Positions 1 to 64,000 of a stretch of 64,000 nt of DNA are shown one piece after another. Origin of the DNA: Citrifermentans bremense. GTDB lineage: Bacteria; Desulfobacterota; Desulfuromonadia; Geobacterales; Geobacteraceae. Made by a program: the position numbers and the translations under genes. The stretch is taken from assembly GCF_014218275.1 (NCBI RefSeq), contig NZ_AP023213.1:2892001-2956000 (forward strand). Direction: 5' to 3'. Positions within the stretch are counted from its first letter, which is position 1. Every line of letters starts with the position of its first letter. The notes under the pieces were generated by a model. It was not told the DNA's origin and did not search any database. It saw nothing but the letters and a program-made list of their open reading frames with translations.

Positions 1-1
1 C

Positions 2-163
2 GAGCTGAAGGTGCTGGTGCAAAAAGGGGAGAAGGGGCTTTCCAGGAACTACCTGACGGTGCTGCTCGAAGAAAGCCAGGGGCTGGTGAACCGCGAGGTG
101 ACGGTACGGGTGACCGGCGCCAAGGGGGGCGAGCTTTTGGGGCGGGTGTTCAAGGAAAGCTAG
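2..163 (+). CDS. C-terminal end of a probable MiaB/MtaB-type methylthiotransferase (partial)
   Basis: An open frame enters from the left edge and stops with TAG at 161-163, giving the last 53 residues of a protein. The piece contains GLSRNYLTVLLEE followed by VNREVTVRVTGAKGG and ends FKES. A glycine-rich 'NYL.V' strand followed by a 'N..V.V.V' strand is what the C-terminal TRAM domain of MtaB-like radical-SAM tRNA methylthiotransferases looks like, so that is my best call. The catalytic part lies outside the window, so the family cannot be proven. Its stop overlaps the stop of the convergent histidine kinase gene by four bases (CTAG). Confidence 0.5.
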   Translation, partial: ELKVLVQKGEKGLSRNYLTVLLEESQGLVNREVTVRVTGAKGGELLGRVFKES

Positions 164-1380
164 ACGGCGAAGGTGAAGGTAGCCCCCTTCCCCAGTTCGG
201 CCTTGGCCTCGATCTTCCCTCCGTGACGGGTGATTATCCTCCTGGCTATGGCAAGGCCGATCCCCCGGCCCGGAAATTCGTTCTGGGCGTGCAGCCTCTG
301 GAAGGGGGAGAAGAGCTTGTCCGCATAACCCATCTCGAAGCCGACCCCGTTGTCCCTGACCGCGCAGGCGGGACGGCCGTCGAGCTCGGTGGCGAATACC
401 TCGACCAGCGCCTCGTCGCCGCGGGGTTCGGTGAACTTCCAGGCGTTGCCGATAAGCTGCTCCAGCACCACCTTCAATAACCGCGCGTCCCCGCGCACCA
501 TCATCCCCTCCGCCACCTCGAAGGAAACCTTTCGCTCCGGCTGGGACCGTGCCAGCTGTGCCGCAACCTCTCCAGCCAGTGAGCTCAGGTCCATGCTCTC
601 CTTGACCAGCTTTCCCCTGCTGTGACGCGACAGCTCCAAAAGCGCGTCGATCATGTCCGTGAGACGCAGGGCCGACTTCCTGAGCCGCTCCAGGTACTCC
701 TTCCCGGTATGGTTCAGCTTCGCGGCGTACTCCTCGATCAGCGCCTGGCTGAACCCCTCCAAGTGCCGCAAGGGGGCGCGCAAATCGTGGGATATCGAGT
801 AGCTGAACATGTCGAGCTCCCGGTTGGCGGCCTCCAGTTGCGAAGTACGTTCCACCACCCTGCGCTCAAGTTCTCCGTTCAGCCTGAGCAGGCTTTCGTT
901 GGTTTCGGAAAGCTCACGGACCATCTCCTCAAGCTTCCCTGCCACGAGCTGGCTGTAGTTCCTGAGGAATTCCTCCTCCCGCCACGGCTTTTGCTCCTCG
1001 GCAGGTTCGGCTGGCTCCGCCGCCAGGAGCCTTCCCACCTCATCCCAAAGCTCCTCGGGACGCATGGGCTTTACCAGGAAGGCGCGGGCCCCGAGCGAAG
1101 TCGCCATTTCCGCCTCGCGGCTCCCGGTGTAGACGGCGGAATAGAAGATGAAGGGGATGGACCTGAGATCCTGGAACTCCTTGATCTCGTGAAGGAATTG
1201 AAACCCGTCCATGACAGGCATGAGGCAGTCTGAGATGATCAGGTCCGGCCTCTCCGCCGCAGCCAGTTCCAGCCCTTTTTTGCCGTTGGAGGCCTCCACG
1301 ACCTGGCAGCCGTGCCATTCGAAGTTGTAGCGGATGATCTTGCGATCGTTGCGGGAATCGTCGACGACTAGCACCTTCAT
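160..1380 (-). CDS. Response regulator receiver-histidine kinase hybrid
   Basis: A cytoplasmic 406-residue two-component protein. Residues 1-120 form a receiver domain (VLVVDDS start, phospho-acceptor Asp51 in ISDCLMP, Lys104 in VKP). Residues about 140-190 are a charged coiled coil. A HisKA domain follows with phospho-acceptor His198 in SISHDLRAPL, then a HATPase domain with the N box GNAWKF and G boxes DNGVGF and GRGIGLAIA. There is no membrane segment or PAS domain, so the input probably arrives by phosphorylation of the receiver. I start at ATG 1380 (MKVLVVDD); the open frame continues 41 codons further up but that part is not family-like. No cognate regulator is adjacent. Confidence 0.88.
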   Translation of the reverse strand: MKVLVVDDSRNDRKIIRYNFEWHGCQVVEASNGKKGLELAAAERPDLIISDCLMPVMDGFQFLHEIKEFQDLRSIPFIFYSAVYTGSREAEMATSLGARAFLVKPMRPEELWDEVGRLLAAEPAEPAEEQKPWREEEFLRNYSQLVAGKLEEMVRELSETNESLLRLNGELERRVVERTSQLEAANRELDMFSYSISHDLRAPLRHLEGFSQALIEEYAAKLNHTGKEYLERLRKSALRLTDMIDALLELSRHSRGKLVKESMDLSSLAGEVAAQLARSQPERKVSFEVAEGMMVRGDARLLKVVLEQLIGNAWKFTEPRGDEALVEVFATELDGRPACAVRDNGVGFEMGYADKLFSPFQRLHAQNEFPGRGIGLAIARRIITRHGGKIEAKAELGKGATFTFAV

Positions 1381-1637
1381 CCGTACCCCCGATACCCCCC
1401 TGTCCAGGCCACCCGTCAGCGGTCCTCTCAAGGCAAGCTTTGGAGGCATCCGGAGCGGCAGGTGACAAAACCGCGCAGATACCGCGCCGCGGCCGATCAA
1501 CAAATGTTAAAGATGATACCAATGGGTTATTGATTTGCAATTGAAGAGGCGCCAAAGGGGGGCGCATGCATCGGGGGAAGCGGCCCCCTTCCCTCCGGGA
1601 TGCGAAGGAAAGGGGCCAGGGGAATAAGCTTGAGGGT

Positions 1638-2897
1638 TTACGGCTTCAGCTGGTTCAGCATGTCGGCTGTGCGCTCAAGGTCGGAAAGATCCCTGAACTC
1701 GCGGTAACCGTCGACCCCGTCCGGGTCCAATCCGCGATAGAACCGGGGGCGCTTGGCCTTGAGCCCCCCGAGGAGCTTTCCGGTAGCGTAGTCTGCCGTC
1801 TCTAGCTCCTGCGCCCTGAACTTCAACTGCAGCACCAGGCTGTAGCCCAGTTGGAAAAGCCTCTTCAACTGCTCGCTTGCCAGTATCCCGGCGGCCTTCT
1901 GCTCGTCTCCAGGCGCCAGCCTCTCCAGCGCAATGTTCAGGTAGCCGCTTACCCTGTGCAATACCTCCAGCATCGCTTCGGGCTCTTGGAACGCCTTTCC
2001 TTCCGCGACTAGCGCGCTGTTGACCAGGTAGTTCAGTTCCTGGAACAGGGTAGGCGTGGCGGCCAGGGCGAGCGCGCGGGAAAAGAAGGTCCCCTCGTCG
2101 GCGCCAACCGGCACCAGTTGTCCCCCCTCACCTGCCGGGCTCAATTCCTTACCACCTTCCAGTTGGAACTGGTCCGGGTTCACCCGCGCATAGACGGAGA
2201 GCGCCTCGTCCAGCGGAGGGAAGCCCAGGTCCTGGAGCCTTCCGGTGCGGAACCTCTGACACTGCTCCTCCAGCTCCAGGTCGACGTCCCCCTTGGCCCC
2301 TTCCATCAGGGCGGTGTAAAGGGGGTTGTCCAGCTTGATCAGCATGGAGAGGAAGTCACCGACCAGCTGGCTGTGCTTTTGGTTCTTGAAGTTGATCATG
2401 AAGACGCCGTCGAAGGTGTGATCGTACTCGGAGAGGCGCTCCTGGTCGTTGGACTGGTCGCCGACCCCCCCGCCGACCTCGATCTCGCGGCTCAGGAAAA
2501 GCTGCAGCAGTTCGAAGTCCAGCTGCTGCAACAGCTCGTGAACGCGCGGCTCTCCCCCTTCCATGAACTTCTCCAGCCAGTGGTGCACCTGCTCCTCGGA
2601 AAAAGTCCACCCGTCCCACGTCTCCATGTCGAGGATGAAGACGCACTGCTCCGCGGAAGCCGCCTGCAAAAGTTCCAGCGCGTCAGCCTCGCCCACCTCC
2701 TTTACCATCCAGAAAAATTCCTGGGGCTCAAGGGTGGCGGCCACCCTCTTGGCGTTCGGGTCGGCGATGATCAGGTCCATCTTCTCCCGCGCCGGCACCG
2801 TCTTCAGGTACTCGCGCTTCTTCTCGAGCGGAAGCGCCTGGAAATCCGACTGCGAAAGCCTTGCTGCAACCAATTTTCTGTTTTCAACACTTGCCAA
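1638..2897 (-). CDS. DUF6178 family protein
   Basis: A 419-residue soluble acidic protein without signal peptide or membrane segment. The whole chain resembles the DUF6178 family, common in Geobacterales and of unknown function: an N-terminal helical part with LPLEKKREYLKTVP and a middle DHTFDGVFMINFKNQ-like block. Predicted mostly alpha-helical from its Leu/Glu periodicity. It stands alone, with about 260 bp between its stop and the convergent-side kinase and about 130 bp of repeat-rich DNA upstream. I can name the family but not a role. Confidence 0.75.
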   Translation of the reverse strand: MASVENRKLVAARLSQSDFQALPLEKKREYLKTVPAREKMDLIIADPNAKRVAATLEPQEFFWMVKEVGEADALELLQAASAEQCVFILDMETWDGWTFSEEQVHHWLEKFMEGGEPRVHELLQQLDFELLQLFLSREIEVGGGVGDQSNDQERLSEYDHTFDGVFMINFKNQKHSQLVGDFLSMLIKLDNPLYTALMEGAKGDVDLELEEQCQRFRTGRLQDLGFPPLDEALSVYARVNPDQFQLEGGKELSPAGEGGQLVPVGADEGTFFSRALALAATPTLFQELNYLVNSALVAEGKAFQEPEAMLEVLHRVSGYLNIALERLAPGDEQKAAGILASEQLKRLFQLGYSLVLQLKFRAQELETADYATGKLLGGLKAKRPRFYRGLDPDGVDGYREFRDLSDLERTADMLNQLKP

Positions 2898-2924
2898 TAT
2901 GCGACTCCTTTTTTTTCAAAACCC

Positions 2925-2965
2925 GGTTCGAAGTTCAAAGTTTGAAGTTCAACGTTCGAAGTTCA
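2925..2965. repeat. GTTC-type intergenic repeat block
   Basis: Short imperfect tandem copies of an AAGTTC/GTTCGAAGTTC unit just upstream of the DUF6178 gene. The same unit recurs at 24010-24137, 24532-24670, 32217-32370 and 34589-34651. Function unknown. Confidence 0.7.
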
Positions 2966-3014
2966 GATTGATCTGCCGTTATCCGCGTCATCCGTCAAAT
3001 CCGCGTGCGATGCC
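2966..3014. repeat. Dispersed repeat, family A copy 1
   Basis: A 49-bp intergenic element that reads GAT(T)nATCTGCCGTTATCCG and ends AAATCCGCGTGCGATGCC. Related copies lie at 5529, 7349, 9609, 10451 and 11907. All are between genes in the polysaccharide region or just outside it. No coding potential. Confidence 0.75.
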
Positions 3015-3024
3015 TCTGGGGTTT

Positions 3025-3303
3025 CTAGATGATCCCCTTTTTCATCGCCTTCTTATAGCCGCAGCTTCTGTGCAGCCATTTCAGATCTTTCACCAGCTCG
3101 GGGGTGAGCTCCACGCACTCCGGGAAGATCTTGAAACGCTTCTGGTAGATCTTGCAGCGCCTGGTGTCGATATCGAGGTAGCGACAGGGGGTCGAGGTGA
3201 ACAGGATCCTGCCATCCTCGTCCTCGATCTTTTCAAAACAGCAGAGGCCGCATTGCTCGCAAAGCCCCTCCCATTGTTCCCTACTAAGCTTGCCTCCTGA
3301 CAT
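3025..3303 (-). CDS. YkgJ/YcgN-like cysteine cluster protein
   Basis: A 92-residue protein with the spacing CEQCGLCC, then CRYLDIDTRRCKIYQKR, then a Cys in FPEC and a last Cys near the end (HRSCGY). This is the eight-Cys pattern of the UPF0260/YkgJ zinc- or iron-chelating family (PF03692). It is predicted to bind a metal or an iron-sulfur cluster; its substrate is unknown. No signal peptide. It lies 40 bp downstream of the gspB-like gene on the same strand but the link in function is unclear. Confidence 0.78.
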   Translation of the reverse strand: MSGGKLSREQWEGLCEQCGLCCFEKIEDEDGRILFTSTPCRYLDIDTRRCKIYQKRFKIFPECVELTPELVKDLKWLHRSCGYKKAMKKGII

Positions 3304-3343
3304 CGCTCTCCTCCCCTCCCCTTAACGCGACCAGCCGCGGGCC

Positions 3344-4096
3344 CTACTGCTCGGATGCTCCCAGCGGGATGGTGACGGACCCTTTCGCGCCGGAAAACCT
3401 GACGCTGTTCTCAAGTATCTGCTCCACCTTGTAGCCGTCTACCACAAAACCCTGACGGACCGGCCGGCCGTTCACCATGGCGAAGCTTGACTGGCTGTCG
3501 TTTTGCCAGGCTATGCCGGTCACGCGGATCTCCTGGATGGACTTGTCCCCGGCCACCTGGCGCGGCGGGCCCGCCACCGGCGCAACCGGCACGGCAGCCG
3601 GACGAACTGGAACCGGCGGCGCCGGTACCTTGACAGAGATAGGCGCCCTGACAGCCTGTTTGGCAGACTGTTTAGGGGCGGCAGCAACCTGCTGTTTTCG
3701 CACCGGTGCCTGTGCCTCATGCCTTGCTTGTTCGGGCTTTAGCGCTGCCGGCTTTGCGGGCGCTTTTACAGGCGCCGGTGCCGCCGGCGCCGCGATGACC
3801 GCAGAAGCCGGTGAAGGAACCGCTTTGGCGGCGGGGGCGGCAGCTTTGGCGACCGGTTTAGCAGCGGGTTGCGGCGCCGTTGCCACGATCGGGGCGGGAA
3901 GGGGAGCCGACTTCCCGAATCCCCCCATGATGGTGTAGGTGATGAGCGTGGCGACTGCCGCGCCACCCAGCGACCAGGCCGGGATCACCCAGGCCGGCCT
4001 GCGCTCGCGCTTTCTCCCCAATCCGGCGGTGCCGGTATTGCGCTTCTGGTTTTGCGCGTCCTCCACCTTCTCCAGCGCCTTAAGTATAGAACTCAT
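3344..4096 (-). CDS. GspB-like type II secretion/pilus assembly accessory protein
   Basis: A 250-residue single-pass inner membrane protein. It starts MSSILKALEKVE, has one hydrophobic segment at about residues 35-57, then a long Ala/Pro/Lys-rich periplasmic linker (about 60-185), then a globular end containing IQEIRVTGIAWQ and GRPVRQGFVVDGY. That layout is typical of GspB (T2SSB, PF16537), which works with the GspA/ExeA ATPase to insert the secretin. The ExeA-like gene lies 24 bp upstream on the same strand. No other type II secretion genes are in the window, so the pair may serve a secretin or exporter elsewhere. Confidence 0.75.
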   Translation of the reverse strand: MSSILKALEKVEDAQNQKRNTGTAGLGRKRERRPAWVIPAWSLGGAAVATLITYTIMGGFGKSAPLPAPIVATAPQPAAKPVAKAAAPAAKAVPSPASAVIAAPAAPAPVKAPAKPAALKPEQARHEAQAPVRKQQVAAAPKQSAKQAVRAPISVKVPAPPVPVRPAAVPVAPVAGPPRQVAGDKSIQEIRVTGIAWQNDSQSSFAMVNGRPVRQGFVVDGYKVEQILENSVRFSGAKGSVTIPLGASEQ

Positions 4097-4120
4097 AGAG
4101 ATCCCTCAGTTGATCTGATC

Positions 4121-4996
4121 TTAGTTGAACCAGCCCGGCATACGCCCGAAAACGCGCGTTAAAACCCTGGCTGCTATGCCGTAGGGAGTGCGCCCGGCCA
4201 CCTCTGAAACAGCCTGCGCCGCCATGCTGCCCGATACGATGCGGCTTTCGTGGGTGAAGCCGATGAGAAGGGCCCGGTCGCAGACGACGTTCACGAGCCT
4301 CGGGACGCCGCCGGAGAAACGGAAGATCCTTTTCAGGGCAGCGTTGGAAAACTCGGCGGCGCGGTGGCACCCGGCAAGTTCCATGCGGTGATCTATGTAG
4401 CGGCGGGTACTGTCGAAATCCATCGGGAGCAGGTGGTAGCGTACCGTGATGCGCTGGTTCAACTGCCTCAGTTCCTCGCGCGCCAGCACCGCCAGCAGCT
4501 CGGGCTGTCCGGAAAGGACGATCTGGATCAGCTTGTCCGTCTCGGTTTCCAGGTTGGAGATGAGGCGGATCTGTTCCAGCACCTCCGGGGAGAGGTTCTG
4601 AGCCTCATCCATGACCAGCACCACGCTGTGCCCGGCGGCCTTTTGCTCCAGGAGAAATTCGTTCAATACCTGCAGCAGGTCGACGCGGCTGTCGCTGTCG
4701 CAGGAAAGCCCGAACTCGCGGTTTACGCTTTTGAGGAGTTCCAGCGAGGAAAGGCAGGGGTTGAAGATGAGCGCCGTGCGGTGTCCCCTGCCGTCCAGAC
4801 GGTTCAAAAAGGTCCGCAGCACCGTCGTCTTGCCGGTGCCGACCTCGCCGGTCAATTCCACGAACCCAACCCGGCTTTCCACCGCGTACAAGAGATGCGC
4901 AAGCGCCTCCCTGTGGTGGTCGCTTAGGAAAAGGAACCTGGGATTGGGGGTGATAGTGAAGGGGCTTTCCCGGAAGCCGTAGAATTCGCAGTACAT
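4121..4996 (-). CDS. ExeA/GspA-like AAA ATPase
   Basis: A 291-residue P-loop ATPase of the ExeA/GspA family. The N terminus MYCEFYGFRESPFTITPNP is characteristic. Walker A is GEVGTGKTT near residue 50, Walker B is VVLVMDEAQNL near residue 130. It lacks the C-terminal membrane and peptidoglycan-binding part of full-length ExeA, so it is the short form often found near exopolysaccharide and secretion genes. It is followed by the gspB-like gene after 24 bp, so the two form an operon. Confidence 0.85.
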   Translation of the reverse strand: MYCEFYGFRESPFTITPNPRFLFLSDHHREALAHLLYAVESRVGFVELTGEVGTGKTTVLRTFLNRLDGRGHRTALIFNPCLSSLELLKSVNREFGLSCDSDSRVDLLQVLNEFLLEQKAAGHSVVLVMDEAQNLSPEVLEQIRLISNLETETDKLIQIVLSGQPELLAVLAREELRQLNQRITVRYHLLPMDFDSTRRYIDHRMELAGCHRAAEFSNAALKRIFRFSGGVPRLVNVVCDRALLIGFTHESRIVSGSMAAQAVSEVAGRTPYGIAARVLTRVFGRMPGWFN

Positions 4997-5075
4997 GGCG
5001 GCACGCGTCCTTTGGACTGGTTCGATTTTCAGGCCAGTGAATATAGCGCGAATCTCTCGATAAATAAAGGGGAAA

Positions 5076-5114
5076 CCCGGGGGATAGGGACTAGGGGCTG
5101 GGGGCTGGGAGGGG
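5076..5114. repeat. Short GGGACTAGGGGCTGGG-type repeat
   Basis: A purine-rich intergenic stretch with imperfect repeats of the unit (A/T)GGGGCTGGG upstream of the ExeA-like gene. Similar low-complexity spacers are common in this kind of genome. No gene. Confidence 0.5.
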
Positions 5115-5155
5115 AATATTGGCAGATTGAAACGATAAGAAGAGAAAGAGGATCC

Positions 5156-5407
5156 TTACTCGCGCTCCATGACCCGATAAACGCGATGGTGGGCTTCAGT
5201 ATCGGCCCTGTGGGCTGATAGATCGGCGGCGACGGCGTCGATCTTCTTGTTCAAAGTATCGATCTTGAAATCAACCAAATCAAAGCGCTCGTCGGTCTTG
5301 CGGCTCAACTCCCGGATTTCATTGCGGAGCACCGCATGCCCTTCCAGCACCAAGTCGAACTTGCCGTTCATCTGTTCCAGAATGACTTCAAGATTTTCTT
5401 TTTTCAT
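5156..5407 (-). CDS. Small coiled-coil protein of unknown function
   Basis: An 83-residue protein beginning MKKENLEVILEQMNGKFD. A heptad-like pattern runs through most of the chain (LVLEGHAVLRNEI, RFDLVDFKIDTLNKKID), predicting a coiled coil of the kind seen in small 'DUF' helical proteins. I start at ATG 5407, which has a G-rich ribosome site about seven bases upstream; 13 more codons upstream are open. It stands alone between two repeat-rich spacers. No function can be assigned. Confidence 0.55.
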   Translation of the reverse strand: MKKENLEVILEQMNGKFDLVLEGHAVLRNEIRELSRKTDERFDLVDFKIDTLNKKIDAVAADLSAHRADTEAHHRVYRVMERE

Positions 5408-5528
5408 GCATCGCCCCCAGAAACCACCTGAAGGACTATGCCACACTGCCTTACTGAAATCAAGGAGCGCCTGGCGCGGACGTCTTACCTTCGCTCCTTG
5501 GTTGCTTGCGAAAATGAACGAAGAGTTT

Positions 5529-5576
5529 GATCGGCAGTTATCGTTTTTTGAATCCGCGTAATCCGCGTGCTATGCC
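5529..5576. repeat. Dispersed repeat, family A copy 2 (divergent)
   Basis: A degenerate copy of the family A element, ending AATCCGCGTGCTATGCC, 15 bp downstream of the wzi stop codon. The first half has drifted more than in the other copies. Confidence 0.65.
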
Positions 5577-5590
5577 TTTGCCGTGTTTTC

Positions 5591-7222
5591 TCAGTATTTG
5601 TAGGAAAGCTCCGCGCGTACGAGCTGGTTCTTGCGGCTCTCCCCCTGGCGCAGTTCCAGGTTGTCGATCCACTCGTGCCCGTACATGACAAGCGCGCTCC
5701 ATTCCCCCTGCACGGGAAAGCTCCAGAAGGCGCGCAGCGCATTCCTGCGCTCGACAGCCTGCATGCCCCCGGCAGGATCGAAAGCACCCGTTGCATCGAC
5801 GGTCACCTGACCATGGTCTCCGCGCGTGCCGTGCATCCCTTCGAGAGCCAGGTTGTTCCTGACCGAGAACCAGTGGCTGTAGCGCAAGAACCACTCCTGG
5901 GCCGCCCCCCCCTGCGAGTGCCCGATCGGGAGCCCGTGGTACAGGTAACCCTCGGGGAAGGTCCCGTTGGCGTACAGTATCTCGTTGCCGCGGAAGTATT
6001 CGAAGCGGAGGTCGTCCCGCCCGCTCTCGGTCAGGGCAGGGATGAAGAAGCCGGCGACGTAGCTCTCGACGATGGGCCAGAACGCCGCGGCGTCCTCCCC
6101 CGAGAACTCGCCGTACAGCTCGCTGTTTCTAAGCCAGGGGAGCCTGAAGCGGAGGTCCGCCCCAGCCACGGAGTTGGAGTTGTCCTGGCTAAATCCGCCG
6201 ATCAGGCCGCGCACGTTGTCCCCGAGGCCGTTTCTCACCCCGGGGCCTCCCACCTGGCGCCCCAGGTTGATGCCGAACTCGATATTCTGCGTCGGCTTCA
6301 TGGCCAGCTTCGCCGCCAAAAAGTACGGCTCCCTTTCCCTGCCGTCGGTCACCGTCTTGTCCAGCTGGGAGAAGATCAGGGTATATTTCAGGTCCCAGAG
6401 GTACTTGCTGGAGACAAGCTCAGGGCTCGAGAGTTTCACAAGATCCATGTTGCGCGCGTTGTTGGTAAAGGTGATGGCGCCGCGGTATCCCGGTCCAAGC
6501 CAGTTCTCGTCCCTCCCGGCCTCAAGCTCCAGCCCCTTGCCGCCGAACTTCAGATAGCCCCGGTTCAGGCGCAGCGTCGCCTCATCGGTCTCTTCCGACC
6601 AAAGGAGCATCGGCTCGACGAGCAGGGTCCCTTTCGCCCCCCAGTAAGCCTCGCCGCTGCCGCGCAGATCGAGGTTGGAGCCGGAGTGGTAGGCCACGCC
6701 GTCGTTGTTCTCGAAAAGCGGGGTCCCCTCCGAGCCGCGCTGCTGGGTCGGATGAGGATAACGTGTCGCCGGCCTGAGGCCGCTGCCGATGCCGAAGACG
6801 CCGTCGTTGCCGGCGTCGTGCACCGCGCGGAAATAGCTCCTGGGCTTACCATCCAGATGGACGTAGCGAAGGCGTGCCGAGGCGAGGGGCTGGTACTCCA
6901 GAGTATTCGCCTTTCCTTCGTCGCCGTAAAGAGCAGCCTCGCGCGGCAAGAGCTCATTCAAGCGTTGTACCATTTCAACCGCAAGGCGCGGGTGGTCGCC
7001 GGAGGCAAGTCGCGCTTCCGCCTCCCTCGTGAGCCTTACCGCCTCGGCTTTGGAGAAGGGGCGGATCCCCTTGACGTCGCCAGAGACAAGGCCATAACCC
7101 GAGAGCTTTTCCAGGTACAGATAGATGGGGCTGTCCAGGGGGATGTTCGCAGAGGAAAGGGCAAAAGCGGAAGAAGCGAAGCTTGTGATACCGACGACGA
7201 GTGCTGCCAGGAAAAATCTCAT
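5591..7222 (-). CDS. Wzi-like capsule assembly outer membrane protein
   Basis: A 543-residue exported protein. The first 21 residues (MRFFLAALVVGITSFASSAFA) are a signal peptide. The rest alternates short polar and amphipathic strands ending in an aromatic C terminus (YKY), as for an outer membrane beta-barrel. The sequence fits the capsule assembly Wzi family (PF14052), whose members help attach polysaccharide to the cell surface. I start at ATG 7222; nine more codons to a TTG are open but would spoil the signal peptide. It sits at the downstream end of the surface polysaccharide locus, behind the dehydratase gene. Confidence 0.82.
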   Translation of the reverse strand: MRFFLAALVVGITSFASSAFALSSANIPLDSPIYLYLEKLSGYGLVSGDVKGIRPFSKAEAVRLTREAEARLASGDHPRLAVEMVQRLNELLPREAALYGDEGKANTLEYQPLASARLRYVHLDGKPRSYFRAVHDAGNDGVFGIGSGLRPATRYPHPTQQRGSEGTPLFENNDGVAYHSGSNLDLRGSGEAYWGAKGTLLVEPMLLWSEETDEATLRLNRGYLKFGGKGLELEAGRDENWLGPGYRGAITFTNNARNMDLVKLSSPELVSSKYLWDLKYTLIFSQLDKTVTDGREREPYFLAAKLAMKPTQNIEFGINLGRQVGGPGVRNGLGDNVRGLIGGFSQDNSNSVAGADLRFRLPWLRNSELYGEFSGEDAAAFWPIVESYVAGFFIPALTESGRDDLRFEYFRGNEILYANGTFPEGYLYHGLPIGHSQGGAAQEWFLRYSHWFSVRNNLALEGMHGTRGDHGQVTVDATGAFDPAGGMQAVERRNALRAFWSFPVQGEWSALVMYGHEWIDNLELRQGESRKNQLVRAELSYKY

Positions 7223-7232
7223 AAAATCCAAT

Positions 7233-7397
7233 CTCACGCAAAGCCGCAAAGGCGATAAAAAAATAGAGGCTTGAACGGCAGGTCAGAACCATCGCACGCG
7301 GATGACGCGGAAACAAAATCCGTAACGTCTGATTAAACTATGCAATGAGATTAATCTGCCGTTATCCGCTTTATCCGTTAAATCCGTGTGCTACGCC
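7233..7397. repeat. Compound repeat with family A copy 3
   Basis: Between wzi and the dehydratase gene. It has a CGCAAAGCCGCAAAGGCG piece, then CGCACGCGGATGACGCGG at about 7293, a short spacer, then the family A element 7349-7397 ending CCGTGTGCTACGCC. The middle piece is the approximate reverse complement of the end of family A, so the unit can fold as a long imperfect hairpin. Confidence 0.65.
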
Positions 7398-7411
7398 GTT
7401 GATTCGGTTGT

Positions 7412-9355
7412 TTAGGCTGCGGAGCCCTCTTTCGAGCTTAGCCGCAGGTTCCTCACCAGGGTGAGCTTCTGCGGCGGGAAGAGGTCGGGCCGGACCCTTT
7501 GGAAAGCAAAAGGCGGCGCCACCTCGAAGTCGTAACGCGGCACGAACTCCGGCACTATGCACCGCAAACATTTCAGCAGTTCCCCGATGTCCTGGTTCCT
7601 GGCATACCCGAAAAGCTCCTCCAGATCCCGGCTCACCTTCCTCAGGTCGGTTTCCACCGGAGCCATCACCCGTATCTTCTTGTGACTCGTAGGCTTGACC
7701 CCCTCCCCGTCTATCAAAAGCTCCTCGAACAGCTTTTCTCCAGGCTTCAGCCCGTTGAACTGGATGTCGATGTCCTTGTAGGGGATGAAGCCGGAAAGCC
7801 TGATCAGCTCCTCGGCCAGCGAGAGGATCCGCACCGGCTCTCCCATGTCCAAAACGAAGATCTCGCCGCCGCGTCCGATGCAGCCGGCCTGCATCACCAG
7901 CTGCGACGCCTCAGGTATGGTCATGAAATACCGCACCACATCCTTGTGCGTGACGGTCACCGGTCCACCGTTTCTGATCTGATCCTTGAAGAGGGGGATC
8001 ACGCTCCCGTTACTCCCCAGGACGTTGCCGAAGCGGACCGTGGTGAACTTGGTCTGGCTCTTAGCCGCCAGGGCCTGCACGTAGATCTCCGCGCTGCGCT
8101 TCGTAGCCCCCATGACGTTGGTGGGGTTTACCGCCTTGTCCGTCGAGACCATGACGAAGTTGCGCACCTTGGTCTTGTGCGCCGCGTCCGCCACGATCTT
8201 GGAGCCGAGGACGTTGTTCAGCACGGCCTCGGCCGGGTTGTACTCCATCATGGCGACATGCTTGTAGGCCGCGGCATGGAAAACGACGTCGGGGGAGAAC
8301 TCGTCGAACACCGCCTCCACGCGCTCCTGGTTCTTCACGTCCCCGACCATAGGGATGAGGCGCAGGTCCGGGAAGGCTTTGGCAAGCTCCTTCTCGATGT
8401 AGAAAAGAGGGGTCTCAGCGTGGTCGAAGAGCACCAGCTTCGCGGGCTTGAAACGTGCCACCTGGCGGCAGATCTCGCTGCCGATGCTACCTGCCGCGCC
8501 GGTCACGAGGACCCGCTTGTCGGTAAGGTAGTTGCGTAACGCGGTCTGATCGAGGAGCACCGGGTCGCGTCCCAGCAGATCCTCGATCTCCACGTCCTTG
8601 ATCTGGTTCATGGAGACATTGCCGTCGACGATGGCGGTGATCCCCGGAAGGGTCTTGAAGCGGGCCTTGGTCCTTTCGCAGTTGGCGATAACCCGGCGCA
8701 TGAGCTCGTTGTTGCCGGAGGGGATGGCGAAGATGACCTCCTCGATGGCATGTTTTCGCACCAGGCCGCGCAGATGGCCGGTCCCCCCAAACACCTGCAC
8801 TCCCGACAGGCGCAGCCCGCGCTTTTCCGGGTCGTCATCCACGAAGCCTATGACGTTGTAGGCTGCATCCGGGTGTTTACGGATCTCGCGGAGCAAGAGG
8901 TTCCCCGCCGCCCCGGCGCCTACGATCAGCGTCCTCTTCCCCTTGCTCAGTCGGGGCGTCAGATTCGTTTCACGGTACACACGCCATAGAAGCCGGCTTG
9001 CGGCGACCAGCGAGAAGAGCAGGAACCAGTCCAGGAAATATATCGAGCGCGGCATGGCGAAAGGGCCGTCTTTGAAGATGATAATGCAGGCAGATAGGAT
9101 AGAAGAGAGAGTGACGACCTTGAAGATCTCGTACGCGTCCTGGAGCGACGCGTAGCGCCAGATGCTTCGGTACATGCCGGAGGCAAGGAACAGCACGGGC
9201 TTGACCACCATCACGACCATGAGTCCCTGGAGAAAGGAGTCCATCCGGTGGGGGGGAATTTGGAAATCGCCTCGGAGCAGGAAAGCGAGGGAAATAGCTG
9301 TTGCGATGAGAAAAACGTCGAGGAAAAAAACCAGGAACCTTCTAGCGCGAAACAT
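7412..9355 (-). CDS. Membrane-bound nucleotide-sugar 4,6-dehydratase (FlaA1/WbpM/CapD family)
   Basis: A 647-residue protein. Four membrane helices lie within residues 8-125. A first Rossmann fold starts at LIVGAGAAGNLL near residue 145, and the second, catalytic one at VTGAAGSIGSEI near residue 285. The block VSTDKAVNPTNVMGATKR is the conserved active-site region of the family. Such enzymes convert UDP-GlcNAc to a 4-keto-6-deoxy sugar at the inner membrane, the first step to rare amino sugars such as bacillosamine or QuiNAc. The DegT aminotransferase at 11978 could act on its product. The two are separated by the repeat-bounded insert at 9.5-12 kb. Confidence 0.88.
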   Translation of the reverse strand: MFRARRFLVFFLDVFLIATAISLAFLLRGDFQIPPHRMDSFLQGLMVVMVVKPVLFLASGMYRSIWRYASLQDAYEIFKVVTLSSILSACIIIFKDGPFAMPRSIYFLDWFLLFSLVAASRLLWRVYRETNLTPRLSKGKRTLIVGAGAAGNLLLREIRKHPDAAYNVIGFVDDDPEKRGLRLSGVQVFGGTGHLRGLVRKHAIEEVIFAIPSGNNELMRRVIANCERTKARFKTLPGITAIVDGNVSMNQIKDVEIEDLLGRDPVLLDQTALRNYLTDKRVLVTGAAGSIGSEICRQVARFKPAKLVLFDHAETPLFYIEKELAKAFPDLRLIPMVGDVKNQERVEAVFDEFSPDVVFHAAAYKHVAMMEYNPAEAVLNNVLGSKIVADAAHKTKVRNFVMVSTDKAVNPTNVMGATKRSAEIYVQALAAKSQTKFTTVRFGNVLGSNGSVIPLFKDQIRNGGPVTVTHKDVVRYFMTIPEASQLVMQAGCIGRGGEIFVLDMGEPVRILSLAEELIRLSGFIPYKDIDIQFNGLKPGEKLFEELLIDGEGVKPTSHKKIRVMAPVETDLRKVSRDLEELFGYARNQDIGELLKCLRCIVPEFVPRYDFEVAPPFAFQRVRPDLFPPQKLTLVRNLRLSSKEGSAA

Positions 9356-9510
9356 GCCCCCCCCATCCCCATGGAATAAAAGTTAAGCCAAACTAAACTC
9401 CAGCACATTAGCCAAAGCAGACAGATGACTATAGCACCAACTCTGCGAAAAGCAAACGCTAATCTCGTTAGTGGGGGCAATAGACGGCAAACCAAGATCG
9501 CCTCACTCCG

Positions 9511-9657
9511 TTCGCTGCGCTCGCTCAAAGCGCAAAGGCATAAACGTGTCGCACGCGGATCACGCGGATAAAAAAACGATAACTGCAGTCCACCATTTTG
9601 TTTTCTCAGATTAATCCGCCGTTATCCGTCTTTTCCGTTAAATCCGTGTGCGATGCC
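9511..9657. repeat. Compound repeat with family A copy 4 (left border of mazEF)
   Basis: Fills most of the 308-bp gap between the dehydratase and the toxin gene. CGTTCGCTGCGCTCGCTCAAA at 9511, CGCACGCGGATCACGCGGAT at about 9551, then family A at 9609-9657 ending AATCCGTGTGCGATGCC. It ends seven bases before the mazF stop codon. A very similar element is at 10393-10499 on the other side of mazEF. Confidence 0.75.
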
Positions 9658-9663
9658 GTTGAT

Positions 9664-10065
9664 TCAGCAGCCTTTTATTTGGATGATCTGATTCAATCGG
9701 GCGCAGCACTGGGTAAAAAGAGCATCGGACAAACGCTTCAACGGATGCGGTGCGCCGCTGCGGCTGCGCCAATCGAAGGATTTCGGCTGGTGACAGAGGA
9801 CGTAACTGGTTTTACCGGACTTCCTGCCACTTGCAGCACCGACCGCCACTGCAAAAGGGTTGTCCGCGTTATACTCGGCAGTGGTCATAGGAAGGCCTAT
9901 GACCAAGGAAGTCCGCTCATTGAATGCAGCGGGGGATAGAACCAACAGCGGATGGAGATCTTTCATTTCCGTGCCGGCGTGAGGGCTGCAATTAATCCAG
10001 ATTACATCCTGCCGTTCGGGGACCCACTGACGCTTCGGGCTGGATTCCGCAGGCCGCTTCACCAT
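9664..10065 (-). CDS. mazF: MazF/PemK-type toxin endoribonuclease
   Basis: A 133-residue protein. From residue 14 it follows the MazF fold: VPERQDVIWINCSPHAGTE (strand 1 region), HPLLVLSPAAFNE, VIGLPMTTA, and SYVLCHQPKSFDWRSR. This family cleaves single-stranded mRNA and is neutralised by its partner antitoxin. Its start overlaps the end of the antitoxin gene by seven bases, the usual coupling. The N-terminal 13 residues are extra compared with the family core. The pair is enclosed by two copies of the compound family A repeat. Confidence 0.85.
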   Translation of the reverse strand: MVKRPAESSPKRQWVPERQDVIWINCSPHAGTEMKDLHPLLVLSPAAFNERTSLVIGLPMTTAEYNADNPFAVAVGAASGRKSGKTSYVLCHQPKSFDWRSRSGAPHPLKRLSDALFTQCCARLNQIIQIKGC

Positions 10066-10316
10066 TTTTCCGCACCGACAGGCTCAACTGCCATTGCTTC
10101 TCCGCCATGCTTGGCAGGATCGAAAAGCGACAGTCGCTGCTCAAGCGTTGGTTCCAGTTCTTCTACAGGAGTGATGACGACGCGCCCATCCTCCACCGCA
10201 ACCAGAACCTTCTGGTTCAGGTGCAGATGTGCTGCACGCGCCACACGCATCGGCAGGCGCACCCCCAGGTTGTTGCCCCACTGCTTCAAATCGAGAACCG
10301 CTTCCGCTTGCCTCAT
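10059..10316 (-). CDS. mazE: MazE-type AbrB antitoxin
   Basis: An 85-residue protein. Residues 8-52 (LKQWGNNLGVRLPMRVARAA then VLVAVEDGRVVITPV) form a swapped-hairpin AbrB/MazE DNA-binding domain. The rest is a flexible acidic end ending VGAEKW that would thread into the toxin. A GAGGAG ribosome site lies seven bases before ATG 10316. The upstream region holds a good promoter whose -10 box lies in a palindromic operator, consistent with autoregulation. Confidence 0.87.
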   Translation of the reverse strand: MRQAEAVLDLKQWGNNLGVRLPMRVARAAHLHLNQKVLVAVEDGRVVITPVEELEPTLEQRLSLFDPAKHGGEAMAVEPVGAEKW

Positions 10317-10335
10317 GGCGTTCTCCTCGTTGGAT

Positions 10336-10355
10336 GTTTAAACAACAGTTTAAAC
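10336..10355 (-). promoter_or_regulatory. Putative mazEF operator (paired GTTTAAAC palindromes)
   Basis: Two identical self-complementary octamers GTTTAAAC at 10336-10343 and 10348-10355, four bases apart, 20 bases upstream of mazE. Together they make a near-perfect larger palindrome and cover the -10 box, a typical arrangement for repression by the antitoxin dimer. Inferred, not tested. Confidence 0.55.
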
Positions 10356-10375
10356 ACTTGCCTTGCATCAGTCAA
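10347..10375 (-). promoter_or_regulatory. Putative sigma-70 promoter of mazEF
   Basis: Read on the minus strand: TTGACT (10370-10375), a 17-base spacer, TAAACT (10347-10352). Five of six and four of six consensus bases with ideal spacing. Confidence 0.55.
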
Positions 10376-10392
10376 GGAAACCGTCGCGCCCG

Positions 10393-10499
10393 TTCGCTGC
10401 GCTCAATCAAATGCGCAAATCGGTCGCACGCGGATTACGTTTCTCTCCCAGGTTAATCCGCCGCTATCCGTCTTTTCCGTTAAATCCGCGTGCGAGGCC
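10393..10499. repeat. Compound repeat with family A copy 5 (right border of mazEF)
   Basis: Same order as the left border: GTTCGCTGCGCTCAATCAAA, then GGTCGCACGCGGATTACG, then family A at 10451-10499 ending AATCCGCGTGCGAGGCC. It separates mazEF from the orphan plus-strand gene. Confidence 0.75.
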
Positions 10500-10552
10500 G
10501 TGATACCGGTCTCCGCCTGCGTCAAAGGAAAAAAGTTGTTGCAGCCGCTGTA

Positions 10553-10573
10553 TATACTATTAGCTTATGCTAA
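10553..10573 (+). promoter_or_regulatory. Putative promoter -10 with operator-like palindrome
   Basis: TATACT at 10553-10558 is directly followed by the perfect inverted repeat TTAGC-TTAT-GCTAA (10560-10573), 44 bases before the start codon at 10617. No clear -35 box. It suggests that the orphan gene is transcribed on its own and may be controlled by a small dimeric repressor. Confidence 0.4.
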
Positions 10574-10616
10574 CATTCAGCCTGCTACGAATTTCTACCT
10601 AAAGGAGGTCACTCGG

Positions 10617-11294
10617 ATGACAACCTTACCCGAACTGCTGGATCTAAACCTAAACGGCTACAGCATCAACGACTTCATCGTTTTTGTAAACATCATTGCC
10701 GACAAAACGGCGGCACACCCAGCCCTGAAGGAGTACCCTGAGTACTTCACCAGCCCTGAGAAACTTCGGGAGAAAGCGGCACTACTGGGGCAGCTTCGCG
10801 ATGCAGCCGCCAACGGCGACCGTGAAAAGAAGGCGGAGAAGGTAGCCGCCTGGGAAGAGACGAAACTTGCCGTAATCATGAACGGCAAGCATATCACCAT
10901 GCTCTCACTGCATCGCAACGACCCCAGCATCCTGCTCAACACCGGTTTCAACCTCAAGCAAAAGCAAAGCGGCAAGCCCACCTCCGCCTCTTCCACTGAT
11001 TTGTTGGCCGAGACGCCGGGGCTCGCGTTGAAGTACGTGCAATCGGCTTCGGGACCCTTAGCGGGTGCATTTACTGTCGTGATAACCAGGGCGAAGAACA
11101 AGGCGACCACGGAACTGCAGATGTCTGACAACCCTTCCGATGAATCCTCCTGGAAAAGCCAGGGGATCTATGCCAAATCGCGCATAGAGTACAAAGGACA
11201 ACAATCGGAGAAGCGACTCTACTTCAAGGCCAGGTACCACCAGGAAGGCGGCGTCAGCCCGTGGTCCCAGGCTGTGAACATCCTCGTTCTGTAA
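10617..11294 (+). CDS. Orphan protein with FN3-like C-terminal half
   Basis: A 225-residue soluble protein of unknown function, the only plus-strand gene in the polysaccharide region. I start at ATG 10617 because AAAGGAGG lies eight bases upstream; the open frame extends far further but crosses repeats and mazE antisense. Residues 1-110 are helical and charged (PEYFTSPEKLREKAALLGQL). Residues about 130-225 look like a fibronectin-III-type sandwich, with SDNPSDESSWKSQG, RLYFKARY and a final GVSPWSQAVNILVL, close to the 'W-x-R-V-A...GpWS' ending of that fold. No signal peptide. It has its own promoter-like site and a rho-independent terminator, and lies between two family A repeats. Confidence 0.6.
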   Translation: MTTLPELLDLNLNGYSINDFIVFVNIIADKTAAHPALKEYPEYFTSPEKLREKAALLGQLRDAAANGDREKKAEKVAAWEETKLAVIMNGKHITMLSLHRNDPSILLNTGFNLKQKQSGKPTSASSTDLLAETPGLALKYVQSASGPLAGAFTVVITRAKNKATTELQMSDNPSDESSWKSQGIYAKSRIEYKGQQSEKRLYFKARYHQEGGVSPWSQAVNILVL

Positions 11295-11319
11295 AGTTTG
11301 ACTCTTACAATGAAACGGC

Positions 11320-11354
11320 AAACGCGGCGACATCCATAGATGCGCCGCGTTTTT
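11320..11354 (+). terminator. Rho-independent terminator of the orphan gene
   Basis: AAACGCGGCG pairs with CGCCGCGTTT, extended by CATC/GATG with a one-base bulge and a four-base loop, followed by TTTTTCTTT. It starts 25 bases after the stop codon at 11294. Confidence 0.85.
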
Positions 11355-11399
11355 CTTTCCCGGCTTTAGCCTTACCCCCTGCCCGCCAGAAATCTGCAA

Positions 11400-11835
11400 T
11401 ACTTAAATCATCTCTGTCCGGCTTTCCTTAAAATCGAACTGTTTTCCCAAAAACTGTGACGATGTTTTCCACGGCGGGAACAGATTAGAAAATTCCGGTC
11501 CAACTTCGCCTCAACAACAAGCATCGACTAGAATGAAAAAGAACCGGATTAGAAAAAGGTCGGCCTTGTATCAAAAAAACGGGACCGGACTTTAAGGGAA
11601 AAGAACTAAATTAGAATGAGACAGGGACAGATTAGCTAAAAGTAGTACTGGTTTCGAGAAACCCGGACCTGTTATTTACAAATGGTGCAGGTTTTGCTCC
11701 AAGCGATGCAACTTTTTTCTAATCTGGACCAACATTAGAAAGATCCGGCACTACTTATGGAGAAGCTGAGCTCCTTTTGGAAACAAGTGTTGCAGCTTTT
11801 TCTGAATCTGGTATCCACTTCCTTCACTGTGAATG
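11400..11835. repeat. Decayed repeat field with GATTAGAAA/CTAATCTGG motifs
   Basis: No credible gene in this roughly 440-bp stretch. It is built of diverged copies of a motif like CAGATTAGAAAATTCCGGTCC in both orientations: ACAGATTAG at about 11480, CCGGATTAGAAAAAGG at about 11552, GGGACAGATTAG at about 11623, TTTTTCTAATCTGGACC at about 11713, CATTAGAAAGATCCGG at about 11732, TTTTTCTGAATCTGG at about 11800. A GGGACAGATTA core in both orientations resembles DNA around REP-type tyrosine transposases, so it may be the residue of such elements. A related piece is at 19690-19735. Confidence 0.5.
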
Positions 11836-11955
11836 ATTAGAGGTTTTCTTTGCGTCTTTGCGGATTGGCGTGGGTCAGGTCAGATCAACTACTTTGTTTC
11901 TCTCCAGATTAACCTGCGGTTATCCGCGTTATCCGCTAAATCCGTGTGCGATGCC
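11836..11955. repeat. Compound repeat with family A copy 6
   Basis: TCTTTGCGTCTTTGCGGATTGG at about 11838, then family A at 11907-11955 ending ATCCGTGTGCGATGCC, 22 bases downstream of the aminotransferase stop. It closes the repeat-bounded insert on the right. Confidence 0.7.
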
Positions 11956-11977
11956 GTTGACTACGCTGTACGATTAG

Positions 11978-13153
11978 TCACTTGATACGCGCGGCTTGAC
12001 GCATGACCCTGCGCACCGCAGCTACGGTGTCGGACATGTCCTTTTCCGTCAGCGTGGGATGTACCAGAAACATCAGGCTCGTCTCTCCCAGCGTCTTGGC
12101 AACCGGCAGCCGATGCTCCGGGCGCATCCCATCGAAGGCCTTCTCCAGGTATATTTCACTGCAACTGCCACTAAAGCAAGGAATACCCACCGAAACAACT
12201 GCATTCATGATGCGGTCCCTGTCCCAGCCGTCCTGCAGTTCTTCCTGCTGTACGAAGACGTAATACTTGTAGTAGGCGTGGCCGATGTGCTCGGGAGGAA
12301 CGGTGACCCGGAGACCAGGGATGTTCGTGAACCCCTCCGTCAAGATAGCGGCGTTTCGCCGCCTGATGCGGGTCCAATCCGGCAGCTTCACCAACTGTAC
12401 TCTGCCTATTGCTGATTGCATCTCAGTCAGCCGCCAATTCGTGCCAAAAGATTCATGAAGCCACCGGAACCCAGGGGCATGTTCCCTGTTGTAAACCGCA
12501 TCGTAGCTCTTGCCATGGTCCTTGAATTCCCAGGCCCTGCGCCAGATCCTTTCGTCGTTGGTGGTAAGCATCCCCCCTTCCCCACCGGTGGTCATGATCT
12601 TATCCTGACAAAAAGAGAAGGCCGCCACGTCTCCCAGTGAGCCGACCGGACGCCCCTTGTAGGTGGCGCCGTGGCATTGGGCGCAATCCTCAATGACCTT
12701 GAGCCCATGCTCCCGCGCAAGATCCATGATCGCGTCCATGTCGCAGGGCCAACCGGCGAGGTGCACCGCGATGATCGCCTTGGTCCTGGGGGTGATCAGG
12801 CCGCGGATTGTTTCCGCAGTGATGTTCTGGGAGAGAGAATCCACATCGGCTATCACAGGAATAGCGCCCCTCATCACGACACAGCTTGCCGAGGCGATAA
12901 AGGTTCGGCTAGTGGTTATGACTTGGTCGCCGGGGCCTATGCCAAGGGCATAGAGCGCAAGTTCCAAAGCCACGGTGCCGTTCGCCAGGGCAATGGCATG
13001 CCTTGCGCAACAATAGGCAGCGAATTCTTTCTCGAAGAGGCGCCCCTCCGTTCCGGTCCAGTAGTTGACCTTGTTGGATAGAAGCACATCGCGGACAGCA
13101 TCGACCTCATCAGATGAAAAACTCGGCCAAGGGCCGAAACTCGTTGTGATCAT
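11978..13153 (-). CDS. DegT/DnrJ/EryC1/StrS-family sugar aminotransferase
   Basis: A 391-residue PLP enzyme. The fold-type I marks are visible: ALANGTVALELAL (phosphate-binding Thr/Ser), VIEDCAQCHGA with the Asp that contacts the PLP nitrogen, and SFCQDKIMTTGGEGGM with the Schiff-base lysine. Members transfer an amino group from glutamate to a keto-sugar nucleotide in synthesis of O-antigen amino sugars. It could use the product of the FlaA1/WbpM-type dehydratase at 7412. Its base composition is GC-rich like the core genome, unlike the genes just upstream. Confidence 0.87.
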   Translation of the reverse strand: MITTSFGPWPSFSSDEVDAVRDVLLSNKVNYWTGTEGRLFEKEFAAYCCARHAIALANGTVALELALYALGIGPGDQVITTSRTFIASASCVVMRGAIPVIADVDSLSQNITAETIRGLITPRTKAIIAVHLAGWPCDMDAIMDLAREHGLKVIEDCAQCHGATYKGRPVGSLGDVAAFSFCQDKIMTTGGEGGMLTTNDERIWRRAWEFKDHGKSYDAVYNREHAPGFRWLHESFGTNWRLTEMQSAIGRVQLVKLPDWTRIRRRNAAILTEGFTNIPGLRVTVPPEHIGHAYYKYYVFVQQEELQDGWDRDRIMNAVVSVGIPCFSGSCSEIYLEKAFDGMRPEHRLPVAKTLGETSLMFLVHPTLTEKDMSDTVAAVRRVMRQAARIK

Positions 13154-13187
13154 GACTCAACCTATGGACACAATGTCAAATTGTATT

Positions 13188-13787
13188 TTATCTACCGAAT
13201 ATCGTCTTCCATATGTACTGTAAATCTGCAAAAAAGCTGTATTCTTCTATGTATTTTTTGTTAATCCTAACCTTGTCCGGAAATATTACTGTATTATTAT
13301 ATTGTTCGGGACAAGATTGGGCTGCTAAGATGTCTTCTTCATGACGATACTTCAACGTTGCTGGTCCAGTAATTCCGGGACGAATAGAAAGGATAATCCG
13401 ATCATCGTTTTCTAGTAAATCTGCGAACCCCGGCACATCCGGTCGAGGCCCGACAAAGCTCATCTGTCCTAAAAAAATGTTTAGCAGTTGCGGCAACTCG
13501 TCTATTTTTGATTTTCTGAAAAACCTACCGCAAAAAGTGATCCGTGGATCCTTTGAAGTAGTGACAACAGTGTTTAAGCTTGAGCACGGCTTCATGGTTC
13601 TGATTTTTATAACCTTAAAAGTTTTCCCGCACATCCCAACCCTAGGTTGCAAAAAAAAACCGCATGATTTCGTGTCCAAAGAGGCTACAATAAAAGCTAA
13701 AAAAATAAGAGGACTCATAAAAAGCAATCCGATTGCTGAAAAAAAGATATCAAAACTGCGTTTAAGTGATTTATCTAAAAGAGTCAT
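13188..13787 (-). CDS. Initiating sugar-phosphate transferase (PglC/WcaJ-like)
   Basis: A 199-residue monotopic phosphoglycosyl transferase. One hydrophobic re-entrant helix lies at residues 13-36 (FDIFFSAIGLLFMSPLIF). The conserved core follows: KIRTMKP, RFFRKSKIDELPQLLNI with the catalytic Asp-Glu pair, and MSFVGPRPDVP. It links the first sugar-1-phosphate to undecaprenyl phosphate and so starts the repeat unit. Short like PglC, without the N-terminal WcaJ membrane domain. Strongly AT-rich, as are all genes from here to about 23.1 kb. Confidence 0.88.
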   Translation of the reverse strand: MTLLDKSLKRSFDIFFSAIGLLFMSPLIFLAFIVASLDTKSCGFFLQPRVGMCGKTFKVIKIRTMKPCSSLNTVVTTSKDPRITFCGRFFRKSKIDELPQLLNIFLGQMSFVGPRPDVPGFADLLENDDRIILSIRPGITGPATLKYRHEEDILAAQSCPEQYNNTVIFPDKVRINKKYIEEYSFFADLQYIWKTIFGR

Positions 13788-13868
13788 TGGTTATGATCCT
13801 TAGAATAATGTGCAGCATCCGTCCTCTTAGTAGCTGGACCAGATATGACTTCTACTGTTATCACCGCT

Positions 13869-14984
13869 TCAGCTTACGAGGCCCTCGTAAACAGACAATG
13901 TTTCTTTAACTACTCGTTCAACGGAAAATTGACTTTCAGCGATCGCTCTTCCACGACTACCCATCTGACGCCGTAGGTGAGGATTTTCAATAAGCTTCCT
14001 CAAAGCAAGCGATAAGGCGTCCACATTACGCACAGGAACCAATATTCCATTAACGCCATCCTCAACCACGTCTCTACAACCGGGCCAATTTGTAGTCACG
14101 ATGGGAAGGCCCGAGGCTGCAGCCTCAATCAAGGCCTTCGGGACACCCTCTCCGTAAAAAGAGGGCAAACAAAAAATGCTACATTGTGCGAGTACATCAG
14201 GCATATTGTCGCAGTACCCCCACCATTCGACACCTTTTTCTTTTTGCCACTCCAATAACTGTTTCCGCGGAACTGCTTTCGGATTTCCCAAATCAGTATC
14301 GCCGACTAGAATAAATTTTGCATTTAAACCCGCTTGCAAAAGCAGATGAGCAGCTTCTACAAATTCTTTTACGCCTTTATCAAACAACATTCGTGAAGCT
14401 AAAACTACGGTAGGCATATCTGATGGGATCTGTCTAGGTTGAAATAAATCCATATCAACGCCAGAACCGCGTATTAAAGCCGTATTCTTGAGACCAGCGA
14501 CATTAACCATCAACTCCATGTCATCATGATTTTGAAAGATAACTTTCATATTTGGGTGTTTGAAACAAACATGAAGAAGAGGCGTCATTATAGTGCGTAT
14601 GATCTTAGCTTTCAAATCGGTTGATGAAAAAATATAACCCAAACCAGTTACAGCATAAACCATAGAAGGTATTTTGCGAAAAAAAGATGCTATACCACCG
14701 TAAACAATCGGCTTTATGGTAATTAGATGTACTATGTCCGGTTTTACATCTTGAAAAAGCTTAACAATACTTAGGAAGGACAAAAATTCCTGTAAAATAA
14801 AAACACCTTTTCTATTCAAAAAAAATTTATGAAAACAAAACCCCTCCGACTGAATAAGATCTTGTTTAATATTATCTGGGGCAGCGACATGAACCTCATA
14901 CCCTGCCTTGCTTGCCCCCTGTGCAATTGGCAACCGATGAGATATAAAAAAACTGGAATCGTTAACAACAAAAAGAATTCTCAT
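13869..14984 (-). CDS. GT4 glycosyltransferase (PglA-like)
   Basis: A 371-residue glycosyltransferase of the GT-B fold, family 4. The N-terminal part MRILFVVNDSSFFISHR with HLITIKPIVYGGIA and YAVTGLGYIFSS is close to PglA/WbpX-type transferases that extend the lipid-linked first sugar. The C-terminal donor site has EGVPKALIEAAASGLP, the E-x7-E motif. I start at ATG 14984, which has AGGTGG eight bases upstream; a GTG four codons earlier is less likely. It probably adds the second sugar of the repeat unit. Confidence 0.85.
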   Translation of the reverse strand: MRILFVVNDSSFFISHRLPIAQGASKAGYEVHVAAPDNIKQDLIQSEGFCFHKFFLNRKGVFILQEFLSFLSIVKLFQDVKPDIVHLITIKPIVYGGIASFFRKIPSMVYAVTGLGYIFSSTDLKAKIIRTIMTPLLHVCFKHPNMKVIFQNHDDMELMVNVAGLKNTALIRGSGVDMDLFQPRQIPSDMPTVVLASRMLFDKGVKEFVEAAHLLLQAGLNAKFILVGDTDLGNPKAVPRKQLLEWQKEKGVEWWGYCDNMPDVLAQCSIFCLPSFYGEGVPKALIEAAASGLPIVTTNWPGCRDVVEDGVNGILVPVRNVDALSLALRKLIENPHLRRQMGSRGRAIAESQFSVERVVKETLSVYEGLVS

Positions 14985-15010
14985 GGGCAAGTCCACCTAA
15001 GATCATCAAG

Positions 15011-16165
15011 TTATTCGGAAACAGCTTGCATATAGTTATCTGCTATCTGTTTAATATCAAACTTCCGTGAATGCTCATGTCCCTGGACTCCATAAACATG
15101 AAATCTATTGTTTTCGTACATGTCTACAATAGCATTTACAAGTGCAGAAACATCCCCTCCGGGATAAAATACAGCGCCTTGTCCAGAAAAGTGATAAATA
15201 TCCTCTATTCCTCCTGTCCCTGAAGGCACAACAACAGGTAATCCTGCAGCGGAAGCCTCTAAGCATGAATTGCCAAAAGACTCATACTCCGAAGCAGATA
15301 CAAAGAGATCATAGTGATGTAAGATTTCTGTAACATTTGATACGTACCCTAGGAAATTGACTTTGTCTTGAATTTGCAAAGTTGCAGCAAGATCGGATAG
15401 GTAATCGTGCATTGGACCATTACCAGCTATATCAAGGGTACACATAAAACTTTTGTTTATAGCGGCAATAGCAAATAGAATTTGTTCAAATCTTTTACTA
15501 GGAACCAAGCGGCCCGTAGTAATTATTTTCAATGGAAGGCCGACATGAAAATTCTGGCTGTAGACTTTATGTGTGGTGACATTAACAGGATTAGGTATAA
15601 TGACAATTTTATCGTCGTTGACACCTAAAGCTAGCAATTCCTCCTTCACTACCCTTGAAATGGCTATGATTTTGTCAGCATGGCCATAAGCCCACTTTAG
15701 TAATTTTTTAAATAATAACATCTTGAAACCGCTATAAGACTTGCTCAATACACTACGCTCAGAAACAAATACGGCTCGTCCACGTGAAAGAAAATGTGCA
15801 TCAAGGAAGTTAACGATATTCGCTCGGTGTAAGAAGCTGAGAACAAAATCTGGCTTAGTCTTTTTGATAATACGACTAACAAAGAAAGATTGATATGGGA
15901 TAGCTAGTAACTTTAACGGTCCTTTTAAAAATCTTGAACCAGTGACACTAACAATCTGCACGTCAGGTGATACTGGAAAAAAAGACTCCTCACTGTCAAG
16001 TGAAACTATAGTAATCTTCTGATCACGATGACTGGAAAATTCGTTAGCTAAACTGGCCAATACCCTTTCGGCACCACCACATTCTAGACTGTTAATTATA
16101 AGTAAAAAGCTCAAATAAGGCCGCTCCGAGATTACCCACTGACAAAATAACGGGTAACTCAACAC
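15011..16165 (-). CDS. GT4 glycosyltransferase
   Basis: A 384-residue GT-B glycosyltransferase. The acceptor-side start INSLECGGAERVLASLANEF is typical of family 4; the donor side has SASEYESFGNSCLEASAAGLP with the E-x7-E pattern. The only start in a reasonable place is GTG 16165, which makes the first strand begin at about residue 16. Three more glycosyl-related genes surround it in the same AT-rich block, so it should build the O unit. The sugar it transfers cannot be told from sequence. Confidence 0.82.
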   Translation of the reverse strand: MLSYPLFCQWVISERPYLSFLLIINSLECGGAERVLASLANEFSSHRDQKITIVSLDSEESFFPVSPDVQIVSVTGSRFLKGPLKLLAIPYQSFFVSRIIKKTKPDFVLSFLHRANIVNFLDAHFLSRGRAVFVSERSVLSKSYSGFKMLLFKKLLKWAYGHADKIIAISRVVKEELLALGVNDDKIVIIPNPVNVTTHKVYSQNFHVGLPLKIITTGRLVPSKRFEQILFAIAAINKSFMCTLDIAGNGPMHDYLSDLAATLQIQDKVNFLGYVSNVTEILHHYDLFVSASEYESFGNSCLEASAAGLPVVVPSGTGGIEDIYHFSGQGAVFYPGGDVSALVNAIVDMYENNRFHVYGVQGHEHSRKFDIKQIADNYMQAVSE

Positions 16166-16218
16166 TGTAAGTGTGTAGTTTAAATACTATTCTGCGATCG
16201 GACCTGATTGTATATTTA

Positions 16219-17115
16219 TTAGGTTACGGACTTTAAAAGTTCCGGAGAACAAACTAAAACGTCTACGTTTTTCCTCCCTAGAGAATTTAAATATTTATGA
16301 TCTACAGGAGTTCCATCTATTTTGTAAATTGATAGACCAAAGCCATTTACAATGTTGTTGATTTCATTGTATGTCTGCTTGTTCAACTCACACACTATAA
16401 TAGGCTTGGAGGCCAAAAGCTTAGAGGCCCCTTTAAAAACAGGCACTTCAAAACCTTCCACATCTATCTTCAATAGTACAGGACGCGCATCAGTAGGATC
16501 ATATGCTTTCAAGAAGAGATCATCAACAGGAAGGGTATCGACAGTGACTTGACTCTTATTGGTGCTGTTGATTGTAGAAACATAAGATACTCCACTCGAA
16601 TTTTCATTGACATTCAGTAAAATTTCACCATGGCAATCGCCGCAGGCGGCAGAGACAACTTGTACTTTTGACAAAGAATTAATGTACACTGACTTTCGAA
16701 TTAGACGAACAAGTTGAGGGTTCGGTTCTACAGCTATAACCGACATTTCAGGATGTCGGCGGCCAATCACCACAGTGAAGTAACCATAGTTAGATCCTAC
16801 ATCAATGAAGCATTGAGCGCTGTCAGACAAAGCGACTAAACGGTCAGCAACTGCGTCATTTTTTCTCCCCTCGAACAACAGCGAGGCGGAGGCCTGGTCA
16901 TTAAGCTTTACGAATATCTTACTATTATCATATAGTTCCGATATTACGACTTTTTTTTCAACAAAAACTACCTTAAACAAAAACCTATTGATGTAATTGC
17001 GTAGAATAGTCAGGGGACTTTTTCCTAGAATCCGAACATTTCCCATATACATTAAAGACATGTCTATAGGCTTGTATACTCTATAAAGAAATGGCAATTT
17101 TTCAGCTACCAACAT
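16219..17115 (-). CDS. FkbM-family SAM-dependent methyltransferase
   Basis: A 298-residue protein. The SAM-binding motif is CFIDVGSNYGYFTVVIG, followed by VIAVEPNP. Later motifs are LLKIDVEGFEVPVFKGA and IIVCELN, the usual FkbM set. In polysaccharide loci FkbM enzymes O-methylate sugars of the repeat unit. I start at ATG 17115: GGAGGGT lies seven bases upstream and the wzy stop is one base away, which indicates translational coupling. The open frame upstream overlaps wzy and is not FkbM-like. Confidence 0.85.
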   Translation of the reverse strand: MLVAEKLPFLYRVYKPIDMSLMYMGNVRILGKSPLTILRNYINRFLFKVVFVEKKVVISELYDNSKIFVKLNDQASASLLFEGRKNDAVADRLVALSDSAQCFIDVGSNYGYFTVVIGRRHPEMSVIAVEPNPQLVRLIRKSVYINSLSKVQVVSAACGDCHGEILLNVNENSSGVSYVSTINSTNKSQVTVDTLPVDDLFLKAYDPTDARPVLLKIDVEGFEVPVFKGASKLLASKPIIVCELNKQTYNEINNIVNGFGLSIYKIDGTPVDHKYLNSLGRKNVDVLVCSPELLKSVT

Positions 17116-17116
17116 A

Positions 17117-18421
17117 TCATACCCTCCCTCTGATGCTAAAATTGTTTGAACGCTTGCCGCGCACGAAAAATATGGATAAGCAATAAGACATAAAAATGGG
17201 ACACAAAATATTTTTAAATAAGGGTGAAAGTATGGTCGAAAAATCGCCCCTAATTGCATAAATACAAATAGGTATCGACATCACATATATAACCATGCCA
17301 GCAAAAGATCTACATTTACCCCTATATAACAAGACAATGAGCATAGCCAGAAGAAAGGACCACAAAATCGCTCCGACTGCGCCTGCATTGATATACCCCT
17401 CAGCTAGGACCGAGAATCCATAACCTCGACCGGCAGCAACTATCTCAGGGAAATAGGTTTGGTTATACCAGCCTGTAGGGTTTTTGAAGTTAGCGATAAA
17501 ACTCGGCACTAGCGATCGCATTAGATCGTCTATCAGTGTTCCTCCATATCGCAAATGCCAACTTTTTTGGCTATCGATAATGTAGGAGAGATTAAAACCA
17601 GCGGATCTAAACTCGCCATCGGCCAAGGCTACCAAATAATTTGCATTGGAAAAATTGATACTATCTTTATAAAAAACATTTTTCATTGCTCCAAGTATGG
17701 GTATGGCAATCATACTTGCTGTTGCAATAGCAACTAGCATGAAACGTGATATTGGCCGATAGTAGTCAACAATTAACATTGTAACAAGTAAAAAAGTAAA
17801 AAATACATCTCGCTCACCAAGATTCAGTGCTGTGAACAGCGATAACAATCCGGCACTAATCATGAGTGTATTAATTTTGTGCTTATTAGATAGCTTATAC
17901 CCCAGGAGCAGTGTATAGAACACAAGCATCCAATTCATGAAGGAGTAGACACCTTTCATGTTAGTTTCAGAGGAGTCTGTCTTGGACACGAGCCCCATAT
18001 CGTAAAAACTGTAATTCAAATAAACAACGAATAAAAAAAATGCCACGTAAAGAAGATTATATACACGGCATAGAGCATCGTCCTGTATTTTATGCCTTAC
18101 GTACTCGCGCGGGCAGAACAGTATAAAAATCAAAGAATTCAAAAATATGGAGTACCAAGTTATTTCTACAACGATTTTATAATTTAAAAAATCCTTTACG
18201 CCAAAATACTGCAACAATAAAATACTGAAATGGTACAGATAAAAAAATGGAAGAAACCAAGTTACTGGGTGCATGATGTCCAGCTTTACAATGCAAATGC
18301 ATACTATTATGTAAAGCAACGGGGCCAACAGTAAAACAACCGTATCTTGAAATAACATCATTATCGCACTAACGATAACGCCAAGTGCAACTACAAAAGC
18401 TAGGACTGTGTTATCATTCAT
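17117..18421 (-). CDS. O-antigen/oligosaccharide repeat-unit polymerase (Wzy-like)
   Basis: A 434-residue polytopic membrane protein with about 12 hydrophobic segments. The large loop near residues 280-350 contains GTLIDDLMRSLVP and GYGFSVLAEGYINAGAVGA, the charged and Gly-rich pattern seen in Wzy proteins. Wzy polymerases are poorly conserved, so the call rests on topology, this loop and the locus (wzx, wzz, initiating transferase). ATG 18421 overlaps the upstream glycosyltransferase gene by eight bases. AT-rich. Confidence 0.78.
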   Translation of the reverse strand: MNDNTVLAFVVALGVIVSAIMMLFQDTVVLLLAPLLYIIVCICIVKLDIMHPVTWFLPFFYLYHFSILLLQYFGVKDFLNYKIVVEITWYSIFLNSLIFILFCPREYVRHKIQDDALCRVYNLLYVAFFLFVVYLNYSFYDMGLVSKTDSSETNMKGVYSFMNWMLVFYTLLLGYKLSNKHKINTLMISAGLLSLFTALNLGERDVFFTFLLVTMLIVDYYRPISRFMLVAIATASMIAIPILGAMKNVFYKDSINFSNANYLVALADGEFRSAGFNLSYIIDSQKSWHLRYGGTLIDDLMRSLVPSFIANFKNPTGWYNQTYFPEIVAAGRGYGFSVLAEGYINAGAVGAILWSFLLAMLIVLLYRGKCRSFAGMVIYVMSIPICIYAIRGDFSTILSPLFKNILCPIFMSYCLSIFFVRGKRSNNFSIRGRV

Positions 18422-19562
18422 GTATATCAAGCTCTTTCATCTTACAAAAAACCCATTCCCACATTTTTATCTGCTCATTATCTAAAGTATGTGCTTTGGC
18501 ATATTTATAACAAGCAGAAACCATATTGCTGTAACAACTCGCATTGCTTTCAACACTCATTATTGATGCAGCGATTGAGTGGGCATCAGAATCACACAGC
18601 AGGCCGTTATTATCGTTCAGAATAAAATCGTTACTGCCAACCCCCCTAATAGCTACCGGTATAACGCCATGAGCCATCGCTTCGGGCAAAACTTTAGAGG
18701 TACCCTCGCTTTTGGATAGAAGCAATAAGTATTTGGCAGATAGAAGTTCTATTCTGAGCTTAGCACGGTCCCTTTCATATGAAGAAAAATCAACGTACTC
18801 GCGGACGCCTAGTTTTGCAGAAAGTTCCACTAGTCCCTTTTTTTCAGGACCGTTACCGTAGATCTTTAATCTAAACGGTATATGGCACAGATCGTTTATG
18901 TGCTTTAGAACGTGAATGGCCAGGTCTACTCTTTTTAGTTTTTCCAAACGCCCTAAGTATATAAGCGTGTTGTTTCTGGCAGCAGTAGGAACATGAACTT
19001 CATCGTGCGTAGTAGAATAGTAAGGATAACAATCAGCCAATCCACTATATTTATTTTTTAGCACATGTCCAGTTACTACAGTGATGCACTGCTTGATAAT
19101 CGGCTCTAGAGTACGCTCAAGCCTGTTACCGAGCCATGATGAGAAAGGAAACTTATAATTGGCTGCAAAACTAGATGACCATTCTCCAGCTACGTAGCAC
19201 ATCAGCGGGATCTTTAAATTTTTAACTACATGATAACAATATAAGGTAAAAATGCTTGGCACTCTCAGTTCGATCAAATCTGGAGAGAATTCATGAATGA
19301 TGTGCAGAAGATTTTCTTTGACTTCGCTACTATGTAATAGTTTTGAACGGCCTATAATACTCTTATTGTAACCAGCGGTGCTACAATAGGATAATTTCTT
19401 TGAATCATCTAGTTCTAAAATTTTTTCTTGACCGGGCCCAAAATAGACAAGGCTATCAAAAAATTCAGTATATTTAAGCATTCGAGCATCGAAAGATCCA
19501 TTTCTGCTATTACATGATCTATTGTCAACTACAGAAACTTCTCCGATGACAAGCAACTTCAT
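18414..19562 (-). CDS. GT4 glycosyltransferase
   Basis: A 382-residue GT-B enzyme. It starts MKLLVIGEVSVVD at ATG 19562 with GAGGAAG nine bases upstream; the 29 codons further up are not protein-like. The donor half has LIYLGRLEKLKRVDLAIHVL and SKSEGTSKVLPEAMAHGVIP with the E-x7-E motif. Its N-terminal half is diverged, so the acceptor is not predictable. It is translationally coupled to wzy downstream. Confidence 0.8.
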   Translation of the reverse strand: MKLLVIGEVSVVDNRSCNSRNGSFDARMLKYTEFFDSLVYFGPGQEKILELDDSKKLSYCSTAGYNKSIIGRSKLLHSSEVKENLLHIIHEFSPDLIELRVPSIFTLYCYHVVKNLKIPLMCYVAGEWSSSFAANYKFPFSSWLGNRLERTLEPIIKQCITVVTGHVLKNKYSGLADCYPYYSTTHDEVHVPTAARNNTLIYLGRLEKLKRVDLAIHVLKHINDLCHIPFRLKIYGNGPEKKGLVELSAKLGVREYVDFSSYERDRAKLRIELLSAKYLLLLSKSEGTSKVLPEAMAHGVIPVAIRGVGSNDFILNDNNGLLCDSDAHSIAASIMSVESNASCYSNMVSACYKYAKAHTLDNEQIKMWEWVFCKMKELDIHE

Positions 19563-19910
19563 ATTAAAATCTTCCTCTTGAGAATTCAAAAATATTATAT
19601 ATCTAAAGTACGTTAAGGTGACGTATAAAGTGCAGACAGCACTGATCAAAATGGCATAGACAATAATTTAGCACCTAATGTCTTCTTTCTGCTTAATCTA
19701 TCTGGAACCTGTTCTAGAGTGGTGATCTGTCCCTGTAAGGTGATTAAGAAGGCTAAGTAGACGTGAACGGCGGGCCAGGGAACACCTTGATCAATTAAAA
19801 GATTGCCGTTGAATTGATCTCACTCTATAAGCTGATTACTTTACGGTAGATTTTGAGCATCAGAGTCATTTTTGTGACAATGGTGAACCGTTTAAAAATA
19901 TGCCTATGCC
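19563..19910. other. Gene-free AT-rich spacer in the O-unit block
   Basis: No convincing coding frame in 348 bp between wzx and the next glycosyltransferase. It contains TTAATCTATCTGGAACC at about 19694 and ATCTGTCCCTGTAAG at about 19727, similar to motifs of the decayed field at 11400-11835. A gene or small mobile element may have been lost here. Confidence 0.45.
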
Positions 19911-21374
19911 TTAAACAACCATATTTTTAAGTTTGTCATAAATTAGCCCCCCAGCATTACCCGAGAAAACAGAAGCGTTTAATTTCATCATCATAGAACA
20001 ATTAACCAAGCACAAGCCAAAACACAGAAACAATATTATAAAACTGTTACTATCAAAACTCCTAAGTAGAGAAGATAAAGGGATAGTGGTGATAATAACG
20101 ATGAGTGAGTTCATAACACCTGGTGTCAATTCGCGCCAATAAACGAGTTGCGAGTACTTGGTGTACTTCCAGCAAAGGTACTGCAAAACAGAAAAATGAA
20201 CAGCAACAGCAATACTCACTGTAAGAGCAATTGCATTGAGTCCGTATCTCCATGAAAAAAGACAACCAAAAACGACGATTACCGCATAAAAAACCTGTGC
20301 CATGGCGAGACTTGTCACCTTGCCAAGGGATTTCAAGACTGGCTCACTTATTTTGTAAGCAGTGCGAAAAAATAATGCCAGCACTAAGATTTTAAACGGC
20401 TGAATTACCGAGTGCCATTTAGGACCTAACAGAAAATTAACGACTTCTGGTGCTAAACACCAAAAAAAGACCTGCACAGGCAGCACGGCAAGCGCAACAA
20501 CACCAACGATTCTTGAATAAATGGAGCCTACTCGTGATGGATTGTTTTGAATGCTCGACAGCAACGGAAACAATACTTTACTTACAACTTGTCCGAACAA
20601 AGCGGCTGGCATTACAAGTAGTTGATATGCCCTGCTGTAAATACCGAGGCAACTGGCGCCAAGCCACCTTGATACAACAAAGTTATCTCCATTGAGAGCC
20701 ATATGGCTCGCTAGTTGCCCAAACGAAATACTATTACCAAATAAAAACAGAGCACGGACATCACCCCAATTAGGTGTGATAGAAATGGGAGGTTTAGCTA
20801 AAACCATAAAACATACCGCTTGAATGATGTTTTGCGACAAATGCGAGTATACTAATGACCAGTACCCGAATCCTGACACTGCGGTTACCGTCCCTACAAC
20901 GCCGTAACCTACAAGGTAACTGATAAATTCGATTATAGAAAGCGCTTTGAATCTCATGTTCCTGGTAAGAATTCCTTCCGCAGTCTGAGAAAGACCACGT
21001 ATCAAAAAAGCAATACCAAGAATAGGTAAGACGTCACTAAGAGCCGGAATGCGCATCAAATCGGCAAAAGTACTTGAAAAATTAGCCACGACCAAATAGA
21101 GGGCACCAGACAGCAAAAGTCCGACAAATTGAGCTGTTGCCAAAAAATCGGTGTCTAGGCTTTGGCGCTGCACGACAGCCGCACTTACTCCAAGCTCTGA
21201 AAAAATCAAAGAGAGATTTGCAATGACCATAGCTGCTGATGCAACACCAAAATCCGTTGGAGTCAACAACCGGCTTAAAATGCTAAGTACAAGAAGTTGG
21301 GCACCTCCTCTTCCAACAGCTGAGAATGAAGTCCAAACAATTCCTTTAGCCCCTTGAGCTGTAATAGATGACAT
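19911..21374 (-). CDS. Polysaccharide flippase (Wzx, MOP superfamily)
   Basis: A 487-residue membrane protein with about 14 hydrophobic segments. The start ITAQGAKGIVWTSFSAVGRGG and LSRLLTPTDFGVASAAMVIANL are typical of the Wzx/RfbX branch, followed by GVSAAVVQRQ. It would move undecaprenyl-linked O units across the inner membrane. It lies at the upstream side of the glycosyltransferases, 40 bp downstream of wzz. AT-rich. Confidence 0.87.
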   Translation of the reverse strand: MSSITAQGAKGIVWTSFSAVGRGGAQLLVLSILSRLLTPTDFGVASAAMVIANLSLIFSELGVSAAVVQRQSLDTDFLATAQFVGLLLSGALYLVVANFSSTFADLMRIPALSDVLPILGIAFLIRGLSQTAEGILTRNMRFKALSIIEFISYLVGYGVVGTVTAVSGFGYWSLVYSHLSQNIIQAVCFMVLAKPPISITPNWGDVRALFLFGNSISFGQLASHMALNGDNFVVSRWLGASCLGIYSRAYQLLVMPAALFGQVVSKVLFPLLSSIQNNPSRVGSIYSRIVGVVALAVLPVQVFFWCLAPEVVNFLLGPKWHSVIQPFKILVLALFFRTAYKISEPVLKSLGKVTSLAMAQVFYAVIVVFGCLFSWRYGLNAIALTVSIAVAVHFSVLQYLCWKYTKYSQLVYWRELTPGVMNSLIVIITTIPLSSLLRSFDSNSFIILFLCFGLCLVNCSMMMKLNASVFSGNAGGLIYDKLKNMVV

Positions 21375-21414
21375 ATGTTCGGTAGCCTTAAATCCTAAAA
21401 CAATCGTTCACTAC

Positions 21415-22614
21415 TTAAGGACGACTATTAGGCTTAAATGCGTTTATCAGCTCACATTTCAAAGTGTAGTCAAGCCTTTGCCATGAATTAATCAACATGA
21501 CCATAAAAATACTTGTAAAAAAGGCTATTAAACTTGAAACAAGGACTATTTTTGCTCTTTCTGGGCTACTTTTGATTTCTGGAACACTAGCCCTTTGTAT
21601 AACTTGAAAAGAAGATACATCTTTTGCTTCACTAAGTTTCGCCATTTCATATTGCTTGGTTATTAGTTCAACTAGTGTCTCTTGAATTTTCAAATCACGA
21701 AACAACCTAGCATACTCTTCACCCAATAAGGGGACAGACCCTACAGAAGGCAGTGCACTTGTACCACCTTTGCCTTCAAGCATTGCAATTTGAGCTTTGA
21801 TATTCGATATTGAAGCTTTCGCCCCCTTCACCTCTTGACTACTATCAGTAAACTGACGTTGTAATGCTCCCAATTGAATTTCTTGGGATGCTAATTGGGC
21901 CCTGAGAATTGCAATGCCTTCTATCGAGGCCTTCGCTTGATCGGGTACTGAAAAAGTTTTGTTTTTAGCCTGGAAGTTTTTCATCAATTCTTCTGCCTTT
22001 GCAAGCTTAACTTTCGCCAAGGCTAATTGCCCCTCCAGGAAAAAACGAGTTTTTGCAGCACTGCTCATACCAAGACCAGCAGTAATTTTGTCAAGTTCTT
22101 CAACATAAGAGTTTGTAACGCTTGAAGCACGTTTAGGATCTTCATCATCGAAGGCGATCGTTATTATGCCATCTTTTTTACCAACAAAAATTGAGGTGTT
22201 TTTATCCAATAGCTTGTAAGCATCTGTTTTTAACTTGACACCATAGACCTGCTTCAATTTATACTTTTCAACTATGTTGTCTTTTACAGTCTCACTACTG
22301 AGCATAGTTATATACTGGTCGGCCTTACTCGGGCCATTCACGCCAGCTACCCCAGCAAACCCGCCCAATTGTGCAAGCATCGACCCCATCATGCCCTTAT
22401 CGTCATCTGCGGGCAAAATAAGAGCTTTAGCCGTGTAAACATCAGGCATTATAAGAGTGGCGATTATTGCGAGAAATGCGACAAAAAAAGAAAAAAGGAA
22501 TATAAACCTTTTAAACTTAAGAATTATAAAAATAAACTGAACTAGGTCATGTAAAGAATATGATCCGGGTTGATTGCCGTTGTAATTTTCTATTTTTTCA
22601 TTTGACAGTTCCAT
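21415..22614 (-). CDS. Wzz/GumC-like chain length determinant
   Basis: A 399-residue polysaccharide co-polymerase. Two membrane helices frame a long periplasmic coiled coil: one near residues 37-57 (RFIFLFSFFVAFLAIIATL) and one near residues 365-388 (IVLVSSLIAFFTSIFMVML). The proline-rich approach to the second helix contains ASVPEIKSSPERAK. No tyrosine kinase domain is attached. It sets polymer length together with Wzy. I start at ATG 22614 with GGAG six bases upstream. Confidence 0.86.
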   Translation of the reverse strand: MELSNEKIENYNGNQPGSYSLHDLVQFIFIILKFKRFIFLFSFFVAFLAIIATLIMPDVYTAKALILPADDDKGMMGSMLAQLGGFAGVAGVNGPSKADQYITMLSSETVKDNIVEKYKLKQVYGVKLKTDAYKLLDKNTSIFVGKKDGIITIAFDDEDPKRASSVTNSYVEELDKITAGLGMSSAAKTRFFLEGQLALAKVKLAKAEELMKNFQAKNKTFSVPDQAKASIEGIAILRAQLASQEIQLGALQRQFTDSSQEVKGAKASISNIKAQIAMLEGKGGTSALPSVGSVPLLGEEYARLFRDLKIQETLVELITKQYEMAKLSEAKDVSSFQVIQRASVPEIKSSPERAKIVLVSSLIAFFTSIFMVMLINSWQRLDYTLKCELINAFKPNSRP

Positions 22615-22704
22615 TGCCACTCCACATTGAGAATGCCCCGCTGTTCTCAACAATGCTCATTTCTTCACGTCGATCCTGGTTACAGGATTACTCAGTTAAA
22701 TGCT

Positions 22705-23991
22705 TCAAAGTCTCCATAACCTAATACCAGATTGTTCGAAAGATTGACGGTTAAATACTCCTTTCACATCTATCACTACAGGATTTCCAGTTGATAGGTC
22801 ACGTATTTCGGGAATAGTAAGGACACGATATTGTTCGTGAGCCACTGCTACAATTATCGCCTCGGCTTTTTTGAGCTCATTAAACGGTATAAGTTCGATT
22901 CCGTACTCTTCATAAGCTGCTATCGGATCTGCAAGTGTGTCATGTACTTGGACATTTATGTCGTAATCTTTAAGTTCTCTTATGATATCGACTACTTTTG
23001 AATTTCTGAGATCTGGGCACTCTTCCTTGAAGGTTAATCCTAGAATAGTGATTGTTGAATCCTGGACACAATGGCCTTCAAGAATCATTTCCTTTATCGT
23101 TTTCTGAGCTATGAATCTTCCCATGCCGTCGTTGATGCGGCGCCCCGCCAGGATCACCTGCGGAATGTAGCCTATCTTCTCCGCCTTGTGCGTCAGGTAA
23201 TAGGGGTCGACCCCTATGCAGTGCCCGCCGACCAAACCAGGGCTGAACTTAAGGAAGTTCCACTTCGAACCGGCAGCGGCTAGAACCTCATTGGTGTCGA
23301 TCCCCATCCGGTCAAAGATGAGCGCCAATTCGTTCATGAGCGCTATGTTCAGGTCGCGCTGGGTATTCTCGATAACCTTGGCGGCCTCGGCCACCTTGAT
23401 GCTTGACGCCCTGTGCACGCCGGCAGTTACCACCGACTCGTACACCGATGCCACGATCTCCAGGGTCTCGGCGTCCTGCCCTGAGACGACCTTCTTGATC
23501 TTGGTAAAGGTATGCTCCTTGTCCCCTGGGTTAATTCGCTCAGGGCTATAGCCGACGGTAAAATCGCTACCGCAGGACAGACCAGAGACGCGCTCTAGGA
23601 TGGGGACGCACTCTTCCTCGGTGACGCCGGGATAGACGGTCGATTCGTAGACCACGACATCACCTTTTTTCAAGGCCTTGCCGACGGTTTCAGAGGCTTT
23701 GAGCATGGGGGTCAGGTCGGGCTGGTTGGCGGAATCGACGGGAGTAGGAACGGCTACGATGTGAAAGTCTGCCTTGGCTAGTTCAGAGGTCTGGTCCGTG
23801 AAGAGGATGTCGGCGGATACAAGGTCCGCCGACTCTACTTCCCCTGTGCGGTCGAAACCGGACTTCAATTCGGCTATGCGCGTAGCGTTTATGTCGAAGC
23901 CGATGGTGGTTCTTATCTTGCCGAATGCTACAGCTACCGGAAGGCCCACATAACCTAAGCCAACGACTGATACGATACGATCTTTCTTCAT
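22705..23991 (-). CDS. UDP-HexNAc/UDP-sugar 6-dehydrogenase (WbpA/TviB-like)
   Basis: A 428-residue NAD-dependent nucleotide-sugar dehydrogenase. N-terminal Rossmann motif VVGLGYVGLPVAVAFG, the YESTVYPGVTEE block, and the active-site Cys in GLVGGHCIGVDPYYL. It makes the uronic acid form of a UDP-sugar, probably UDP-GlcNAcA. I start at ATG 23991 (AGGAGCGGC upstream). The gene is a compositional mosaic: the 5' two thirds are GC-rich (37 of 60 G+C at 23221-23280) and the 3' third is AT-rich (22 of 60 at 22921-22980), with the change near 23120. Confidence 0.88.
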   Translation of the reverse strand: MKKDRIVSVVGLGYVGLPVAVAFGKIRTTIGFDINATRIAELKSGFDRTGEVESADLVSADILFTDQTSELAKADFHIVAVPTPVDSANQPDLTPMLKASETVGKALKKGDVVVYESTVYPGVTEEECVPILERVSGLSCGSDFTVGYSPERINPGDKEHTFTKIKKVVSGQDAETLEIVASVYESVVTAGVHRASSIKVAEAAKVIENTQRDLNIALMNELALIFDRMGIDTNEVLAAAGSKWNFLKFSPGLVGGHCIGVDPYYLTHKAEKIGYIPQVILAGRRINDGMGRFIAQKTIKEMILEGHCVQDSTITILGLTFKEECPDLRNSKVVDIIRELKDYDINVQVHDTLADPIAAYEEYGIELIPFNELKKAEAIIVAVAHEQYRVLTIPEIRDLSTGNPVVIDVKGVFNRQSFEQSGIRLWRL

Positions 23992-24009
23992 GCCGCTCCT
24001 TAAAAACTG

Positions 24010-24137
24010 CAGTTCAAAGTTCAAAGTTCTGAGTTCAACAAAAAAAGCAGTTCTAAGTTCTAAGTTCTAAGTTCAACAAACTAAAAGGCAAGGTTCGAGG
24101 TTCTGAACTCTGAACATTGAACTGACTCCAACTCTGA
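24010..24137. repeat. GTTC-type repeat block, left of the four-helix bundle gene
   Basis: About 15 imperfect copies of AAGTTC/GAACTC units. The first half is in one orientation (AGTTCAAAGTTC), the second half in the other (GAACTCTGAACATTGAAC). A matching block is at 24532-24670. Confidence 0.75.
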
Positions 24138-24145
24138 ACTGTGTC

Positions 24146-24511
24146 TTAGCATTTTCTCTCTGAATTCTTCAGGTACCGGATAAATCCATTGAGTATGTTG
24201 CTGACATTGGTACAACTTTCTTTGATCTCCTCAAAGTCGGTTGAGGTAAAATGTCCTACATCATGCCCAGCATAGGCCAAACTTTTAACTTCGGATGCGG
24301 ATCCCCTGGCAATTACCAGAAACTGTATAAATTCCTTGTTGGTGCCGCGGTCGAACCCCTCCGCAATGTTGGACATAACTGAAATAGATGCCCGCTGAAT
24401 CTGGTCCCTGAACCCGAAGTCACGGCACCCAGAACACTTGGTATAAACCTCACGAACGAGTTTCCGTGCCTCTTTCCAGCCTTCAATCTGTTCAAAGGAG
24501 TCTATCTTCAT
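24146..24511 (-). CDS. Four-helix bundle protein (S23/IVP family)
   Basis: A 121-residue all-helical protein starting MKIDSFEQIEGWKEARKLV. The blocks RDQIQRASISVMSNIAEGFDRG and FLVIARGSASEVKSLAY define the S23-like four-helix bundle family (PF05635). These are encoded in 23S rRNA intervening sequences and as free genes, and a relative (Avd) works with diversity-generating retroelements; the role of the free form is unknown. No retroelement is nearby. It is flanked on both sides, within 25 bp, by GTTC repeat blocks, as if it had moved as a cassette. Confidence 0.85.
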   Translation of the reverse strand: MKIDSFEQIEGWKEARKLVREVYTKCSGCRDFGFRDQIQRASISVMSNIAEGFDRGTNKEFIQFLVIARGSASEVKSLAYAGHDVGHFTSTDFEEIKESCTNVSNILNGFIRYLKNSERKC

Positions 24512-24531
24512 AATCCCTTCGGTAGAGGCTT

Positions 24532-24670
24532 GAGTTCAGCGTTCAAGGTTCTAAGTTCAAGATCGGGAGTTCAAGGTTCGGAGTTCTAGGTTCTGGACCC
24601 TGTCTTCAACTCTGGATTTCAAACCTTGAACCGCAGTTGTTTAAACTCTGAACTCTGAACCTTGAACTTT
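24532..24670. repeat. GTTC-type repeat block, right of the four-helix bundle gene
   Basis: Copies such as GTTCAAGGTTCTAAGTTC followed by inverted forms such as AACTCTGAACCTTGAAC. With 24010-24137 it brackets the four-helix bundle gene and separates it from the wza-like gene. Confidence 0.75.
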
Positions 24671-24676
24671 GTTAGA

Positions 24677-27478
24677 TTATTTCCCTGCAGCGATCACGAC
24701 GCCTGCAGTCATGGCAACGTTGCCCAAGATCTGGGTTATATCCTTGATGGTCCTAAGCCACGCGGTCTTCTCGTACTGGCGCGGCACGATGATGGTGTCG
24801 CCGGAGTCGAGCTCCTTGCCCCAGAATGAGTTGTAGAACAGGAAGTTGGTCGAATTGGCCTGGCTGATTACTGAGCCGTTCACCTTGACCACGTAGATCT
24901 CGCTGGTATCGGCTTCGCCCGTCGGTCCGCCCACCTGCTGCAGGTACCAGTCGACATCGCGCCCCTGCTGACTGACCACGGAGCTCTGGTTGTAGACGTT
25001 GCCGATCACGTTGACGCCACCGGGGTCGCTGGGAACGGTCAGTTGATCCCCCCCCTGCAGTTCGAGGTCGTAGGGACTTCCCTTCAGTTCATCAAAAGAC
25101 GCTATTTCCATCAGCATGCGCCCCTCGGCTTTCTTGGCCTTCAGGATCTCCACGCTGCGCGACAGCCCGTCCAGGGTTGTTTTGGCTGCGGCGACCTCCT
25201 CGGCGGAGGCTGCTGTCTGAGCCATGTTGGTCTGCAGGTTGATGATCTCCTCCTGCGCCTTTTGGAGCGCCTCGTCCATGCGCTGCTGCTGCAGCTTGCG
25301 CACGTTCTCCCTGGTGAACCTGGCCCCTTTGAGGTAGGCGAGGTTGGAGAAACCGCCGGCCCTGGCGATCAAGGAGGAGAGCCGCTCCCCCTTATGGATG
25401 GGATAGACTCCGGGGAACACGAACTCGCCGCTGAGAGTTACGTAACGGTCGGTGGCCTCGGCCCAGTTGGGTATGCGCCGGACCGTTAGCTCGTCGAACG
25501 GCTGCAGCTTGAGGTTCTCTTCGCCTCCCATAAGTGCCGCTTCCAAATCGACGGGAATTACATAGGAAACGACGCGCGAATCGGCACGCTTAAGCCTTAC
25601 GATCTCGGCATTTTTCAAATAGGCGCTGAGCTTGACGTTGCCCGCCTGCATGAGCAGATCGCGCACGGTCATGTTCTCGAGGTAACGGAACTGCCCAGGC
25701 CTAAGCACCTCGCCGCTCACCTGGACAACGGGAACCTCCTCCATCTCCGCACGGGAGAAGATCTTCACCCGGTCAAACTCCTTGAGCTCCACATCGGCGT
25801 CGGGGTCCCCCTTCAGCGCACCATTGACGTTGAAGTAGACGATCTCCGGGTGCAGGTCGGGCGCGAACAGCCTGGTGATCTGCCCCGCTGTCCCGTGGTA
25901 TTCCGGCAGCAGGTTGTCCCCCTGCAACAGGGCGCTCACCCGCATCCCGGGCTTCAGCGCATAGTCGCCAGGGCGCAGCACGTGCCCTTCCAGGCGCACG
26001 TACCCGCGCAGCACGGTGTCGATGGAAAGCACCTTGACCAGGTCGAGGTCCTGAAGATTAATGCCGGCGGTCGCTTCCTCTACACTCTTGCCGGGCTCCA
26101 GAGCTATCTCGGTCACCATCTTCTTGTCGTGCGCCTGCACGCGGTACATCTGGACCCTCTGCAGATAGGCAGTCGAGTTGATCCCTCCGCAAAGGGCAAG
26201 AAGATCCTTCAGGGTGCTCTCCCCCTTGAGCTCGTAAATACCGGGGCGGCGGACGTTCCCCGCTATCCCGGCCACCTGCCCGATGACCGGAACCAGCACG
26301 GTGTCGCCCGGCTGCAGGCGGACGTCTTTCCCCTTGTCGCCTTTGAGGAAGAAGTCGTAGAGGTCGACCGTCTCGATGACCTTGCCGTTTCTGTTTATCT
26401 TGATATTTCTCAGGCTGCCACTTTTGGTGGGACCTCCGGCTGCTGCCAAGGCGTTAACCAGGGTGGAAAGGGAGCTTATGTTGTAATCGCCCGGGGAGGT
26501 CACCTCCCCCACCACGTACACCTTGATCACCCTGAGCCTGCCCATATTGACGTTGAGCTGGAAATCCTTGAATATGCGCGCCAGCGTACTCTTGAGCAGC
26601 GAAGGGACTTGGCCGAAGCTTTGCCCGGCGACCTTGACCGCCCCGACCTTGGGAAGGATGATTTCGCCGCTGCGGCTGACTTCCAGCTCCCAGGTCCCCT
26701 CGATGCTGCCCCAAAGGGTCACCAGCAGACGGTCTCCGGGGCCTAGGACGTAATCGGGCCCAACCGGGATGTCCATTTGCGCGGACAAGGGGTCGGACAC
26801 TTCCGGACGGAAGAAGCTGTAACCAAACTGGGTGAGCGGACCCACGCCGTAGGCTTGAGAGAGGGAGCTTTCTGCGGTCACAGGATCGGCGCCCATGGCC
26901 TTTTCCAGTGCCGAAGGTTCTGCCGGAGGGACCCACTGCTGCCCCGTTGGTGACAACGGCTGTTTACCCCACTCCTGGCCGGTTTGAGGTACTTGAGAGG
27001 ACTGCTGGTAGGGAGTTAACGGCGCTTGAATGGCGTTTTGCCCCTGGAGACGTTGCGTCACAGGCTGCCCCTGCTGCTGCATCTGTCCCTGCTGCTGCAC
27101 CTGTCCCTGCTGCTGCATCTGCCCCTGCTGCGGCACCTGGCCCTGCAACGGCATCTGGCCCTGCAACGGCATCTGCCCCTGCAACGGCACCTGTCCCTGC
27201 ATCGGCACTTGCCCCTGCTGCGGCATCTGCCCGGGAACAACGGCCTGATACTGCCCCTGGGGCTGGGTCTGTCCGGCCGTCTGGGGCTGATTGGGATATT
27301 GGACTGCTGCAGGAATGGTGAAGTAACTGGAGGTGGGCTGAGCTGTCACCGGCGCGGCGGCGTTGGTACCGCCATATGGGGTCGATGTCGAGGAGGAGGC
27401 TTCATAGAGAGTTGCGGAAAATGAGGTGGCAACAGTCAACAAGGAAAACGCAACAGCCAACAGCAATTTTTTCTTCAT
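24677..27478 (-). CDS. Long Wza-like polysaccharide export protein with multiple SLBB domains
   Basis: A 933-residue exported protein. Signal peptide MKKKLLLAVAFSLLTVATSFSA. Residues about 50-200 are a low-complexity Gln/Pro/Gly linker with repeats of PLQGQM. A poly-export domain starts near residue 240 (VGPDYVLGPGDRLLVTLWG). At least five SLBB-like units follow, each with a GE(V/F)..PG(D/Q/V)Y core, for example VGEVTSPGDYNIS, SGEVLRPGQFRY and SGEFVFPGVYPI. The end ITQILGNVAMTAGVVIAAGK is a hydrophobic helix, as in the Wza outer membrane pore. Much longer than Wza of E. coli (about 380). I start at ATG 27478. It probably exports the polymer made by this locus. Confidence 0.85.
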   Translation of the reverse strand: MKKKLLLAVAFSLLTVATSFSATLYEASSSTSTPYGGTNAAAPVTAQPTSSYFTIPAAVQYPNQPQTAGQTQPQGQYQAVVPGQMPQQGQVPMQGQVPLQGQMPLQGQMPLQGQVPQQGQMQQQGQVQQQGQMQQQGQPVTQRLQGQNAIQAPLTPYQQSSQVPQTGQEWGKQPLSPTGQQWVPPAEPSALEKAMGADPVTAESSLSQAYGVGPLTQFGYSFFRPEVSDPLSAQMDIPVGPDYVLGPGDRLLVTLWGSIEGTWELEVSRSGEIILPKVGAVKVAGQSFGQVPSLLKSTLARIFKDFQLNVNMGRLRVIKVYVVGEVTSPGDYNISSLSTLVNALAAAGGPTKSGSLRNIKINRNGKVIETVDLYDFFLKGDKGKDVRLQPGDTVLVPVIGQVAGIAGNVRRPGIYELKGESTLKDLLALCGGINSTAYLQRVQMYRVQAHDKKMVTEIALEPGKSVEEATAGINLQDLDLVKVLSIDTVLRGYVRLEGHVLRPGDYALKPGMRVSALLQGDNLLPEYHGTAGQITRLFAPDLHPEIVYFNVNGALKGDPDADVELKEFDRVKIFSRAEMEEVPVVQVSGEVLRPGQFRYLENMTVRDLLMQAGNVKLSAYLKNAEIVRLKRADSRVVSYVIPVDLEAALMGGEENLKLQPFDELTVRRIPNWAEATDRYVTLSGEFVFPGVYPIHKGERLSSLIARAGGFSNLAYLKGARFTRENVRKLQQQRMDEALQKAQEEIINLQTNMAQTAASAEEVAAAKTTLDGLSRSVEILKAKKAEGRMLMEIASFDELKGSPYDLELQGGDQLTVPSDPGGVNVIGNVYNQSSVVSQQGRDVDWYLQQVGGPTGEADTSEIYVVKVNGSVISQANSTNFLFYNSFWGKELDSGDTIIVPRQYEKTAWLRTIKDITQILGNVAMTAGVVIAAGK
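27060..27232. repeat. In-frame minisatellite encoding Q/G/P-rich repeats
   Basis: On the plus strand, units of CTGCTGC(A/G)(G/C)C(A/T)(T/C)CTGYCCCTG and CAACGGCATCTGGCCCTG follow each other. They encode about ten copies of a five- or six-residue unit like QGQMP(L/Q) in the export protein linker. Length variation between strains would be expected. Confidence 0.75.
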
Positions 27479-27922
27479 GCCTTGGAGAACCTCGTGATTC
27501 GTGACGTGACGCTGAACGTGCAAAACTCTGCAAATACCAGGGGCGACGGCGACGGTTCAGACGCCGGCTCTCCCGGGGGCGTAATCTGGATGTTTAGAAA
27601 GAGCGAACCGAGTCAAACCAGGTACTGCATGCAAAAAGGCAAAATTTCAAGGCCTTGAGAAAGCCTGAATACGCCAAAAATTAAAAATTACGGCTCATGA
27701 TCAGACGTTACTGTATAGCACTTAAACTACGCGATGTAAATTCAAAAGAACGGGCTAACTGGTCATTACAGACGACAAGTCAGGTGGCGGCAGATTTCCC
27801 AACCAGCCTCACGCAAACACGCACAGCCGCCAAGAAAACCGTTCGATTCACAGGGATGGAGGGGCATCCCCTTCATCCTTGTTAGACGCTTTTGTTGCGG
27901 ACTGTGCGTTGGATGCAGGAAA
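27479..27922. other. Spacer upstream of the export protein gene
   Basis: About 440 bp without a convincing gene; a 62-codon plus-strand frame at 27697 has no ribosome site and no protein character. It must carry the promoter of the export gene, but I cannot point to one. At 27866-27898 it holds ATCCCCTTCATCCTTGTTAG, a piece shared with 29575-29610. Confidence 0.45.
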
Positions 27923-28438
27923 CTACGCGTAGTACCTTGAGGTGACCGTTTCCCAGTTTCCCTGGGCCTTCAGGATGAGATCGCAGAGCTCGCGCACGGC
28001 GCCCCAGCCGCCCTTGTTCTTGGCCACGAACTGGGCGAATTCGAAGACCTCCTCCACGGCATCCGCGGGGGCTGCGGCAAACCCAACCCTTTTCAAGAGC
28101 GGGATGTCGATCACGTCGTCCCCCATGAAGGCGACCTCTTCGTCGGTGAGGCCCGTCGCCTCCAGCATCTGGCGGTAGGGAACCAACTTGTCGAGCGACT
28201 TCTGGTAAACCTGGCCGATGCCGAGTTCGACGGCGCGGTTGTAGACCACCTGGGATTCGCGACCGGAGATGATACCTACCTCGATGCCGGAGCGCTGCAG
28301 CATCTTGATGCCGTGGCCGTCCTTCACGTTGAAGAACTTGCTCTCGACCCCGTTGGAATCGAAGATGATGCGCCCGTCGGTCATCACGCCGTCCACGTCC
28401 AGGATCAGGAGCTTTATCTTTTTCAGTCTCTCTTCCAT
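27923..28438 (-). CDS. kdsC: 3-deoxy-D-manno-octulosonate-8-phosphate phosphatase
   Basis: A 171-residue HAD phosphatase without cap domain. Motif I is LLILDVDGVMTDGRI, followed by FNVKDGHGIKML; motif III/IV is FMGDDVIDIPLL. This pattern and length are those of KdsC, which removes phosphate from Kdo-8-phosphate in the cytoplasm. I start at ATG 28438 with GAGG five bases upstream; a GTG two codons earlier is possible. It is the last gene of the Kdo run. Confidence 0.92.
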   Translation of the reverse strand: MEERLKKIKLLILDVDGVMTDGRIIFDSNGVESKFFNVKDGHGIKMLQRSGIEVGIISGRESQVVYNRAVELGIGQVYQKSLDKLVPYRQMLEATGLTDEEVAFMGDDVIDIPLLKRVGFAAAPADAVEEVFEFAQFVAKNKGGWGAVRELCDLILKAQGNWETVTSRYYA

Positions 28439-28469
28439 AAACACCTCACTGGACCTTTCTCTGTGCCCT

Positions 28470-28552
28470 TCTTGAACCTCAGTGTCCTCTGTGTTCCGCT
28501 TCGGTTAACCCATTTGCATTTCTTTGCGCCTTTGCGGCACGTCGCAAGATCG
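28470..28552. repeat. CTCTGTGTTCC / TTTGCGCCTTTGCGGC-type intergenic repeat
   Basis: Between kdsC and kdsD. TCAGTGTCCTCTGTGTTCCG followed by TTCTTTGCGCCTTTGCGGC. Related pieces are at 11838 and 29703. No gene. Confidence 0.55.
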
Positions 28553-28554
28553 TT

Positions 28555-29523
28555 TTAGGCGATGCCCGCCTTCAACAGGTCGTGCAGATGCACGATGCCA
28601 ACCGGAGCCTTGGCATTGTCATCGTCAAAGACAAAGAGCGAGGTGATGGAGTACTGCTCCATCTGCTGCAGGGCGCGCGCCGCGAGCTCGTCACAGCGTA
28701 TCCGCTTGGCGCCTTTTTTCATCAGCTCAGACGCCGGGAGGTTGATGATGTCGAGCCCCTTGCCGAGCGCACGCCGCAGGTCGCCGTCGGTGATCACCCC
28801 TACCAGCGCCCCGTCGTCAGAGGTGACGCCGGTGATACCCAGCCCCTTGGAGGTGATGGTGAAAAGCGCCTCCCGCATCAGGGTCTTCTCGTTGACCAGG
28901 GGGAGCGCCTCGCCGGAGTGCATGATGTCCTGGACCCTCAAAAGGAGCCTGCGCCCCAGCGCCCCGCCGGGGTGGAACATGGCGAAGTCCTCGGCCTTGA
29001 AGCCGCGGCTCACCAAAAGCGCCACGGCGATGGCATCCCCCATGGCGAGGGTGACGGTCGTCGATGCGGTGGGGGCGAGCCCCAGCGGGCACGCCTCTTC
29101 TTTGACCGATATGTCGAGGAAGACGTCGCCGCTCTTGGCAAGGGTCGAGGCGGGGTTGCCGGCCATGGCGATGAGCGAGGCACCCAGCCGCTTGATGATC
29201 GGTAGTATCCTCACCACCTCGTCGGTCTCGCCCGAGTTGGAGATGGCGATGACCACGTCCCCCTTCATGATCATGCCGAGATCGCCGTGGATCCCTTCCG
29301 CCGGGTGCAGGAAGAATGCGGGAGTTCCCGTCGACGCCATGGTGGAGGCGATCTTCTGCCCGATAAGCCCGGACTTGCCCATGCCGGTCACCACGACGCG
29401 GCCGGTTTCGCTGTTCAGGATCATCTGGACGGCCTGCTCGAACGCTCCGTTGATCGATGCCTCCAGGTTCAAAAGAGCCTCGGCCTCGACCCGTATCACC
29501 CTCTTCGCTTCTTCTATTATCAA
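28555..29523 (-). CDS. kdsD: D-arabinose-5-phosphate isomerase
   Basis: A 322-residue enzyme. SIS domain at residues about 40-170 (TGMGKSGLIGQKIASTMAST, HPAEGIHGDLGM, ISNSGETDEVVRILP), then FHPGGALGRRLL, then two CBS modules (residues about 205-320). It converts ribulose-5-phosphate to arabinose-5-phosphate, the first step to Kdo. The start is a TTG at 29523 with AAGGAG eight bases upstream. It lies between kdsA and kdsC. Confidence 0.93.
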   Translation of the reverse strand: MIIEEAKRVIRVEAEALLNLEASINGAFEQAVQMILNSETGRVVVTGMGKSGLIGQKIASTMASTGTPAFFLHPAEGIHGDLGMIMKGDVVIAISNSGETDEVVRILPIIKRLGASLIAMAGNPASTLAKSGDVFLDISVKEEACPLGLAPTASTTVTLAMGDAIAVALLVSRGFKAEDFAMFHPGGALGRRLLLRVQDIMHSGEALPLVNEKTLMREALFTITSKGLGITGVTSDDGALVGVITDGDLRRALGKGLDIINLPASELMKKGAKRIRCDELAARALQQMEQYSITSLFVFDDDNAKAPVGIVHLHDLLKAGIA

Positions 29524-29653
29524 AACACAACTCCTTCAAATTCTAAAAGCTTTTCAGGTTCTGCAGTATCCCCTGCATCCCCTTTTAACCCTGTTAGATG
29601 CTTTTGCTCTGCATGCCTTAACCGGTGGCCAAAAATACTACAGCTGAGACCCG

Positions 29654-29702
29654 AAAGGCAAAACAAAAGGTCAGGTAAGTCCTAAGCCTTTGTTTTGCCT
29701 TT
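29654..29702 (-). terminator. Hairpin downstream of kdsA
   Basis: A stem of about 16 bp (AAAGGCAAAACAAA.GG against CCTTTGTTTTGCCTTT) with a 16-base loop, 34 bases after the kdsA stop. The A/T-rich outer stem could act as a terminator in either direction, but a clean U tail is missing. Confidence 0.45.
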
Positions 29703-29735
29703 CTTTGCAACTTGCTTCTTTGCGTGAGCGTTATG

Positions 29736-30557
29736 TTACTGATTGACTATGGCGTCGATGCTCTTGAGCTTTTTCAAAAGCACCGGCAGGTCGTCCAGGC
29801 GCACCGAGTTAGGCCCGTCGCAAAGCGCCTGCTCCGGCTCCTCGTGCACTTCCATGAAGATGCCGTCCACCCCGGAGGCAACTGCCGCGCGGGCAAGGAA
29901 CTCGACGTACTCGCGCTGCCCGCCCGAAGAGGTCCCCTCCCCTCCCGGGAGCTGGACGCTGTGCGTGGCATCGAAGATGACCGGATAGCCGGTGGAGCGC
30001 ATGATCGGGAAGCTCCTCATGTCGACGACAAGGTTGTTGTACCCAAAGCTTGCGCCGCGCTCGGTGAGGATGATGTTCTCGTTGTCGCAGGAGCGGATCT
30101 TGCCCACGACGTTCTTCATGTCCCAGGGGGCCAGGAACTGCCCCTTCTTCACGTTGATCACCTTGCCGGTGTTGCCGGCTGCCACCAAAAGGTCGGTCTG
30201 CCGGCAGAGGAATGCGGGGATCTGCAGCACGTCCAAAACCTCGGCCGCGGGTTCGACCTGCTCGATGGAGTGGATGTCGGACAGGACCGGGACGCCGAGC
30301 GCCTCTTTCACCTTGGCGAGGATCCTGAGCCCCTCCTTCATCCCGGGGCCGCGGAACGCGGTCACCGAGGTGCGGTTGGCCTTGTCGTAGGATGCCTTGA
30401 AGATTAGCGAGATCCCCACGCCGTTGCAGATGCTCATCAGCCTCTCGGCGCAGCGCAGCGTGGCTGTTTCGTTTTCTATCACGCAGGGGCCGGCCACCAG
30501 CGCCAACGGCCTCCCCCCCCCTATCTTCACTCCACCTACGGTGATTTCCCTGGTCAT
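29736..30557 (-). CDS. kdsA: Kdo-8-phosphate synthase
   Basis: A 273-residue aldolase of the DAHP/KDOP family. Visible motifs: [55 protein letters not shown], and [12 protein letters not shown]. Condenses arabinose-5-phosphate with phosphoenolpyruvate. I start at ATG 30557; 45 further codons that stay open overlap pyrG in another frame and are not KdsA-like. The pyrG stop is 29 bp upstream, so the two are cotranscribed. Confidence 0.95.
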
Positions 30558-30586
30558 AACCTCTCCTTGTAAACAACTAACGCCTG

Positions 30587-32370
<1,784 letters not shown>

Positions 32371-32374
32371 CGCA

Positions 32375-33130
32375 TTACGCTTTGAGCTTGGCCAGCACCT
32401 TCTCCAGGTCCGCCGGGGTGTCCACCCCGATCGATTCGCACTCGGTCTCGACGATCTTGATGCGGTAGCCGTTCTCAAGAACCCGCAACTGCTCGAGCTT
32501 CTCGGCCATCTCCAGGTAGCTCGGGGGAAGCGCGGCGAAGACCGGAAGGAACTCCCTGCGGTACACGTAGAGACCCACGTGCTTGTAGCATAGAAGCTTG
32601 CCGCAGCAGAAGGCATCGTCCTTCAGATCGTTCCACTTGTCGCGGAAAAACGGTAGCGGCGAACGGGAAAAGTAGAGCACGTTCCCCTTCGGGTCGGAAA
32701 CCACCTTCACCACGTTGGGTGAAAGAAAATCGTGCAGCGTCCTGATGCGGCACTTGAGGGTCGCCATCGGGATGGACGGGTCTTCCAGCATCGGGGCGAT
32801 GGCCTGGTCGATCATGGTCGGGTCGATGAGCGGCTCGTCGCCCTGCACGTTGACGATGATGTCAGCGTCGATCCTTCCCGCCACCTCGGCCAGCCGGTCG
32901 GTCCCGGTCTCGTGCTCCGACGAGGTCATCTCCACGCGTCCGCCGAAGGCGCGAACCGCGGCTGCGATCCGCTCGTCGTCGGTCGCCACGATCACCTCGG
33001 AAACGAGGTTCGCCTTGGAGGCGCGCTCATACACATGCTGCACCATGGGCTTCCCCATGATGTCCGCCAATGCCTTGCCCTCAAAACGCGTAGAAGCATA
33101 CCTGGCGGGGATTACCGCGGTTATTTTCAT
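32375..33130 (-). CDS. kdsB: CMP-Kdo synthetase (3-deoxy-manno-octulosonate cytidylyltransferase)
   Basis: A 251-residue nucleotidyltransferase. Start [21 protein letters not shown] with the CTP-binding loop, then [30 protein letters not shown] and [12 protein letters not shown]. It activates Kdo for transfer to lipid A, so an LPS with Kdo core is made. First gene of the Kdo set; the next gene pyrG is separated only by a repeat block. Confidence 0.95.
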
Positions 33131-33326
33131 TTGGCGTCTCTATGAGGACTCCGGCCGGAACTGCCGGCTTGAAGTCCTGGTTGCGGTTGTGGTTTGGTGA
33201 TTTGGTACGGCTGGCTTTTGCTGCGGCTTGAGCCGGTGGAGCGCAGCCTGAAATACCGGCTCCGTCCCTTGTCTGGCGGGACGAAACAAGTTACATCAAA
33301 AGAAAGGTTCGTGTCAAGGAGTGAAA

Positions 33327-34562
33327 TTAGAGAGATGAGGAGAGGCTGTCGGACCAGGCGATGGTCTCCAACTGCGAAGAAAGAAGTTGATCGAGATCGA
33401 GCCCGCTTTCTTCCAGTTGCTCGTTCACACCTTCGAAATCCGCCTCTTCCAGCCTCTGGGCCAGTAACAGCAGCCCCCCCAGCTCGCCTTGGCGTGAAAG
33501 CAGGGCGATCTTCACGTTCTCCACCAGATTCAGTTTCCCCACCAGCTCATTCATGGATTCGTCGAAGAGCGCGTCGATGAGCGAAAGTATCCCGACCATG
33601 AAGGCCTGGTCGGCAAGCTCACGCCCGGCGCGCCCCTTAAGTGCCAGGGCCAAAAGCTCCATCAGCTTCCCGCGCGTGGCGGCCAGCTCCAGAAGCGGGC
33701 TGTGGACGCCGTTTGAGTCGTTGCTGGCGTACAGGGCCAGGGTGATCCAGCGCTTCAACTGCTCGGTCCCCAGCACCATGAGGGCGTGGCGCAGCGTCTT
33801 GATCCGAACCCTGAGGCCGATGGCGACCGAGTTCACCAGCCTGAGCAGGTTGTAGGTGAGCCCCGGGTTCTGCTTGAAGGTTTCCTCAATCTCCTCCAGC
33901 TCCGTGTCGGCCATCACCTGTTTCATCAGCTGCAGCATGGCGAATTTCGCTATGTCGATCCGGTTCTGCCTGAGCACCACGGGACGGGCGAAGTAGTACC
34001 CCTGGAACAGGTGGAAGCCAAGCTGGGAGCAGAATTGGTACTGCTCCGCGGTCTCCACCTTTTCGGCCAGAAGCGTGAAGGGCCAGGGGCTTAGCCGCTC
34101 CAGCATCTCGGGAAGCGCGGCGGGGGGCGTCTCCAGCACGTCGATCTTGACTATGTCGACCGCCTCGTAGATGTCGTGGAACTCGGCGGAGTAGACGTGG
34201 TCGTCAAGGGCCAGGGTGAAGCCCAAAGACTTCAGGGCGCGGCAGCGCTCCACCACGTCACGGTCCACCACGATCGTTTCCAGAAGCTCGATGACCACGC
34301 GGTCCCGGGGCAAGAGCTCCACCGCGTCGCTCATCAGCATCTCGCGGGTGACGTTGAAAAAGCCGCGGTGCCTCCCGAGGACGTCCTGGATGCCGAACTC
34401 GGTCAGGGCCCCAAGGATGACGCTGGCGCTCGCCATCTGGACGTCATCGAACCTCGCCGACTGCAGGCTCTCGGCGGAACGGAACAAGAGCTCGAATCCT
34501 ACGATCTTCTGGGTCCGGTCGAGTATCGGCTGTCGTCCGAGAAAGAATTTTTGCTGGTTCAT
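33327..34562 (-). CDS. EAL-like/HDOD signalling protein (YuxH family)
   Basis: A 411-residue cytoplasmic protein. Residues about 1-200 are an EAL-type fold (FFLGRQPILDRTQKIVGFELLFR ..., LALDDHVY, VKIDVLE, LLAEKVET, FQGYYFARP). The EAL signature itself reads ELL and several metal ligands are changed, so c-di-GMP hydrolysis is unlikely. Residues about 205-400 are an HDOD domain (ELEEIEETFKQNPGLTYNLLRLVNS). In this family the pair acts as an adaptor in signal transduction. It is downstream of cheB on the same strand, after about 90 bp of repeat. Confidence 0.83.
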   Translation of the reverse strand: MNQQKFFLGRQPILDRTQKIVGFELLFRSAESLQSARFDDVQMASASVILGALTEFGIQDVLGRHRGFFNVTREMLMSDAVELLPRDRVVIELLETIVVDRDVVERCRALKSLGFTLALDDHVYSAEFHDIYEAVDIVKIDVLETPPAALPEMLERLSPWPFTLLAEKVETAEQYQFCSQLGFHLFQGYYFARPVVLRQNRIDIAKFAMLQLMKQVMADTELEEIEETFKQNPGLTYNLLRLVNSVAIGLRVRIKTLRHALMVLGTEQLKRWITLALYASNDSNGVHSPLLELAATRGKLMELLALALKGRAGRELADQAFMVGILSLIDALFDESMNELVGKLNLVENVKIALLSRQGELGGLLLLAQRLEEADFEGVNEQLEESGLDLDQLLSSQLETIAWSDSLSSSL

Positions 34563-34588
34563 GTATAACCCCGGAAAGCGGAAGGCTG

Positions 34589-34651
34589 TTCAAAGGCTCA
34601 ACGGTCAAGGTTCGGCGTTCAAAGTTCAAAGTTCGAGGTTCAAGGTTCGGC
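34589..34651. repeat. GTTC-type repeat block between cheB and the EAL/HDOD gene
   Basis: Direct copies such as GTTCAAAGTTCAAAGTTCG, GGTTCAAGGTTCGG. Only one orientation here. Confidence 0.7.
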
Positions 34652-35722
34652 TCAGGTGCAAAGCCTCAGGACTTCGCGGCTGATGGCGTCGAGGGGACGC
34701 ACCAGGTCGACGCCGCCCAGCTTGATCGCCTCGTTGGGCATCCCGAAGACGATGCAGCTGGCCTCGTCCTGGGCGATGTTGATGGCACCCGCCTGCTTCA
34801 TCTCCAGCATACCGTGCGCGCCGTCGTCCCCCATCCCGGTCATGATCACGCCGACCGCGTTCTTGCCGGCGTAGCGCGCGGCGGACCTGAAAAGCACGTC
34901 CACGGAGGGGCGGTGCCTTGACACCAGCGGACCGTCCTTGATCTCGACGTAGTAGCGGGCGCCGCTTCGCTTCAAAAGAAGGTGGTGGTTGCCCGCCGCG
35001 ATCAGGGCGCGGCCGCGCACCACCGTGTCGTTGTTCTCCGCCTCCTTGACCGTGATCCGGCAAAGCCCGTCCAGCCGCTGCGAGAAGGCGCGGGTGAACC
35101 CTTCCGGCATGTGCTGCACGATGACGATGCCGGGAGAGTCGGCCGGAAGCGACTCCAGGAAGATGCGCAGCGCCTCGGTGCCGCCGGTGGAGGCCCCCAC
35201 CACCACCACCTTTTCCGTGGTCTGCATCATAGCCTGGCTCTTGGGCTTCTCCATGATTACGTCCGCGGTGAGCTTGGGGGCTACCTGGTGCGGGGTCGCC
35301 GATACCTTCCGGACCCTCGCCTGGCTCGCCGCCTTCACCACGTCGCAGATCCTCACCCGCGACTCCTCCAGGAAGGTCTTGGTCCCAAGGCGCGGCTTCT
35401 GGATGATCTCGACAGCCCCGTACTCCAGCGCCTTAAGCGCGGTCTCAGATCCCATCTCGGTCAGGCTCGAGCACATCACCACCGGGATGGGATGCTGGCT
35501 CATGATCTTGTGCAGGAAGGTGATGCCGTCCATGCGCGGCATCTCGACATCGAGGGTGATGACGTCCGGCACCTCGTGCCGGATGCGGTCCGCCGCGATG
35601 AAGGGGTCGCCCGCCGTCGACATGACCTCGATCTGCGGGTCCGAGGAGAGGATATCCGACAGGGTCTGGCGCACCACCGCCGAGTCGTCAACTATAAGGA
35701 CCTTTATCTTCTTCTTCGCCAT
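34652..35722 (-). CDS. cheB: Chemotaxis response regulator protein-glutamate methylesterase
   Basis: A 356-residue protein. Residues 1-125: receiver domain with [14 protein letters not shown] and phospho-acceptor Asp in [12 protein letters not shown]. Residues about 165-355: methylesterase domain with the catalytic triad in [10 protein letters not shown] (Ser), VQHMPEGFT (His) and [11 protein letters not shown] (Asp). It removes methyl groups or deamidates receptor residues. The cheD stop is directly adjacent to its ATG, so the two are coupled. Confidence 0.95.
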
Positions 35723-36220
35723 CTATGAATCCCCCGATTTCCCGAGACGTTTTAGCAGCACCTCTCCGGTATCAGTATGAAAGATGATCTTTCTTCCCCG
35801 CTCCCCGCCCAGGTCCTGGCAGACCACCCTGACCGCCTCCCGCTCCAGCACCTTGAGCGCCATCTCCGCATTCTGGCTCCCTACCCCCCGCCGCTTCAGG
35901 TTCCCCTCGAACATGTCGGAGCCCCCGAACACCTTGGCCTGAAGCTCGTGCCTCTTGACGCCATGCGCGTTAAGCCGCTCCAGCATCATCCTGATGGCGC
36001 ATTCGACGTACTTGCCGCGGGCGGGATGCTCGTGGCTGCAGTCGACAGGGTTGTCACAACTGGGGAGTTGCGCGTGACAGATGGCGCCGAACTGGTTCCT
36101 GGGGCAAAAAAGGGTGACCGCGACACAGGATCCCAGCACCGTCGTGACCAAAGTCGGTACAGAGCTTACCATCATCTGCCCCGGTTTCAGGAAAAGAAGG
36201 CTCCGTACCTGCTGGATCAT
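35723..36220 (-). CDS. cheD: Chemoreceptor glutamine deamidase CheD
   Basis: A 165-residue protein with the CheD core: LVTTVLGSCVAVTLF with the catalytic Cys, FGAICHAQLP with the His, then VECAIRMMLERLNAHG and LQAKVFGGSDMF. Deamidates receptor glutamines; in some species it also works with CheC, which is not seen here. Its ATG overlaps the cheR stop (ATGA). Confidence 0.92.
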   Translation of the reverse strand: MIQQVRSLLFLKPGQMMVSSVPTLVTTVLGSCVAVTLFCPRNQFGAICHAQLPSCDNPVDCSHEHPARGKYVECAIRMMLERLNAHGVKRHELQAKVFGGSDMFEGNLKRRGVGSQNAEMALKVLEREAVRVVCQDLGGERGRKIIFHTDTGEVLLKRLGKSGDS

Positions 36221-37095
36221 CTAGGCTTGCGGTACACGGTCGGGTACACGCTCACCAGCGGCACATCCAGGCCGCTCAGGGTTTCTGAATGCCCCATGAA
36301 GATGAAGGACCCAGGCTTCATGTTGCGGTGGAAGCGCTGCAAAAGCTTCTCCTGGGTGGGGCGGTCGAAGTAGATGATGACGTTGCGGCAGAAGATTATG
36401 TCCAGCTGCTCCCGCATGCCGAAATCTTCGTCCATGAAGTTGAGCCTGCGAAAGCGCACCTTCTCGCGCAACTCCGGCACGATACGGACCATGCCGCTGG
36501 ATCTGTCCTTGCTCCTCAAGAGATACTTCTTCTTGTACTCGAAGGGTACCGGCTCCACCTGGCTCTCCTGGTAGATCGCGTTTCTCGCCTTCTCGAGAAC
36601 CCGGGTGGAGATGTCCGTGGCGAGGATCCTGAAGTCGAAGCCCGGGTTTTGGAGGGCGAACTCGGAGAGAACCATGGCCAGGGTGTAGGGCTCCTCCCCG
36701 GAGGAGCAGCCGGCGCTCCAGATGGAGAGGGTTGCACCCGGGTGCCTTCTGACCCAGTCGGGAAGCACCGTCTGGGAGAGGTAGTGGAAGTGGTCCGGCT
36801 CCCGGAAGAAGTCGGTCTTGTTGGTGGTGACCATGTCGAGCATCTGCACCAGCTCCTTCTCCAGCCCCTCGCTGGAGAAGAGAAAGTCGCAGTAATCGGT
36901 GAAGTTGTGCATGCCGAGCGCCCTGAGCCGTTTTTGCAGGCGCGCCTCCAGCATGGTCTTTTTGACTTCCGGCATCTTGATGCCGCAGGTATCGTAGATG
37001 AAACGGCTCAGCCTGCCGAAATCACGGGCCGACAGGACGGCGGCGTGCTCTATGCGGCCTGGCTCTTCCATGCTCAGCGCTCCCGATGCGTACAT
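36217..37095 (-). CDS. cheR: Chemotaxis protein methyltransferase CheR
   Basis: A 292-residue SAM-dependent methyltransferase. N-terminal helical domain (IYDTCGIKMPEVKKTMLEARL), TTNKTDFFREPDHF, then SIWSAGCSSGEEPYTLAM for SAM binding, ILATDIS, and DIIFCRNVIIYFD. It methylates receptor glutamates. The start may be ATG 37095 or ATG 37071, both with a G-rich upstream site; the family core begins after both. Confidence 0.94.
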   Translation of the reverse strand: MYASGALSMEEPGRIEHAAVLSARDFGRLSRFIYDTCGIKMPEVKKTMLEARLQKRLRALGMHNFTDYCDFLFSSEGLEKELVQMLDMVTTNKTDFFREPDHFHYLSQTVLPDWVRRHPGATLSIWSAGCSSGEEPYTLAMVLSEFALQNPGFDFRILATDISTRVLEKARNAIYQESQVEPVPFEYKKKYLLRSKDRSSGMVRIVPELREKVRFRRLNFMDEDFGMREQLDIIFCRNVIIYFDRPTQEKLLQRFHRNMKPGSFIFMGHSETLSGLDVPLVSVYPTVYRKPR

Positions 37096-37173
37096 TTTCG
37101 CTTTTTCCCCCAGCAGGCCGGCGCGAGCCGGCGGAGTTTTTGCCGTTGAGACCGCCCCGTCCGGAGGCGGCGG

Positions 37174-39264
37174 CTAAGGTTGCTTCTCTTCCACGCTCTG
37201 CAAAAGCTGCGGCACATCCAGAATCAGCGCCACGGAACCGTCCCCCAGGATGGTGGCGCCGGAGATGCCGTCGACGTCCCTGTAGGCGCGCCCCAGCGAC
37301 TTGATCACCGTCTGGTGCTCACCGATCACCTGGTCCACCACGAAGCCGACCCTGACGCCGTTCACCTGGGTGATCACGATCTGCTGGATCTCCGGGGGGT
37401 CCCCCTGGATCCGGAAGTGCTCCCTGAGCGGGATGTAGGGGATCATCTGCGCCCTGACCCGGGCCAGGTTGCGGCCGTGGGAGCGGGCCACGTCCTCGCG
37501 GGTCAGCTCCACGCACTCGTCCACCAGGGCCAGGGGGAGCATGAAGGAGTCGGCGCCGATCTGGACCCTGAGGCTCTCGATGATCGCCAGGGTGAGGGGG
37601 ATCTTCACCGCGATGGTGGTCCCCTTGCCGCGGACGCTGGAGATGTCGATGCTTCCCCTGAGCGCCTCGATGGCGCGTTTCACCACGTCCATCCCCACGC
37701 CGCGCCCGGAGACCGAGGAGATCTTCTTGGCGGTGGAGAAGCCGGGCGCGAAGATGAGGCCGAAGAGCTCCTTCTCGGAGAGCTCCGCCGTGGCGGCGAT
37801 GATCCCCTTCTCAATCGCCTTGCTCCTGATGGCCTCCTTGTCGAGCCCAGCTCCGTCGTCCTCTATGGTGATGACGACGCTGTCGCCGGAATGGACCGCG
37901 GCGAGGTGCACGGTGCCGTTTGCGGGCTTGCCCGCCTCGACCCTCGCCTCTGGAAGCTCGATGCCGTGGTCGATGCTGTTGCGGATCAGGTGCACCAGCG
38001 GGTCGTTCAGCTTCTCGATCACCGTCTTGTCCAGCTCGGTCTCGGCTCCCTCGGTGGTCATGTCGATCTGCTTGCCGAGCTCGACCGAGAGATCGCGCAC
38101 CAGGCGCTTGAACTTGCTGAAGGTGCTGCCGATGGGGAGCATCCGGATGTTGAGGGCGCTGTCGCGCAGCTCCGCGGTCAAGCGCTCCACCTCCTCCGCG
38201 ATGGCCAGAAGCTCCGCGTCCGCCCGCTGCGCCGCCGTCTGGGAGAGGCGCGCCTGCACGGTCACCATCTCCCCGACCAGGTTCACCAGGAGGTCGAGCC
38301 GCTCGGCAGGGACCCGGATGCTGGAGGCGGCTTCCGTCGCCTGCTTCTCCTGGCGCACCTCTTTTACGTGCCGCTGTTCCACGAGTGCCGACTGCAGTTT
38401 CCCCTCGTCGAGGATCCCCTTGGAGAGCGCCAGCTCGCCGAACTTCCGCTGCTGGGCGAGCACCTCATCCATCTCCTCGGCGGTGATGTCGCCGCGCTCC
38501 AAAAGGATCATCCCGAGCTTCTTGTAATCCTGCGGCTCGTCGAACTGGCTGTGCTCCGCCACCTGCTCTATCTTCAACTCGCAGTCGTCCTCGACGAAGA
38601 TGAAGACGTCCCGGATCGCGTTCTCCCCCTGGTTCGTGGTCAGGATCAGGTCCCAGAAGACGTAGCACGCCTCCGGATCCATCTCCTCGAGGCACGGGAA
38701 GGCGCCGGTCTGCGCCACCACCGAGCAGGTCCCAAGCTCCTTGAGCTCCTGCAGCAGGGTGAGGGGGTTGGTCCCGGTGATGAAGATGTCGCGGGAGGGG
38801 ACGAAGCGGATCCGGTAGGTGACCAGGTTCTCCGGCTTCTTGGCGGCCGTGGCCACTGCCGGGGCTGCGGCCGCGGTGGGAAGAAACCCCGCCAGCTCGC
38901 GCAGGCCGCTGATGATCTTGCCGCTTTCCTCGAGGTCGGCCCCTTCCCCTACCTCGTCGGCTGCGTCGAGCATGGCCCGGATCTGGTCCCGCGCGGCGAG
39001 CGTCAGGTTGACCAGGCGCGCGGTTACCTGGAGCTTTCCGTTGCGCACCATGTCGAAGATGGTCTCCACCTCGTGGGTGAAGGCGGCGATGTCGTCGAAA
39101 CCGAACATCGAGCCGGACCCCTTGATGGTGTGCATGGCGCGGAAGACCCTGCCGATCAGGTCGATATCGTCCGGCCTCTCCTCAAGCTCCAAAAGCGACG
39201 TCTCCAGTTCAGCCAGGAGCTCGTACGCTTCTTCCTTGAATGCCTGCCGGTGCTGGTCTATCAT
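37174..39264 (-). CDS. cheA: Chemotaxis histidine kinase CheA
   Basis: A 696-residue kinase. Hpt domain at residues 1-105 with phospho-acceptor His45 (AMHTIKGSGSMFGF). A P2-like domain (YRIRFVPSRDIFITG ..., DLILTTNQGENAI) spans about 140-235. A helical linker with ERGDITAEEMDEVLAQQRKFG follows. Dimerisation begins near residue 320 (VPAERLDLLVNLVGEMV). HATPase motifs are HLIRNSIDHGIE, EDDGAGLD and GRGVGMDVVK. A CheW-like domain ends the chain. Since no free cheW gene is in the cluster, this domain or a distant CheW must couple it to receptors. Its ATG overlaps the cheY stop (ATGA). Confidence 0.95.
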   Translation of the reverse strand: MIDQHRQAFKEEAYELLAELETSLLELEERPDDIDLIGRVFRAMHTIKGSGSMFGFDDIAAFTHEVETIFDMVRNGKLQVTARLVNLTLAARDQIRAMLDAADEVGEGADLEESGKIISGLRELAGFLPTAAAAPAVATAAKKPENLVTYRIRFVPSRDIFITGTNPLTLLQELKELGTCSVVAQTGAFPCLEEMDPEACYVFWDLILTTNQGENAIRDVFIFVEDDCELKIEQVAEHSQFDEPQDYKKLGMILLERGDITAEEMDEVLAQQRKFGELALSKGILDEGKLQSALVEQRHVKEVRQEKQATEAASSIRVPAERLDLLVNLVGEMVTVQARLSQTAAQRADAELLAIAEEVERLTAELRDSALNIRMLPIGSTFSKFKRLVRDLSVELGKQIDMTTEGAETELDKTVIEKLNDPLVHLIRNSIDHGIELPEARVEAGKPANGTVHLAAVHSGDSVVITIEDDGAGLDKEAIRSKAIEKGIIAATAELSEKELFGLIFAPGFSTAKKISSVSGRGVGMDVVKRAIEALRGSIDISSVRGKGTTIAVKIPLTLAIIESLRVQIGADSFMLPLALVDECVELTREDVARSHGRNLARVRAQMIPYIPLREHFRIQGDPPEIQQIVITQVNGVRVGFVVDQVIGEHQTVIKSLGRAYRDVDGISGATILGDGSVALILDVPQLLQSVEEKQP

Positions 39265-39626
39265 CCGAGCACCTTCTTCACCACCGCCATCAGCTGCTCG
39301 GGCTTGAAGGGCTTGACGATCCAGCCAGTGGCGCCGGCGGCCTTTCCTTCCTGCTTCTTGGAGTCCTGCGACTCCGTGGTCAGCATCACGATGGGGATGA
39401 ACTTGCAGCTTGGGAGCGCGCGCGCCCCCTTGATGAGCCCGATACCGTCCAGGTTGGGCATGTTCAGGTCCGTGATCAGCATGTCCACCTTGGTGGAGGA
39501 GAGCTTTTGCAGCGCGTCCTTGCCGTCCACCGCCTCGACCACGTCGTATCCACCCTGTTTCAGGGTAAAGGTCACCATCTGCCTGACGCTCGCGGAATCG
39601 TCCGCCGTCATTATCACCTTGGCCAT
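39261..39626 (-). CDS. CheY-like single-domain response regulator
   Basis: A 121-residue receiver domain. MAKVIMTADDSASVRQM with the acidic pair, phospho-acceptor Asp in MLITDLNMPNLDG, Thr in VMLTTES and Lys in GWIVKPF. CheY family; it should take phosphate from CheA and pass the signal to the flagellar motor or another output. I start at ATG 39626; the STAS gene stop overlaps as TAATG. Confidence 0.92.
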   Translation of the reverse strand: MAKVIMTADDSASVRQMVTFTLKQGGYDVVEAVDGKDALQKLSSTKVDMLITDLNMPNLDGIGLIKGARALPSCKFIPIVMLTTESQDSKKQEGKAAGATGWIVKPFKPEQLMAVVKKVLG

Positions 39627-39988
39627 TAGCTCTCTCCTCCTGCCCATATGCAGCTATAAGAAGTATCCCTCGCGCACCCGGTATGCCTGCGGAAGCCGGC
39701 GCCCGCTGCCATGTCGCGGAAGGTCATGTTTCCTCCGTCTGTGATGTAGAGCCACTTCCCCCCGAGAAGGGCGCTTTGGTGCGCCGCGCAGAGAAGCTGC
39801 AGCCCGGTGAGATCGATCCCGGTCATCTCGGAGAGGTCCACCTGCAGCTCGCTTCCCTTTTCGAGCGCCGCCAACAGCGCCTGGCGCAAGCCGCCGGCGT
39901 CGCCGATGGTCACCCCCCCGGAGACTTTCAGGACCTGTTTTCCCGCTGCCTTGGGGTCTTGCCTGCACTCCAACTTTAAATCGTCCAT
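39626..39988 (-). CDS. STAS-domain protein (anti-sigma antagonist-like)
   Basis: A 120-residue single STAS domain beginning MDDLKLECRQDPK. It has VLKVSGGVTIGDAGGLRQAL and ELQVDLSEMTGIDLTGLQLL. The Thr in DLTGL is at the place of the phosphorylatable Ser/Thr of SpoIIAA (DSSG). Such small STAS proteins inside chemosensory clusters act as partner-switch or output proteins. AAGGACGG lies upstream of ATG 39988. It lies 16 bp after the MCP-like gene. Confidence 0.83.
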   Translation of the reverse strand: MDDLKLECRQDPKAAGKQVLKVSGGVTIGDAGGLRQALLAALEKGSELQVDLSEMTGIDLTGLQLLCAAHQSALLGGKWLYITDGGNMTFRDMAAGAGFRRHTGCARDTSYSCIWAGGES

Positions 39989-40004
39989 ACACCGTCCTTT
40001 TGTG

Positions 40005-41813
40005 CTAGAAAAGTTCCACATTCCCGCCTAAGTCGTCTTCGCTTGCAGCCGGCGGCGGCGCGGCGGCAACGGTCAAGGGGCGCGCAGAAGCCTCGCGCGC
40101 GCCCCCCGCCTTGAGCGATTCGTGAATCCTGCGCTCGCTTTGCATGGTGTAGCGCTGGGTGAGCTGTTCCAGGTTGCCTGCACCCGGCGAGGCCGGGGCG
40201 AGCTTTCTGGCCTGGGCCACGACCCCGGCCAGGTCACGGATCGCCGTCTCCAGCACGAGGCTCACCTTGCGGTGCACCGTGATCCCCGCGACCACGTGCT
40301 CGATGTCGCAGGAGAGCTGCGTGACCGAGTCGTCCATGCTGCGCAGGGAGTGCTGCAGGTTGTCGTTCACCTGCCTGAGCGTCTGCAGGAGCCCTGAGAG
40401 CGTCTGCACCATGCCGCGCACCTCGCTCTCAAGCCCCGAGGCCTCGGCGCTCACCCCTTCGTTCAACCGGTCGGTCACCGCAATGATCCCCTGCAGGGTG
40501 TGGGAAACGGCGCCGGTGTGATCGATGGCGTCGATGGAGAGGCGCTGGATCGCCTCGGCCAGGACCCCGAGTGCCGCCCCCTCGTCGCCGGTATAGGCCG
40601 ACTTTATCTGCGCGTTCAAGGCGATCAGCTTGATCTCCTCGCCGATCTTCTCGATGTCGCCTACGAAGGTGGCGATCTCCCCCACCGTCTGGGCCACGGT
40701 CGCCATGGCGAGGCAGAGCGCCTGGTTCACCTTCGAGCTCTCAAGGAGCGCGTCGCTCACCACCGAGATGTCCTTCTCCATCTCCGAGAAGAAGCTCCCT
40801 CCGGTCTGGTCCGCCATACCGGCCATGCTGGAGGTCTGCGCGGAGAGGCCCGACTGCTTGCGCGCGACCTCCCTCAGGCTGTCGATTATGGTGGTCACCG
40901 CGACGTCGAGCTCCTCCTCGGCATGGCGCAGCTGGGCTATTTGCAGTTCGCAGACAGCTGCCGTGGTATCGGCACCTGCCGACCCCGTCGAGAGTCCCTG
41001 TTTCAGATCCCTCAGCGCCTCGTCTACATGTTCGATCTGCTGCCTGACGATGTCGTGGGCCTGCATGGACATCACCACGTCGCCGATGGAGCGGTAGACC
41101 TCGTCGGAGACCGCCGAGACCGCGGCTACGGAACTGGAGCAGCGCGTGTTGATTTCGGAGAGGGCCTGCATGCTCCCCCTGGTCCGGTCCAGGATCGCCA
41201 CGACCTGGTCATGCTGCTGCGCGCCGCTGTTCAGCACCCCGGTCAGGGTCTGCTCGATGGTCCGGGCCAGCTCCTCCTTGCGCTTGAGGATGATGGCCGC
41301 CTTGTCGTTTACCTGCACCGACAGCTCCCCCACGTCGCTTGCCAGCGTGTCGAAGCCGGCAGCGCTCTGCCCCAGGCGCGCGCTCTCGATCTTGGTGGAG
41401 ATGCCCAGCATCCTCAGCACCTTGTTCACCTTCTTGAAGCCGGAAAGCGGGTCGCTCACCTTGGCCAAAAGCCCCAGGATCTCGCGCAGCGTGTCGGCGC
41501 TCACCTCGATCTCGTTCTGGGCACGGCTCACGTAGTGCCCCATGTCGTCCAGCATCTCGCCCAGCCCCTGCATGGTCCCGATGACTTGGTCCCCCGCCAC
41601 CTCGCCCACCATCTCGGAGGCGAGCCCGGAGATGCCCAGGCCCCGCTGGTAGAAATCCTGGAGCCTGCCGCCTATGTCGAGAAACTCCTGCTCGGTGGTC
41701 CCGGAAACGGCGGCAAGCTCTGCCGACTGCCCGGCGAGGACTACGGACCATTCGTCCGACAGCCTCTTAAACTCCGCATCCTGCGTCTTGTTATCCTTGC
41801 CGTCTGGTATCAT
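40005..41813 (-). CDS. Soluble MCP-like chemosensory protein with two hairpin-like regions
   Basis: A 602-residue, almost wholly helical coiled-coil protein with no membrane segment and no sensory domain. Two regions resemble the receptor signalling tip: LRMLGISTKIESARLGQ near residue 135 and IALNAQIKSAYTGDEGAA near residue 390 (compare 'LLALNAAIEAARAGE-GRGFAVVA'). Neither keeps the full CheA/CheW-binding consensus. Between them is MQAHDIVRQQIEHVDEAL, whose D-x3-Q spacing resembles the CheZ phosphatase motif. First gene of the che operon, behind a sigma-28-like promoter. ATG 41813 has AAGGTG upstream; a GTG two codons earlier is possible. Confidence 0.7.
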   Translation of the reverse strand: MIPDGKDNKTQDAEFKRLSDEWSVVLAGQSAELAAVSGTTEQEFLDIGGRLQDFYQRGLGISGLASEMVGEVAGDQVIGTMQGLGEMLDDMGHYVSRAQNEIEVSADTLREILGLLAKVSDPLSGFKKVNKVLRMLGISTKIESARLGQSAAGFDTLASDVGELSVQVNDKAAIILKRKEELARTIEQTLTGVLNSGAQQHDQVVAILDRTRGSMQALSEINTRCSSSVAAVSAVSDEVYRSIGDVVMSMQAHDIVRQQIEHVDEALRDLKQGLSTGSAGADTTAAVCELQIAQLRHAEEELDVAVTTIIDSLREVARKQSGLSAQTSSMAGMADQTGGSFFSEMEKDISVVSDALLESSKVNQALCLAMATVAQTVGEIATFVGDIEKIGEEIKLIALNAQIKSAYTGDEGAALGVLAEAIQRLSIDAIDHTGAVSHTLQGIIAVTDRLNEGVSAEASGLESEVRGMVQTLSGLLQTLRQVNDNLQHSLRSMDDSVTQLSCDIEHVVAGITVHRKVSLVLETAIRDLAGVVAQARKLAPASPGAGNLEQLTQRYTMQSERRIHESLKAGGAREASARPLTVAAAPPPAASEDDLGGNVELF

Positions 41814-41896
41814 AAGCACCTTCTTTTATAGGGCAAATTGTTGTCGGAATCTCACTGCCGGCGCCCTTTCGGTCGTCACGGGTCCGGCTTTTTAAT

Positions 41897-41923
41897 TTAT
41901 CGTCAGCCGTTGTCAGATCTTGA
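41897..41923 (-). promoter_or_regulatory. Putative sigma-28 (FliA) promoter of the che operon
   Basis: On the minus strand: TCAAGATC (41916-41923), an 11-base spacer, GACGATAA (41897-41904). The FliA consensus is TAAAGTTT-N11-GCCGATAA, so five of eight and seven of eight bases fit with exact spacing. It lies about 84 bases upstream of the first che gene start. Confidence 0.6.
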
Positions 41924-41995
41924 AGTCTTTTTCTCATGTATTTTAAAATTCGTGGCATCTAATGTTTGCTCGGCGTCCGTCGGAAGCGGGGCGAG

Positions 41996-42094
41996 TGCGG
42001 TGTTGAGGGAGGGAGCTCTCCCCTCGCCCGGAGGGCCTTCGCCCACCGTAGGCTACGGTCCGCAGGAGGGAAAGGGGCGGGGGTGAGGGAGGCG
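41996..42094. repeat. GC-rich REP-like intergenic repeat
   Basis: GGGAGGGAGCTCTCCCCTCG, then CGTAGGCTACGGTCCGCAGG, then a G-rich end. Several short palindromes. The core 'CTTCGC..ACCG...GCTACGG.CCGCAGG' resembles the spacer at 50172-50262. No gene in 41924-42116. Confidence 0.55.
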
Positions 42095-42108
42095 GATGAA
42101 GGAAAAAC

Positions 42109-42138
42109 AAAAAAAAGGGGGTCCCTTTCGGAACCCCC
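42109..42138 (-). terminator. Rho-independent terminator of the Feo/DtxR operon
   Basis: On the minus strand a GGGGGTTCC...GGACCCCC hairpin with loop GAAA-like centre, followed by TTTTTTTTGTTTTT. It lies 40 bases after the stop codon of the DtxR-FeoA gene. Confidence 0.8.
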
Positions 42139-42178
42139 TGTGTGGCCGCTGCGCGGCCGCACCCCTTTTCGTGCGGCG

Positions 42179-42823
42179 CTAGCGTCTGACGAATATCTCC
42201 CGGGCCATGGCCGAGTCGATGGCAAACTCGGAGAAGCCCACCCTGAAGATGTAGGAGGGGAAAGCCTGCAAAAGCGAGATCCGGTTCCCCGGGAGAACCC
42301 CCATGGCCATCAGCTTCTGCATCTTCTTGCTGTCCTCGGTCTGGATGTAGGCTATGTCCCCCTCGTCGCCGGGTTTGAGTTCGGTGAGCGGCACCACGCC
42401 CAGGTCTCCGGTCTTGCGCGCCTCCTCGCAGCACTCCCCCGGCGGGATCGGCTTGCCGTGCGGGCAGGTCACCGGGTGGTTCAGCATGGTGCAGACCTTG
42501 GTGTCCACCCCCTCGTTCAAAAGGTGCTCGAACTGGCACGCCTTCATGTCGCCGCTCTCGCCGCGGATGTTGAGCACGTCCATCATCAGCCTTTCGGCGA
42601 GCCGGTGGCGGCGGATGGTGTTGCGCCCTTCCTCGCGCCCTTCGGGGCGGAAGTAGATGCGCCCCCCCTTGATCTCGACCAGCGCCCGGGAGGCAAGTTC
42701 CTGATAGGCGGGATCGGAGGCCTCTATCTCCATCCGGTCAAGTTCGGCGTAGCCGGTTCCCTTTTCCTCCGACTCTATCCACAGCGCCTCCAGTATCTCT
42801 TCCGCCTTGTCAGTCAGCTTCAT
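42179..42823 (-). CDS. DtxR-type metal-dependent regulator fused to FeoA/SH3 domain
   Basis: A 214-residue protein. Residues 1-60 are a winged helix-like start (LTDKAEEILEALWIESEEKG), more diverged than usual in DtxR. Residues about 65-130 fit the DtxR dimerisation/metal domain: IRRHRLAERLMMDVL, EHLLNEGVDTKVCTML, and CPHGKPIPPGECC. Residues about 140-214 are a FeoA/SH3 domain (VVPLTELKPGDEGDIAYI, MGVLPGNRISLLQAFPSYIF). There is no separate feoA gene, so this protein may be both iron sensor and FeoB partner. Last gene of the Feo set. Confidence 0.82.
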   Translation of the reverse strand: MKLTDKAEEILEALWIESEEKGTGYAELDRMEIEASDPAYQELASRALVEIKGGRIYFRPEGREEGRNTIRRHRLAERLMMDVLNIRGESGDMKACQFEHLLNEGVDTKVCTMLNHPVTCPHGKPIPPGECCEEARKTGDLGVVPLTELKPGDEGDIAYIQTEDSKKMQKLMAMGVLPGNRISLLQAFPSYIFRVGFSEFAIDSAMAREIFVRR

Positions 42824-42854
42824 AAAACCACTCCTTTATTGAAAATAAACCTGG

Positions 42855-43040
42855 TCAGTTCGTCTTTTTCTTTGCGGAGAAGACCTTTTTGAGCCCCTTG
42901 ATCAGTGCGGGCTCAGGGGGATTCTCATAGTTGCACCTGGGGCATTTCACCATCTTGCAGCCGCTGGACATAGGGCAGTTCTTGCATCCGACATTGCCCT
43001 CATGTTCCTCGAACTCGTGTCCACAAAACCCGCACCTCAT
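42855..43040 (-). CDS. Small double zinc-ribbon protein of the feo operon
   Basis: A 61-residue protein with eight cysteines: CGFCGHEFEE, CKNCPMSSGC and CPRCNYENPP, then a basic tail (LKKVFSAKKKTN). It fits the short zinc-ribbon or FeS proteins found beside feoB in deltaproteobacteria, in the place where FeoC occurs in enterics. Function unknown. The next gene (DtxR-FeoA) starts 31 bp downstream. Confidence 0.72.
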   Translation of the reverse strand: MRCGFCGHEFEEHEGNVGCKNCPMSSGCKMVKCPRCNYENPPEPALIKGLKKVFSAKKKTN

Positions 43041-43112
43041 AAATTCCAGTCTCTCTTTTTAAACCTGCACGCCAGTCGTCCGAGGATCCATAGCCGGTGC
43101 GTTCAACCAGTC

Positions 43113-43222
43113 ATTGGACTCTAGATGTCAATCGTCAATCGTCAATTGTCCATCGTCAATTGCAGTTACAGTCCTTGGATTTTAGTTGTCAATCGTCAAT
43201 TGTCCACTGTCCATTGTTGATT
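43113..43222. repeat. Duplicated ~50-bp GTCAATCGTCAATTG element
   Basis: Two imperfect copies, 43113-43162 and 43172-43222. Each begins (T)TGGA(C/T)T(C/T)TAG(A/T)TGTCAATCG and continues with CGTCAATTGTCCA units. It fills the spacer between feoB and the zinc-ribbon gene, so the operon is interrupted by repeat DNA. Confidence 0.75.
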
Positions 43223-43227
43223 GAACT

Positions 43228-45219
43228 TTAAAGCAGTTGCGTGGCGAGCAGGAAGCGGTTCAACAGCCATCCGCTGCCGAAGGCGAAGCCGGAGACGAAG
43301 AGTCCGATGGCGATGGCCACCTTCCAGCCGCGCTCCTTCTTCATGATCAGGAACTGCGCGACGCACGGGATGAAAAGGGTGAGGGTTACCGCCGCCACGG
43401 TGAGCTGCCTCGCGTTCAGGAGCCCCTTGGTCTGCAGGTCGTAGAGTCCCGCCGCGCCGTAGTCGCGCCTGAAGAAGCCGAAGATGAAGGCCACCGCCGA
43501 CTCCTTGGGGAGCCCCAGGCTTGCCATGACCGGGGTCATCGCCTCGATCATCTTCTCGAAGAAGTGGGTGATCTTGCCCAGCCACAAAAGCACGGAGGCG
43601 AGGATGAACAGCGGCAGGATCTCCATGAAGTACCACTGCATGCGGGTGTAGGTCTTGGTCAGCACGTTGCCGAACTGCGGCAGCCGCATCGGGGGGATCT
43701 CCATGTAGAACATCGGCGTTTCCCCGGGAACCACCTTGGCGGCGAGAAGCCCGACCAAAAGGAAGATCAGGAGCAGGCAGACGCCCCAGGTCAGAAGCGC
43801 TCCCGGGGTCTGGGAGAGAAGCGACATGATGACCCCGAGCTGCGCCGAGCAGGGAATGGCAAGCGCCAAAAGGACGGTGGCGATCACCCGCTCGCGTACC
43901 GTCTCCAGGGTCCTCGTCACCATGGTCGCCATGGTGTCGCAACCGAAACCGAGCACCATCGGTATCACGGCGCGCCCGGTGAGCCCCATGGTCTTGAACA
44001 CGCGGTCCACGAGGAGCGCAAGCCGCGGGAAATAGCCGCTGTCCTCGAGCACGGAGAAAAAGAGGAAGAAGGTGGCGACGATGGGGAGAATGATGCCGAC
44101 GGCGTAGCGGAAGCCCAGGGTGATGATGCCGTACTCTCCCACCAGGAGTTCCTGGAGCATACCCCAGGGGACGTAGAGCTTAACGATTTCGATGATCCAG
44201 GGGTTGAAGTGCTCCTCAAACACCTTTCCTTCCAGGAAATCGACCAGGGTCCCGGCGCCGAAGACGCCGACGAACTGGTAGAGGCCGAAGTAAAGCACGA
44301 TGAGCAAAAGCGGGATACCGGTGGCCGGGCGGACGGTCCAGCGGGAGAAGCGCTCGGCGAGCGTCACCACGCGCTTTTCCGGCGCCTTGAAGGCGCCGTC
44401 CAGGATCCCCTTCACTATCGCCTTGCGCTCCATGGAGAGGTCCAGGTGGAACGACTCGCGGCGCTCAAAACGCTTCTCCCTCACCACTGTCTGCACCCCG
44501 GGGAACCAGACGCCCTCGGTTTCCCGCACCAGGTTTGCCACCTCCGCGTCGTCCTGCAAAAGCAAAAGAGCTATCGCCTTCTTGGAAAGGATGTACTCGC
44601 CCCTGAGGCTCTGGCAGATCTCGGCGATGTCCCCCTCCATGAGGCGCGAATAGGTGAAGGGGGGGACGGCGCAAGAGGAGGAGCCGGCAATTGCGGCCCT
44701 GATCTCGGGGACCCCTATCTTCTTCGCCGTAGCGGCGCCTATTACCGGGATGCCGAGCCGCTTGGACAAAAGCGGAATGTCGATTTCGAGCCCCATGCGC
44801 GCCGCTTCGTCCATGATGTTCACCACCAGCACCACGGGAAGCTCGGCCTCGATGAGCTGCAGCGTCATCGGGAGCATCCGCTCCAGGTTGCGGGCGTCGA
44901 GTACGTGGAGCACGAGGTGCGGGCGCTCGGTCAAGAGGATCTCGCGGGCGACCCGCTCCTCCTCGGTGATGGGGAGTATGGAATACATGCCTGGGGTGTC
45001 GATGATCTCGAACTCTTCCCCGTTGATCGCCGTGCTGCCGCGGGAAACCTCCACCGAGGTGCCGGGATAGTTGGACACGGTGACGTAGGCGCCAGTGAGG
45101 GCGTTGAAGAGGACGCTCTTTCCGACATTGGGATTCCCCACCAGCGCCACCTTCTTGGCGCCGCTGGCGGCAACGGTTGCGGCTTCGTGGCAGGAACCCT
45201 TCTTCTTGAAAAATGACAT
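43228..45219 (-). CDS. feoB: Ferrous iron transport protein B
   Basis: A 663-residue inner membrane protein. G-protein domain: G1 GNPNVGKS (residues 28-35), G2 Thr in NYPGTSVEV, G3 DTPGMYS, G4-like NIMDEA. From about residue 285 there are eight to ten membrane helices with the two Gate motifs, including GFGCDTMATMVTRTLE and the Cys in LALAIPCSAQLG. It imports Fe(II). ATG 45219 has GAGGGG 11 bases upstream; a GTG three codons earlier is too close to it. Preceded by a Fur-box-like site. Confidence 0.94.
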   Translation of the reverse strand: MSFFKKKGSCHEAATVAASGAKKVALVGNPNVGKSVLFNALTGAYVTVSNYPGTSVEVSRGSTAINGEEFEIIDTPGMYSILPITEEERVAREILLTERPHLVLHVLDARNLERMLPMTLQLIEAELPVVLVVNIMDEAARMGLEIDIPLLSKRLGIPVIGAATAKKIGVPEIRAAIAGSSSCAVPPFTYSRLMEGDIAEICQSLRGEYILSKKAIALLLLQDDAEVANLVRETEGVWFPGVQTVVREKRFERRESFHLDLSMERKAIVKGILDGAFKAPEKRVVTLAERFSRWTVRPATGIPLLLIVLYFGLYQFVGVFGAGTLVDFLEGKVFEEHFNPWIIEIVKLYVPWGMLQELLVGEYGIITLGFRYAVGIILPIVATFFLFFSVLEDSGYFPRLALLVDRVFKTMGLTGRAVIPMVLGFGCDTMATMVTRTLETVRERVIATVLLALAIPCSAQLGVIMSLLSQTPGALLTWGVCLLLIFLLVGLLAAKVVPGETPMFYMEIPPMRLPQFGNVLTKTYTRMQWYFMEILPLFILASVLLWLGKITHFFEKMIEAMTPVMASLGLPKESAVAFIFGFFRRDYGAAGLYDLQTKGLLNARQLTVAAVTLTLFIPCVAQFLIMKKERGWKVAIAIGLFVSGFAFGSGWLLNRFLLATQLL

Positions 45220-45260
45220 GTTTTCCACTACCCCTCTTTAACGTTTAGATGCCAATTAAA

Positions 45261-45275
45261 AGTCAATGAATATCA
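45261..45275 (-). promoter_or_regulatory. Candidate Fur box upstream of feoB
   Basis: Plus strand AGTCAATGAATATCA; read on the minus strand TGATATTCATTGACT. Ten of 14 positions match the 7-1-7 Fur core TGATAATnATTATCA. It is 42 bases upstream of the feoB start and shares GTCAATGA-TAT with the site in front of fur. Confidence 0.5.
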
Positions 45276-45369
45276 CTTTCAGGTTGGCGGGAAAAATTTT
45301 TAGCTTCGTGCGTTCCTGACCACGGAGAGCCGGCGGGCTACCTGAACCAACCAGGAGCCCGGTCAGCCC

Positions 45370-45801
45370 TTACTTTCTGCAGCTCGAGCAAAGACCGTAG
45401 AGCTCGAGGCGGTGCCGCTCGATCAGGAAGCCCCGGCTGTTTGCGACCTCGTCCTGCAGCTTCTCGATGGTCTCGTTCTCGAACTCCTCGATGTGGCCGC
45501 ACCTGGTGCAGACCAGGTGGTCGTGGTGCTCCCCCTCCCCCACGTGCTCGTAACGGGTCTGGCCGTCGCCGAACTGCATCTCGCGGGCGATCCCGGCCTC
45601 GGCGAAGAGCTTCAGGGTCCGGTACACCGTGGCGTAGCCGATGTTCGAGTGCTTGGCCCTCAGCTTCAGGTACAGTTCCTCGATGCTCAGGTGCCTGTCG
45701 CTGGACAGGAAGCTGTCGAGGATGATGTCCCGCTGCTTGGTGGTCTTGAGTCCGCGCTGGGCGATGAAGTCGGCGAAGACTTTTTTCTTGGCTCGTTTCA
45801 T
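45370..45801 (-). CDS. fur: Fur-family ferric uptake regulator
   Basis: A 143-residue Fur protein. Winged helix at residues 1-85 (RGLKTTKQRDIILDSFL, IGYATVYRTLKLFAEAGI). The metal and dimer domain has EGEHHDHLVCTRCGHIEEFE and a second CxxC near the end (LYGLCSSCRK) for structural zinc. Upstream of feoB on the same strand with about 150 bp and a Fur-box-like site between. Its own promoter overlaps another such site, so it is probably autoregulated. Confidence 0.92.
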   Translation of the reverse strand: MKRAKKKVFADFIAQRGLKTTKQRDIILDSFLSSDRHLSIEELYLKLRAKHSNIGYATVYRTLKLFAEAGIAREMQFGDGQTRYEHVGEGEHHDHLVCTRCGHIEEFENETIEKLQDEVANSRGFLIERHRLELYGLCSSCRK

Positions 45802-45827
45802 GAGAACCCCAATTGAAAGTGGATGTC

Positions 45828-45865
45828 ATAGTAGCGGGGGTCCCCGCCACTGTCAATGATTATTT
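45828..45865 (-). promoter_or_regulatory. Promoter of fur with overlapping Fur box
   Basis: On the minus strand: TTGACA (45851-45856), 17-base spacer, TACTAT (45828-45833). The -35 box lies inside AAATAATCATTGACA (45851-45865), which matches 10 of 14 positions of the Fur core. Thirty bases upstream of ATG 45801. Confidence 0.6.
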
Positions 45866-45968
45866 TTCCAGCGGCGCGGCAGACACGGCTGCCGCACCAA
45901 CGACAGTCGACAGGAGAAGCCACTGGGCTCGCTGAACCCGCAGCTCAGGTGAACGGAGCGGCACTGGA

Positions 45969-46058
45969 CTGAATGGACTGAATGGACTGAATGGACTGAA
46001 TGGACTGAATGGACTGAATGGACTGAATGGACTGAATGGACTGAATGGACTGAATGGA
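45969..46058. repeat. Ten perfect tandem copies of a 9-bp unit
   Basis: CTGAATGGA repeated ten times without a single difference (90 bp), followed directly by CGCAGG. It lies in the spacer between fur and the Cys-rich protein gene. Frames that cross it (Q-S-I, S-P-F or L-N-G triplets) have no start or family character, so I treat it as non-coding. Confidence 0.95.
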
Positions 46059-46083
46059 CGCAGGCTGCTTTCTTTCACCTGGA

Positions 46084-46398
46084 CTATGGCCTGGGGAGAA
46101 CTTCTGGAGGGATGTCTTCGGGGTCGGGCAGGAAGGGCCTGCCACACTGCTTGCAGCAATCCTCACAACCGTTTTTCTTCAGCGGGCTTTGCTGCTGCTG
46201 GCCGGGCTGTACCGGCTTGCGCGCGGCCTTGCATTTCTCGCAGCAGTCGCACGCTTTGTCCCGGGTCTTGTCCTGCATCTCCTCGATATCGCTGCCGACC
46301 ACGCCGCTGGATTCGTACCGCCCCTCCTCACCCTCGGCTCGCACAACAGAAAGCTGCAACAGCAGAACCAGCGCCACCATGATCGCCTTTGTCATCAT
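46084..46398 (-). CDS. Exported cysteine-rich protein of unknown function
   Basis: A 104-residue protein. The start MMTKAIMVALVLLLQLSVVRA is a signal peptide. The mature part is hydrophilic, with two similar Cys clusters, CDCCEKC and CEDCCKQC, separated by a Gln/Lys-rich linker, and a proline-rich end (LPDPEDIPPEVLPRP). It probably binds metal in the periplasm or forms disulfides. GGAGG lies eight bases upstream. Divergent to the cytochrome gene. I do not recognise a family. Confidence 0.6.
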   Translation of the reverse strand: MMTKAIMVALVLLLQLSVVRAEGEEGRYESSGVVGSDIEEMQDKTRDKACDCCEKCKAARKPVQPGQQQQSPLKKNGCEDCCKQCGRPFLPDPEDIPPEVLPRP

Positions 46399-46504
46399 GC
46401 CTGCTTCCTCCCTGGTTCGTTGGCGGGACGCTAAAAATTAACATCTGGCAATAAAATGTCAATCGCACTGATTTATCGACGGCGCAAGCGGCAGCCGCTT
46501 TCTC

Positions 46505-46513
46505 TGGTATACT
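46505..46513 (+). promoter_or_regulatory. Extended -10 promoter of the cytochrome gene
   Basis: TGGTATACT at 46505-46513 is an extended -10 box (TGnTATAAT), 35 bases upstream of ATG 46548. The -35 region is weak. Confidence 0.5.
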
Positions 46514-46547
46514 CACCGAATGAAAAAACCCTAACAGGAGGTGTCAC

Positions 46548-46964
46548 ATGCAGAGGCGCTTGATCGCAACGTTGGCAATTTTGACACTCGTTGCAACCGG
46601 TGTCACAGGATGCAAGAAGAAGAGCGAAGAGCAAGCTCAAACCCAACCGACACAGAGTCAGATTACCACCGCGGCTCCCGCTGCCCCGGCAGGAGGTCAG
46701 CCGGCAGCTTCTGCCACTGCGACCACTGGGGAGCAGCTCTTCAAACAGCACTGCGCAGCCTGCCACCCCAACGGCGGCAACACCATCACGCCGGCAAAGA
46801 CCCTAAGCAAAAAGGCAATGGCCGACCGCAACATCAAGAGCGCGGACGACATCGTGAAGATCATGCGCAACCCGGGCCCGGGCATGAACAAGTTCGACGA
46901 GGGGATGATCTCCAACGACGATGCTAAGAAGATCGGCGACTACATCCTGGCGACCTTCCCCTGA
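46548..46964 (+). CDS. Monohaem c-type cytochrome lipoprotein
   Basis: A 138-residue protein. Signal peptide with lipobox (LVATGVTGC, Cys22), then a Gln/Thr/Ala-rich linker to about residue 60, then a class I cytochrome c domain: GEQLFKQHCAACHPNGG with one CxxCH haem site, and the distal Met probably in GPGMNKF or EGMIS. It resembles the small cytochrome c553/c6 type. It would carry electrons at the periplasmic side of a membrane. AGGAGG lies upstream of ATG 46548, and a strong terminator follows. Confidence 0.9.
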   Translation: MQRRLIATLAILTLVATGVTGCKKKSEEQAQTQPTQSQITTAAPAAPAGGQPAASATATTGEQLFKQHCAACHPNGGNTITPAKTLSKKAMADRNIKSADDIVKIMRNPGPGMNKFDEGMISNDDAKKIGDYILATFP

Positions 46965-46986
46965 TCCTTGACCACCACAAAACGCC

Positions 46987-47017
46987 AAGAGGGGGGCGCA
47001 AACTGCGCCCCCCTCTT
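46987..47017 (+). terminator. Rho-independent terminator of the cytochrome gene
   Basis: A perfect 14-bp stem, AAGAGGGGGGCGCA against TGCGCCCCCCTCTT, with a three-base loop AAC, followed by CTTTTG. It starts 23 bases after the stop. The A/T outer pairs let it work in both directions. Confidence 0.85.
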
Positions 47018-47085
47018 CTTTTGCCCCACATATTTTTGTGACACACTTCACTGCGCTTTCGGCGCGTCCGTAGTACTTTTACGCC

Positions 47086-47313
47086 ATGATTTGCCTTACC
47101 GCCCTCAAATCCCTGTACGCTTTGAACGGCGTCATCGCCGTCCTCCTTTACCTGCCGCAGATCTCTAGAGCCTGGAAGGACCGAAGCCACGCCCTGTCGC
47201 TCTCCCTGGTCACCTTCGGCGGCTGGTGCCTTGGTTCGCTGATCACGGCGCTCTACACGTATCGGGATCCACTCCGCGCCCTCCGCTCCGTAGCGCGCCT
47301 TCACCTCGTTTAA
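47086..47313 (+). pseudogene. SemiSWEET-like transporter, C-terminally truncated
   Basis: Residues 1-58 are SemiSWEET/PQ-loop-like: one hydrophobic helix at about 8-24, YLPQISRAWKDRSHALSLSL with the PQ motif, then a second helix GGWCLGSLITALYTY. After Tyr59 the frame runs into antisense sequence of a molybdopterin oxidoreductase remnant and ends 16 codons later. The third membrane helix of this family is missing. Homology ends near 47260. Intact members transport small sugars; this copy is likely dead. No clear ribosome site. Confidence 0.65.
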
Positions 47314-47594
47314 CCGCGCCACGACGGTCTCGAACGCCTCGTCCAACGAGATGCGCTCGAATTCGTACCTTCCTTCCCCTTGGGGCCTACGCGCTTGAGA
47401 GGATAAAGGAGCCGGTCCGGGTCGTGCACGATCTGCGGCGAGTGGCGCCCGATGCGGCAGAGGATCCCCATGGGGGTTCCCGCCTGCGGCCCCACCGAAA
47501 CCAGCCCACCCTTTTCCAGCGTCACGGTGACGAAGCAGCCTGCGGGGCAGATGCCGCACAGGCCGTTGCGGGTCTCGCGGGATTCCTCGGCCAT
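47257..47594 (-). pseudogene. Molybdopterin oxidoreductase, N-terminal remnant with frameshift
   Basis: Starting MAEESRETRNGLCGICPAGC, it shows the C-x2-C-x3-C...C iron-sulfur motif (CGICPAGCFVTVTLE ..., GILCRIGRHSP) of the DMSO reductase family and DPDRLLYPLKRVG. At the G run 47376-47379 the frame is lost by what looks like a one-base deletion; the next frame continues RYEFERISLDEAFETVVARL and KARYGAEGAEWIPIR. Homology stops at about 47257, where SemiSWEET sequence begins on the other strand. About 115 residues of a family of 650-800 remain. It was coupled to egtD (GGGAGG upstream, stop and start three bases apart). Confidence 0.8.
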
Positions 47595-47597
47595 CCA

Positions 47598-48659
47598 TCA
47601 CCTCCCCGACTGGCGGCAGTATCCTGGCAAGCGGCGCAGCAGCAGGAGCGCGAACCAGCGCCGTTCGTCGCTGAATACCTGCTCGGTTACAAAGCCGCAG
47701 CGGTGCAGCTCGGGGATCACCTGCTCCAGCCGGAACTTCCGGGCGACTTCGGTCCGCACCGATTCACCCTCGGCGATGGTGATGACCCTCCCTTTGGGAT
47801 GAAGCAGGAAAGTCTGCTGCTTTGTGAAGCAGGCATCGATCTCGATCTGCTCCTGCTCCGGCCGGTAGCGCGCAGAGTGCTCAATCGAGTCTAGGTCGAT
47901 GGCGCACCCGAGCTCACGGTTCATCCGGGCGAAGATGTTGCGGGTGAAGCTGGCCGTCACTCCCGCCCTGTCGTTGTAGGCCGCCTCCAAAAGGGCGTTC
48001 CTCTTCACCAAGTCCACCCCCAAAAGGAAGAAGTCGCCGGGACGCATCGACGCAGCCAGCGCGAGGCAAAAGCTCGACATCTCAGGGCGGCTGAAATTGC
48101 CGATGCTGCTCCCCAGGAAGGTCACCATAACCGGGGAGAGCTGTGCCAGAAGCGGGAACGCTTCCCCGTATTCGCAGTTCACAGCTGTCAAGCGGGCTCC
48201 TGGAAACCTGGCCGAGAGGCTTTTGCAGGTCCCGAAGAGAGCGGTCAGGCTGACATCGACAGGGAAATAGCAGACCCTCTTGGAGCGCTCGAGCCAAGCC
48301 CTCAAGAGATGATCCGTCTTCGCCGCACTGCCGGCCCCAAGCTCCACTAGGTTCACCGGGCCGGTAAGCTCCCTGATGCGGGTGGCGTTGACCGCAAGGA
48401 TCGAAGCCTCGGTACGGGTAAGGTAGTATTCCGGCTGCGCGGTGATCTGGTCGAAAAGGGCGCTTCCCTGCGCATCGTACTGGAACCGGCTCTCCAGGCG
48501 GCGCGGCGGCGACGCAAGCCCTGAAGCGCTGGAGCGGGCGAACTCCTGCACCGGGTCCGCGCCCGCCTGAGGTCTCACGATCCTGGGGCCATGCCCTCGT
48601 CTCGCTTCACTGAGTTGGCGGCAGATCAGCGCTTCGGGCGAGGCGAAAAAGGTATCCAT
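47598..48659 (-). CDS. egtD: EgtD-like L-histidine N-alpha-methyltransferase
   Basis: A 353-residue SAM-dependent methyltransferase of the EgtD family (DUF2260 type). Diagnostic blocks: YDAQGSALFDQITAQPEYYLTRTE, NLVELGAGSAAKTDHLL (SAM site), FPVDVSLTAL, MVTFLGSSIGNFS, and LGVDLVKRNALLEAAYND. In ergothioneine synthesis this enzyme trimethylates histidine; no egtB is adjacent, so the product may be used elsewhere or be only hercynine. AGGAGG is four bases upstream of ATG 48659. Confidence 0.82.
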   Translation of the reverse strand: MDTFFASPEALICRQLSEARRGHGPRIVRPQAGADPVQEFARSSASGLASPPRRLESRFQYDAQGSALFDQITAQPEYYLTRTEASILAVNATRIRELTGPVNLVELGAGSAAKTDHLLRAWLERSKRVCYFPVDVSLTALFGTCKSLSARFPGARLTAVNCEYGEAFPLLAQLSPVMVTFLGSSIGNFSRPEMSSFCLALAASMRPGDFFLLGVDLVKRNALLEAAYNDRAGVTASFTRNIFARMNRELGCAIDLDSIEHSARYRPEQEQIEIDACFTKQQTFLLHPKGRVITIAEGESVRTEVARKFRLEQVIPELHRCGFVTEQVFSDERRWFALLLLRRLPGYCRQSGR

Positions 48660-48693
48660 GGTTCCTCCTGTTCTGCACTCCCAAAAGTATTAG

Positions 48694-48721
48694 ATTATAG
48701 GTTGCTAATGATTAACGTCAA
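48694..48721 (-). promoter_or_regulatory. Sigma-70 promoter of egtD
   Basis: On the minus strand: TTGACG (48716-48721), 16-base spacer, TATAAT (48694-48699). The -10 is perfect. It is 35 bases upstream of the egtD start. Confidence 0.7.
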
Positions 48722-48781
48722 CGCTCATGATAACCGCGTGGGACACCTTTGCATTTATGACCATGGCCAGTAGAGTTAGGG

Positions 48782-48909
48782 GGTGAAAAAACAAGGATCC
48801 GGGAGGTCGTGCTGGCGGCAGACCACAACGCCTACCACATCGGCGAGAGGCGATCATCCGGCAAGTCCTGGGGCTTTGGCCCAGCGAGAACCTTTTCCTG
48901 ACCGGGTGA
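48782..48909 (+). pseudogene. DinB-family protein, C-terminal remnant with frameshift
   Basis: One frame reads GEKTRIREVVLAADHNAYHIGE (48782-48847), the C-terminal metal-site block of DinB-like proteins (D-H-N-x-Y-H). A two-base surplus near 48846-48850 shifts the frame; the next frame continues AIIRQVLGLWPSENLFLTG and stops TGA at 48907-48909, a typical DinB ending. The first two thirds of the gene are absent. Confidence 0.6.
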
Positions 48910-48924
48910 GAGAAAGGAGCGGAC

Positions 48925-50103
48925 ATGCATAAAGAGGACAACACCATGCTGGTCAGCGACGTCATGCTCGACTTCGCGATAAGCACCGGCCTCACCGATC
49001 CCGACCGGGCGCCGCGGCGCTACCTGTGGACCGACGCCTTCGCGGTCTGCAACTTCGTGGAGCTTTACCGCCGCTCGCAGGACGAAAGCTGGCTGGAGCT
49101 GGCGCGGCAGCTGGTCGACCAGGTGCATCGCGTCCTGGGGCGCCACCGAGTCGACGCAGAAGCGAGCGGCTGGCTGAGCGGTCTGGACGAGCAGGAGGGA
49201 GAGCTGCACCCGACCGTAGCGGGGCTGAGGATAGGGAAGCCGCTTGCCGAGCGCCTCCCGGACGAGCCTTCGGACGAGCGGCTGGAATGGGACCGCGACG
49301 GGCAGTACTACCACTACCTGACCAAGTGGATGCACGCGCTAAGCTGCATGACCCGGGTCACCGGCGACGTAACTTACCTCAGGTGGGGGATGGAACTGGC
49401 CCGGGCCGCGCATCGCGCCTTCCGCTACGCCGCGACACCCGACGGGGCCCCTGCGCTGCACTGGAAGATGAGCATCGATTTGAAGCGCCCGCTGGTCCGC
49501 TCAGCCGGGCTGCACGACCCGCTGGACGGCCTGGTCGCCTGCAGCGAGATGCGCTCCCTGGCGGGGGACTTCGCGGTGGACGGGCTGCCGGATCTCGGTG
49601 AGGAGATCGGGGAACTGGCGTCGATGTGCCGCGGCAAGAGCCTTGCGACCGACGACCCGCTGGGTATCGGGGGGCTTTTGTGCGACGCCGACTGGATGGA
49701 GCTTTTGGTGATCAAGGGGGATTTTCAGCATCTGCGCCTGTTCCGGCAGGTGCTGGACGACGCCCTGGCGAGCCTGGAGGGCGCGGGGGACACTTTCCTG
49801 GAACTTCCGGCGCGCTACCGGCTGGCGTTCCGCGAACTCGGGCTGTCGATCGGGCTAAGGGGTGCGGCGAACCTGGCCAGGCTCGCGGTCGAATTCCAAG
49901 AGGATCACGATCCCGATCTGCTCTTCGAGCTTACCCCACGCATCGAGGCGCTGACGCGACACCTCGCCCTGGCGCCGAGGATAGAGCGGTTCTGGCGTGG
50001 GGAGCGGGACAAGGGGAGCGAGCATTGGAAGGAGCACCGGGATATCAACATGGTGATGCTGGCGACGAGCCTCGCACCGGGGGAGTTTTTGCAGGCGGGA
50101 TAA
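48925..50103 (+). CDS. Unknown protein, probable alpha/alpha-barrel
   Basis: A 392-residue soluble protein that I do not recognise with confidence. It is rich in helices with regular Trp/Tyr/His residues: YLWTDAFAVCNFVELYR, DGQYYHYLTKWMHALSCM, HDPLDGLVACSEM, EHRDINMVMLATSL. The helical pairs with conserved 'YHYLTKWMHAL' and 'DPLDGL' recall six-hairpin (alpha/alpha)6 barrels of glycosidase or epimerase type, which is an inference from pattern only. AAAGGAG lies seven bases upstream of ATG 48925. Plus strand and alone, between the DinB remnant and a REP-like repeat. Confidence 0.6.
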   Translation: MHKEDNTMLVSDVMLDFAISTGLTDPDRAPRRYLWTDAFAVCNFVELYRRSQDESWLELARQLVDQVHRVLGRHRVDAEASGWLSGLDEQEGELHPTVAGLRIGKPLAERLPDEPSDERLEWDRDGQYYHYLTKWMHALSCMTRVTGDVTYLRWGMELARAAHRAFRYAATPDGAPALHWKMSIDLKRPLVRSAGLHDPLDGLVACSEMRSLAGDFAVDGLPDLGEEIGELASMCRGKSLATDDPLGIGGLLCDADWMELLVIKGDFQHLRLFRQVLDDALASLEGAGDTFLELPARYRLAFRELGLSIGLRGAANLARLAVEFQEDHDPDLLFELTPRIEALTRHLALAPRIERFWRGERDKGSEHWKEHRDINMVMLATSLAPGEFLQAG

Positions 50104-50171
50104 AGGAGGTAAAGGTCCTTCGTTTGGAAAGTGGGGTGGTTCACTGGATTTTAAGCTGGGGTACCAGAGGC

Positions 50172-50262
50172 AAATCCCCCCTGTCCCCCCTCCCGCCTTC
50201 GCAGACCGAAGCGCTACGGCGCGCAGGCCTGTCGCAAAGGGGGGAACGCCAGTGCACGCACG
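50172..50262. repeat. REP-like intergenic repeat
   Basis: AAATCCCCCCTGTCCCCCCT, then CGCAGACCGAAGCGCTACGG, then TCGCAAAGGGGGGAACG. The outer C-rich and G-rich parts are complementary, so the element can form one large hairpin. Similar core at 41996-42094. Confidence 0.6.
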
Positions 50263-50289
50263 GTGCCAGGTGATCTTGCCTGACTCCCC

Positions 50290-51222
50290 CTACTCCCTTG
50301 CCACGCCTGAGGCAAGAAGCTCCTTTCGCTGCTTCTCCAAAAGCTTCGCGCTTTCAACCTCGCCGTTCAGGCGATAGAGCTGCGCCAGCTTCTCCAGGGT
50401 GGCGGCGGCCTTCGCTGTGTCGCCGCCGGCGCGGCTCGCCTCCAGGGCGCGCAGATACCAGCCGATGGCCCCCTTTATGTCGCCGGAGGCGGCGGATACG
50501 CTCCCGAGCCCGGCGAGGTCGCCGGCGATCTTGCCGCTGAACCCCAACTCCTTGTCCAGGACAAGCGCCCCCAGGTAAGACTCCGATGCCTTGGCGCAGG
50601 CTCCCTGCAGCAGGTGGATCTCCCCCAGAAGCCGCAGAGAATTCGCTTCTTCGCCCCTAAGCTTCGCCTCCCGGTTCGCTGCCAGCGCCCTTTCCAAAAG
50701 CTCGCCTGCCTCGTCGGGAAAACCCTGCTTCAGTTTCAAGGCGGCCACGAGGTTGAGCCTGCGCCCCAGCGCCTCGCCTTGCTCGGCCGCCTCCGCCCGC
50801 TGCGCCCACTGGAGGGCGGCGGGAAGATCCCCGGCGGCCGCCAGAATCTTCGCTTTCTCGTAGTAGAGCTCCGACGCGAGGCCGGAACCGTCGGCCAGAA
50901 GCGACGCCCCCCGCTCGACGCTCAGCCGCGCCGACTGCAGATCGCCCCCCAGGCGCTGCGTCCTGGCGCTGTTCACCAGGGCGACGATCATCCCGTCGGT
51001 GTTGTCGACGGAAGTGTGCAGCCTGAGGGCCTCGGCGAATTCGGCCAAGGCCTTTCCCCTCTCCCCGCGCGCTTCCGCCTCCACGCCGCGCCGGTTGTGT
51101 TCCATCGCCTGCGCCCTGGGGACAGAGACCGGCTTGACCACGCCCCCCGCGCACCCGGCAAGGCAAAGCGCTACCGGTAAGAGCAAAGCGGCGAGCCTCG
51201 ATATCCTCCTGCCGCTAGTCAT
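50290..51222 (-). CDS. TPR-repeat lipoprotein
   Basis: A 310-residue lipoprotein. Signal peptide and lipobox end LCLAGC (Cys about 24). From about residue 40 to the end the chain is tetratricopeptide-like, with units such as AEARGERGKALAEFAEALRL, KILAAAGDLPAALQWAQRAE and GSVSAASGDIKGAIGWYLRAL. It may be a scaffold for the Mla-like complex. Its ATG 51222 overlaps the mlaD-like stop by eight bases, so it belongs to that operon. Confidence 0.8.
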   Translation of the reverse strand: MTSGRRISRLAALLLPVALCLAGCAGGVVKPVSVPRAQAMEHNRRGVEAEARGERGKALAEFAEALRLHTSVDNTDGMIVALVNSARTQRLGGDLQSARLSVERGASLLADGSGLASELYYEKAKILAAAGDLPAALQWAQRAEAAEQGEALGRRLNLVAALKLKQGFPDEAGELLERALAANREAKLRGEEANSLRLLGEIHLLQGACAKASESYLGALVLDKELGFSGKIAGDLAGLGSVSAASGDIKGAIGWYLRALEASRAGGDTAKAAATLEKLAQLYRLNGEVESAKLLEKQRKELLASGVARE

Positions 51223-52168
51223 GGCTGTCCCCCGGCACGAACTGCTTTTCCTTGGGGGCATCCACATAGCGGCTGATGGGCCACACCCCCTGCACGGCGC
51301 GGAGCACGCTTCCGGTCTCCTGCAGGGCGTCTTCCGATTTCTGCAATAGCGGCGGCACCTTGGGAAGCATGGTTTCCTCGGCGAGCTTCAGGTCGGCGCT
51401 CACCTTCTCCATGTTCTTGAGGGACCCCTCCGCGCTGGTCAGAAGCCCCGGCAACTTTTGCTCGACCATGACGAAGGAGGCGTTGGCCTTTTGCACCGAG
51501 TCGGAGGCCCCGTCCAGCACGGTCGAGAGCTTCCCGGAAACCGCCCCCACCTCCCGGTCTGCGTGCTGCACCAGCAGGTCGGCCCGCTGCCTGGTCCCTT
51601 CGAGGTTCTGGGCCAGCTGGTTGAAGTTCTTCATGGACTGCTTGATGTCGCCGTTGGGGTCGTTCAGGTAGCTGATGATCTCCCCCACCTCGCCGAGAAC
51701 CGGTTTCACCTTCTCGGCCAACTCGTCCGCCAGCTCGTCCAGCGCCTTGGTCTTCACGAAAGCCAGCGTATCGTTCTCCTGCAAAGGCGCCTGGCTCTGC
51801 TTGCCGACCGAAACCTCGATGATGGCGTCTCCTACGAGACCTTCCTTGACCAGCTTCGCCGTCGAATCGCGCCTGATCCACTTCTGGTATTTCTGATCGA
51901 TCAGGAGCACGATGTCGACCCTCGCCTCTTCGTTCAGGGAGATCGACTTCACCCTCCCGATCCTGAAGCCTGAGAGCTTGACCGGCATGCCGCGGGTGAA
52001 GCCGGTCCCCTTCTCGACGGTGAACCTTAGATGGTATTTCTTAGTAAAAAGGTCGTTTTCCTTCCCGATCAGGAGAATGACGACGGCGACGACGGCAAGC
52101 GCCACCGCGGCAAAGATTGCCACCTTCTTTTTCAGATGCTTAAAGCGCGGATCTTCTACCTTAACCAT
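51215..52168 (-). CDS. MlaD/MCE-domain lipid transport protein
   Basis: A 317-residue protein. One N-terminal membrane helix (about 15-35, VAIFAAVALAVVAVVILLIG), then an MCE domain (YHLRFTVEKGTGFTRGMPVKLSGFRIG ..., EGLVGDAIIEVS), then a long coiled coil to the C terminus. Longer than E. coli MlaD (183 residues) because of this coil. It should form the periplasmic ring of an Mla-like phospholipid transporter with the permease and ATPase encoded upstream. Confidence 0.88.
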   Translation of the reverse strand: MVKVEDPRFKHLKKKVAIFAAVALAVVAVVILLIGKENDLFTKKYHLRFTVEKGTGFTRGMPVKLSGFRIGRVKSISLNEEARVDIVLLIDQKYQKWIRRDSTAKLVKEGLVGDAIIEVSVGKQSQAPLQENDTLAFVKTKALDELADELAEKVKPVLGEVGEIISYLNDPNGDIKQSMKNFNQLAQNLEGTRQRADLLVQHADREVGAVSGKLSTVLDGASDSVQKANASFVMVEQKLPGLLTSAEGSLKNMEKVSADLKLAEETMLPKVPPLLQKSEDALQETGSVLRAVQGVWPISRYVDAPKEKQFVPGDSHD

Positions 52169-52820
52169 GCGCGGAACTCCCTTTCATCACTATGCGCGTA
52201 TCTACCTGCAGCTCCCTTAAGGCGTCCTCGTCCGCGGTCAGAAACAGCGAGGTCAGCTCGGGGCTCTCCCGGTGAAACTCCTCCAAAAGGGCCAGGACGG
52301 CGCTTCTTTGCCCCCCGCTCAGGCCGGTCAGGACCTCGTTGCAGATCACGAGCCGCGGGTTCAAAAGCATGGCGCGGGCGATCCCCACCTGCCTTCTGGC
52401 GTAGAGGGAGAGGTGCCCCGGCAGCTCCATCAGGTCGCCCTCGTACCCCACCCGCTTCAGTGCCGCCATCCCCCGCTCCTCGATCTCGCCGGCCGGGCAG
52501 ACGGAAAAGTATTCCAGCGGCAGCACGAGGTTCTCCCACACCTTGAGGTTCGAGATCAGGCCGCCGCTCGGATAGATCACGGCGACCTGGCGGCGCAGCG
52601 CCTGCAGCGCCTTATTCGACGCGCGCTCCAGCGGCTCACCCAGCACGGTGACGCTTCCCGACAGAGGCTTTGCCAGCGCCAGCATCAACCTCGCCTGCAG
52701 GTCGTTTTCCTCCTGCCGTGCAGTGATGGCCGCCGCCTTGCACCCTGCCGGTATCGAGAAGGAAACCGGCTGCAGCAGCTCACCGGCGACCACGTTTTCG
52801 AACTTAACAGCCTGTTCCAT
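52161..52820 (-). CDS. MlaF-like ABC protein with degenerate nucleotide-binding motifs
   Basis: A 219-residue protein at the mlaF place. The overall ABC fold is recognisable: FSIPAG, SGSVTVLGEPL, LRRQVAVIYPSGGLISNLKVWENLVLPL, RQVGIARAMLLNPRLVI. However the Walker A loop is replaced by AITARQEENDLQ with no G-x-G-K-S/T, the signature LSGGQ by LSLYARRQ, and Walker B reads RLVICNEV instead of LLLDEP. It therefore should not bind or hydrolyse ATP normally. The frame is intact and tightly coupled to both neighbours, so the change looks ancient, not random decay. It may act as a structural partner or with another ATPase. Confidence 0.83.
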   Translation of the reverse strand: MEQAVKFENVVAGELLQPVSFSIPAGCKAAAITARQEENDLQARLMLALAKPLSGSVTVLGEPLERASNKALQALRRQVAVIYPSGGLISNLKVWENLVLPLEYFSVCPAGEIEERGMAALKRVGYEGDLMELPGHLSLYARRQVGIARAMLLNPRLVICNEVLTGLSGGQRSAVLALLEEFHRESPELTSLFLTADEDALRELQVDTRIVMKGSSAHG

Positions 52821-52834
52821 GCCGGAAATAACCT

Positions 52835-53611
52835 CTACAAAAGGAAAAAGAGCGACACCACGCCGTCGATGATGAAGAGCAGGAAAAGACTCTGCATCAC
52901 GGCCCTGGTGGCGGCCTGCGGTATCTGGGTCACGCTGCGCCCCACCTTGAGCCCCTGGCGGCAGCAGATGGCGCCGATGAAGAGGCCGAAAAGGGCGCTT
53001 TTAACCAGCGAGACCGCGAGTTCCGTGATGGTCAGCACCGAAAACACCCCCTGCGAGTACTGCTCCCACGGCACGTGCCACCCTAGCGAGGCGACCAGGA
53101 ATCCCCCCAAAACGGCGGCGAACTCGAAGTAGATGGCGAGGACCAGCACGGCGCTGGCGACACCGAGGATGCGCGGCATGACCAGGTATACCGGGGCGGG
53201 GATCCCCAGCGACTCCAGGTAGTCGATCTCGCCTGCCACCTTCATCTGGGCCAGTTCGGCGGCGATGGCGGTGCCGCTTCTGGCGACCACGATGATCGCG
53301 GTCAGAAGGGGCGCCAGTTCCCGCACCACGATCCAGACGATCACCTTCCCGGTGAGGGTCTCGCTCCCTGACCCGGCGATGCTGACGATCTGGGTGATGA
53401 CCACGGTGCCGATCAAAAGCGCGGTGACCAGGATGATCTTGAAGGCCTCCAGCCCGGTGAAATAGACCTGGCGCAGGTAGACGCTCAATACCGGCCGAGC
53501 CCCCTGCCGCATCGCCGCGAGCGCATCGGTGCAGGCGCAGAGGATCAGCTGGACCAGGTCGTAGAGGTAGTCGATCAGGGCGAGCGGCTTGTCGAAAAGC
53601 GCCCCTGTCAT
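52835..53611 (-). CDS. MlaE-like permease
   Basis: A 258-residue inner membrane protein with five to six hydrophobic segments. The MlaE core is present: GLEAFKIILVTALLIGTVVITQ, VWIVVRELAPLLTAIIVVARSGTAIAAEL (EQ-loop-like coupling region), MKVAGEIDYLESLGIPAPVYLV, and LVKSALFGLFIGAICCRQGL. It forms the membrane part of the lipid transporter. It starts 27 bp after the phosphodiesterase gene stop and is followed by the ATPase-like gene after 14 bp. Confidence 0.92.
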   Translation of the reverse strand: MTGALFDKPLALIDYLYDLVQLILCACTDALAAMRQGARPVLSVYLRQVYFTGLEAFKIILVTALLIGTVVITQIVSIAGSGSETLTGKVIVWIVVRELAPLLTAIIVVARSGTAIAAELAQMKVAGEIDYLESLGIPAPVYLVMPRILGVASAVLVLAIYFEFAAVLGGFLVASLGWHVPWEQYSQGVFSVLTITELAVSLVKSALFGLFIGAICCRQGLKVGRSVTQIPQAATRAVMQSLFLLFIIDGVVSLFFLL

Positions 53612-53638
53612 GCCGCGCCCCGCTGCGAAAGTGGGTTG

Positions 53639-54397
53639 CTAAAGGTCATAGACGTTCCCGCCGCGCAACAGTTCGACGCCCGGAAGACGCAGCGCCTCCA
53701 GTTCGTCCTTGATCCGGTCGTAGTACTGCGGTTTCAGGTGGGTGATCAGGATGCGGGACGGGAGCTTCGGGAGTTTCGCCAGCTCTATGCCCAGGAGCGC
53801 CGGCGTCAGGTGCCCGGTGAGGAGCGCTATCTCCTCCATCTCGCTCGGGAAGGAGACCTCGACGATCAGCGCCGCCAGTTCCCCGGCCAGCTCCCAGATG
53901 CGCGCGGTGGGGCCGGTGTCGCCGGTGTAGAGAAGGGAAGCCCCTCCCCTGCTCACCCGGTAACCGACGGCCGGGACTGGGTGATTCACGGGGCAGGCGA
54001 GCACCTGGTAGTCGCCGACCTGGAAGGGCGCCTCGACCACGACCGGCTGGTAGCGCAGCACCGGCGCCTCAGGGGTGGGGATGCGGGTGAAGTCGGGCCA
54101 GATCACGCCGTTCATCAGGTGGCTGCCGAGGGCCGCGAGGACTTCGGTCGTGCCGCGGACCTGGACGGTCCGGGAGATTCCGGAAACGACTATGTTGTCG
54201 GCCAGAAGCGGGATGCCGCGGATATGGTCCAGGTGCGAATGGGTCACCAGGATGTCCTTGATGCGCCACTGCTCCTCCTCGCTGAGCACGGCCCCCACGG
54301 TCCCGGCGTCGAGGAGCAAAGAGTCGTCGATCAGAAAAGCCGATGGGCTGTGTCCGGGGAATTCGGCGCCTGAACATCCTAATACGCGTAATCTCAC
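53639..54397 (-). CDS. Class-II-type cyclic nucleotide phosphodiesterase (MBL fold)
   Basis: A 252-residue metallo-beta-lactamase fold hydrolase, start MRLRVLGCSGAEFPGHSPSAFL. The metal motif is VTHSHLDHIRGIPLLADN, which fits the H-x-H-L-D-H signature of class II cAMP phosphodiesterases. Further ligands are PVNHPVPAVGY (His), LLYTGDTG (Asp) and ILITHLKPQY (His). Cytoplasmic. It leads the Mla-like operon, and the next gene upstream is a CHASE2 nucleotide cyclase, which supports a cyclic nucleotide as substrate. A different MBL substrate cannot be excluded. Confidence 0.78.
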   Translation of the reverse strand: MRLRVLGCSGAEFPGHSPSAFLIDDSLLLDAGTVGAVLSEEEQWRIKDILVTHSHLDHIRGIPLLADNIVVSGISRTVQVRGTTEVLAALGSHLMNGVIWPDFTRIPTPEAPVLRYQPVVVEAPFQVGDYQVLACPVNHPVPAVGYRVSRGGASLLYTGDTGPTARIWELAGELAALIVEVSFPSEMEEIALLTGHLTPALLGIELAKLPKLPSRILITHLKPQYYDRIKDELEALRLPGVELLRGGNVYDL

Positions 54398-54526
54398 AGG
54401 TTTCCTCGCTTATCCTGCAATGGTAGTCACTGCCATTCCGGGTGCCGCACCATACCACGTCCCACCATGGATTTCTCCATAATTCCAAGGCCTATGCCTT
54501 CTCTCCCCGTGCGCCCCCCACCCTGA

Positions 54527-54588
54527 CCCTCCCCCTGGAGGGGAGGGAACTCGTGACATCCCGCTCTCCTCCCCCTGGAGGGGGGAGG
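54527..54588. repeat. Two palindromic CCTCCCCCTGGAGGGGAGG repeats
   Basis: Copies at 54527-54547 and 54566-54588, each a near-perfect palindrome, in the spacer between the cyclase stop and the phosphodiesterase start. A similar GC-rich hairpin is at 57834-57857. Likely REP-type elements; may also end transcription. Confidence 0.65.
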
Positions 54589-54610
54589 CCGGGAGGGGGG
54601 CGTCCAGCTA

Positions 54611-56695
54611 CTACTTCGTCTGCGCCACGTACACGCCGTCCCACCCTTCCGGGGGGGGCACTGCGGCGAACTCGCGGCAGCGCGAGAGATAAAGCTCCGA
54701 CACCTTGTCGCCCGTGGCCGCGATGGCGGCGAAACCTTCGCAGGCAGAGGCGAACTCGCCGGCCCGGTAAAGCGCAAGGGAGGCCTCGAACTGCGCCTGG
54801 AACTTTAGCTCCCCGGTCAGGAGCTGGTACACGGCGACCGGCTCGTGCTTCCCTTTGACCCGCACCAGGTCCACCTTGCGAAACCGGAAGCCGTCGCCTG
54901 CATGGGCCTTGGTCGCCTCGCTCACGAGGACCTGGACCCCGTAGAACTTGGTGAGCCCTTCAAGGCGGGCGGAGAGGTTGACCGTATCCCCGATGGCGGT
55001 GTAGTCGAAGCGGATGTCGGCTCCCATGTTGCCGACGACCGCCTCGCCTGTGCTGATGCCGATGCCGATGGAGATCTGCGGCACCCCCCGCTTGGCGAAC
55101 TCCTGGTTCAAGAGCTCAAGCCGCTCCAGCATCTTCACCGCGCTGCGGCAGGCATGCCCGGCATGGTCGGGAACGTCGAGCGGCGCGTTGTAGATCGCCA
55201 TTACCGCATCGCCGATGAACTTGTCCAGCGTCCCCTTCTCCTCCATCACGATCCGGGTCATGGGGGAGAGGTAGTCGTTCAAAAGCCGCACCAGCTCCTC
55301 AGGAGAAAGCGATTCGGAGAGGGTGGTGAAGCCCCTGATGTCGGAGAAGAGGATGCTCACCTCGCGCTTCTCCCCCCCCAATTTCAGCAGGTCCGGGTTC
55401 TTGACGATCTTGTCGACGAGGTCGGGAGAGACGTAGCTGCCGAACGCCTTCTTCAGGTACCTCCCCCGCTTCTCGATGACGAGGTTTCGGTACGCCTCGG
55501 CCCCGACGTAGGTGAATATCACCGGAGAGAGCGGGTAGATGAAACTCAGGTCCAGCGAGGCGTGTTTGAAAAGGAGGTAGTTGAGGACCAGGTACCCGCC
55601 GCTTAGAAGGGAGAAATAGGCGAGCCCGACCATGGTGCGGGGGGTGGTGTTGAGCAGCAGGGCCAAAAGCAGCGGCAACAGGAACATGCACCCCATCTCC
55701 AGCCCCAGCGTCCTTCCGTCGCGGATCAGGAAACGGTGGTCCAGCGCGTTTGCCGCGACGGTGGCGTGGATCTCGACCCCGGGTAAGGCCGGGTCGAAGG
55801 GGGTGGCGCGCATGTCGTAGATGCCGGTCTCGGTCACGCCGACAAATACCAGCTTCCCCTTGAGCGCCTGCGCCGGGACCTTCTTCTCGATCACATCCAC
55901 CGCGGAGATGGTGGGAAAACTCGCTGTCCCCCCGTAGTAGTTGAGAGCCAGGCGCCCCTGCTCGTTCACCGACAGCGGGAGGTCCCCCACCGCCACCGAA
56001 CGGACCCCGAACGGCGCCACGTCGACCAGGACCGGCTTGTCGAGGTAGCGGCTGAGCCCCAAAAGCCCCAGCGACGGGTAGATGTCGCCGTCGTAAAGGA
56101 GCAAAAGCGGCGCCTTCCTGAACAGCCCGTCGTAATCGGGAATCTGGTTGAAAAAGCCGAACTCGCGGGCGCCGCCCGCCACAGAGGGGAGATTGGCGTC
56201 CAGGCTCGCAAATTCGGTGAGCGGCACCGAAGTGACCCCCTCCTCCAGTTTCAAGAACTTCACCTTGGCGTTAGAGAGTTGCTCCAGGGCGAGCGGGTCG
56301 ATCTGCTGCATCTCGTTGCGGAAGAAGTACCCCATGACGAGGTTCGGAGAAGACGCCACCGCCCGCGCCAGGGTCCGGTCCGGGACCTCCCCCTGGGGCT
56401 CGGAGAAGACCATGTCGAGCGCGATCACCTTGGCGCCATAGGCGGAGAGGTTCTCTATCAGCCGGGCCGTGACCTCGCGGGACCAAGGCCAGCGCCCCAC
56501 CTCCTTCACGCTCTTGTTGTCCACGGCGACCACCGCCACCTCCGGCCCCGGCGCCACCGCTCCCCGCACCCGAAACCTCGCGTCGCGCAGCCGCAGGTCG
56601 ACCTGCTCGATGAAGGCGAACTGGCTGCGGTAAAGCCCCAGGGAGAAAAGGGACGCCAAGAGCGCTATGGCGAGGAAGATGCGGGTTCGCTTCAT
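54611..56695 (-). CDS. CHASE2 domain adenylate/guanylate cyclase
   Basis: A 694-residue membrane cyclase. An N-terminal helix (residues 6-22) is followed by a large extracytoplasmic CHASE2 domain to about 320 (AVVAVDNKSVKEVGRWPWSR, IALDMVFSEP, FVGVTETGIYDMRATPF, LPGVEIHATVAANAL). Three membrane helices follow (about 325-395), then a class III cyclase domain with the metal Asp pair in VSILFSDIRGFTTLSESL and FIGDAVMAIYNAP, and FDYTAIGDTVNLSARLEG. The last 70 residues look TPR-like. ATG 56695 overlaps the FecR stop by one base. It should sense envelope conditions and make cAMP or cGMP; the substrate is not certain. Confidence 0.9.
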   Translation of the reverse strand: MKRTRIFLAIALLASLFSLGLYRSQFAFIEQVDLRLRDARFRVRGAVAPGPEVAVVAVDNKSVKEVGRWPWSREVTARLIENLSAYGAKVIALDMVFSEPQGEVPDRTLARAVASSPNLVMGYFFRNEMQQIDPLALEQLSNAKVKFLKLEEGVTSVPLTEFASLDANLPSVAGGAREFGFFNQIPDYDGLFRKAPLLLLYDGDIYPSLGLLGLSRYLDKPVLVDVAPFGVRSVAVGDLPLSVNEQGRLALNYYGGTASFPTISAVDVIEKKVPAQALKGKLVFVGVTETGIYDMRATPFDPALPGVEIHATVAANALDHRFLIRDGRTLGLEMGCMFLLPLLLALLLNTTPRTMVGLAYFSLLSGGYLVLNYLLFKHASLDLSFIYPLSPVIFTYVGAEAYRNLVIEKRGRYLKKAFGSYVSPDLVDKIVKNPDLLKLGGEKREVSILFSDIRGFTTLSESLSPEELVRLLNDYLSPMTRIVMEEKGTLDKFIGDAVMAIYNAPLDVPDHAGHACRSAVKMLERLELLNQEFAKRGVPQISIGIGISTGEAVVGNMGADIRFDYTAIGDTVNLSARLEGLTKFYGVQVLVSEATKAHAGDGFRFRKVDLVRVKGKHEPVAVYQLLTGELKFQAQFEASLALYRAGEFASACEGFAAIAATGDKVSELYLSRCREFAAVPPPEGWDGVYVAQTK

Positions 56696-57732
56696 CACTG
56701 CTCCAGCATTTTCAAGAGCGTTTCGACGCTGCTTCTATGCTTTCCCTCTGGGTACTCGTTCAGGTACTGCTTGAAGCGGGCCTTGGCCAGGTCGGTCCGT
56801 CCCATGTCGTAGAGGGTCTGTCCCGCGCTGTAGAGGGCCGTCTCCATCTGGGGGATCTTGTTGTACTCCTCGAGGACCAGGAGGTACTCCGCGAGCGCCG
56901 CCTCGGGGTGATCCAGGAAGCGGCCGTAGACGCTGCCGCGCTCGAGCCTCGCATCCGCGCGGACGTCGGCCAGCGTGGTCAGGTCGAGGGCGATCTGGAA
57001 CACCTGCAGCGCCTCGTCGTGGCGCCCGGAATCGGCCAGGTAGTGACCGTGGTTGATGTTCCAGCGGGCGATGATGTTGGCGAGGTTGTCTGCTTCGCCC
57101 CACTGCGCGGGGGGAAGCGAGCCGGTGGCGGCCTCGAAGTCGAGCTTCGCCTTGGCCAATGGCGTTCCCTGGTCGACGCGCACGGAAGCGGCCGGTTTGG
57201 CTCCCCTGGTGGTCTGCGTCATGGTGCCGGGCGGAAGCGGCTCGCTCCCGCCCGAGCTACCCGAGACCGTGACGGTCCCTTCGTTGCCGAAGAAGATGTT
57301 GGCGGGCCCCTGGGTCAGCATGAGGAACTCGGTCCCCTTGACCCCTGCGACCGCGGTGCTGCTTTTCACCTTGATGTCGGTCTGCTGTCCCGCGAGCTTC
57401 ATCACCGACGCGCGGAGTTTGCCCTGGGTGAGGCCGAAGGAGCCGGTCTTCCTGGTCTTCGAGACCAGGTAGCTCTGGATCTCCAGCTCCGAGTTGTTGG
57501 CGATGGTGAAGCGGCTGTTGTCGGAGAGGGTCAGTTCGATCCAGCCGTCCTTGCCGGTCTTGAGCCAGTCTCCCTCGTTGATCACCTGCTTTGCCGCCAG
57601 CGGGCGGTAGCTTCCGCCCGGGCCCGACTTGTAGAGGACCGTCCCCTTGGCCTTGGTCACGCCACCGGCCGGTGCGGCTATCGCCAGCGCCGGCAGAAGC
57701 AGCATCAGGCAGCACAAAATGATGGTACGCAT
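56695..57732 (-). CDS. Exported FecR-domain protein with TPR tail
   Basis: A 345-residue periplasmic protein. Signal peptide MRTIILCCLMLLLPALAIAAPA. A FecR domain at about 25-150 (EGDWLKTGKDGWIELTLSDNSRFTIANNSEL, SSTAVAGVKGTEFLM, FGNEGTVTVSG), then a TPR-like part from about 200 (NHGHYLADSGRHDEALQVFQ, AEYLLVLEEYNKIPQMETALY, KARFKQYLNEYPEGKH). No membrane anchor and no sigma factor nearby, so this is the stand-alone FecR type found beside CHASE2 cyclases. Start at ATG 57732. Cotranscribed with the cyclase. Confidence 0.87.
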   Translation of the reverse strand: MRTIILCCLMLLLPALAIAAPAGGVTKAKGTVLYKSGPGGSYRPLAAKQVINEGDWLKTGKDGWIELTLSDNSRFTIANNSELEIQSYLVSKTRKTGSFGLTQGKLRASVMKLAGQQTDIKVKSSTAVAGVKGTEFLMLTQGPANIFFGNEGTVTVSGSSGGSEPLPPGTMTQTTRGAKPAASVRVDQGTPLAKAKLDFEAATGSLPPAQWGEADNLANIIARWNINHGHYLADSGRHDEALQVFQIALDLTTLADVRADARLERGSVYGRFLDHPEAALAEYLLVLEEYNKIPQMETALYSAGQTLYDMGRTDLAKARFKQYLNEYPEGKHRSSVETLLKMLEQ

Positions 57733-57833
57733 AGGTATCCCTCCGACATCGAATGGAAATCGATCTTTTCTACATTTTCTGAAGGTTCTTCCGGGGTTTC
57801 CGGTGGGTAAAGCCCCCTCGTTGGCACCCCTAA

Positions 57834-57857
57834 CCCCCTCCCGCAAGGGGAGGGGGG
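57834..57857. repeat. GC-rich hairpin repeat
   Basis: CCCCCTCCC-GCAA-GGGGAGGGGG in the 200-bp spacer between the FecR gene and the small lipoprotein gene. REP-like; the rest of the spacer holds no gene. Confidence 0.6.
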
Positions 57858-57932
57858 ATGGATCAACTTTCCGCGCCCTTAAGCGCGAAGGTGGCTTGTC
57901 CACCGTAGCGCCTAGCGCGAAGGTGGAAAAGC

Positions 57933-58148
57933 CTAGAGCGAATCGAGCCTCTCCTGGGCCTGCTTGGCGAGCTTGCTCTTGGGGTACTTGGTGACGATCT
58001 CCTTGTAGAGCTGCTTGGCGTGCTCGATGTTGTTCTGGTTTTCCTCCAACTGTGCGGTCTGGAACAGCTCCTTGCTCTTGTCCTCGCCGGAGCTGCACGC
58101 AGTCGCCAGCGCCAGGAACAACATCATCAACAGTGCGGATTTCTTCAT
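57933..58148 (-). CDS. Small TPR-like lipoprotein
   Basis: A 71-residue protein. Signal peptide with lipobox ATAC (Cys18), then SSGEDKSKELFQTAQLEENQ and AKQLYKEIVTKYPKSKLAKQAQERL, which is one TPR-like helical hairpin of the YbgF/Tol-Pal type. It would sit at the periplasmic face of a membrane. It lies between the caspase gene (47 bp upstream on its strand) and the FecR gene. Confidence 0.75.
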   Translation of the reverse strand: MKKSALLMMLFLALATACSSGEDKSKELFQTAQLEENQNNIEHAKQLYKEIVTKYPKSKLAKQAQERLDSL

Positions 58149-58195
58149 CTATCTCTCCTTTTGTTGGGACCCCTCATGGGGTCGGGAATATGCAG

Positions 58196-61075
58196 CTAGG
58201 GGGCCTGTTTTTTCACCGCCAGCGGAAAATCCGGAACGGTCCTGGGCTTCGCCGTGGTCGGGGTCTGCTTTCCGCCGGTCAACTCCTGCACCCTTTCGGA
58301 AAGCCACAGGTCGAGGCTCGCCACGGTGATGCGCCCCTTTCCGGTGTAGTCGGCCTTGCCGGAGATCCCCTCCACCAGCGCCTTGGTGAAGGCGCCGTTG
58401 CCCCAGGCGGGGTCCTCGATGGAGTACTGGCGCCCGGTGGAGGAGGCGAAAACGACCACGCCGTTCTCGGCGCTGGAGAGGTCGTTGACCACGGCGTTGA
58501 CCTCGCTCCCCCCCTTCTTGCCGCCCATGACGTCGCCCGCATGGCAGGTGTCTACGAAGAGCACCGCCTTGCCGGGAAGCGACATCAGGGCTTTCCTGAT
58601 CTCGGAGAAGACGACGGCACTTTCCCCGAGCTTTCCCGGCTTGCCGTCGACGGGGAGGAAGTAGTAGGCGCCGCCTGCGTCGGTGACGCCGTGGCCGGAA
58701 AGAAAGACGATCGCGGTGTCACGCTCACGCGCCTCGCCCGAAAGCCATTTGAGCCCGTCCAGCACGGCCTGGCGGTTTGCCGCCGCATCGGTCAGGAGCT
58801 TTACCGAGACATCGCCGTAGAGCCCACCCTTCTGGAGCTGCATGAGGGAGGCGAAGTCCTTGGCGTCCTTGGCAGCGAAGTCGAGGGCGAGTTCCGGGTC
58901 GGGGTAGCCCCCGATGCCGATGGAGAGGATGAAAAGCCGCGGCTTGAGCGATATCACCTCGGGCTCGGGTTCCTGCGCCGTGCGCGACACACTTATCGTT
59001 GCCGGTTCGCTGGCTGCGTGCCTGTTCTCGGCGATGACGGCGACCTCGCTTTCCCCGGCAGGGAGCGCAAAGGTGACTTTGCGGCGCTCGCCCTGGTTGA
59101 GCGGCAGGCCGGTCCCCTGCCACTTGAAGGAGACGGGGCGCCCGTTCACCAGGACCTTCACACCGGTCACGGCCTCGCCGGAGGGGGAGCGCACGGTGAA
59201 GTCGACGGTCACCTCCCCCTGTTCGACCACCCCCTTGTCCTGGGGCGAGGTGATGCTCACCACCGGCGGGAGGAGCGACAGGAGCGTTTCCTCCCCAGTG
59301 CCCTTGCCGGCTTCCGCATCATCCCACTTGGCTAAGAGCCGGTTGATGACGTCGGGGCGGCAAAAGACCAAGCGGAAGCGGGAGACGGGGAAGAAGTCGG
59401 CGCCTTGCGCGGTGTCGCTGTTCAGGTGCCACCCCGCAAGCTCCTCCCCCCCCACGGAAGCGTCGTAGTACCCCGACGGCGTCCAGAGCACCCAGCGCTT
59501 TTTGTCCGCGTGCGGAAAGAAGGCGAGAAGTTCCTTGCCGTCGCTCATGCGGTACCAGCGGATGGTCCCGTCCCCTAAGGCGGCGACGGCCACCTTGCCG
59601 TTGGCGGACACGTTCACCTGCCAGACGATGGCAGGCGCCGCGCGGTGCCAGCGCTCCTTCCCCAGCCGGTCGAAGCAGCGCAGGTTCCAGTCGGTGCCGA
59701 GCAAAAAGAGCTTGCGGTCGTGACCGAGGGCGAGGCTGCGCGACGCCTCGTGCGGCTCCATCCGGAGCGGCAGGCCGTTCAAAAGCGGCGTGGTCCCGTT
59801 GCGCCATCCGGTCACCCGCAGCTCGGGCGTTTCCAATAGCGCACCGTAAAGCCCGTCGTCGTCCCCCCCCAGCCTGAGGGATCGGTCCCCCAGGGCGAAA
59901 ACGGCGCCCGGCTTGGCGCCGGGGCCATAGCCGAATCCGATGGAGGAGCCGTCGGCAGAGACCAGGAGGTTGCCGCCGCGATGGTCGACGATGCCGGGGG
60001 CGCGGTGGAACGAGGGGGCCTTACCGGGTTCGGTCACACCGATCTCAGGCCCGGCTGCCGCATAGGCCAGGGCCCCGCCCGGGAGAGAGGCGAGCTGCAT
60101 CACGTTTCCGTCTGCTATGGGAAGGTCGGAGAATTCTCCCTTCCCCCCCTCTTCCCAGCGGCGCAGCAGGTACTTGTCACCCGACCTGTGGCTCCCCGCG
60201 GCGTAGAGCGTCGTGCCGTCTGCGGACCAGGCGACGCTGAAGAGGCTGCCGCTGTCGGCGCCGCCTGGAGCCGTGTAGAGGGGGGTCAGGTCACTCCCGG
60301 AGAGGACGGCGACCTTTCGGGAATCGTCGCAGCCGACGGCAAGCTTCCCGCCGTCGGCGGTGAAGGCTATCGAGTAGGGGAGCTCACCGTTGGGGGCTTT
60401 CTCCTTGGCCAAGAGCTGCATCCTGTCGTCATAAAGGCGCACGAACCCGTCCCAGGAAGCCGTAGCCAGCCTCCCCGCGGCGTCGAATTCGAGGCCGTAG
60501 CAATCGTTGCCGTAAGCGCGGTCCGCCCCGGCCAGTTTCCAGTCGGAGACGCGCAGCTGGTAGACCCCCTTGCCGGCGCCGAGCGCCACGGCGATGCGCC
60601 TGCCGTCGGGAGAGTACCTAAGCGCCTTGATCACGTTGGGGAAGCCGTCCAGCCGCTTCACCACCTTTCCGGTGGCGCGGCTATAGAAGTAGACGCTCCC
60701 CTTTTTCTGCCAATCCCACCCGGTCCAGCCGCCGCAGGCGATGGTGCCGCCATCGGGGGAGATGGCGACCGCGAATAGCTTCCCTTCGTTCCCCGGGCCG
60801 ATGTGAGGGCGCAGGATGCGAACCGGGGCGGGGTCGGAACTCCCCTCCACCTTCGCGGCGAGATCCCAGACCCGCACCGTCTTGTCCTCTGATGCTGTCG
60901 CCATCCAGTGCCCTGCCGCGTCGATCGAGATGGCCTTCACCATCGCCGTGTGCATACCGGTCTCGATGCGGAGCATCGGTTCGCGCGGCGGGGCCGCGGC
61001 AAAGGCCAGGGTTGCCGCCATCTGCCAGGCCAGACAGAGCGAAAAAAGCGCGGATAGGAACCTTCGGCTCATCAT
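58196..61075 (-). CDS. Exported WD40-caspase (C14) protein
   Basis: A 959-residue protein. Signal peptide MMSRRFLSALFSLCLAWQMAATLAFAAAP. Residues about 40-560 form WD40 beta-propellers (AMVKAISIDAAGHWMATASEDKTVRVWDL, LFAVAISPDGGTIACGGWTG). Residues about 610-690 are an Ig-like domain. Residues about 700-950 are a caspase/metacaspase domain with the catalytic dyad His795 in VFLSGHGV and Cys844 in FVDTCHAGD. GGAG lies four bases upstream of ATG 61075. Most bacterial WD40-caspases are cytoplasmic; a secretion signal and its place beside a CHASE2-FecR pair are unusual. Likely a periplasmic protease that responds to envelope state. Confidence 0.85.
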   Translation of the reverse strand: MMSRRFLSALFSLCLAWQMAATLAFAAAPPREPMLRIETGMHTAMVKAISIDAAGHWMATASEDKTVRVWDLAAKVEGSSDPAPVRILRPHIGPGNEGKLFAVAISPDGGTIACGGWTGWDWQKKGSVYFYSRATGKVVKRLDGFPNVIKALRYSPDGRRIAVALGAGKGVYQLRVSDWKLAGADRAYGNDCYGLEFDAAGRLATASWDGFVRLYDDRMQLLAKEKAPNGELPYSIAFTADGGKLAVGCDDSRKVAVLSGSDLTPLYTAPGGADSGSLFSVAWSADGTTLYAAGSHRSGDKYLLRRWEEGGKGEFSDLPIADGNVMQLASLPGGALAYAAAGPEIGVTEPGKAPSFHRAPGIVDHRGGNLLVSADGSSIGFGYGPGAKPGAVFALGDRSLRLGGDDDGLYGALLETPELRVTGWRNGTTPLLNGLPLRMEPHEASRSLALGHDRKLFLLGTDWNLRCFDRLGKERWHRAAPAIVWQVNVSANGKVAVAALGDGTIRWYRMSDGKELLAFFPHADKKRWVLWTPSGYYDASVGGEELAGWHLNSDTAQGADFFPVSRFRLVFCRPDVINRLLAKWDDAEAGKGTGEETLLSLLPPVVSITSPQDKGVVEQGEVTVDFTVRSPSGEAVTGVKVLVNGRPVSFKWQGTGLPLNQGERRKVTFALPAGESEVAVIAENRHAASEPATISVSRTAQEPEPEVISLKPRLFILSIGIGGYPDPELALDFAAKDAKDFASLMQLQKGGLYGDVSVKLLTDAAANRQAVLDGLKWLSGEARERDTAIVFLSGHGVTDAGGAYYFLPVDGKPGKLGESAVVFSEIRKALMSLPGKAVLFVDTCHAGDVMGGKKGGSEVNAVVNDLSSAENGVVVFASSTGRQYSIEDPAWGNGAFTKALVEGISGKADYTGKGRITVASLDLWLSERVQELTGGKQTPTTAKPRTVPDFPLAVKKQAP

Positions 61076-61116
61076 GTATCTCCAGTCTCTTTGCTGCATA
61101 ACCGGGGGCTCGCGCC

Positions 61117-63147
61117 TCAGCGCGGCACCCGCCCCGTCACCTTGAAGACGAAGTCGTAGGTCAGGATATCCTCCCACTGCCAGCCGCGCGCGGTGGAGCG
61201 GGTGTCGTCGGGCCCGCTGTAGGGCTTGCCCGGGGTGTAGTACCAGTTGAGTATCGCCTCGCCGGAGCGGCGCAGCACCACCCAGTATTTCCCCGGCGGG
61301 AAGGTTTCGGCATCGGGCGCGACGGCGAAATCGAGCCAGCCGTAGCCGGGAAGGCGTTTGACGTTCTCCAGGTAGACCGGCCGGGAGCGGACCCCGCGGG
61401 TCAACCCGGGCTTCCCATCTTCGTCGGCCACGATGTCGAGGTACACGGTGCCGTCGCCGCCGAACTTCCTCATGGCGAGCGAGACCTGTTCCAACCTGAG
61501 CGGCCTATCCAGCACAAAGGCCTGGGCGTAGACGCTGGTGGAGGTGGCGTATTCCGCCGTTTCCCGCTCCAGGGAAGCCTCGCCGCGATTGCCGCTGTTG
61601 GTGTAGAAGTCGAGGTTGGCAGGGAAGTGCGTGTTGCCGAAGATCACCCTTCCGGCTGCGTCAGGCTCGACCGGCGGCGGCCCGCTCGGTTTTTTCTTCT
61701 TCGGCTTCGGCGCCGGTTTAGCAGGTGCCGGGGCCGGTTCCTTTTCCAGAGGCTTCGGCTCAAGCTTCGGGAGCGGCGCGGGCTGCGGCTCGGGTTTCGG
61801 GAGCTCGCTCTTCGCCTCTTTGACAGGCGCCTTTGGTGCCGGCTTGGGCGGAAGTTTCGGCTTCGCCACAGGCTTCGACGGGAGTTTCGGTTCCGGCTTC
61901 GGTTCCGGCTTCGGTTCCAGTTTCGGTTCCGGCTTCGGTTCCAGTTTTGGTTCGGGTTTAGGTTCCGGTTTAGGTTCAGGCCTGGGCGTCTGCTTACCCT
62001 CGCGCTTCGGTTCCGGCTTCGGCAAGGACGGCAGTGAGGGGACGGGGACCGGGAGCGCCACAGGCACGGGGAGCGGTGCAGGCGCCGTGAGCACAGCGAC
62101 CTCCGGGGCCGCGGCGATCATCTCGAAGCTCGCCATGTAGCCGCGCGGCTCGCTCCCGGAGCCTTTCAGGTTCAGGTCGACGAGATCGCGGCTGTAGTTG
62201 CTGCTGATCGAGGCGCTATAGCGCGGCAGCACCGGGGCCGCCCGCCAGGAGGTTCCGATCTCGCCGCATTCCAGACCATGGGCGTATTTTATGTGGCGCG
62301 TGGAGGTGAACTGCTTGGACTGCTGCGGGTCGCAGGGAAGCCAGCCGAGCCCGGGGAACCAGACCTCGATCCAGGCGTGCAGCCCCTCCCCCATCCCCTG
62401 CACCAGCGAAGAGCCGCGGTTGTCCAGCGGGATCTTCCACTTGTCCTTGAGGGTCAGCCCTACGGCGACGCGCGCGGGGATCCCGGAGGCGCGCAACAGG
62501 GCGCAGGCCAGGTGCGCGTAGTTCTGGCAGTTGCCGGTGCCGGTGGAGAGGCCGTAGAGGGCGTCGTAGGACTTGGGAGGGGTCTCGTAGCGGATATGGT
62601 CGGTGACGAAGTTGATGACGGCATCCACCGCTTCGCCCTGGTTGGCGGCGTCGGCGGTAAGCTCCGCCGCCTTTTTCACCACTTCGGGGTCCGTCGCCTG
62701 CACCTGTTTGGTCGGTTTCAGGAAGAGCCGGACGTCCTCCGGGACCTGGCCGACAGGAAAGGGCGCGCGCGTCTTGACCGGCGCTAGCGTAGCGTCTATG
62801 GCGGTGGTGTAGACGATGGTGGCGCGAGCGTCTCCCGCGAGCTTGCGCCAGGTGACCACCTTGTAGCTGTTGCCGTAATCGTCGGTCTCGTCCTTGACGG
62901 AGTCGGGCTGAGGGTCGAACTTGAGGCGATGGTCGGTGAGGCGCTGGTTGAGGCTCGCCACCTTGATCGCCGCCGGTAGCGGGAAGCGGTAGATGAGCTC
63001 GGAGAGCTTTTCCTCGACGCCGAAGGTGACCTGCTGGGTCACCGTGACCTCGCTGGAGATCTTCCCCGCGACGACGAGCGTCTTAGCCCGGCAGGGGACC
63101 GCCGTAACCAGGATCAAAAGCGCCAACAACAGTCCTTTTTGCAGCAT
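61117..63147 (-). CDS. Exported transglutaminase-like protein with PEPK linker
   Basis: A 676-residue protein. Signal peptide [22 protein letters not shown] beta-rich part to about residue 140 precedes the transglutaminase core: [20 protein letters not shown] with catalytic Cys, [19 protein letters not shown] with His and Asp. Residues about 370-500 are a Pro/Lys/Glu repeat ([10 protein letters not shown]). The C-terminal 170 residues are a beta domain ([32 protein letters not shown]). The linker could span peptidoglycan. ATG 63147 has GGAG nearby. The caspase gene starts 41 bp downstream, so they form an operon. Confidence 0.85.
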
Positions 63148-63293
63148 GAGCTCTCCTACCTGAATCTCGCGCATAGCTTAAACAGCTACAGGGATGCGGG
63201 GATCGGGGACAACGACAGAGCCGCCATCATCCCCTACCCCCTTCATCCCTGTTTTACGCGTTGTCATCACGGCCTGAAACCGCCGTTGCCGCT

Positions 63294-64000
63294 CTACTTC
63301 AGTACGAAGGCCACCTTGGCGCCGGCCAGGAAGTTCCCTTTCTGGTTGGCGGAGAAGATGGTTACCGCGTCCTCGTCGGTGACCTGCAGGTCGGCGGCGC
63401 TGACGGTGCCGCTTGCCTTAACGACCAGCGGGTTCTTGATGCCGCGCGCCTCGAGTGCGGCTTTAGCTTTCTCCACGCTGTTGGTGTACTCGCCGCAACC
63501 CTGCTCGACCAGGACCTTCTGGCTCACCTTGGACGGGTCGTAGAGGAGCTCGTTCTTGGCGCTGAAGATGCGGTTGATCAGTGCCGGCCTGAAGTTCTGC
63601 TCGGTGGCGTCGACGATCAGACCGTCGTAGCTCTCCGGCAGGCGCTCGACCTTCGCCTTGAACTTCGGCGCGGGCTTGCCGTCCACCTCGGTCAGGCTGC
63701 TTTTAAGCTCCGGGTCCTTGAACATCTTCTCGTACATGGAGGAGGCGAAACCTTTGGGGCCGTGCATGCCGACCTTGACGATGGCGACCGCGGTGTCCGT
63801 CTCCTTGCTGTACTCCTGCACCACGATCTGGACCCCTTTGACGGTCCCGGTCACGGCGCTCCTGATCAGGTCGCTTTCGAGCACCCCGTCCTTCACCAGG
63901 GTATCGCCGACAAGGGCGAAGCCGTTCAGGTACTCGGCAACGGCTCGCTGTGCGGTGACGACGGCGGCGCGTTTCGCCCCCATCTCCCTCTGCGCCTGGC
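63294..64000 (-). CDS. LPP20-like protein (partial at window end)
   Basis: At least 235 residues, continuing beyond the right edge (the frame before MGAKRAAVV reads QAQRE without a stop). AKRAAVVTAQRAVAEYLNGF followed by AVTGTVKGVQIVVQEYSKETDTAVAIVKVGM is the pattern of the LPP20 family, whose members are mostly surface or periplasmic lipoproteins. The C-terminal part (SAADLQVTDEDAVTIFSANQ, GNFLAGAKVAFVLK) has no function I can name. The next gene downstream, the transglutaminase, starts 146 bp on. Confidence 0.68.
   Translation of the reverse strand, partial: QAQREMGAKRAAVVTAQRAVAEYLNGFALVGDTLVKDGVLESDLIRSAVTGTVKGVQIVVQEYSKETDTAVAIVKVGMHGPKGFASSMYEKMFKDPELKSSLTEVDGKPAPKFKAKVERLPESYDGLIVDATEQNFRPALINRIFSAKNELLYDPSKVSQKVLVEQGCGEYTNSVEKAKAALEARGIKNPLVVKASGTVSAADLQVTDEDAVTIFSANQKGNFLAGAKVAFVLK

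Follow-up and report, generated by a model that had tools for sequence, protein, structure and literature searches.

Gene content and organization of the locus

The locus lies in the complete 4.46-Mb genome of Citrifermentans bremense (GCF_014218275.1). The window analysed here comprises 64,000 nt (NZ_AP023213.1, forward strand 2,892,001–2,956,000). An earlier note, made from these letters alone, had described five consecutive genes for a transglutaminase, a caspase, a lipoprotein, a FecR protein and a CHASE2 cyclase, followed by a metallo-β-lactamase-fold (MBL) gene leading an Mla operon. ORF reading and Pfam searches confirmed the gene content, the minus strand and the positions (Table 1). 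Signal peptides of the transglutaminase, caspase and FecR protein and the lipoboxes of both lipoproteins were read directly from the sequence.

Table 1. Genes of the C. bremense locus, in window coordinates
Product	Position	Strand	Evidence
Exported 313-aa protein without known domain; continues past the window end (genome 2955294-2956235)	63294-64000	-	upstream neighbour of transglutaminase
Exported transglutaminase-like protein (Cys216-His266-Asp282; Pro/Lys/Glu-rich linker; C-terminal choice-of-anchor-R-like domain)	61117-63174	-	Pfam Transglut_core 2e-27
Exported WD40-caspase (C14), His795/Cys844 dyad	58196-61075	-	Pfam Peptidase_C14 2e-14 and WD40
71-aa lipoprotein, one TPR (BamD/CpoB-like), lipobox LATAC	57933-58148	-	weak TPR_6 / OM_YfiO matches
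Exported stand-alone FecR domain and CpoB-like TPR protein	56695-57732	-	Pfam FecR 9e-12 and TPR
CHASE2 sensor with class III (IIIb-type) adenylyl cyclase, subtype as presumed from Lys492/Thr566	54611-56696	-	Pfam CHASE2 6e-62, Guanylate_cyc 2e-26
Cytoplasmic MBL-fold protein, probable class II cyclic-nucleotide phosphodiesterase	53639-54397	-	Pfam PDEase_II 4e-13, Lactamase_B_2 3e-15
MlaE-type permease	52835-53611	-	Pfam MlaE 3e-57
MlaF-like pseudo-ATPase	52161-52820	-	catalytic motifs absent on motif reading
MlaD/MCE protein	51215-52168	-	Pfam MlaD/MCE 8e-14
TPR lipoprotein, in Geobacterales usually the final gene of the MlaE-F-D set	50290-51267	-	Pfam TPR_12

The ATG of the cyclase gene overlaps the stop codon of the FecR gene (TGATG), as previously read. 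The FecR and MBL genes are each preceded by an intergenic stretch of about 200 bp that contains GC-rich repeats, so a single transcript is not guaranteed. Scans for sigma-70 promoters and terminators gave no signal above chance, an Rfam search returned no match, and a tRNA search found none. An ECF-like sigma gene is located about 11 kb upstream of the FecR gene, outside the window.

The CHASE2 cyclase and its FecR neighbour

Comparison with homologues shows that the cyclase, transglutaminase and caspase have intact catalytic residues. In the cyclase, the metal residues Asp452 and Asp496, along with Asn573 and Arg577, are kept in relatives. Lys492 and Thr566 are also present, which we take to be the marks of a class IIIb-type adenylyl cyclase.

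The model of the FecR protein (pLDDT 90) contains a FecR-type β domain followed by TPRs like those of YbgF/CpoB, so that FecR and TPR are joined in one protein, with TPR lipoproteins encoded beside it. In a structure search, the fold of the FecR domain resembles a putative anti-sigma protein and the periplasmic domain of PupR. The signal peptide stands straight before the FecR domain, leaving no cytoplasmic or anti-sigma part, and no sigma factor or FecA/TonB receptor gene was found adjoining the FecR gene. Surface signalling of the FecI-FecR-FecA type was rejected on these grounds.

Orthologues of the cyclase, defined by at least 48% identity, are present in 38 of 117 Geobacterales genomes. 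A FecR orthologue occurs in 35 of these 38 genomes and in none of the other 79. It is adjacent or close to the cyclase gene in 31 of 38 loci, read up to 20 kb and drawn from three families, which substantiates the pairing seen in the window. The pairing extends to other Desulfobacterota families (FecR near CHASE2 in 18/40 loci) and to CHASE2 proteins in which no cyclase domain scores. In Burkholderia and Pseudomonas, FecR is found next to CHASE2 histidine kinases (PMC5192318). Given this breadth, FecR looks like a partner of CHASE2, whatever the output domain.

The direction of the relationship is less clear. In S. meliloti, the FecR gene SMc02177 is a neighbour of clr and of the CHASE2-cyclase gene cyaD1. 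Clr-cAMP activates this gene, which is dispensable for signal perception (PMC5498481); that FecR senses is thus unproven. The C. bremense genome encodes only two class III cyclases, both of them CHASE2 proteins, and four cNMP-binding proteins. The S. meliloti findings and the cNMP-binding proteins fit an arrangement in which sensing falls to the cyclase alone, while FecR and the other exported proteins are cAMP-controlled outputs, part of an envelope-remodelling set turned on by a CRP-type factor. Such an arrangement is quite possible, if short of an even chance, and it overlaps with the explanation preferred below. However, the FecR gene comes before that of the cyclase and overlaps it, and FecR also pairs with cyclase-less CHASE2 proteins and CHASE2 kinases, which fits a CHASE2 partner better than a cAMP target.

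The MBL protein is a probable phosphodiesterase

The MBL protein has the HxHxDH metal motif and the fold of class II cyclic-nucleotide phosphodiesterases. Its HSHLDH and H93-N96-IWPD motifs are invariant in 33 homologues. The best PDB sequence match is yeast PDE1, with which it has the H-N-IWPD segment in common. A fold search returned B. subtilis YhfI at the top, along with RNase Z, PDE1 and Apyc1; YhfI is reported to prefer cAMP/cGMP (PMC9117128). The HxHxDH motif and the fold are shared with PDE1, YhfI and Apyc1, at a sequence identity of about 20%. The protein scores 49.8 bits against Pfam PDEase_II (cut-off 23.7), and Lactamase_B_2 scores higher.

Neither the PDB sequence scores nor the fold search firmly separates a phosphodiesterase from RNase Z. 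The HSHLDH motif alone cannot tell the two apart, so the IWPD motif and the distribution across genomes were also used. Among the Geobacterales genomes, 57 of the 64 that match a class III cyclase carry the MBL gene, against 2 of the 53 that do not. Split by cyclase presence, the counts are 9/9 versus 2/10 inside the window's genus and 9/10 versus 0/19 in the other genera of the family. No MBL gene was found in 19 genomes that have CHASE2 but no cyclase among the matches listed. The gene lies within 10 kb of a cyclase or CHASE2 match in 19 genomes, where random placement expects 0.65, and it also stands near cyclase or CHASE2 genes of other subfamilies (G001, G059, G060, and G087). Beyond Geobacterales, the association with CHASE2, as counted across other Desulfobacterota, is weak (41/111 versus 17/82, p=0.017).

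The invariant PDE1-like motif, YhfI as the top fold, and the tracking of class III cyclases make phosphodiesterase the best call. The MBL protein is thus a probable cAMP/cGMP phosphodiesterase, and the corresponding suggestion of the earlier note is supported. Alternatively, the protein may be a partner of the MlaE/MCE complex and act, for instance, on a lipid or an RNA. It directly precedes MlaE in many genomes, and its scores against the NCBIfam models for cyclic-nucleotide phosphodiesterase (47.9 against a cut-off of 400) and RNase Z are both far below cut-off. This alternative is improbable, as it sits poorly with the invariant motif, the substrate preference of YhfI and the tracking of cyclases within single genera. 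A role solely as part of an Mla-type operon was rejected, because 22 genomes carry the MBL gene without this MlaE.

The Mla-like part carries a pseudo-ATPase

The MBL gene does lead a set of Mla-like genes, but the ATPase subunit of that set lacks catalytic motifs. The MlaF-like protein has no Walker A, no LSGGQ and no switch His, and its Walker B is degraded. The homologues that were read have likewise lost these four motifs. Walker A (GxxxxGK[ST]) is found in none of 16 MlaF-like homologues from three families; what is kept is the stretch surrounding GGL(I/V), beyond the Q-loop position. The MlaE-type permease diverges from the canonical copy of the same genome (G000:C1:1717248). By Pfam, MlaE scores 194 bits and MlaD 52 bits, and both are below the NCBIfam cut-offs.

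Like MlaFEDB, the set comprises an MlaE-type permease, an MCE protein, and an ABC-like subunit; it differs in that the ABC-like subunit is devoid of ATP-binding and hydrolysis motifs. Judged by its own subunit, the complex therefore falls outside the standard Mla transporters, which makes a function in Mla lipid transport doubtful. To regard such transport as an output of the module is speculative.

The TPR lipoprotein follows MlaD in L091–L094, L173, L176–L179, L181, and L183. A tblastn search found no MlaF or MlaD gene in those loci of family f4 that have MBL-MlaE-Fbp. The notion that MlaE of this family occurs without MlaF/D is only partly right, as other f4 genomes carry MlaE-F-D-TPR.

Exported transglutaminase, caspase and the upstream extension

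The Cys-His-Asp triad of the transglutaminase is found in nearly all of 13 homologues. The caspase dyad lies exactly at the residues given in the earlier note and is kept in 5/5 homologues; the C14 domain scores 54 bits (Pfam cut-off 21.4). The 71-aa protein had been called a TPR lipoprotein. It has a lipobox, but its single TPR is weak and below the Pfam cut-off. It is conserved in one relative (L033/L038), and among the genomes with the full gene order it is recognized by sequence only in G085.

The presence of a cyclase and a caspase raises the possibility of an anti-phage or cell-death system, with a Pycsar-like cyclase and a caspase effector. PADLOC models for the Pycsar cyclase and the caspase do score on the two proteins, but these matches are at the domain level. 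The signal peptide would take the caspase out of the compartment in which cAMP would be made, the cytoplasm. CHASE2, for its part, senses the outside, and the caspase is absent from 25 of the 38 cyclase genomes. A defensive role is accordingly very improbable. Pycsar/CBASS defence as such was rejected, since the cyclase is of presumed adenylyl type, as judged from Lys492 and Thr566, and carries a CHASE2 receptor, and no TIR or membrane Pycsar effector is adjacent.

Outside the window, the gene of the 313-aa protein is preceded by genes for an SLH-domain lipoprotein and for an exported peptidase of M48 type. The 313-aa protein, SLH lipoprotein, and transglutaminase recur together in L073, L173, L174, and L175. 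A relative of the M48-type peptidase is found in the G022 locus (L189) beside the caspase, transglutaminase, cyclase, and FecR. These recurring modules indicate that the block runs upstream to the 313-aa protein, the SLH lipoprotein, and the M48-type peptidase. The block therefore contains the genes originally named and extends past the limits set for it in the earlier note.

Co-occurrence and gene order across Geobacterales

The other genes of the locus also follow the cyclase. The transglutaminase is present in 31 of the 38 genomes with a cyclase orthologue and in 4 of the 79 without, mostly not adjacent to the cyclase. The corresponding counts are 13/38 versus 2/79 for the caspase, 28/38 versus 11/79 for the MlaE-type permease, and 34/38 versus 25/79 for the MBL protein. 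When presence was shuffled within genera, 0 to 3 of 20,000 shuffles reached the observed co-occurrence for FecR, transglutaminase, caspase, and MlaE; the procedure removes between-genus differences and only partly removes shared ancestry, the genomes not being independent. The MBL protein, too, stays above chance in these shuffles. Within the window's genus, 4 species have all five of the cyclase, FecR, the transglutaminase, the caspase, and MlaE, and 15 have none of them, apart from one stray caspase. The block may be gained or lost as one, and the pattern thus demonstrates co-inheritance without proving a common function.

Clustering is well above expectation. Counted genome-wide, 15 MBL, 13 transglutaminase, and 6 caspase genes lie within 10 kb of a cyclase orthologue, where random placement expects 0.1–0.2. 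The full five-gene order, in contrast, is restricted to G000, G073, G085, and G075 (with an insertion), all of the window's genus, and to G083, which has no MBL-Mla part beside it. The earlier note had proposed that its five genes should stay together in related genomes. They are contiguous only in these close relatives, and the co-occurrence of the transglutaminase, caspase, and MlaE-type permease with the cyclase reaches beyond genus membership; the idea of a system is partly supported.

Beyond close relatives, the modules split and recombine. In G057, G066, and G080, where the cyclase is elsewhere, 2–4 kb separate FecR and the transglutaminase. Gene orders include transglutaminase-MBL-MlaE-MlaD-TPR-FecR (L091), transglutaminase-313aa-SLH lipoprotein-TPR-MlaD-MlaF-MlaE (L173), FecR-SLH lipoprotein-313aa-transglutaminase (L175), and 313aa-caspase-transglutaminase (L184). 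Such recombination is stronger evidence than co-inheritance of a block.

A narrower interpretation confines the functional unit to FecR, the cyclase with CHASE2, and the MBL phosphodiesterase, and regards the transglutaminase, the caspase, and the Mla-type genes as passengers of the block. The confined contiguity agrees with it. So does the cyclase tree, which needs 7 changes for the transglutaminase, 4 for the MBL protein, and just 3 for the FecR link. The caspase link needs 2. The passenger explanation is on the unlikely side, as the transglutaminase follows the cyclase although mostly non-adjacent, and FecR keeps company with the transglutaminase in genomes that have the cyclase elsewhere.

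Comparison with known systems

In Campylobacterota, genes for a CHASE2-adenylyl cyclase, FecR, TPR proteins, and a phosphodiesterase are clustered and have been proposed to form one cAMP pathway (PMC9239204). Common to both clusters are CHASE2 with a class III cyclase and exported FecR and TPR; the phosphodiesterase has its counterpart here in a protein that is phosphodiesterase-like by motif, fold and genome distribution. The core of the C. bremense module is thus already known in kind. In Geobacterales, however, the TPR is fused to FecR, and the cluster additionally includes the transglutaminase, caspase, lipoproteins, and MlaE/MCE with a dead ATPase. The probable phosphodiesterase here is of MBL type.

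Other systems are alike in part. The Sinorhizobium CyaD1-SMc02177-SMc02178-Clr cluster (PMC5498481) has a CHASE2 cyclase with FecR and exported-protein genes nearby. It differs in that a CRP-type regulator is in the cluster and FecR is a cAMP target, and no MBL, transglutaminase, or MlaE-type genes are mentioned. The BiofilmReg operon of Burkholderia and Pseudomonas (PMC5192318) places an exported FecR-domain protein beside a CHASE2 membrane sensor, but that CHASE2 drives a histidine kinase and the FecR protein carries LysM. In magnetotactic bacteria, the gene of the TPR protein MtxA is followed by a CHASE2 cyclase gene, and no FecR domain is mentioned in that paper (PMC4439547). A search of the open-access literature found no report that links a CHASE2-cyclase module to the transglutaminase, the caspase, the SLH lipoprotein, or the pseudo-Mla genes. 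The envelope genes travelling with the CHASE2-cyclase core thus appear to be the new part.

A proposed envelope-facing cAMP module

The explanation we lean towards, with slight preference over its being wrong, is an envelope-facing cAMP module composed of the CHASE2 cyclase, FecR, the MBL phosphodiesterase, and exported and Mla-type envelope genes. The membrane CHASE2 receptor cyclase would make cAMP in the cytoplasm. The exported FecR-TPR protein, encoded by the overlapping upstream gene, may contact CHASE2 and serve as a periplasmic partner of the cyclase. The soluble MBL protein would hydrolyse the cAMP. The transglutaminase, 313-aa protein, SLH and TPR lipoproteins, and, in some species, the WD40-caspase would constitute envelope machinery that is watched or controlled, and the MlaE/MCE membrane complex with its dead ATPase subunit may belong to it as well. 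We infer that the envelope genes act in the same pathway as the cyclase. Whether FecR and the transglutaminase are an input to the cyclase or a cAMP-controlled output is about equally balanced.

A more specific version, rather unlikely in its entirety, is a Geobacterales envelope-surveillance pathway. The exported cross-linking and protease-type proteins and the SLH/TPR lipoproteins would report through FecR to the CHASE2 cyclase, and the cAMP level would be set by a new MBL phosphodiesterase subfamily. MlaE/MCE and the pseudo-ATPase would then be a sensor or a passive lipid conduit, not an ABC transporter.

The compact, co-occurring and recombining gene set supplies specific candidate partners for one CHASE2 cyclase: FecR as partner of CHASE2, the MBL protein as the matching phosphodiesterase, and, on either the input or the output side, the exported transglutaminase. 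A separate puzzle is the Mla-like complex, whose ATPase is conserved yet dead, so that an ABC-type lipid machine is unable to use ATP through its own subunit. The module would link cAMP with the envelope in bacteria that depend on the latter for electron transfer.

Pseudo-ATPase subunit of the Mla-like operon

Sequence comparison reveals that the MlaF-like subunit lacks Walker A in all 16 of 16 homologues, and the remaining catalytic motifs are degraded. The presumed permease-contact segment is kept despite this degradation. The subunit is a conserved pseudo-ATPase. The genome also contains a second, canonical MlaE-MlaD locus; no ABC ATPase gene adjoins that locus either.

Genomic surroundings of the block

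Two gaps of ~200 bp, preceding FecR and the MBL gene, are occupied by GC-rich repeat-like sequences, for which Rfam returned no match. In other Desulfobacterota (stretches L152, L160, and L168), a recurrent triad joins FecR to an OmpA-like lipoprotein and to a CHASE2 protein in which no cyclase domain was detected. In many Geobacterales loci, a divergently oriented GAF-GspE-type ATPase gene adjoins the FecR-CHASE2 pair, and such a gene also lies beside the CHASE2 cyclase paralogue of this genome. Upstream of the block, a gene encodes an ECF-like sigma factor. Close to the cluster there is also a gene for an exported, TPR-containing M48-type peptidase, both in this genome, where it falls just beyond the window, and in a distant family.

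Coordinates of the features (L-numbers denote genome stretches read for comparison)
Feature	Position	Remarks
MlaF-like subunit	52161-52820	homologues in L033, L034, L035, L092-L094, L173, L176-L183
Canonical MlaE-MlaD locus	L172, genome 1712000-1724000	
GC-rich repeat-like sequence	57827-57853	gap before FecR
GC-rich repeat-like sequence	about 54500-54600	gap before MBL
GAF-GspE-type ATPase		L044, L046-L049, L051-L054, L056-L058, L060, L063, L067, L074-L076
ECF-like sigma factor	L077:6584-7495 = genome 2961083-2961994	weak sigma r2/r4 matches
M48-type peptidase	L077:3120-4844	window's genome
M48-type peptidase	L189:9207-10889	distant family
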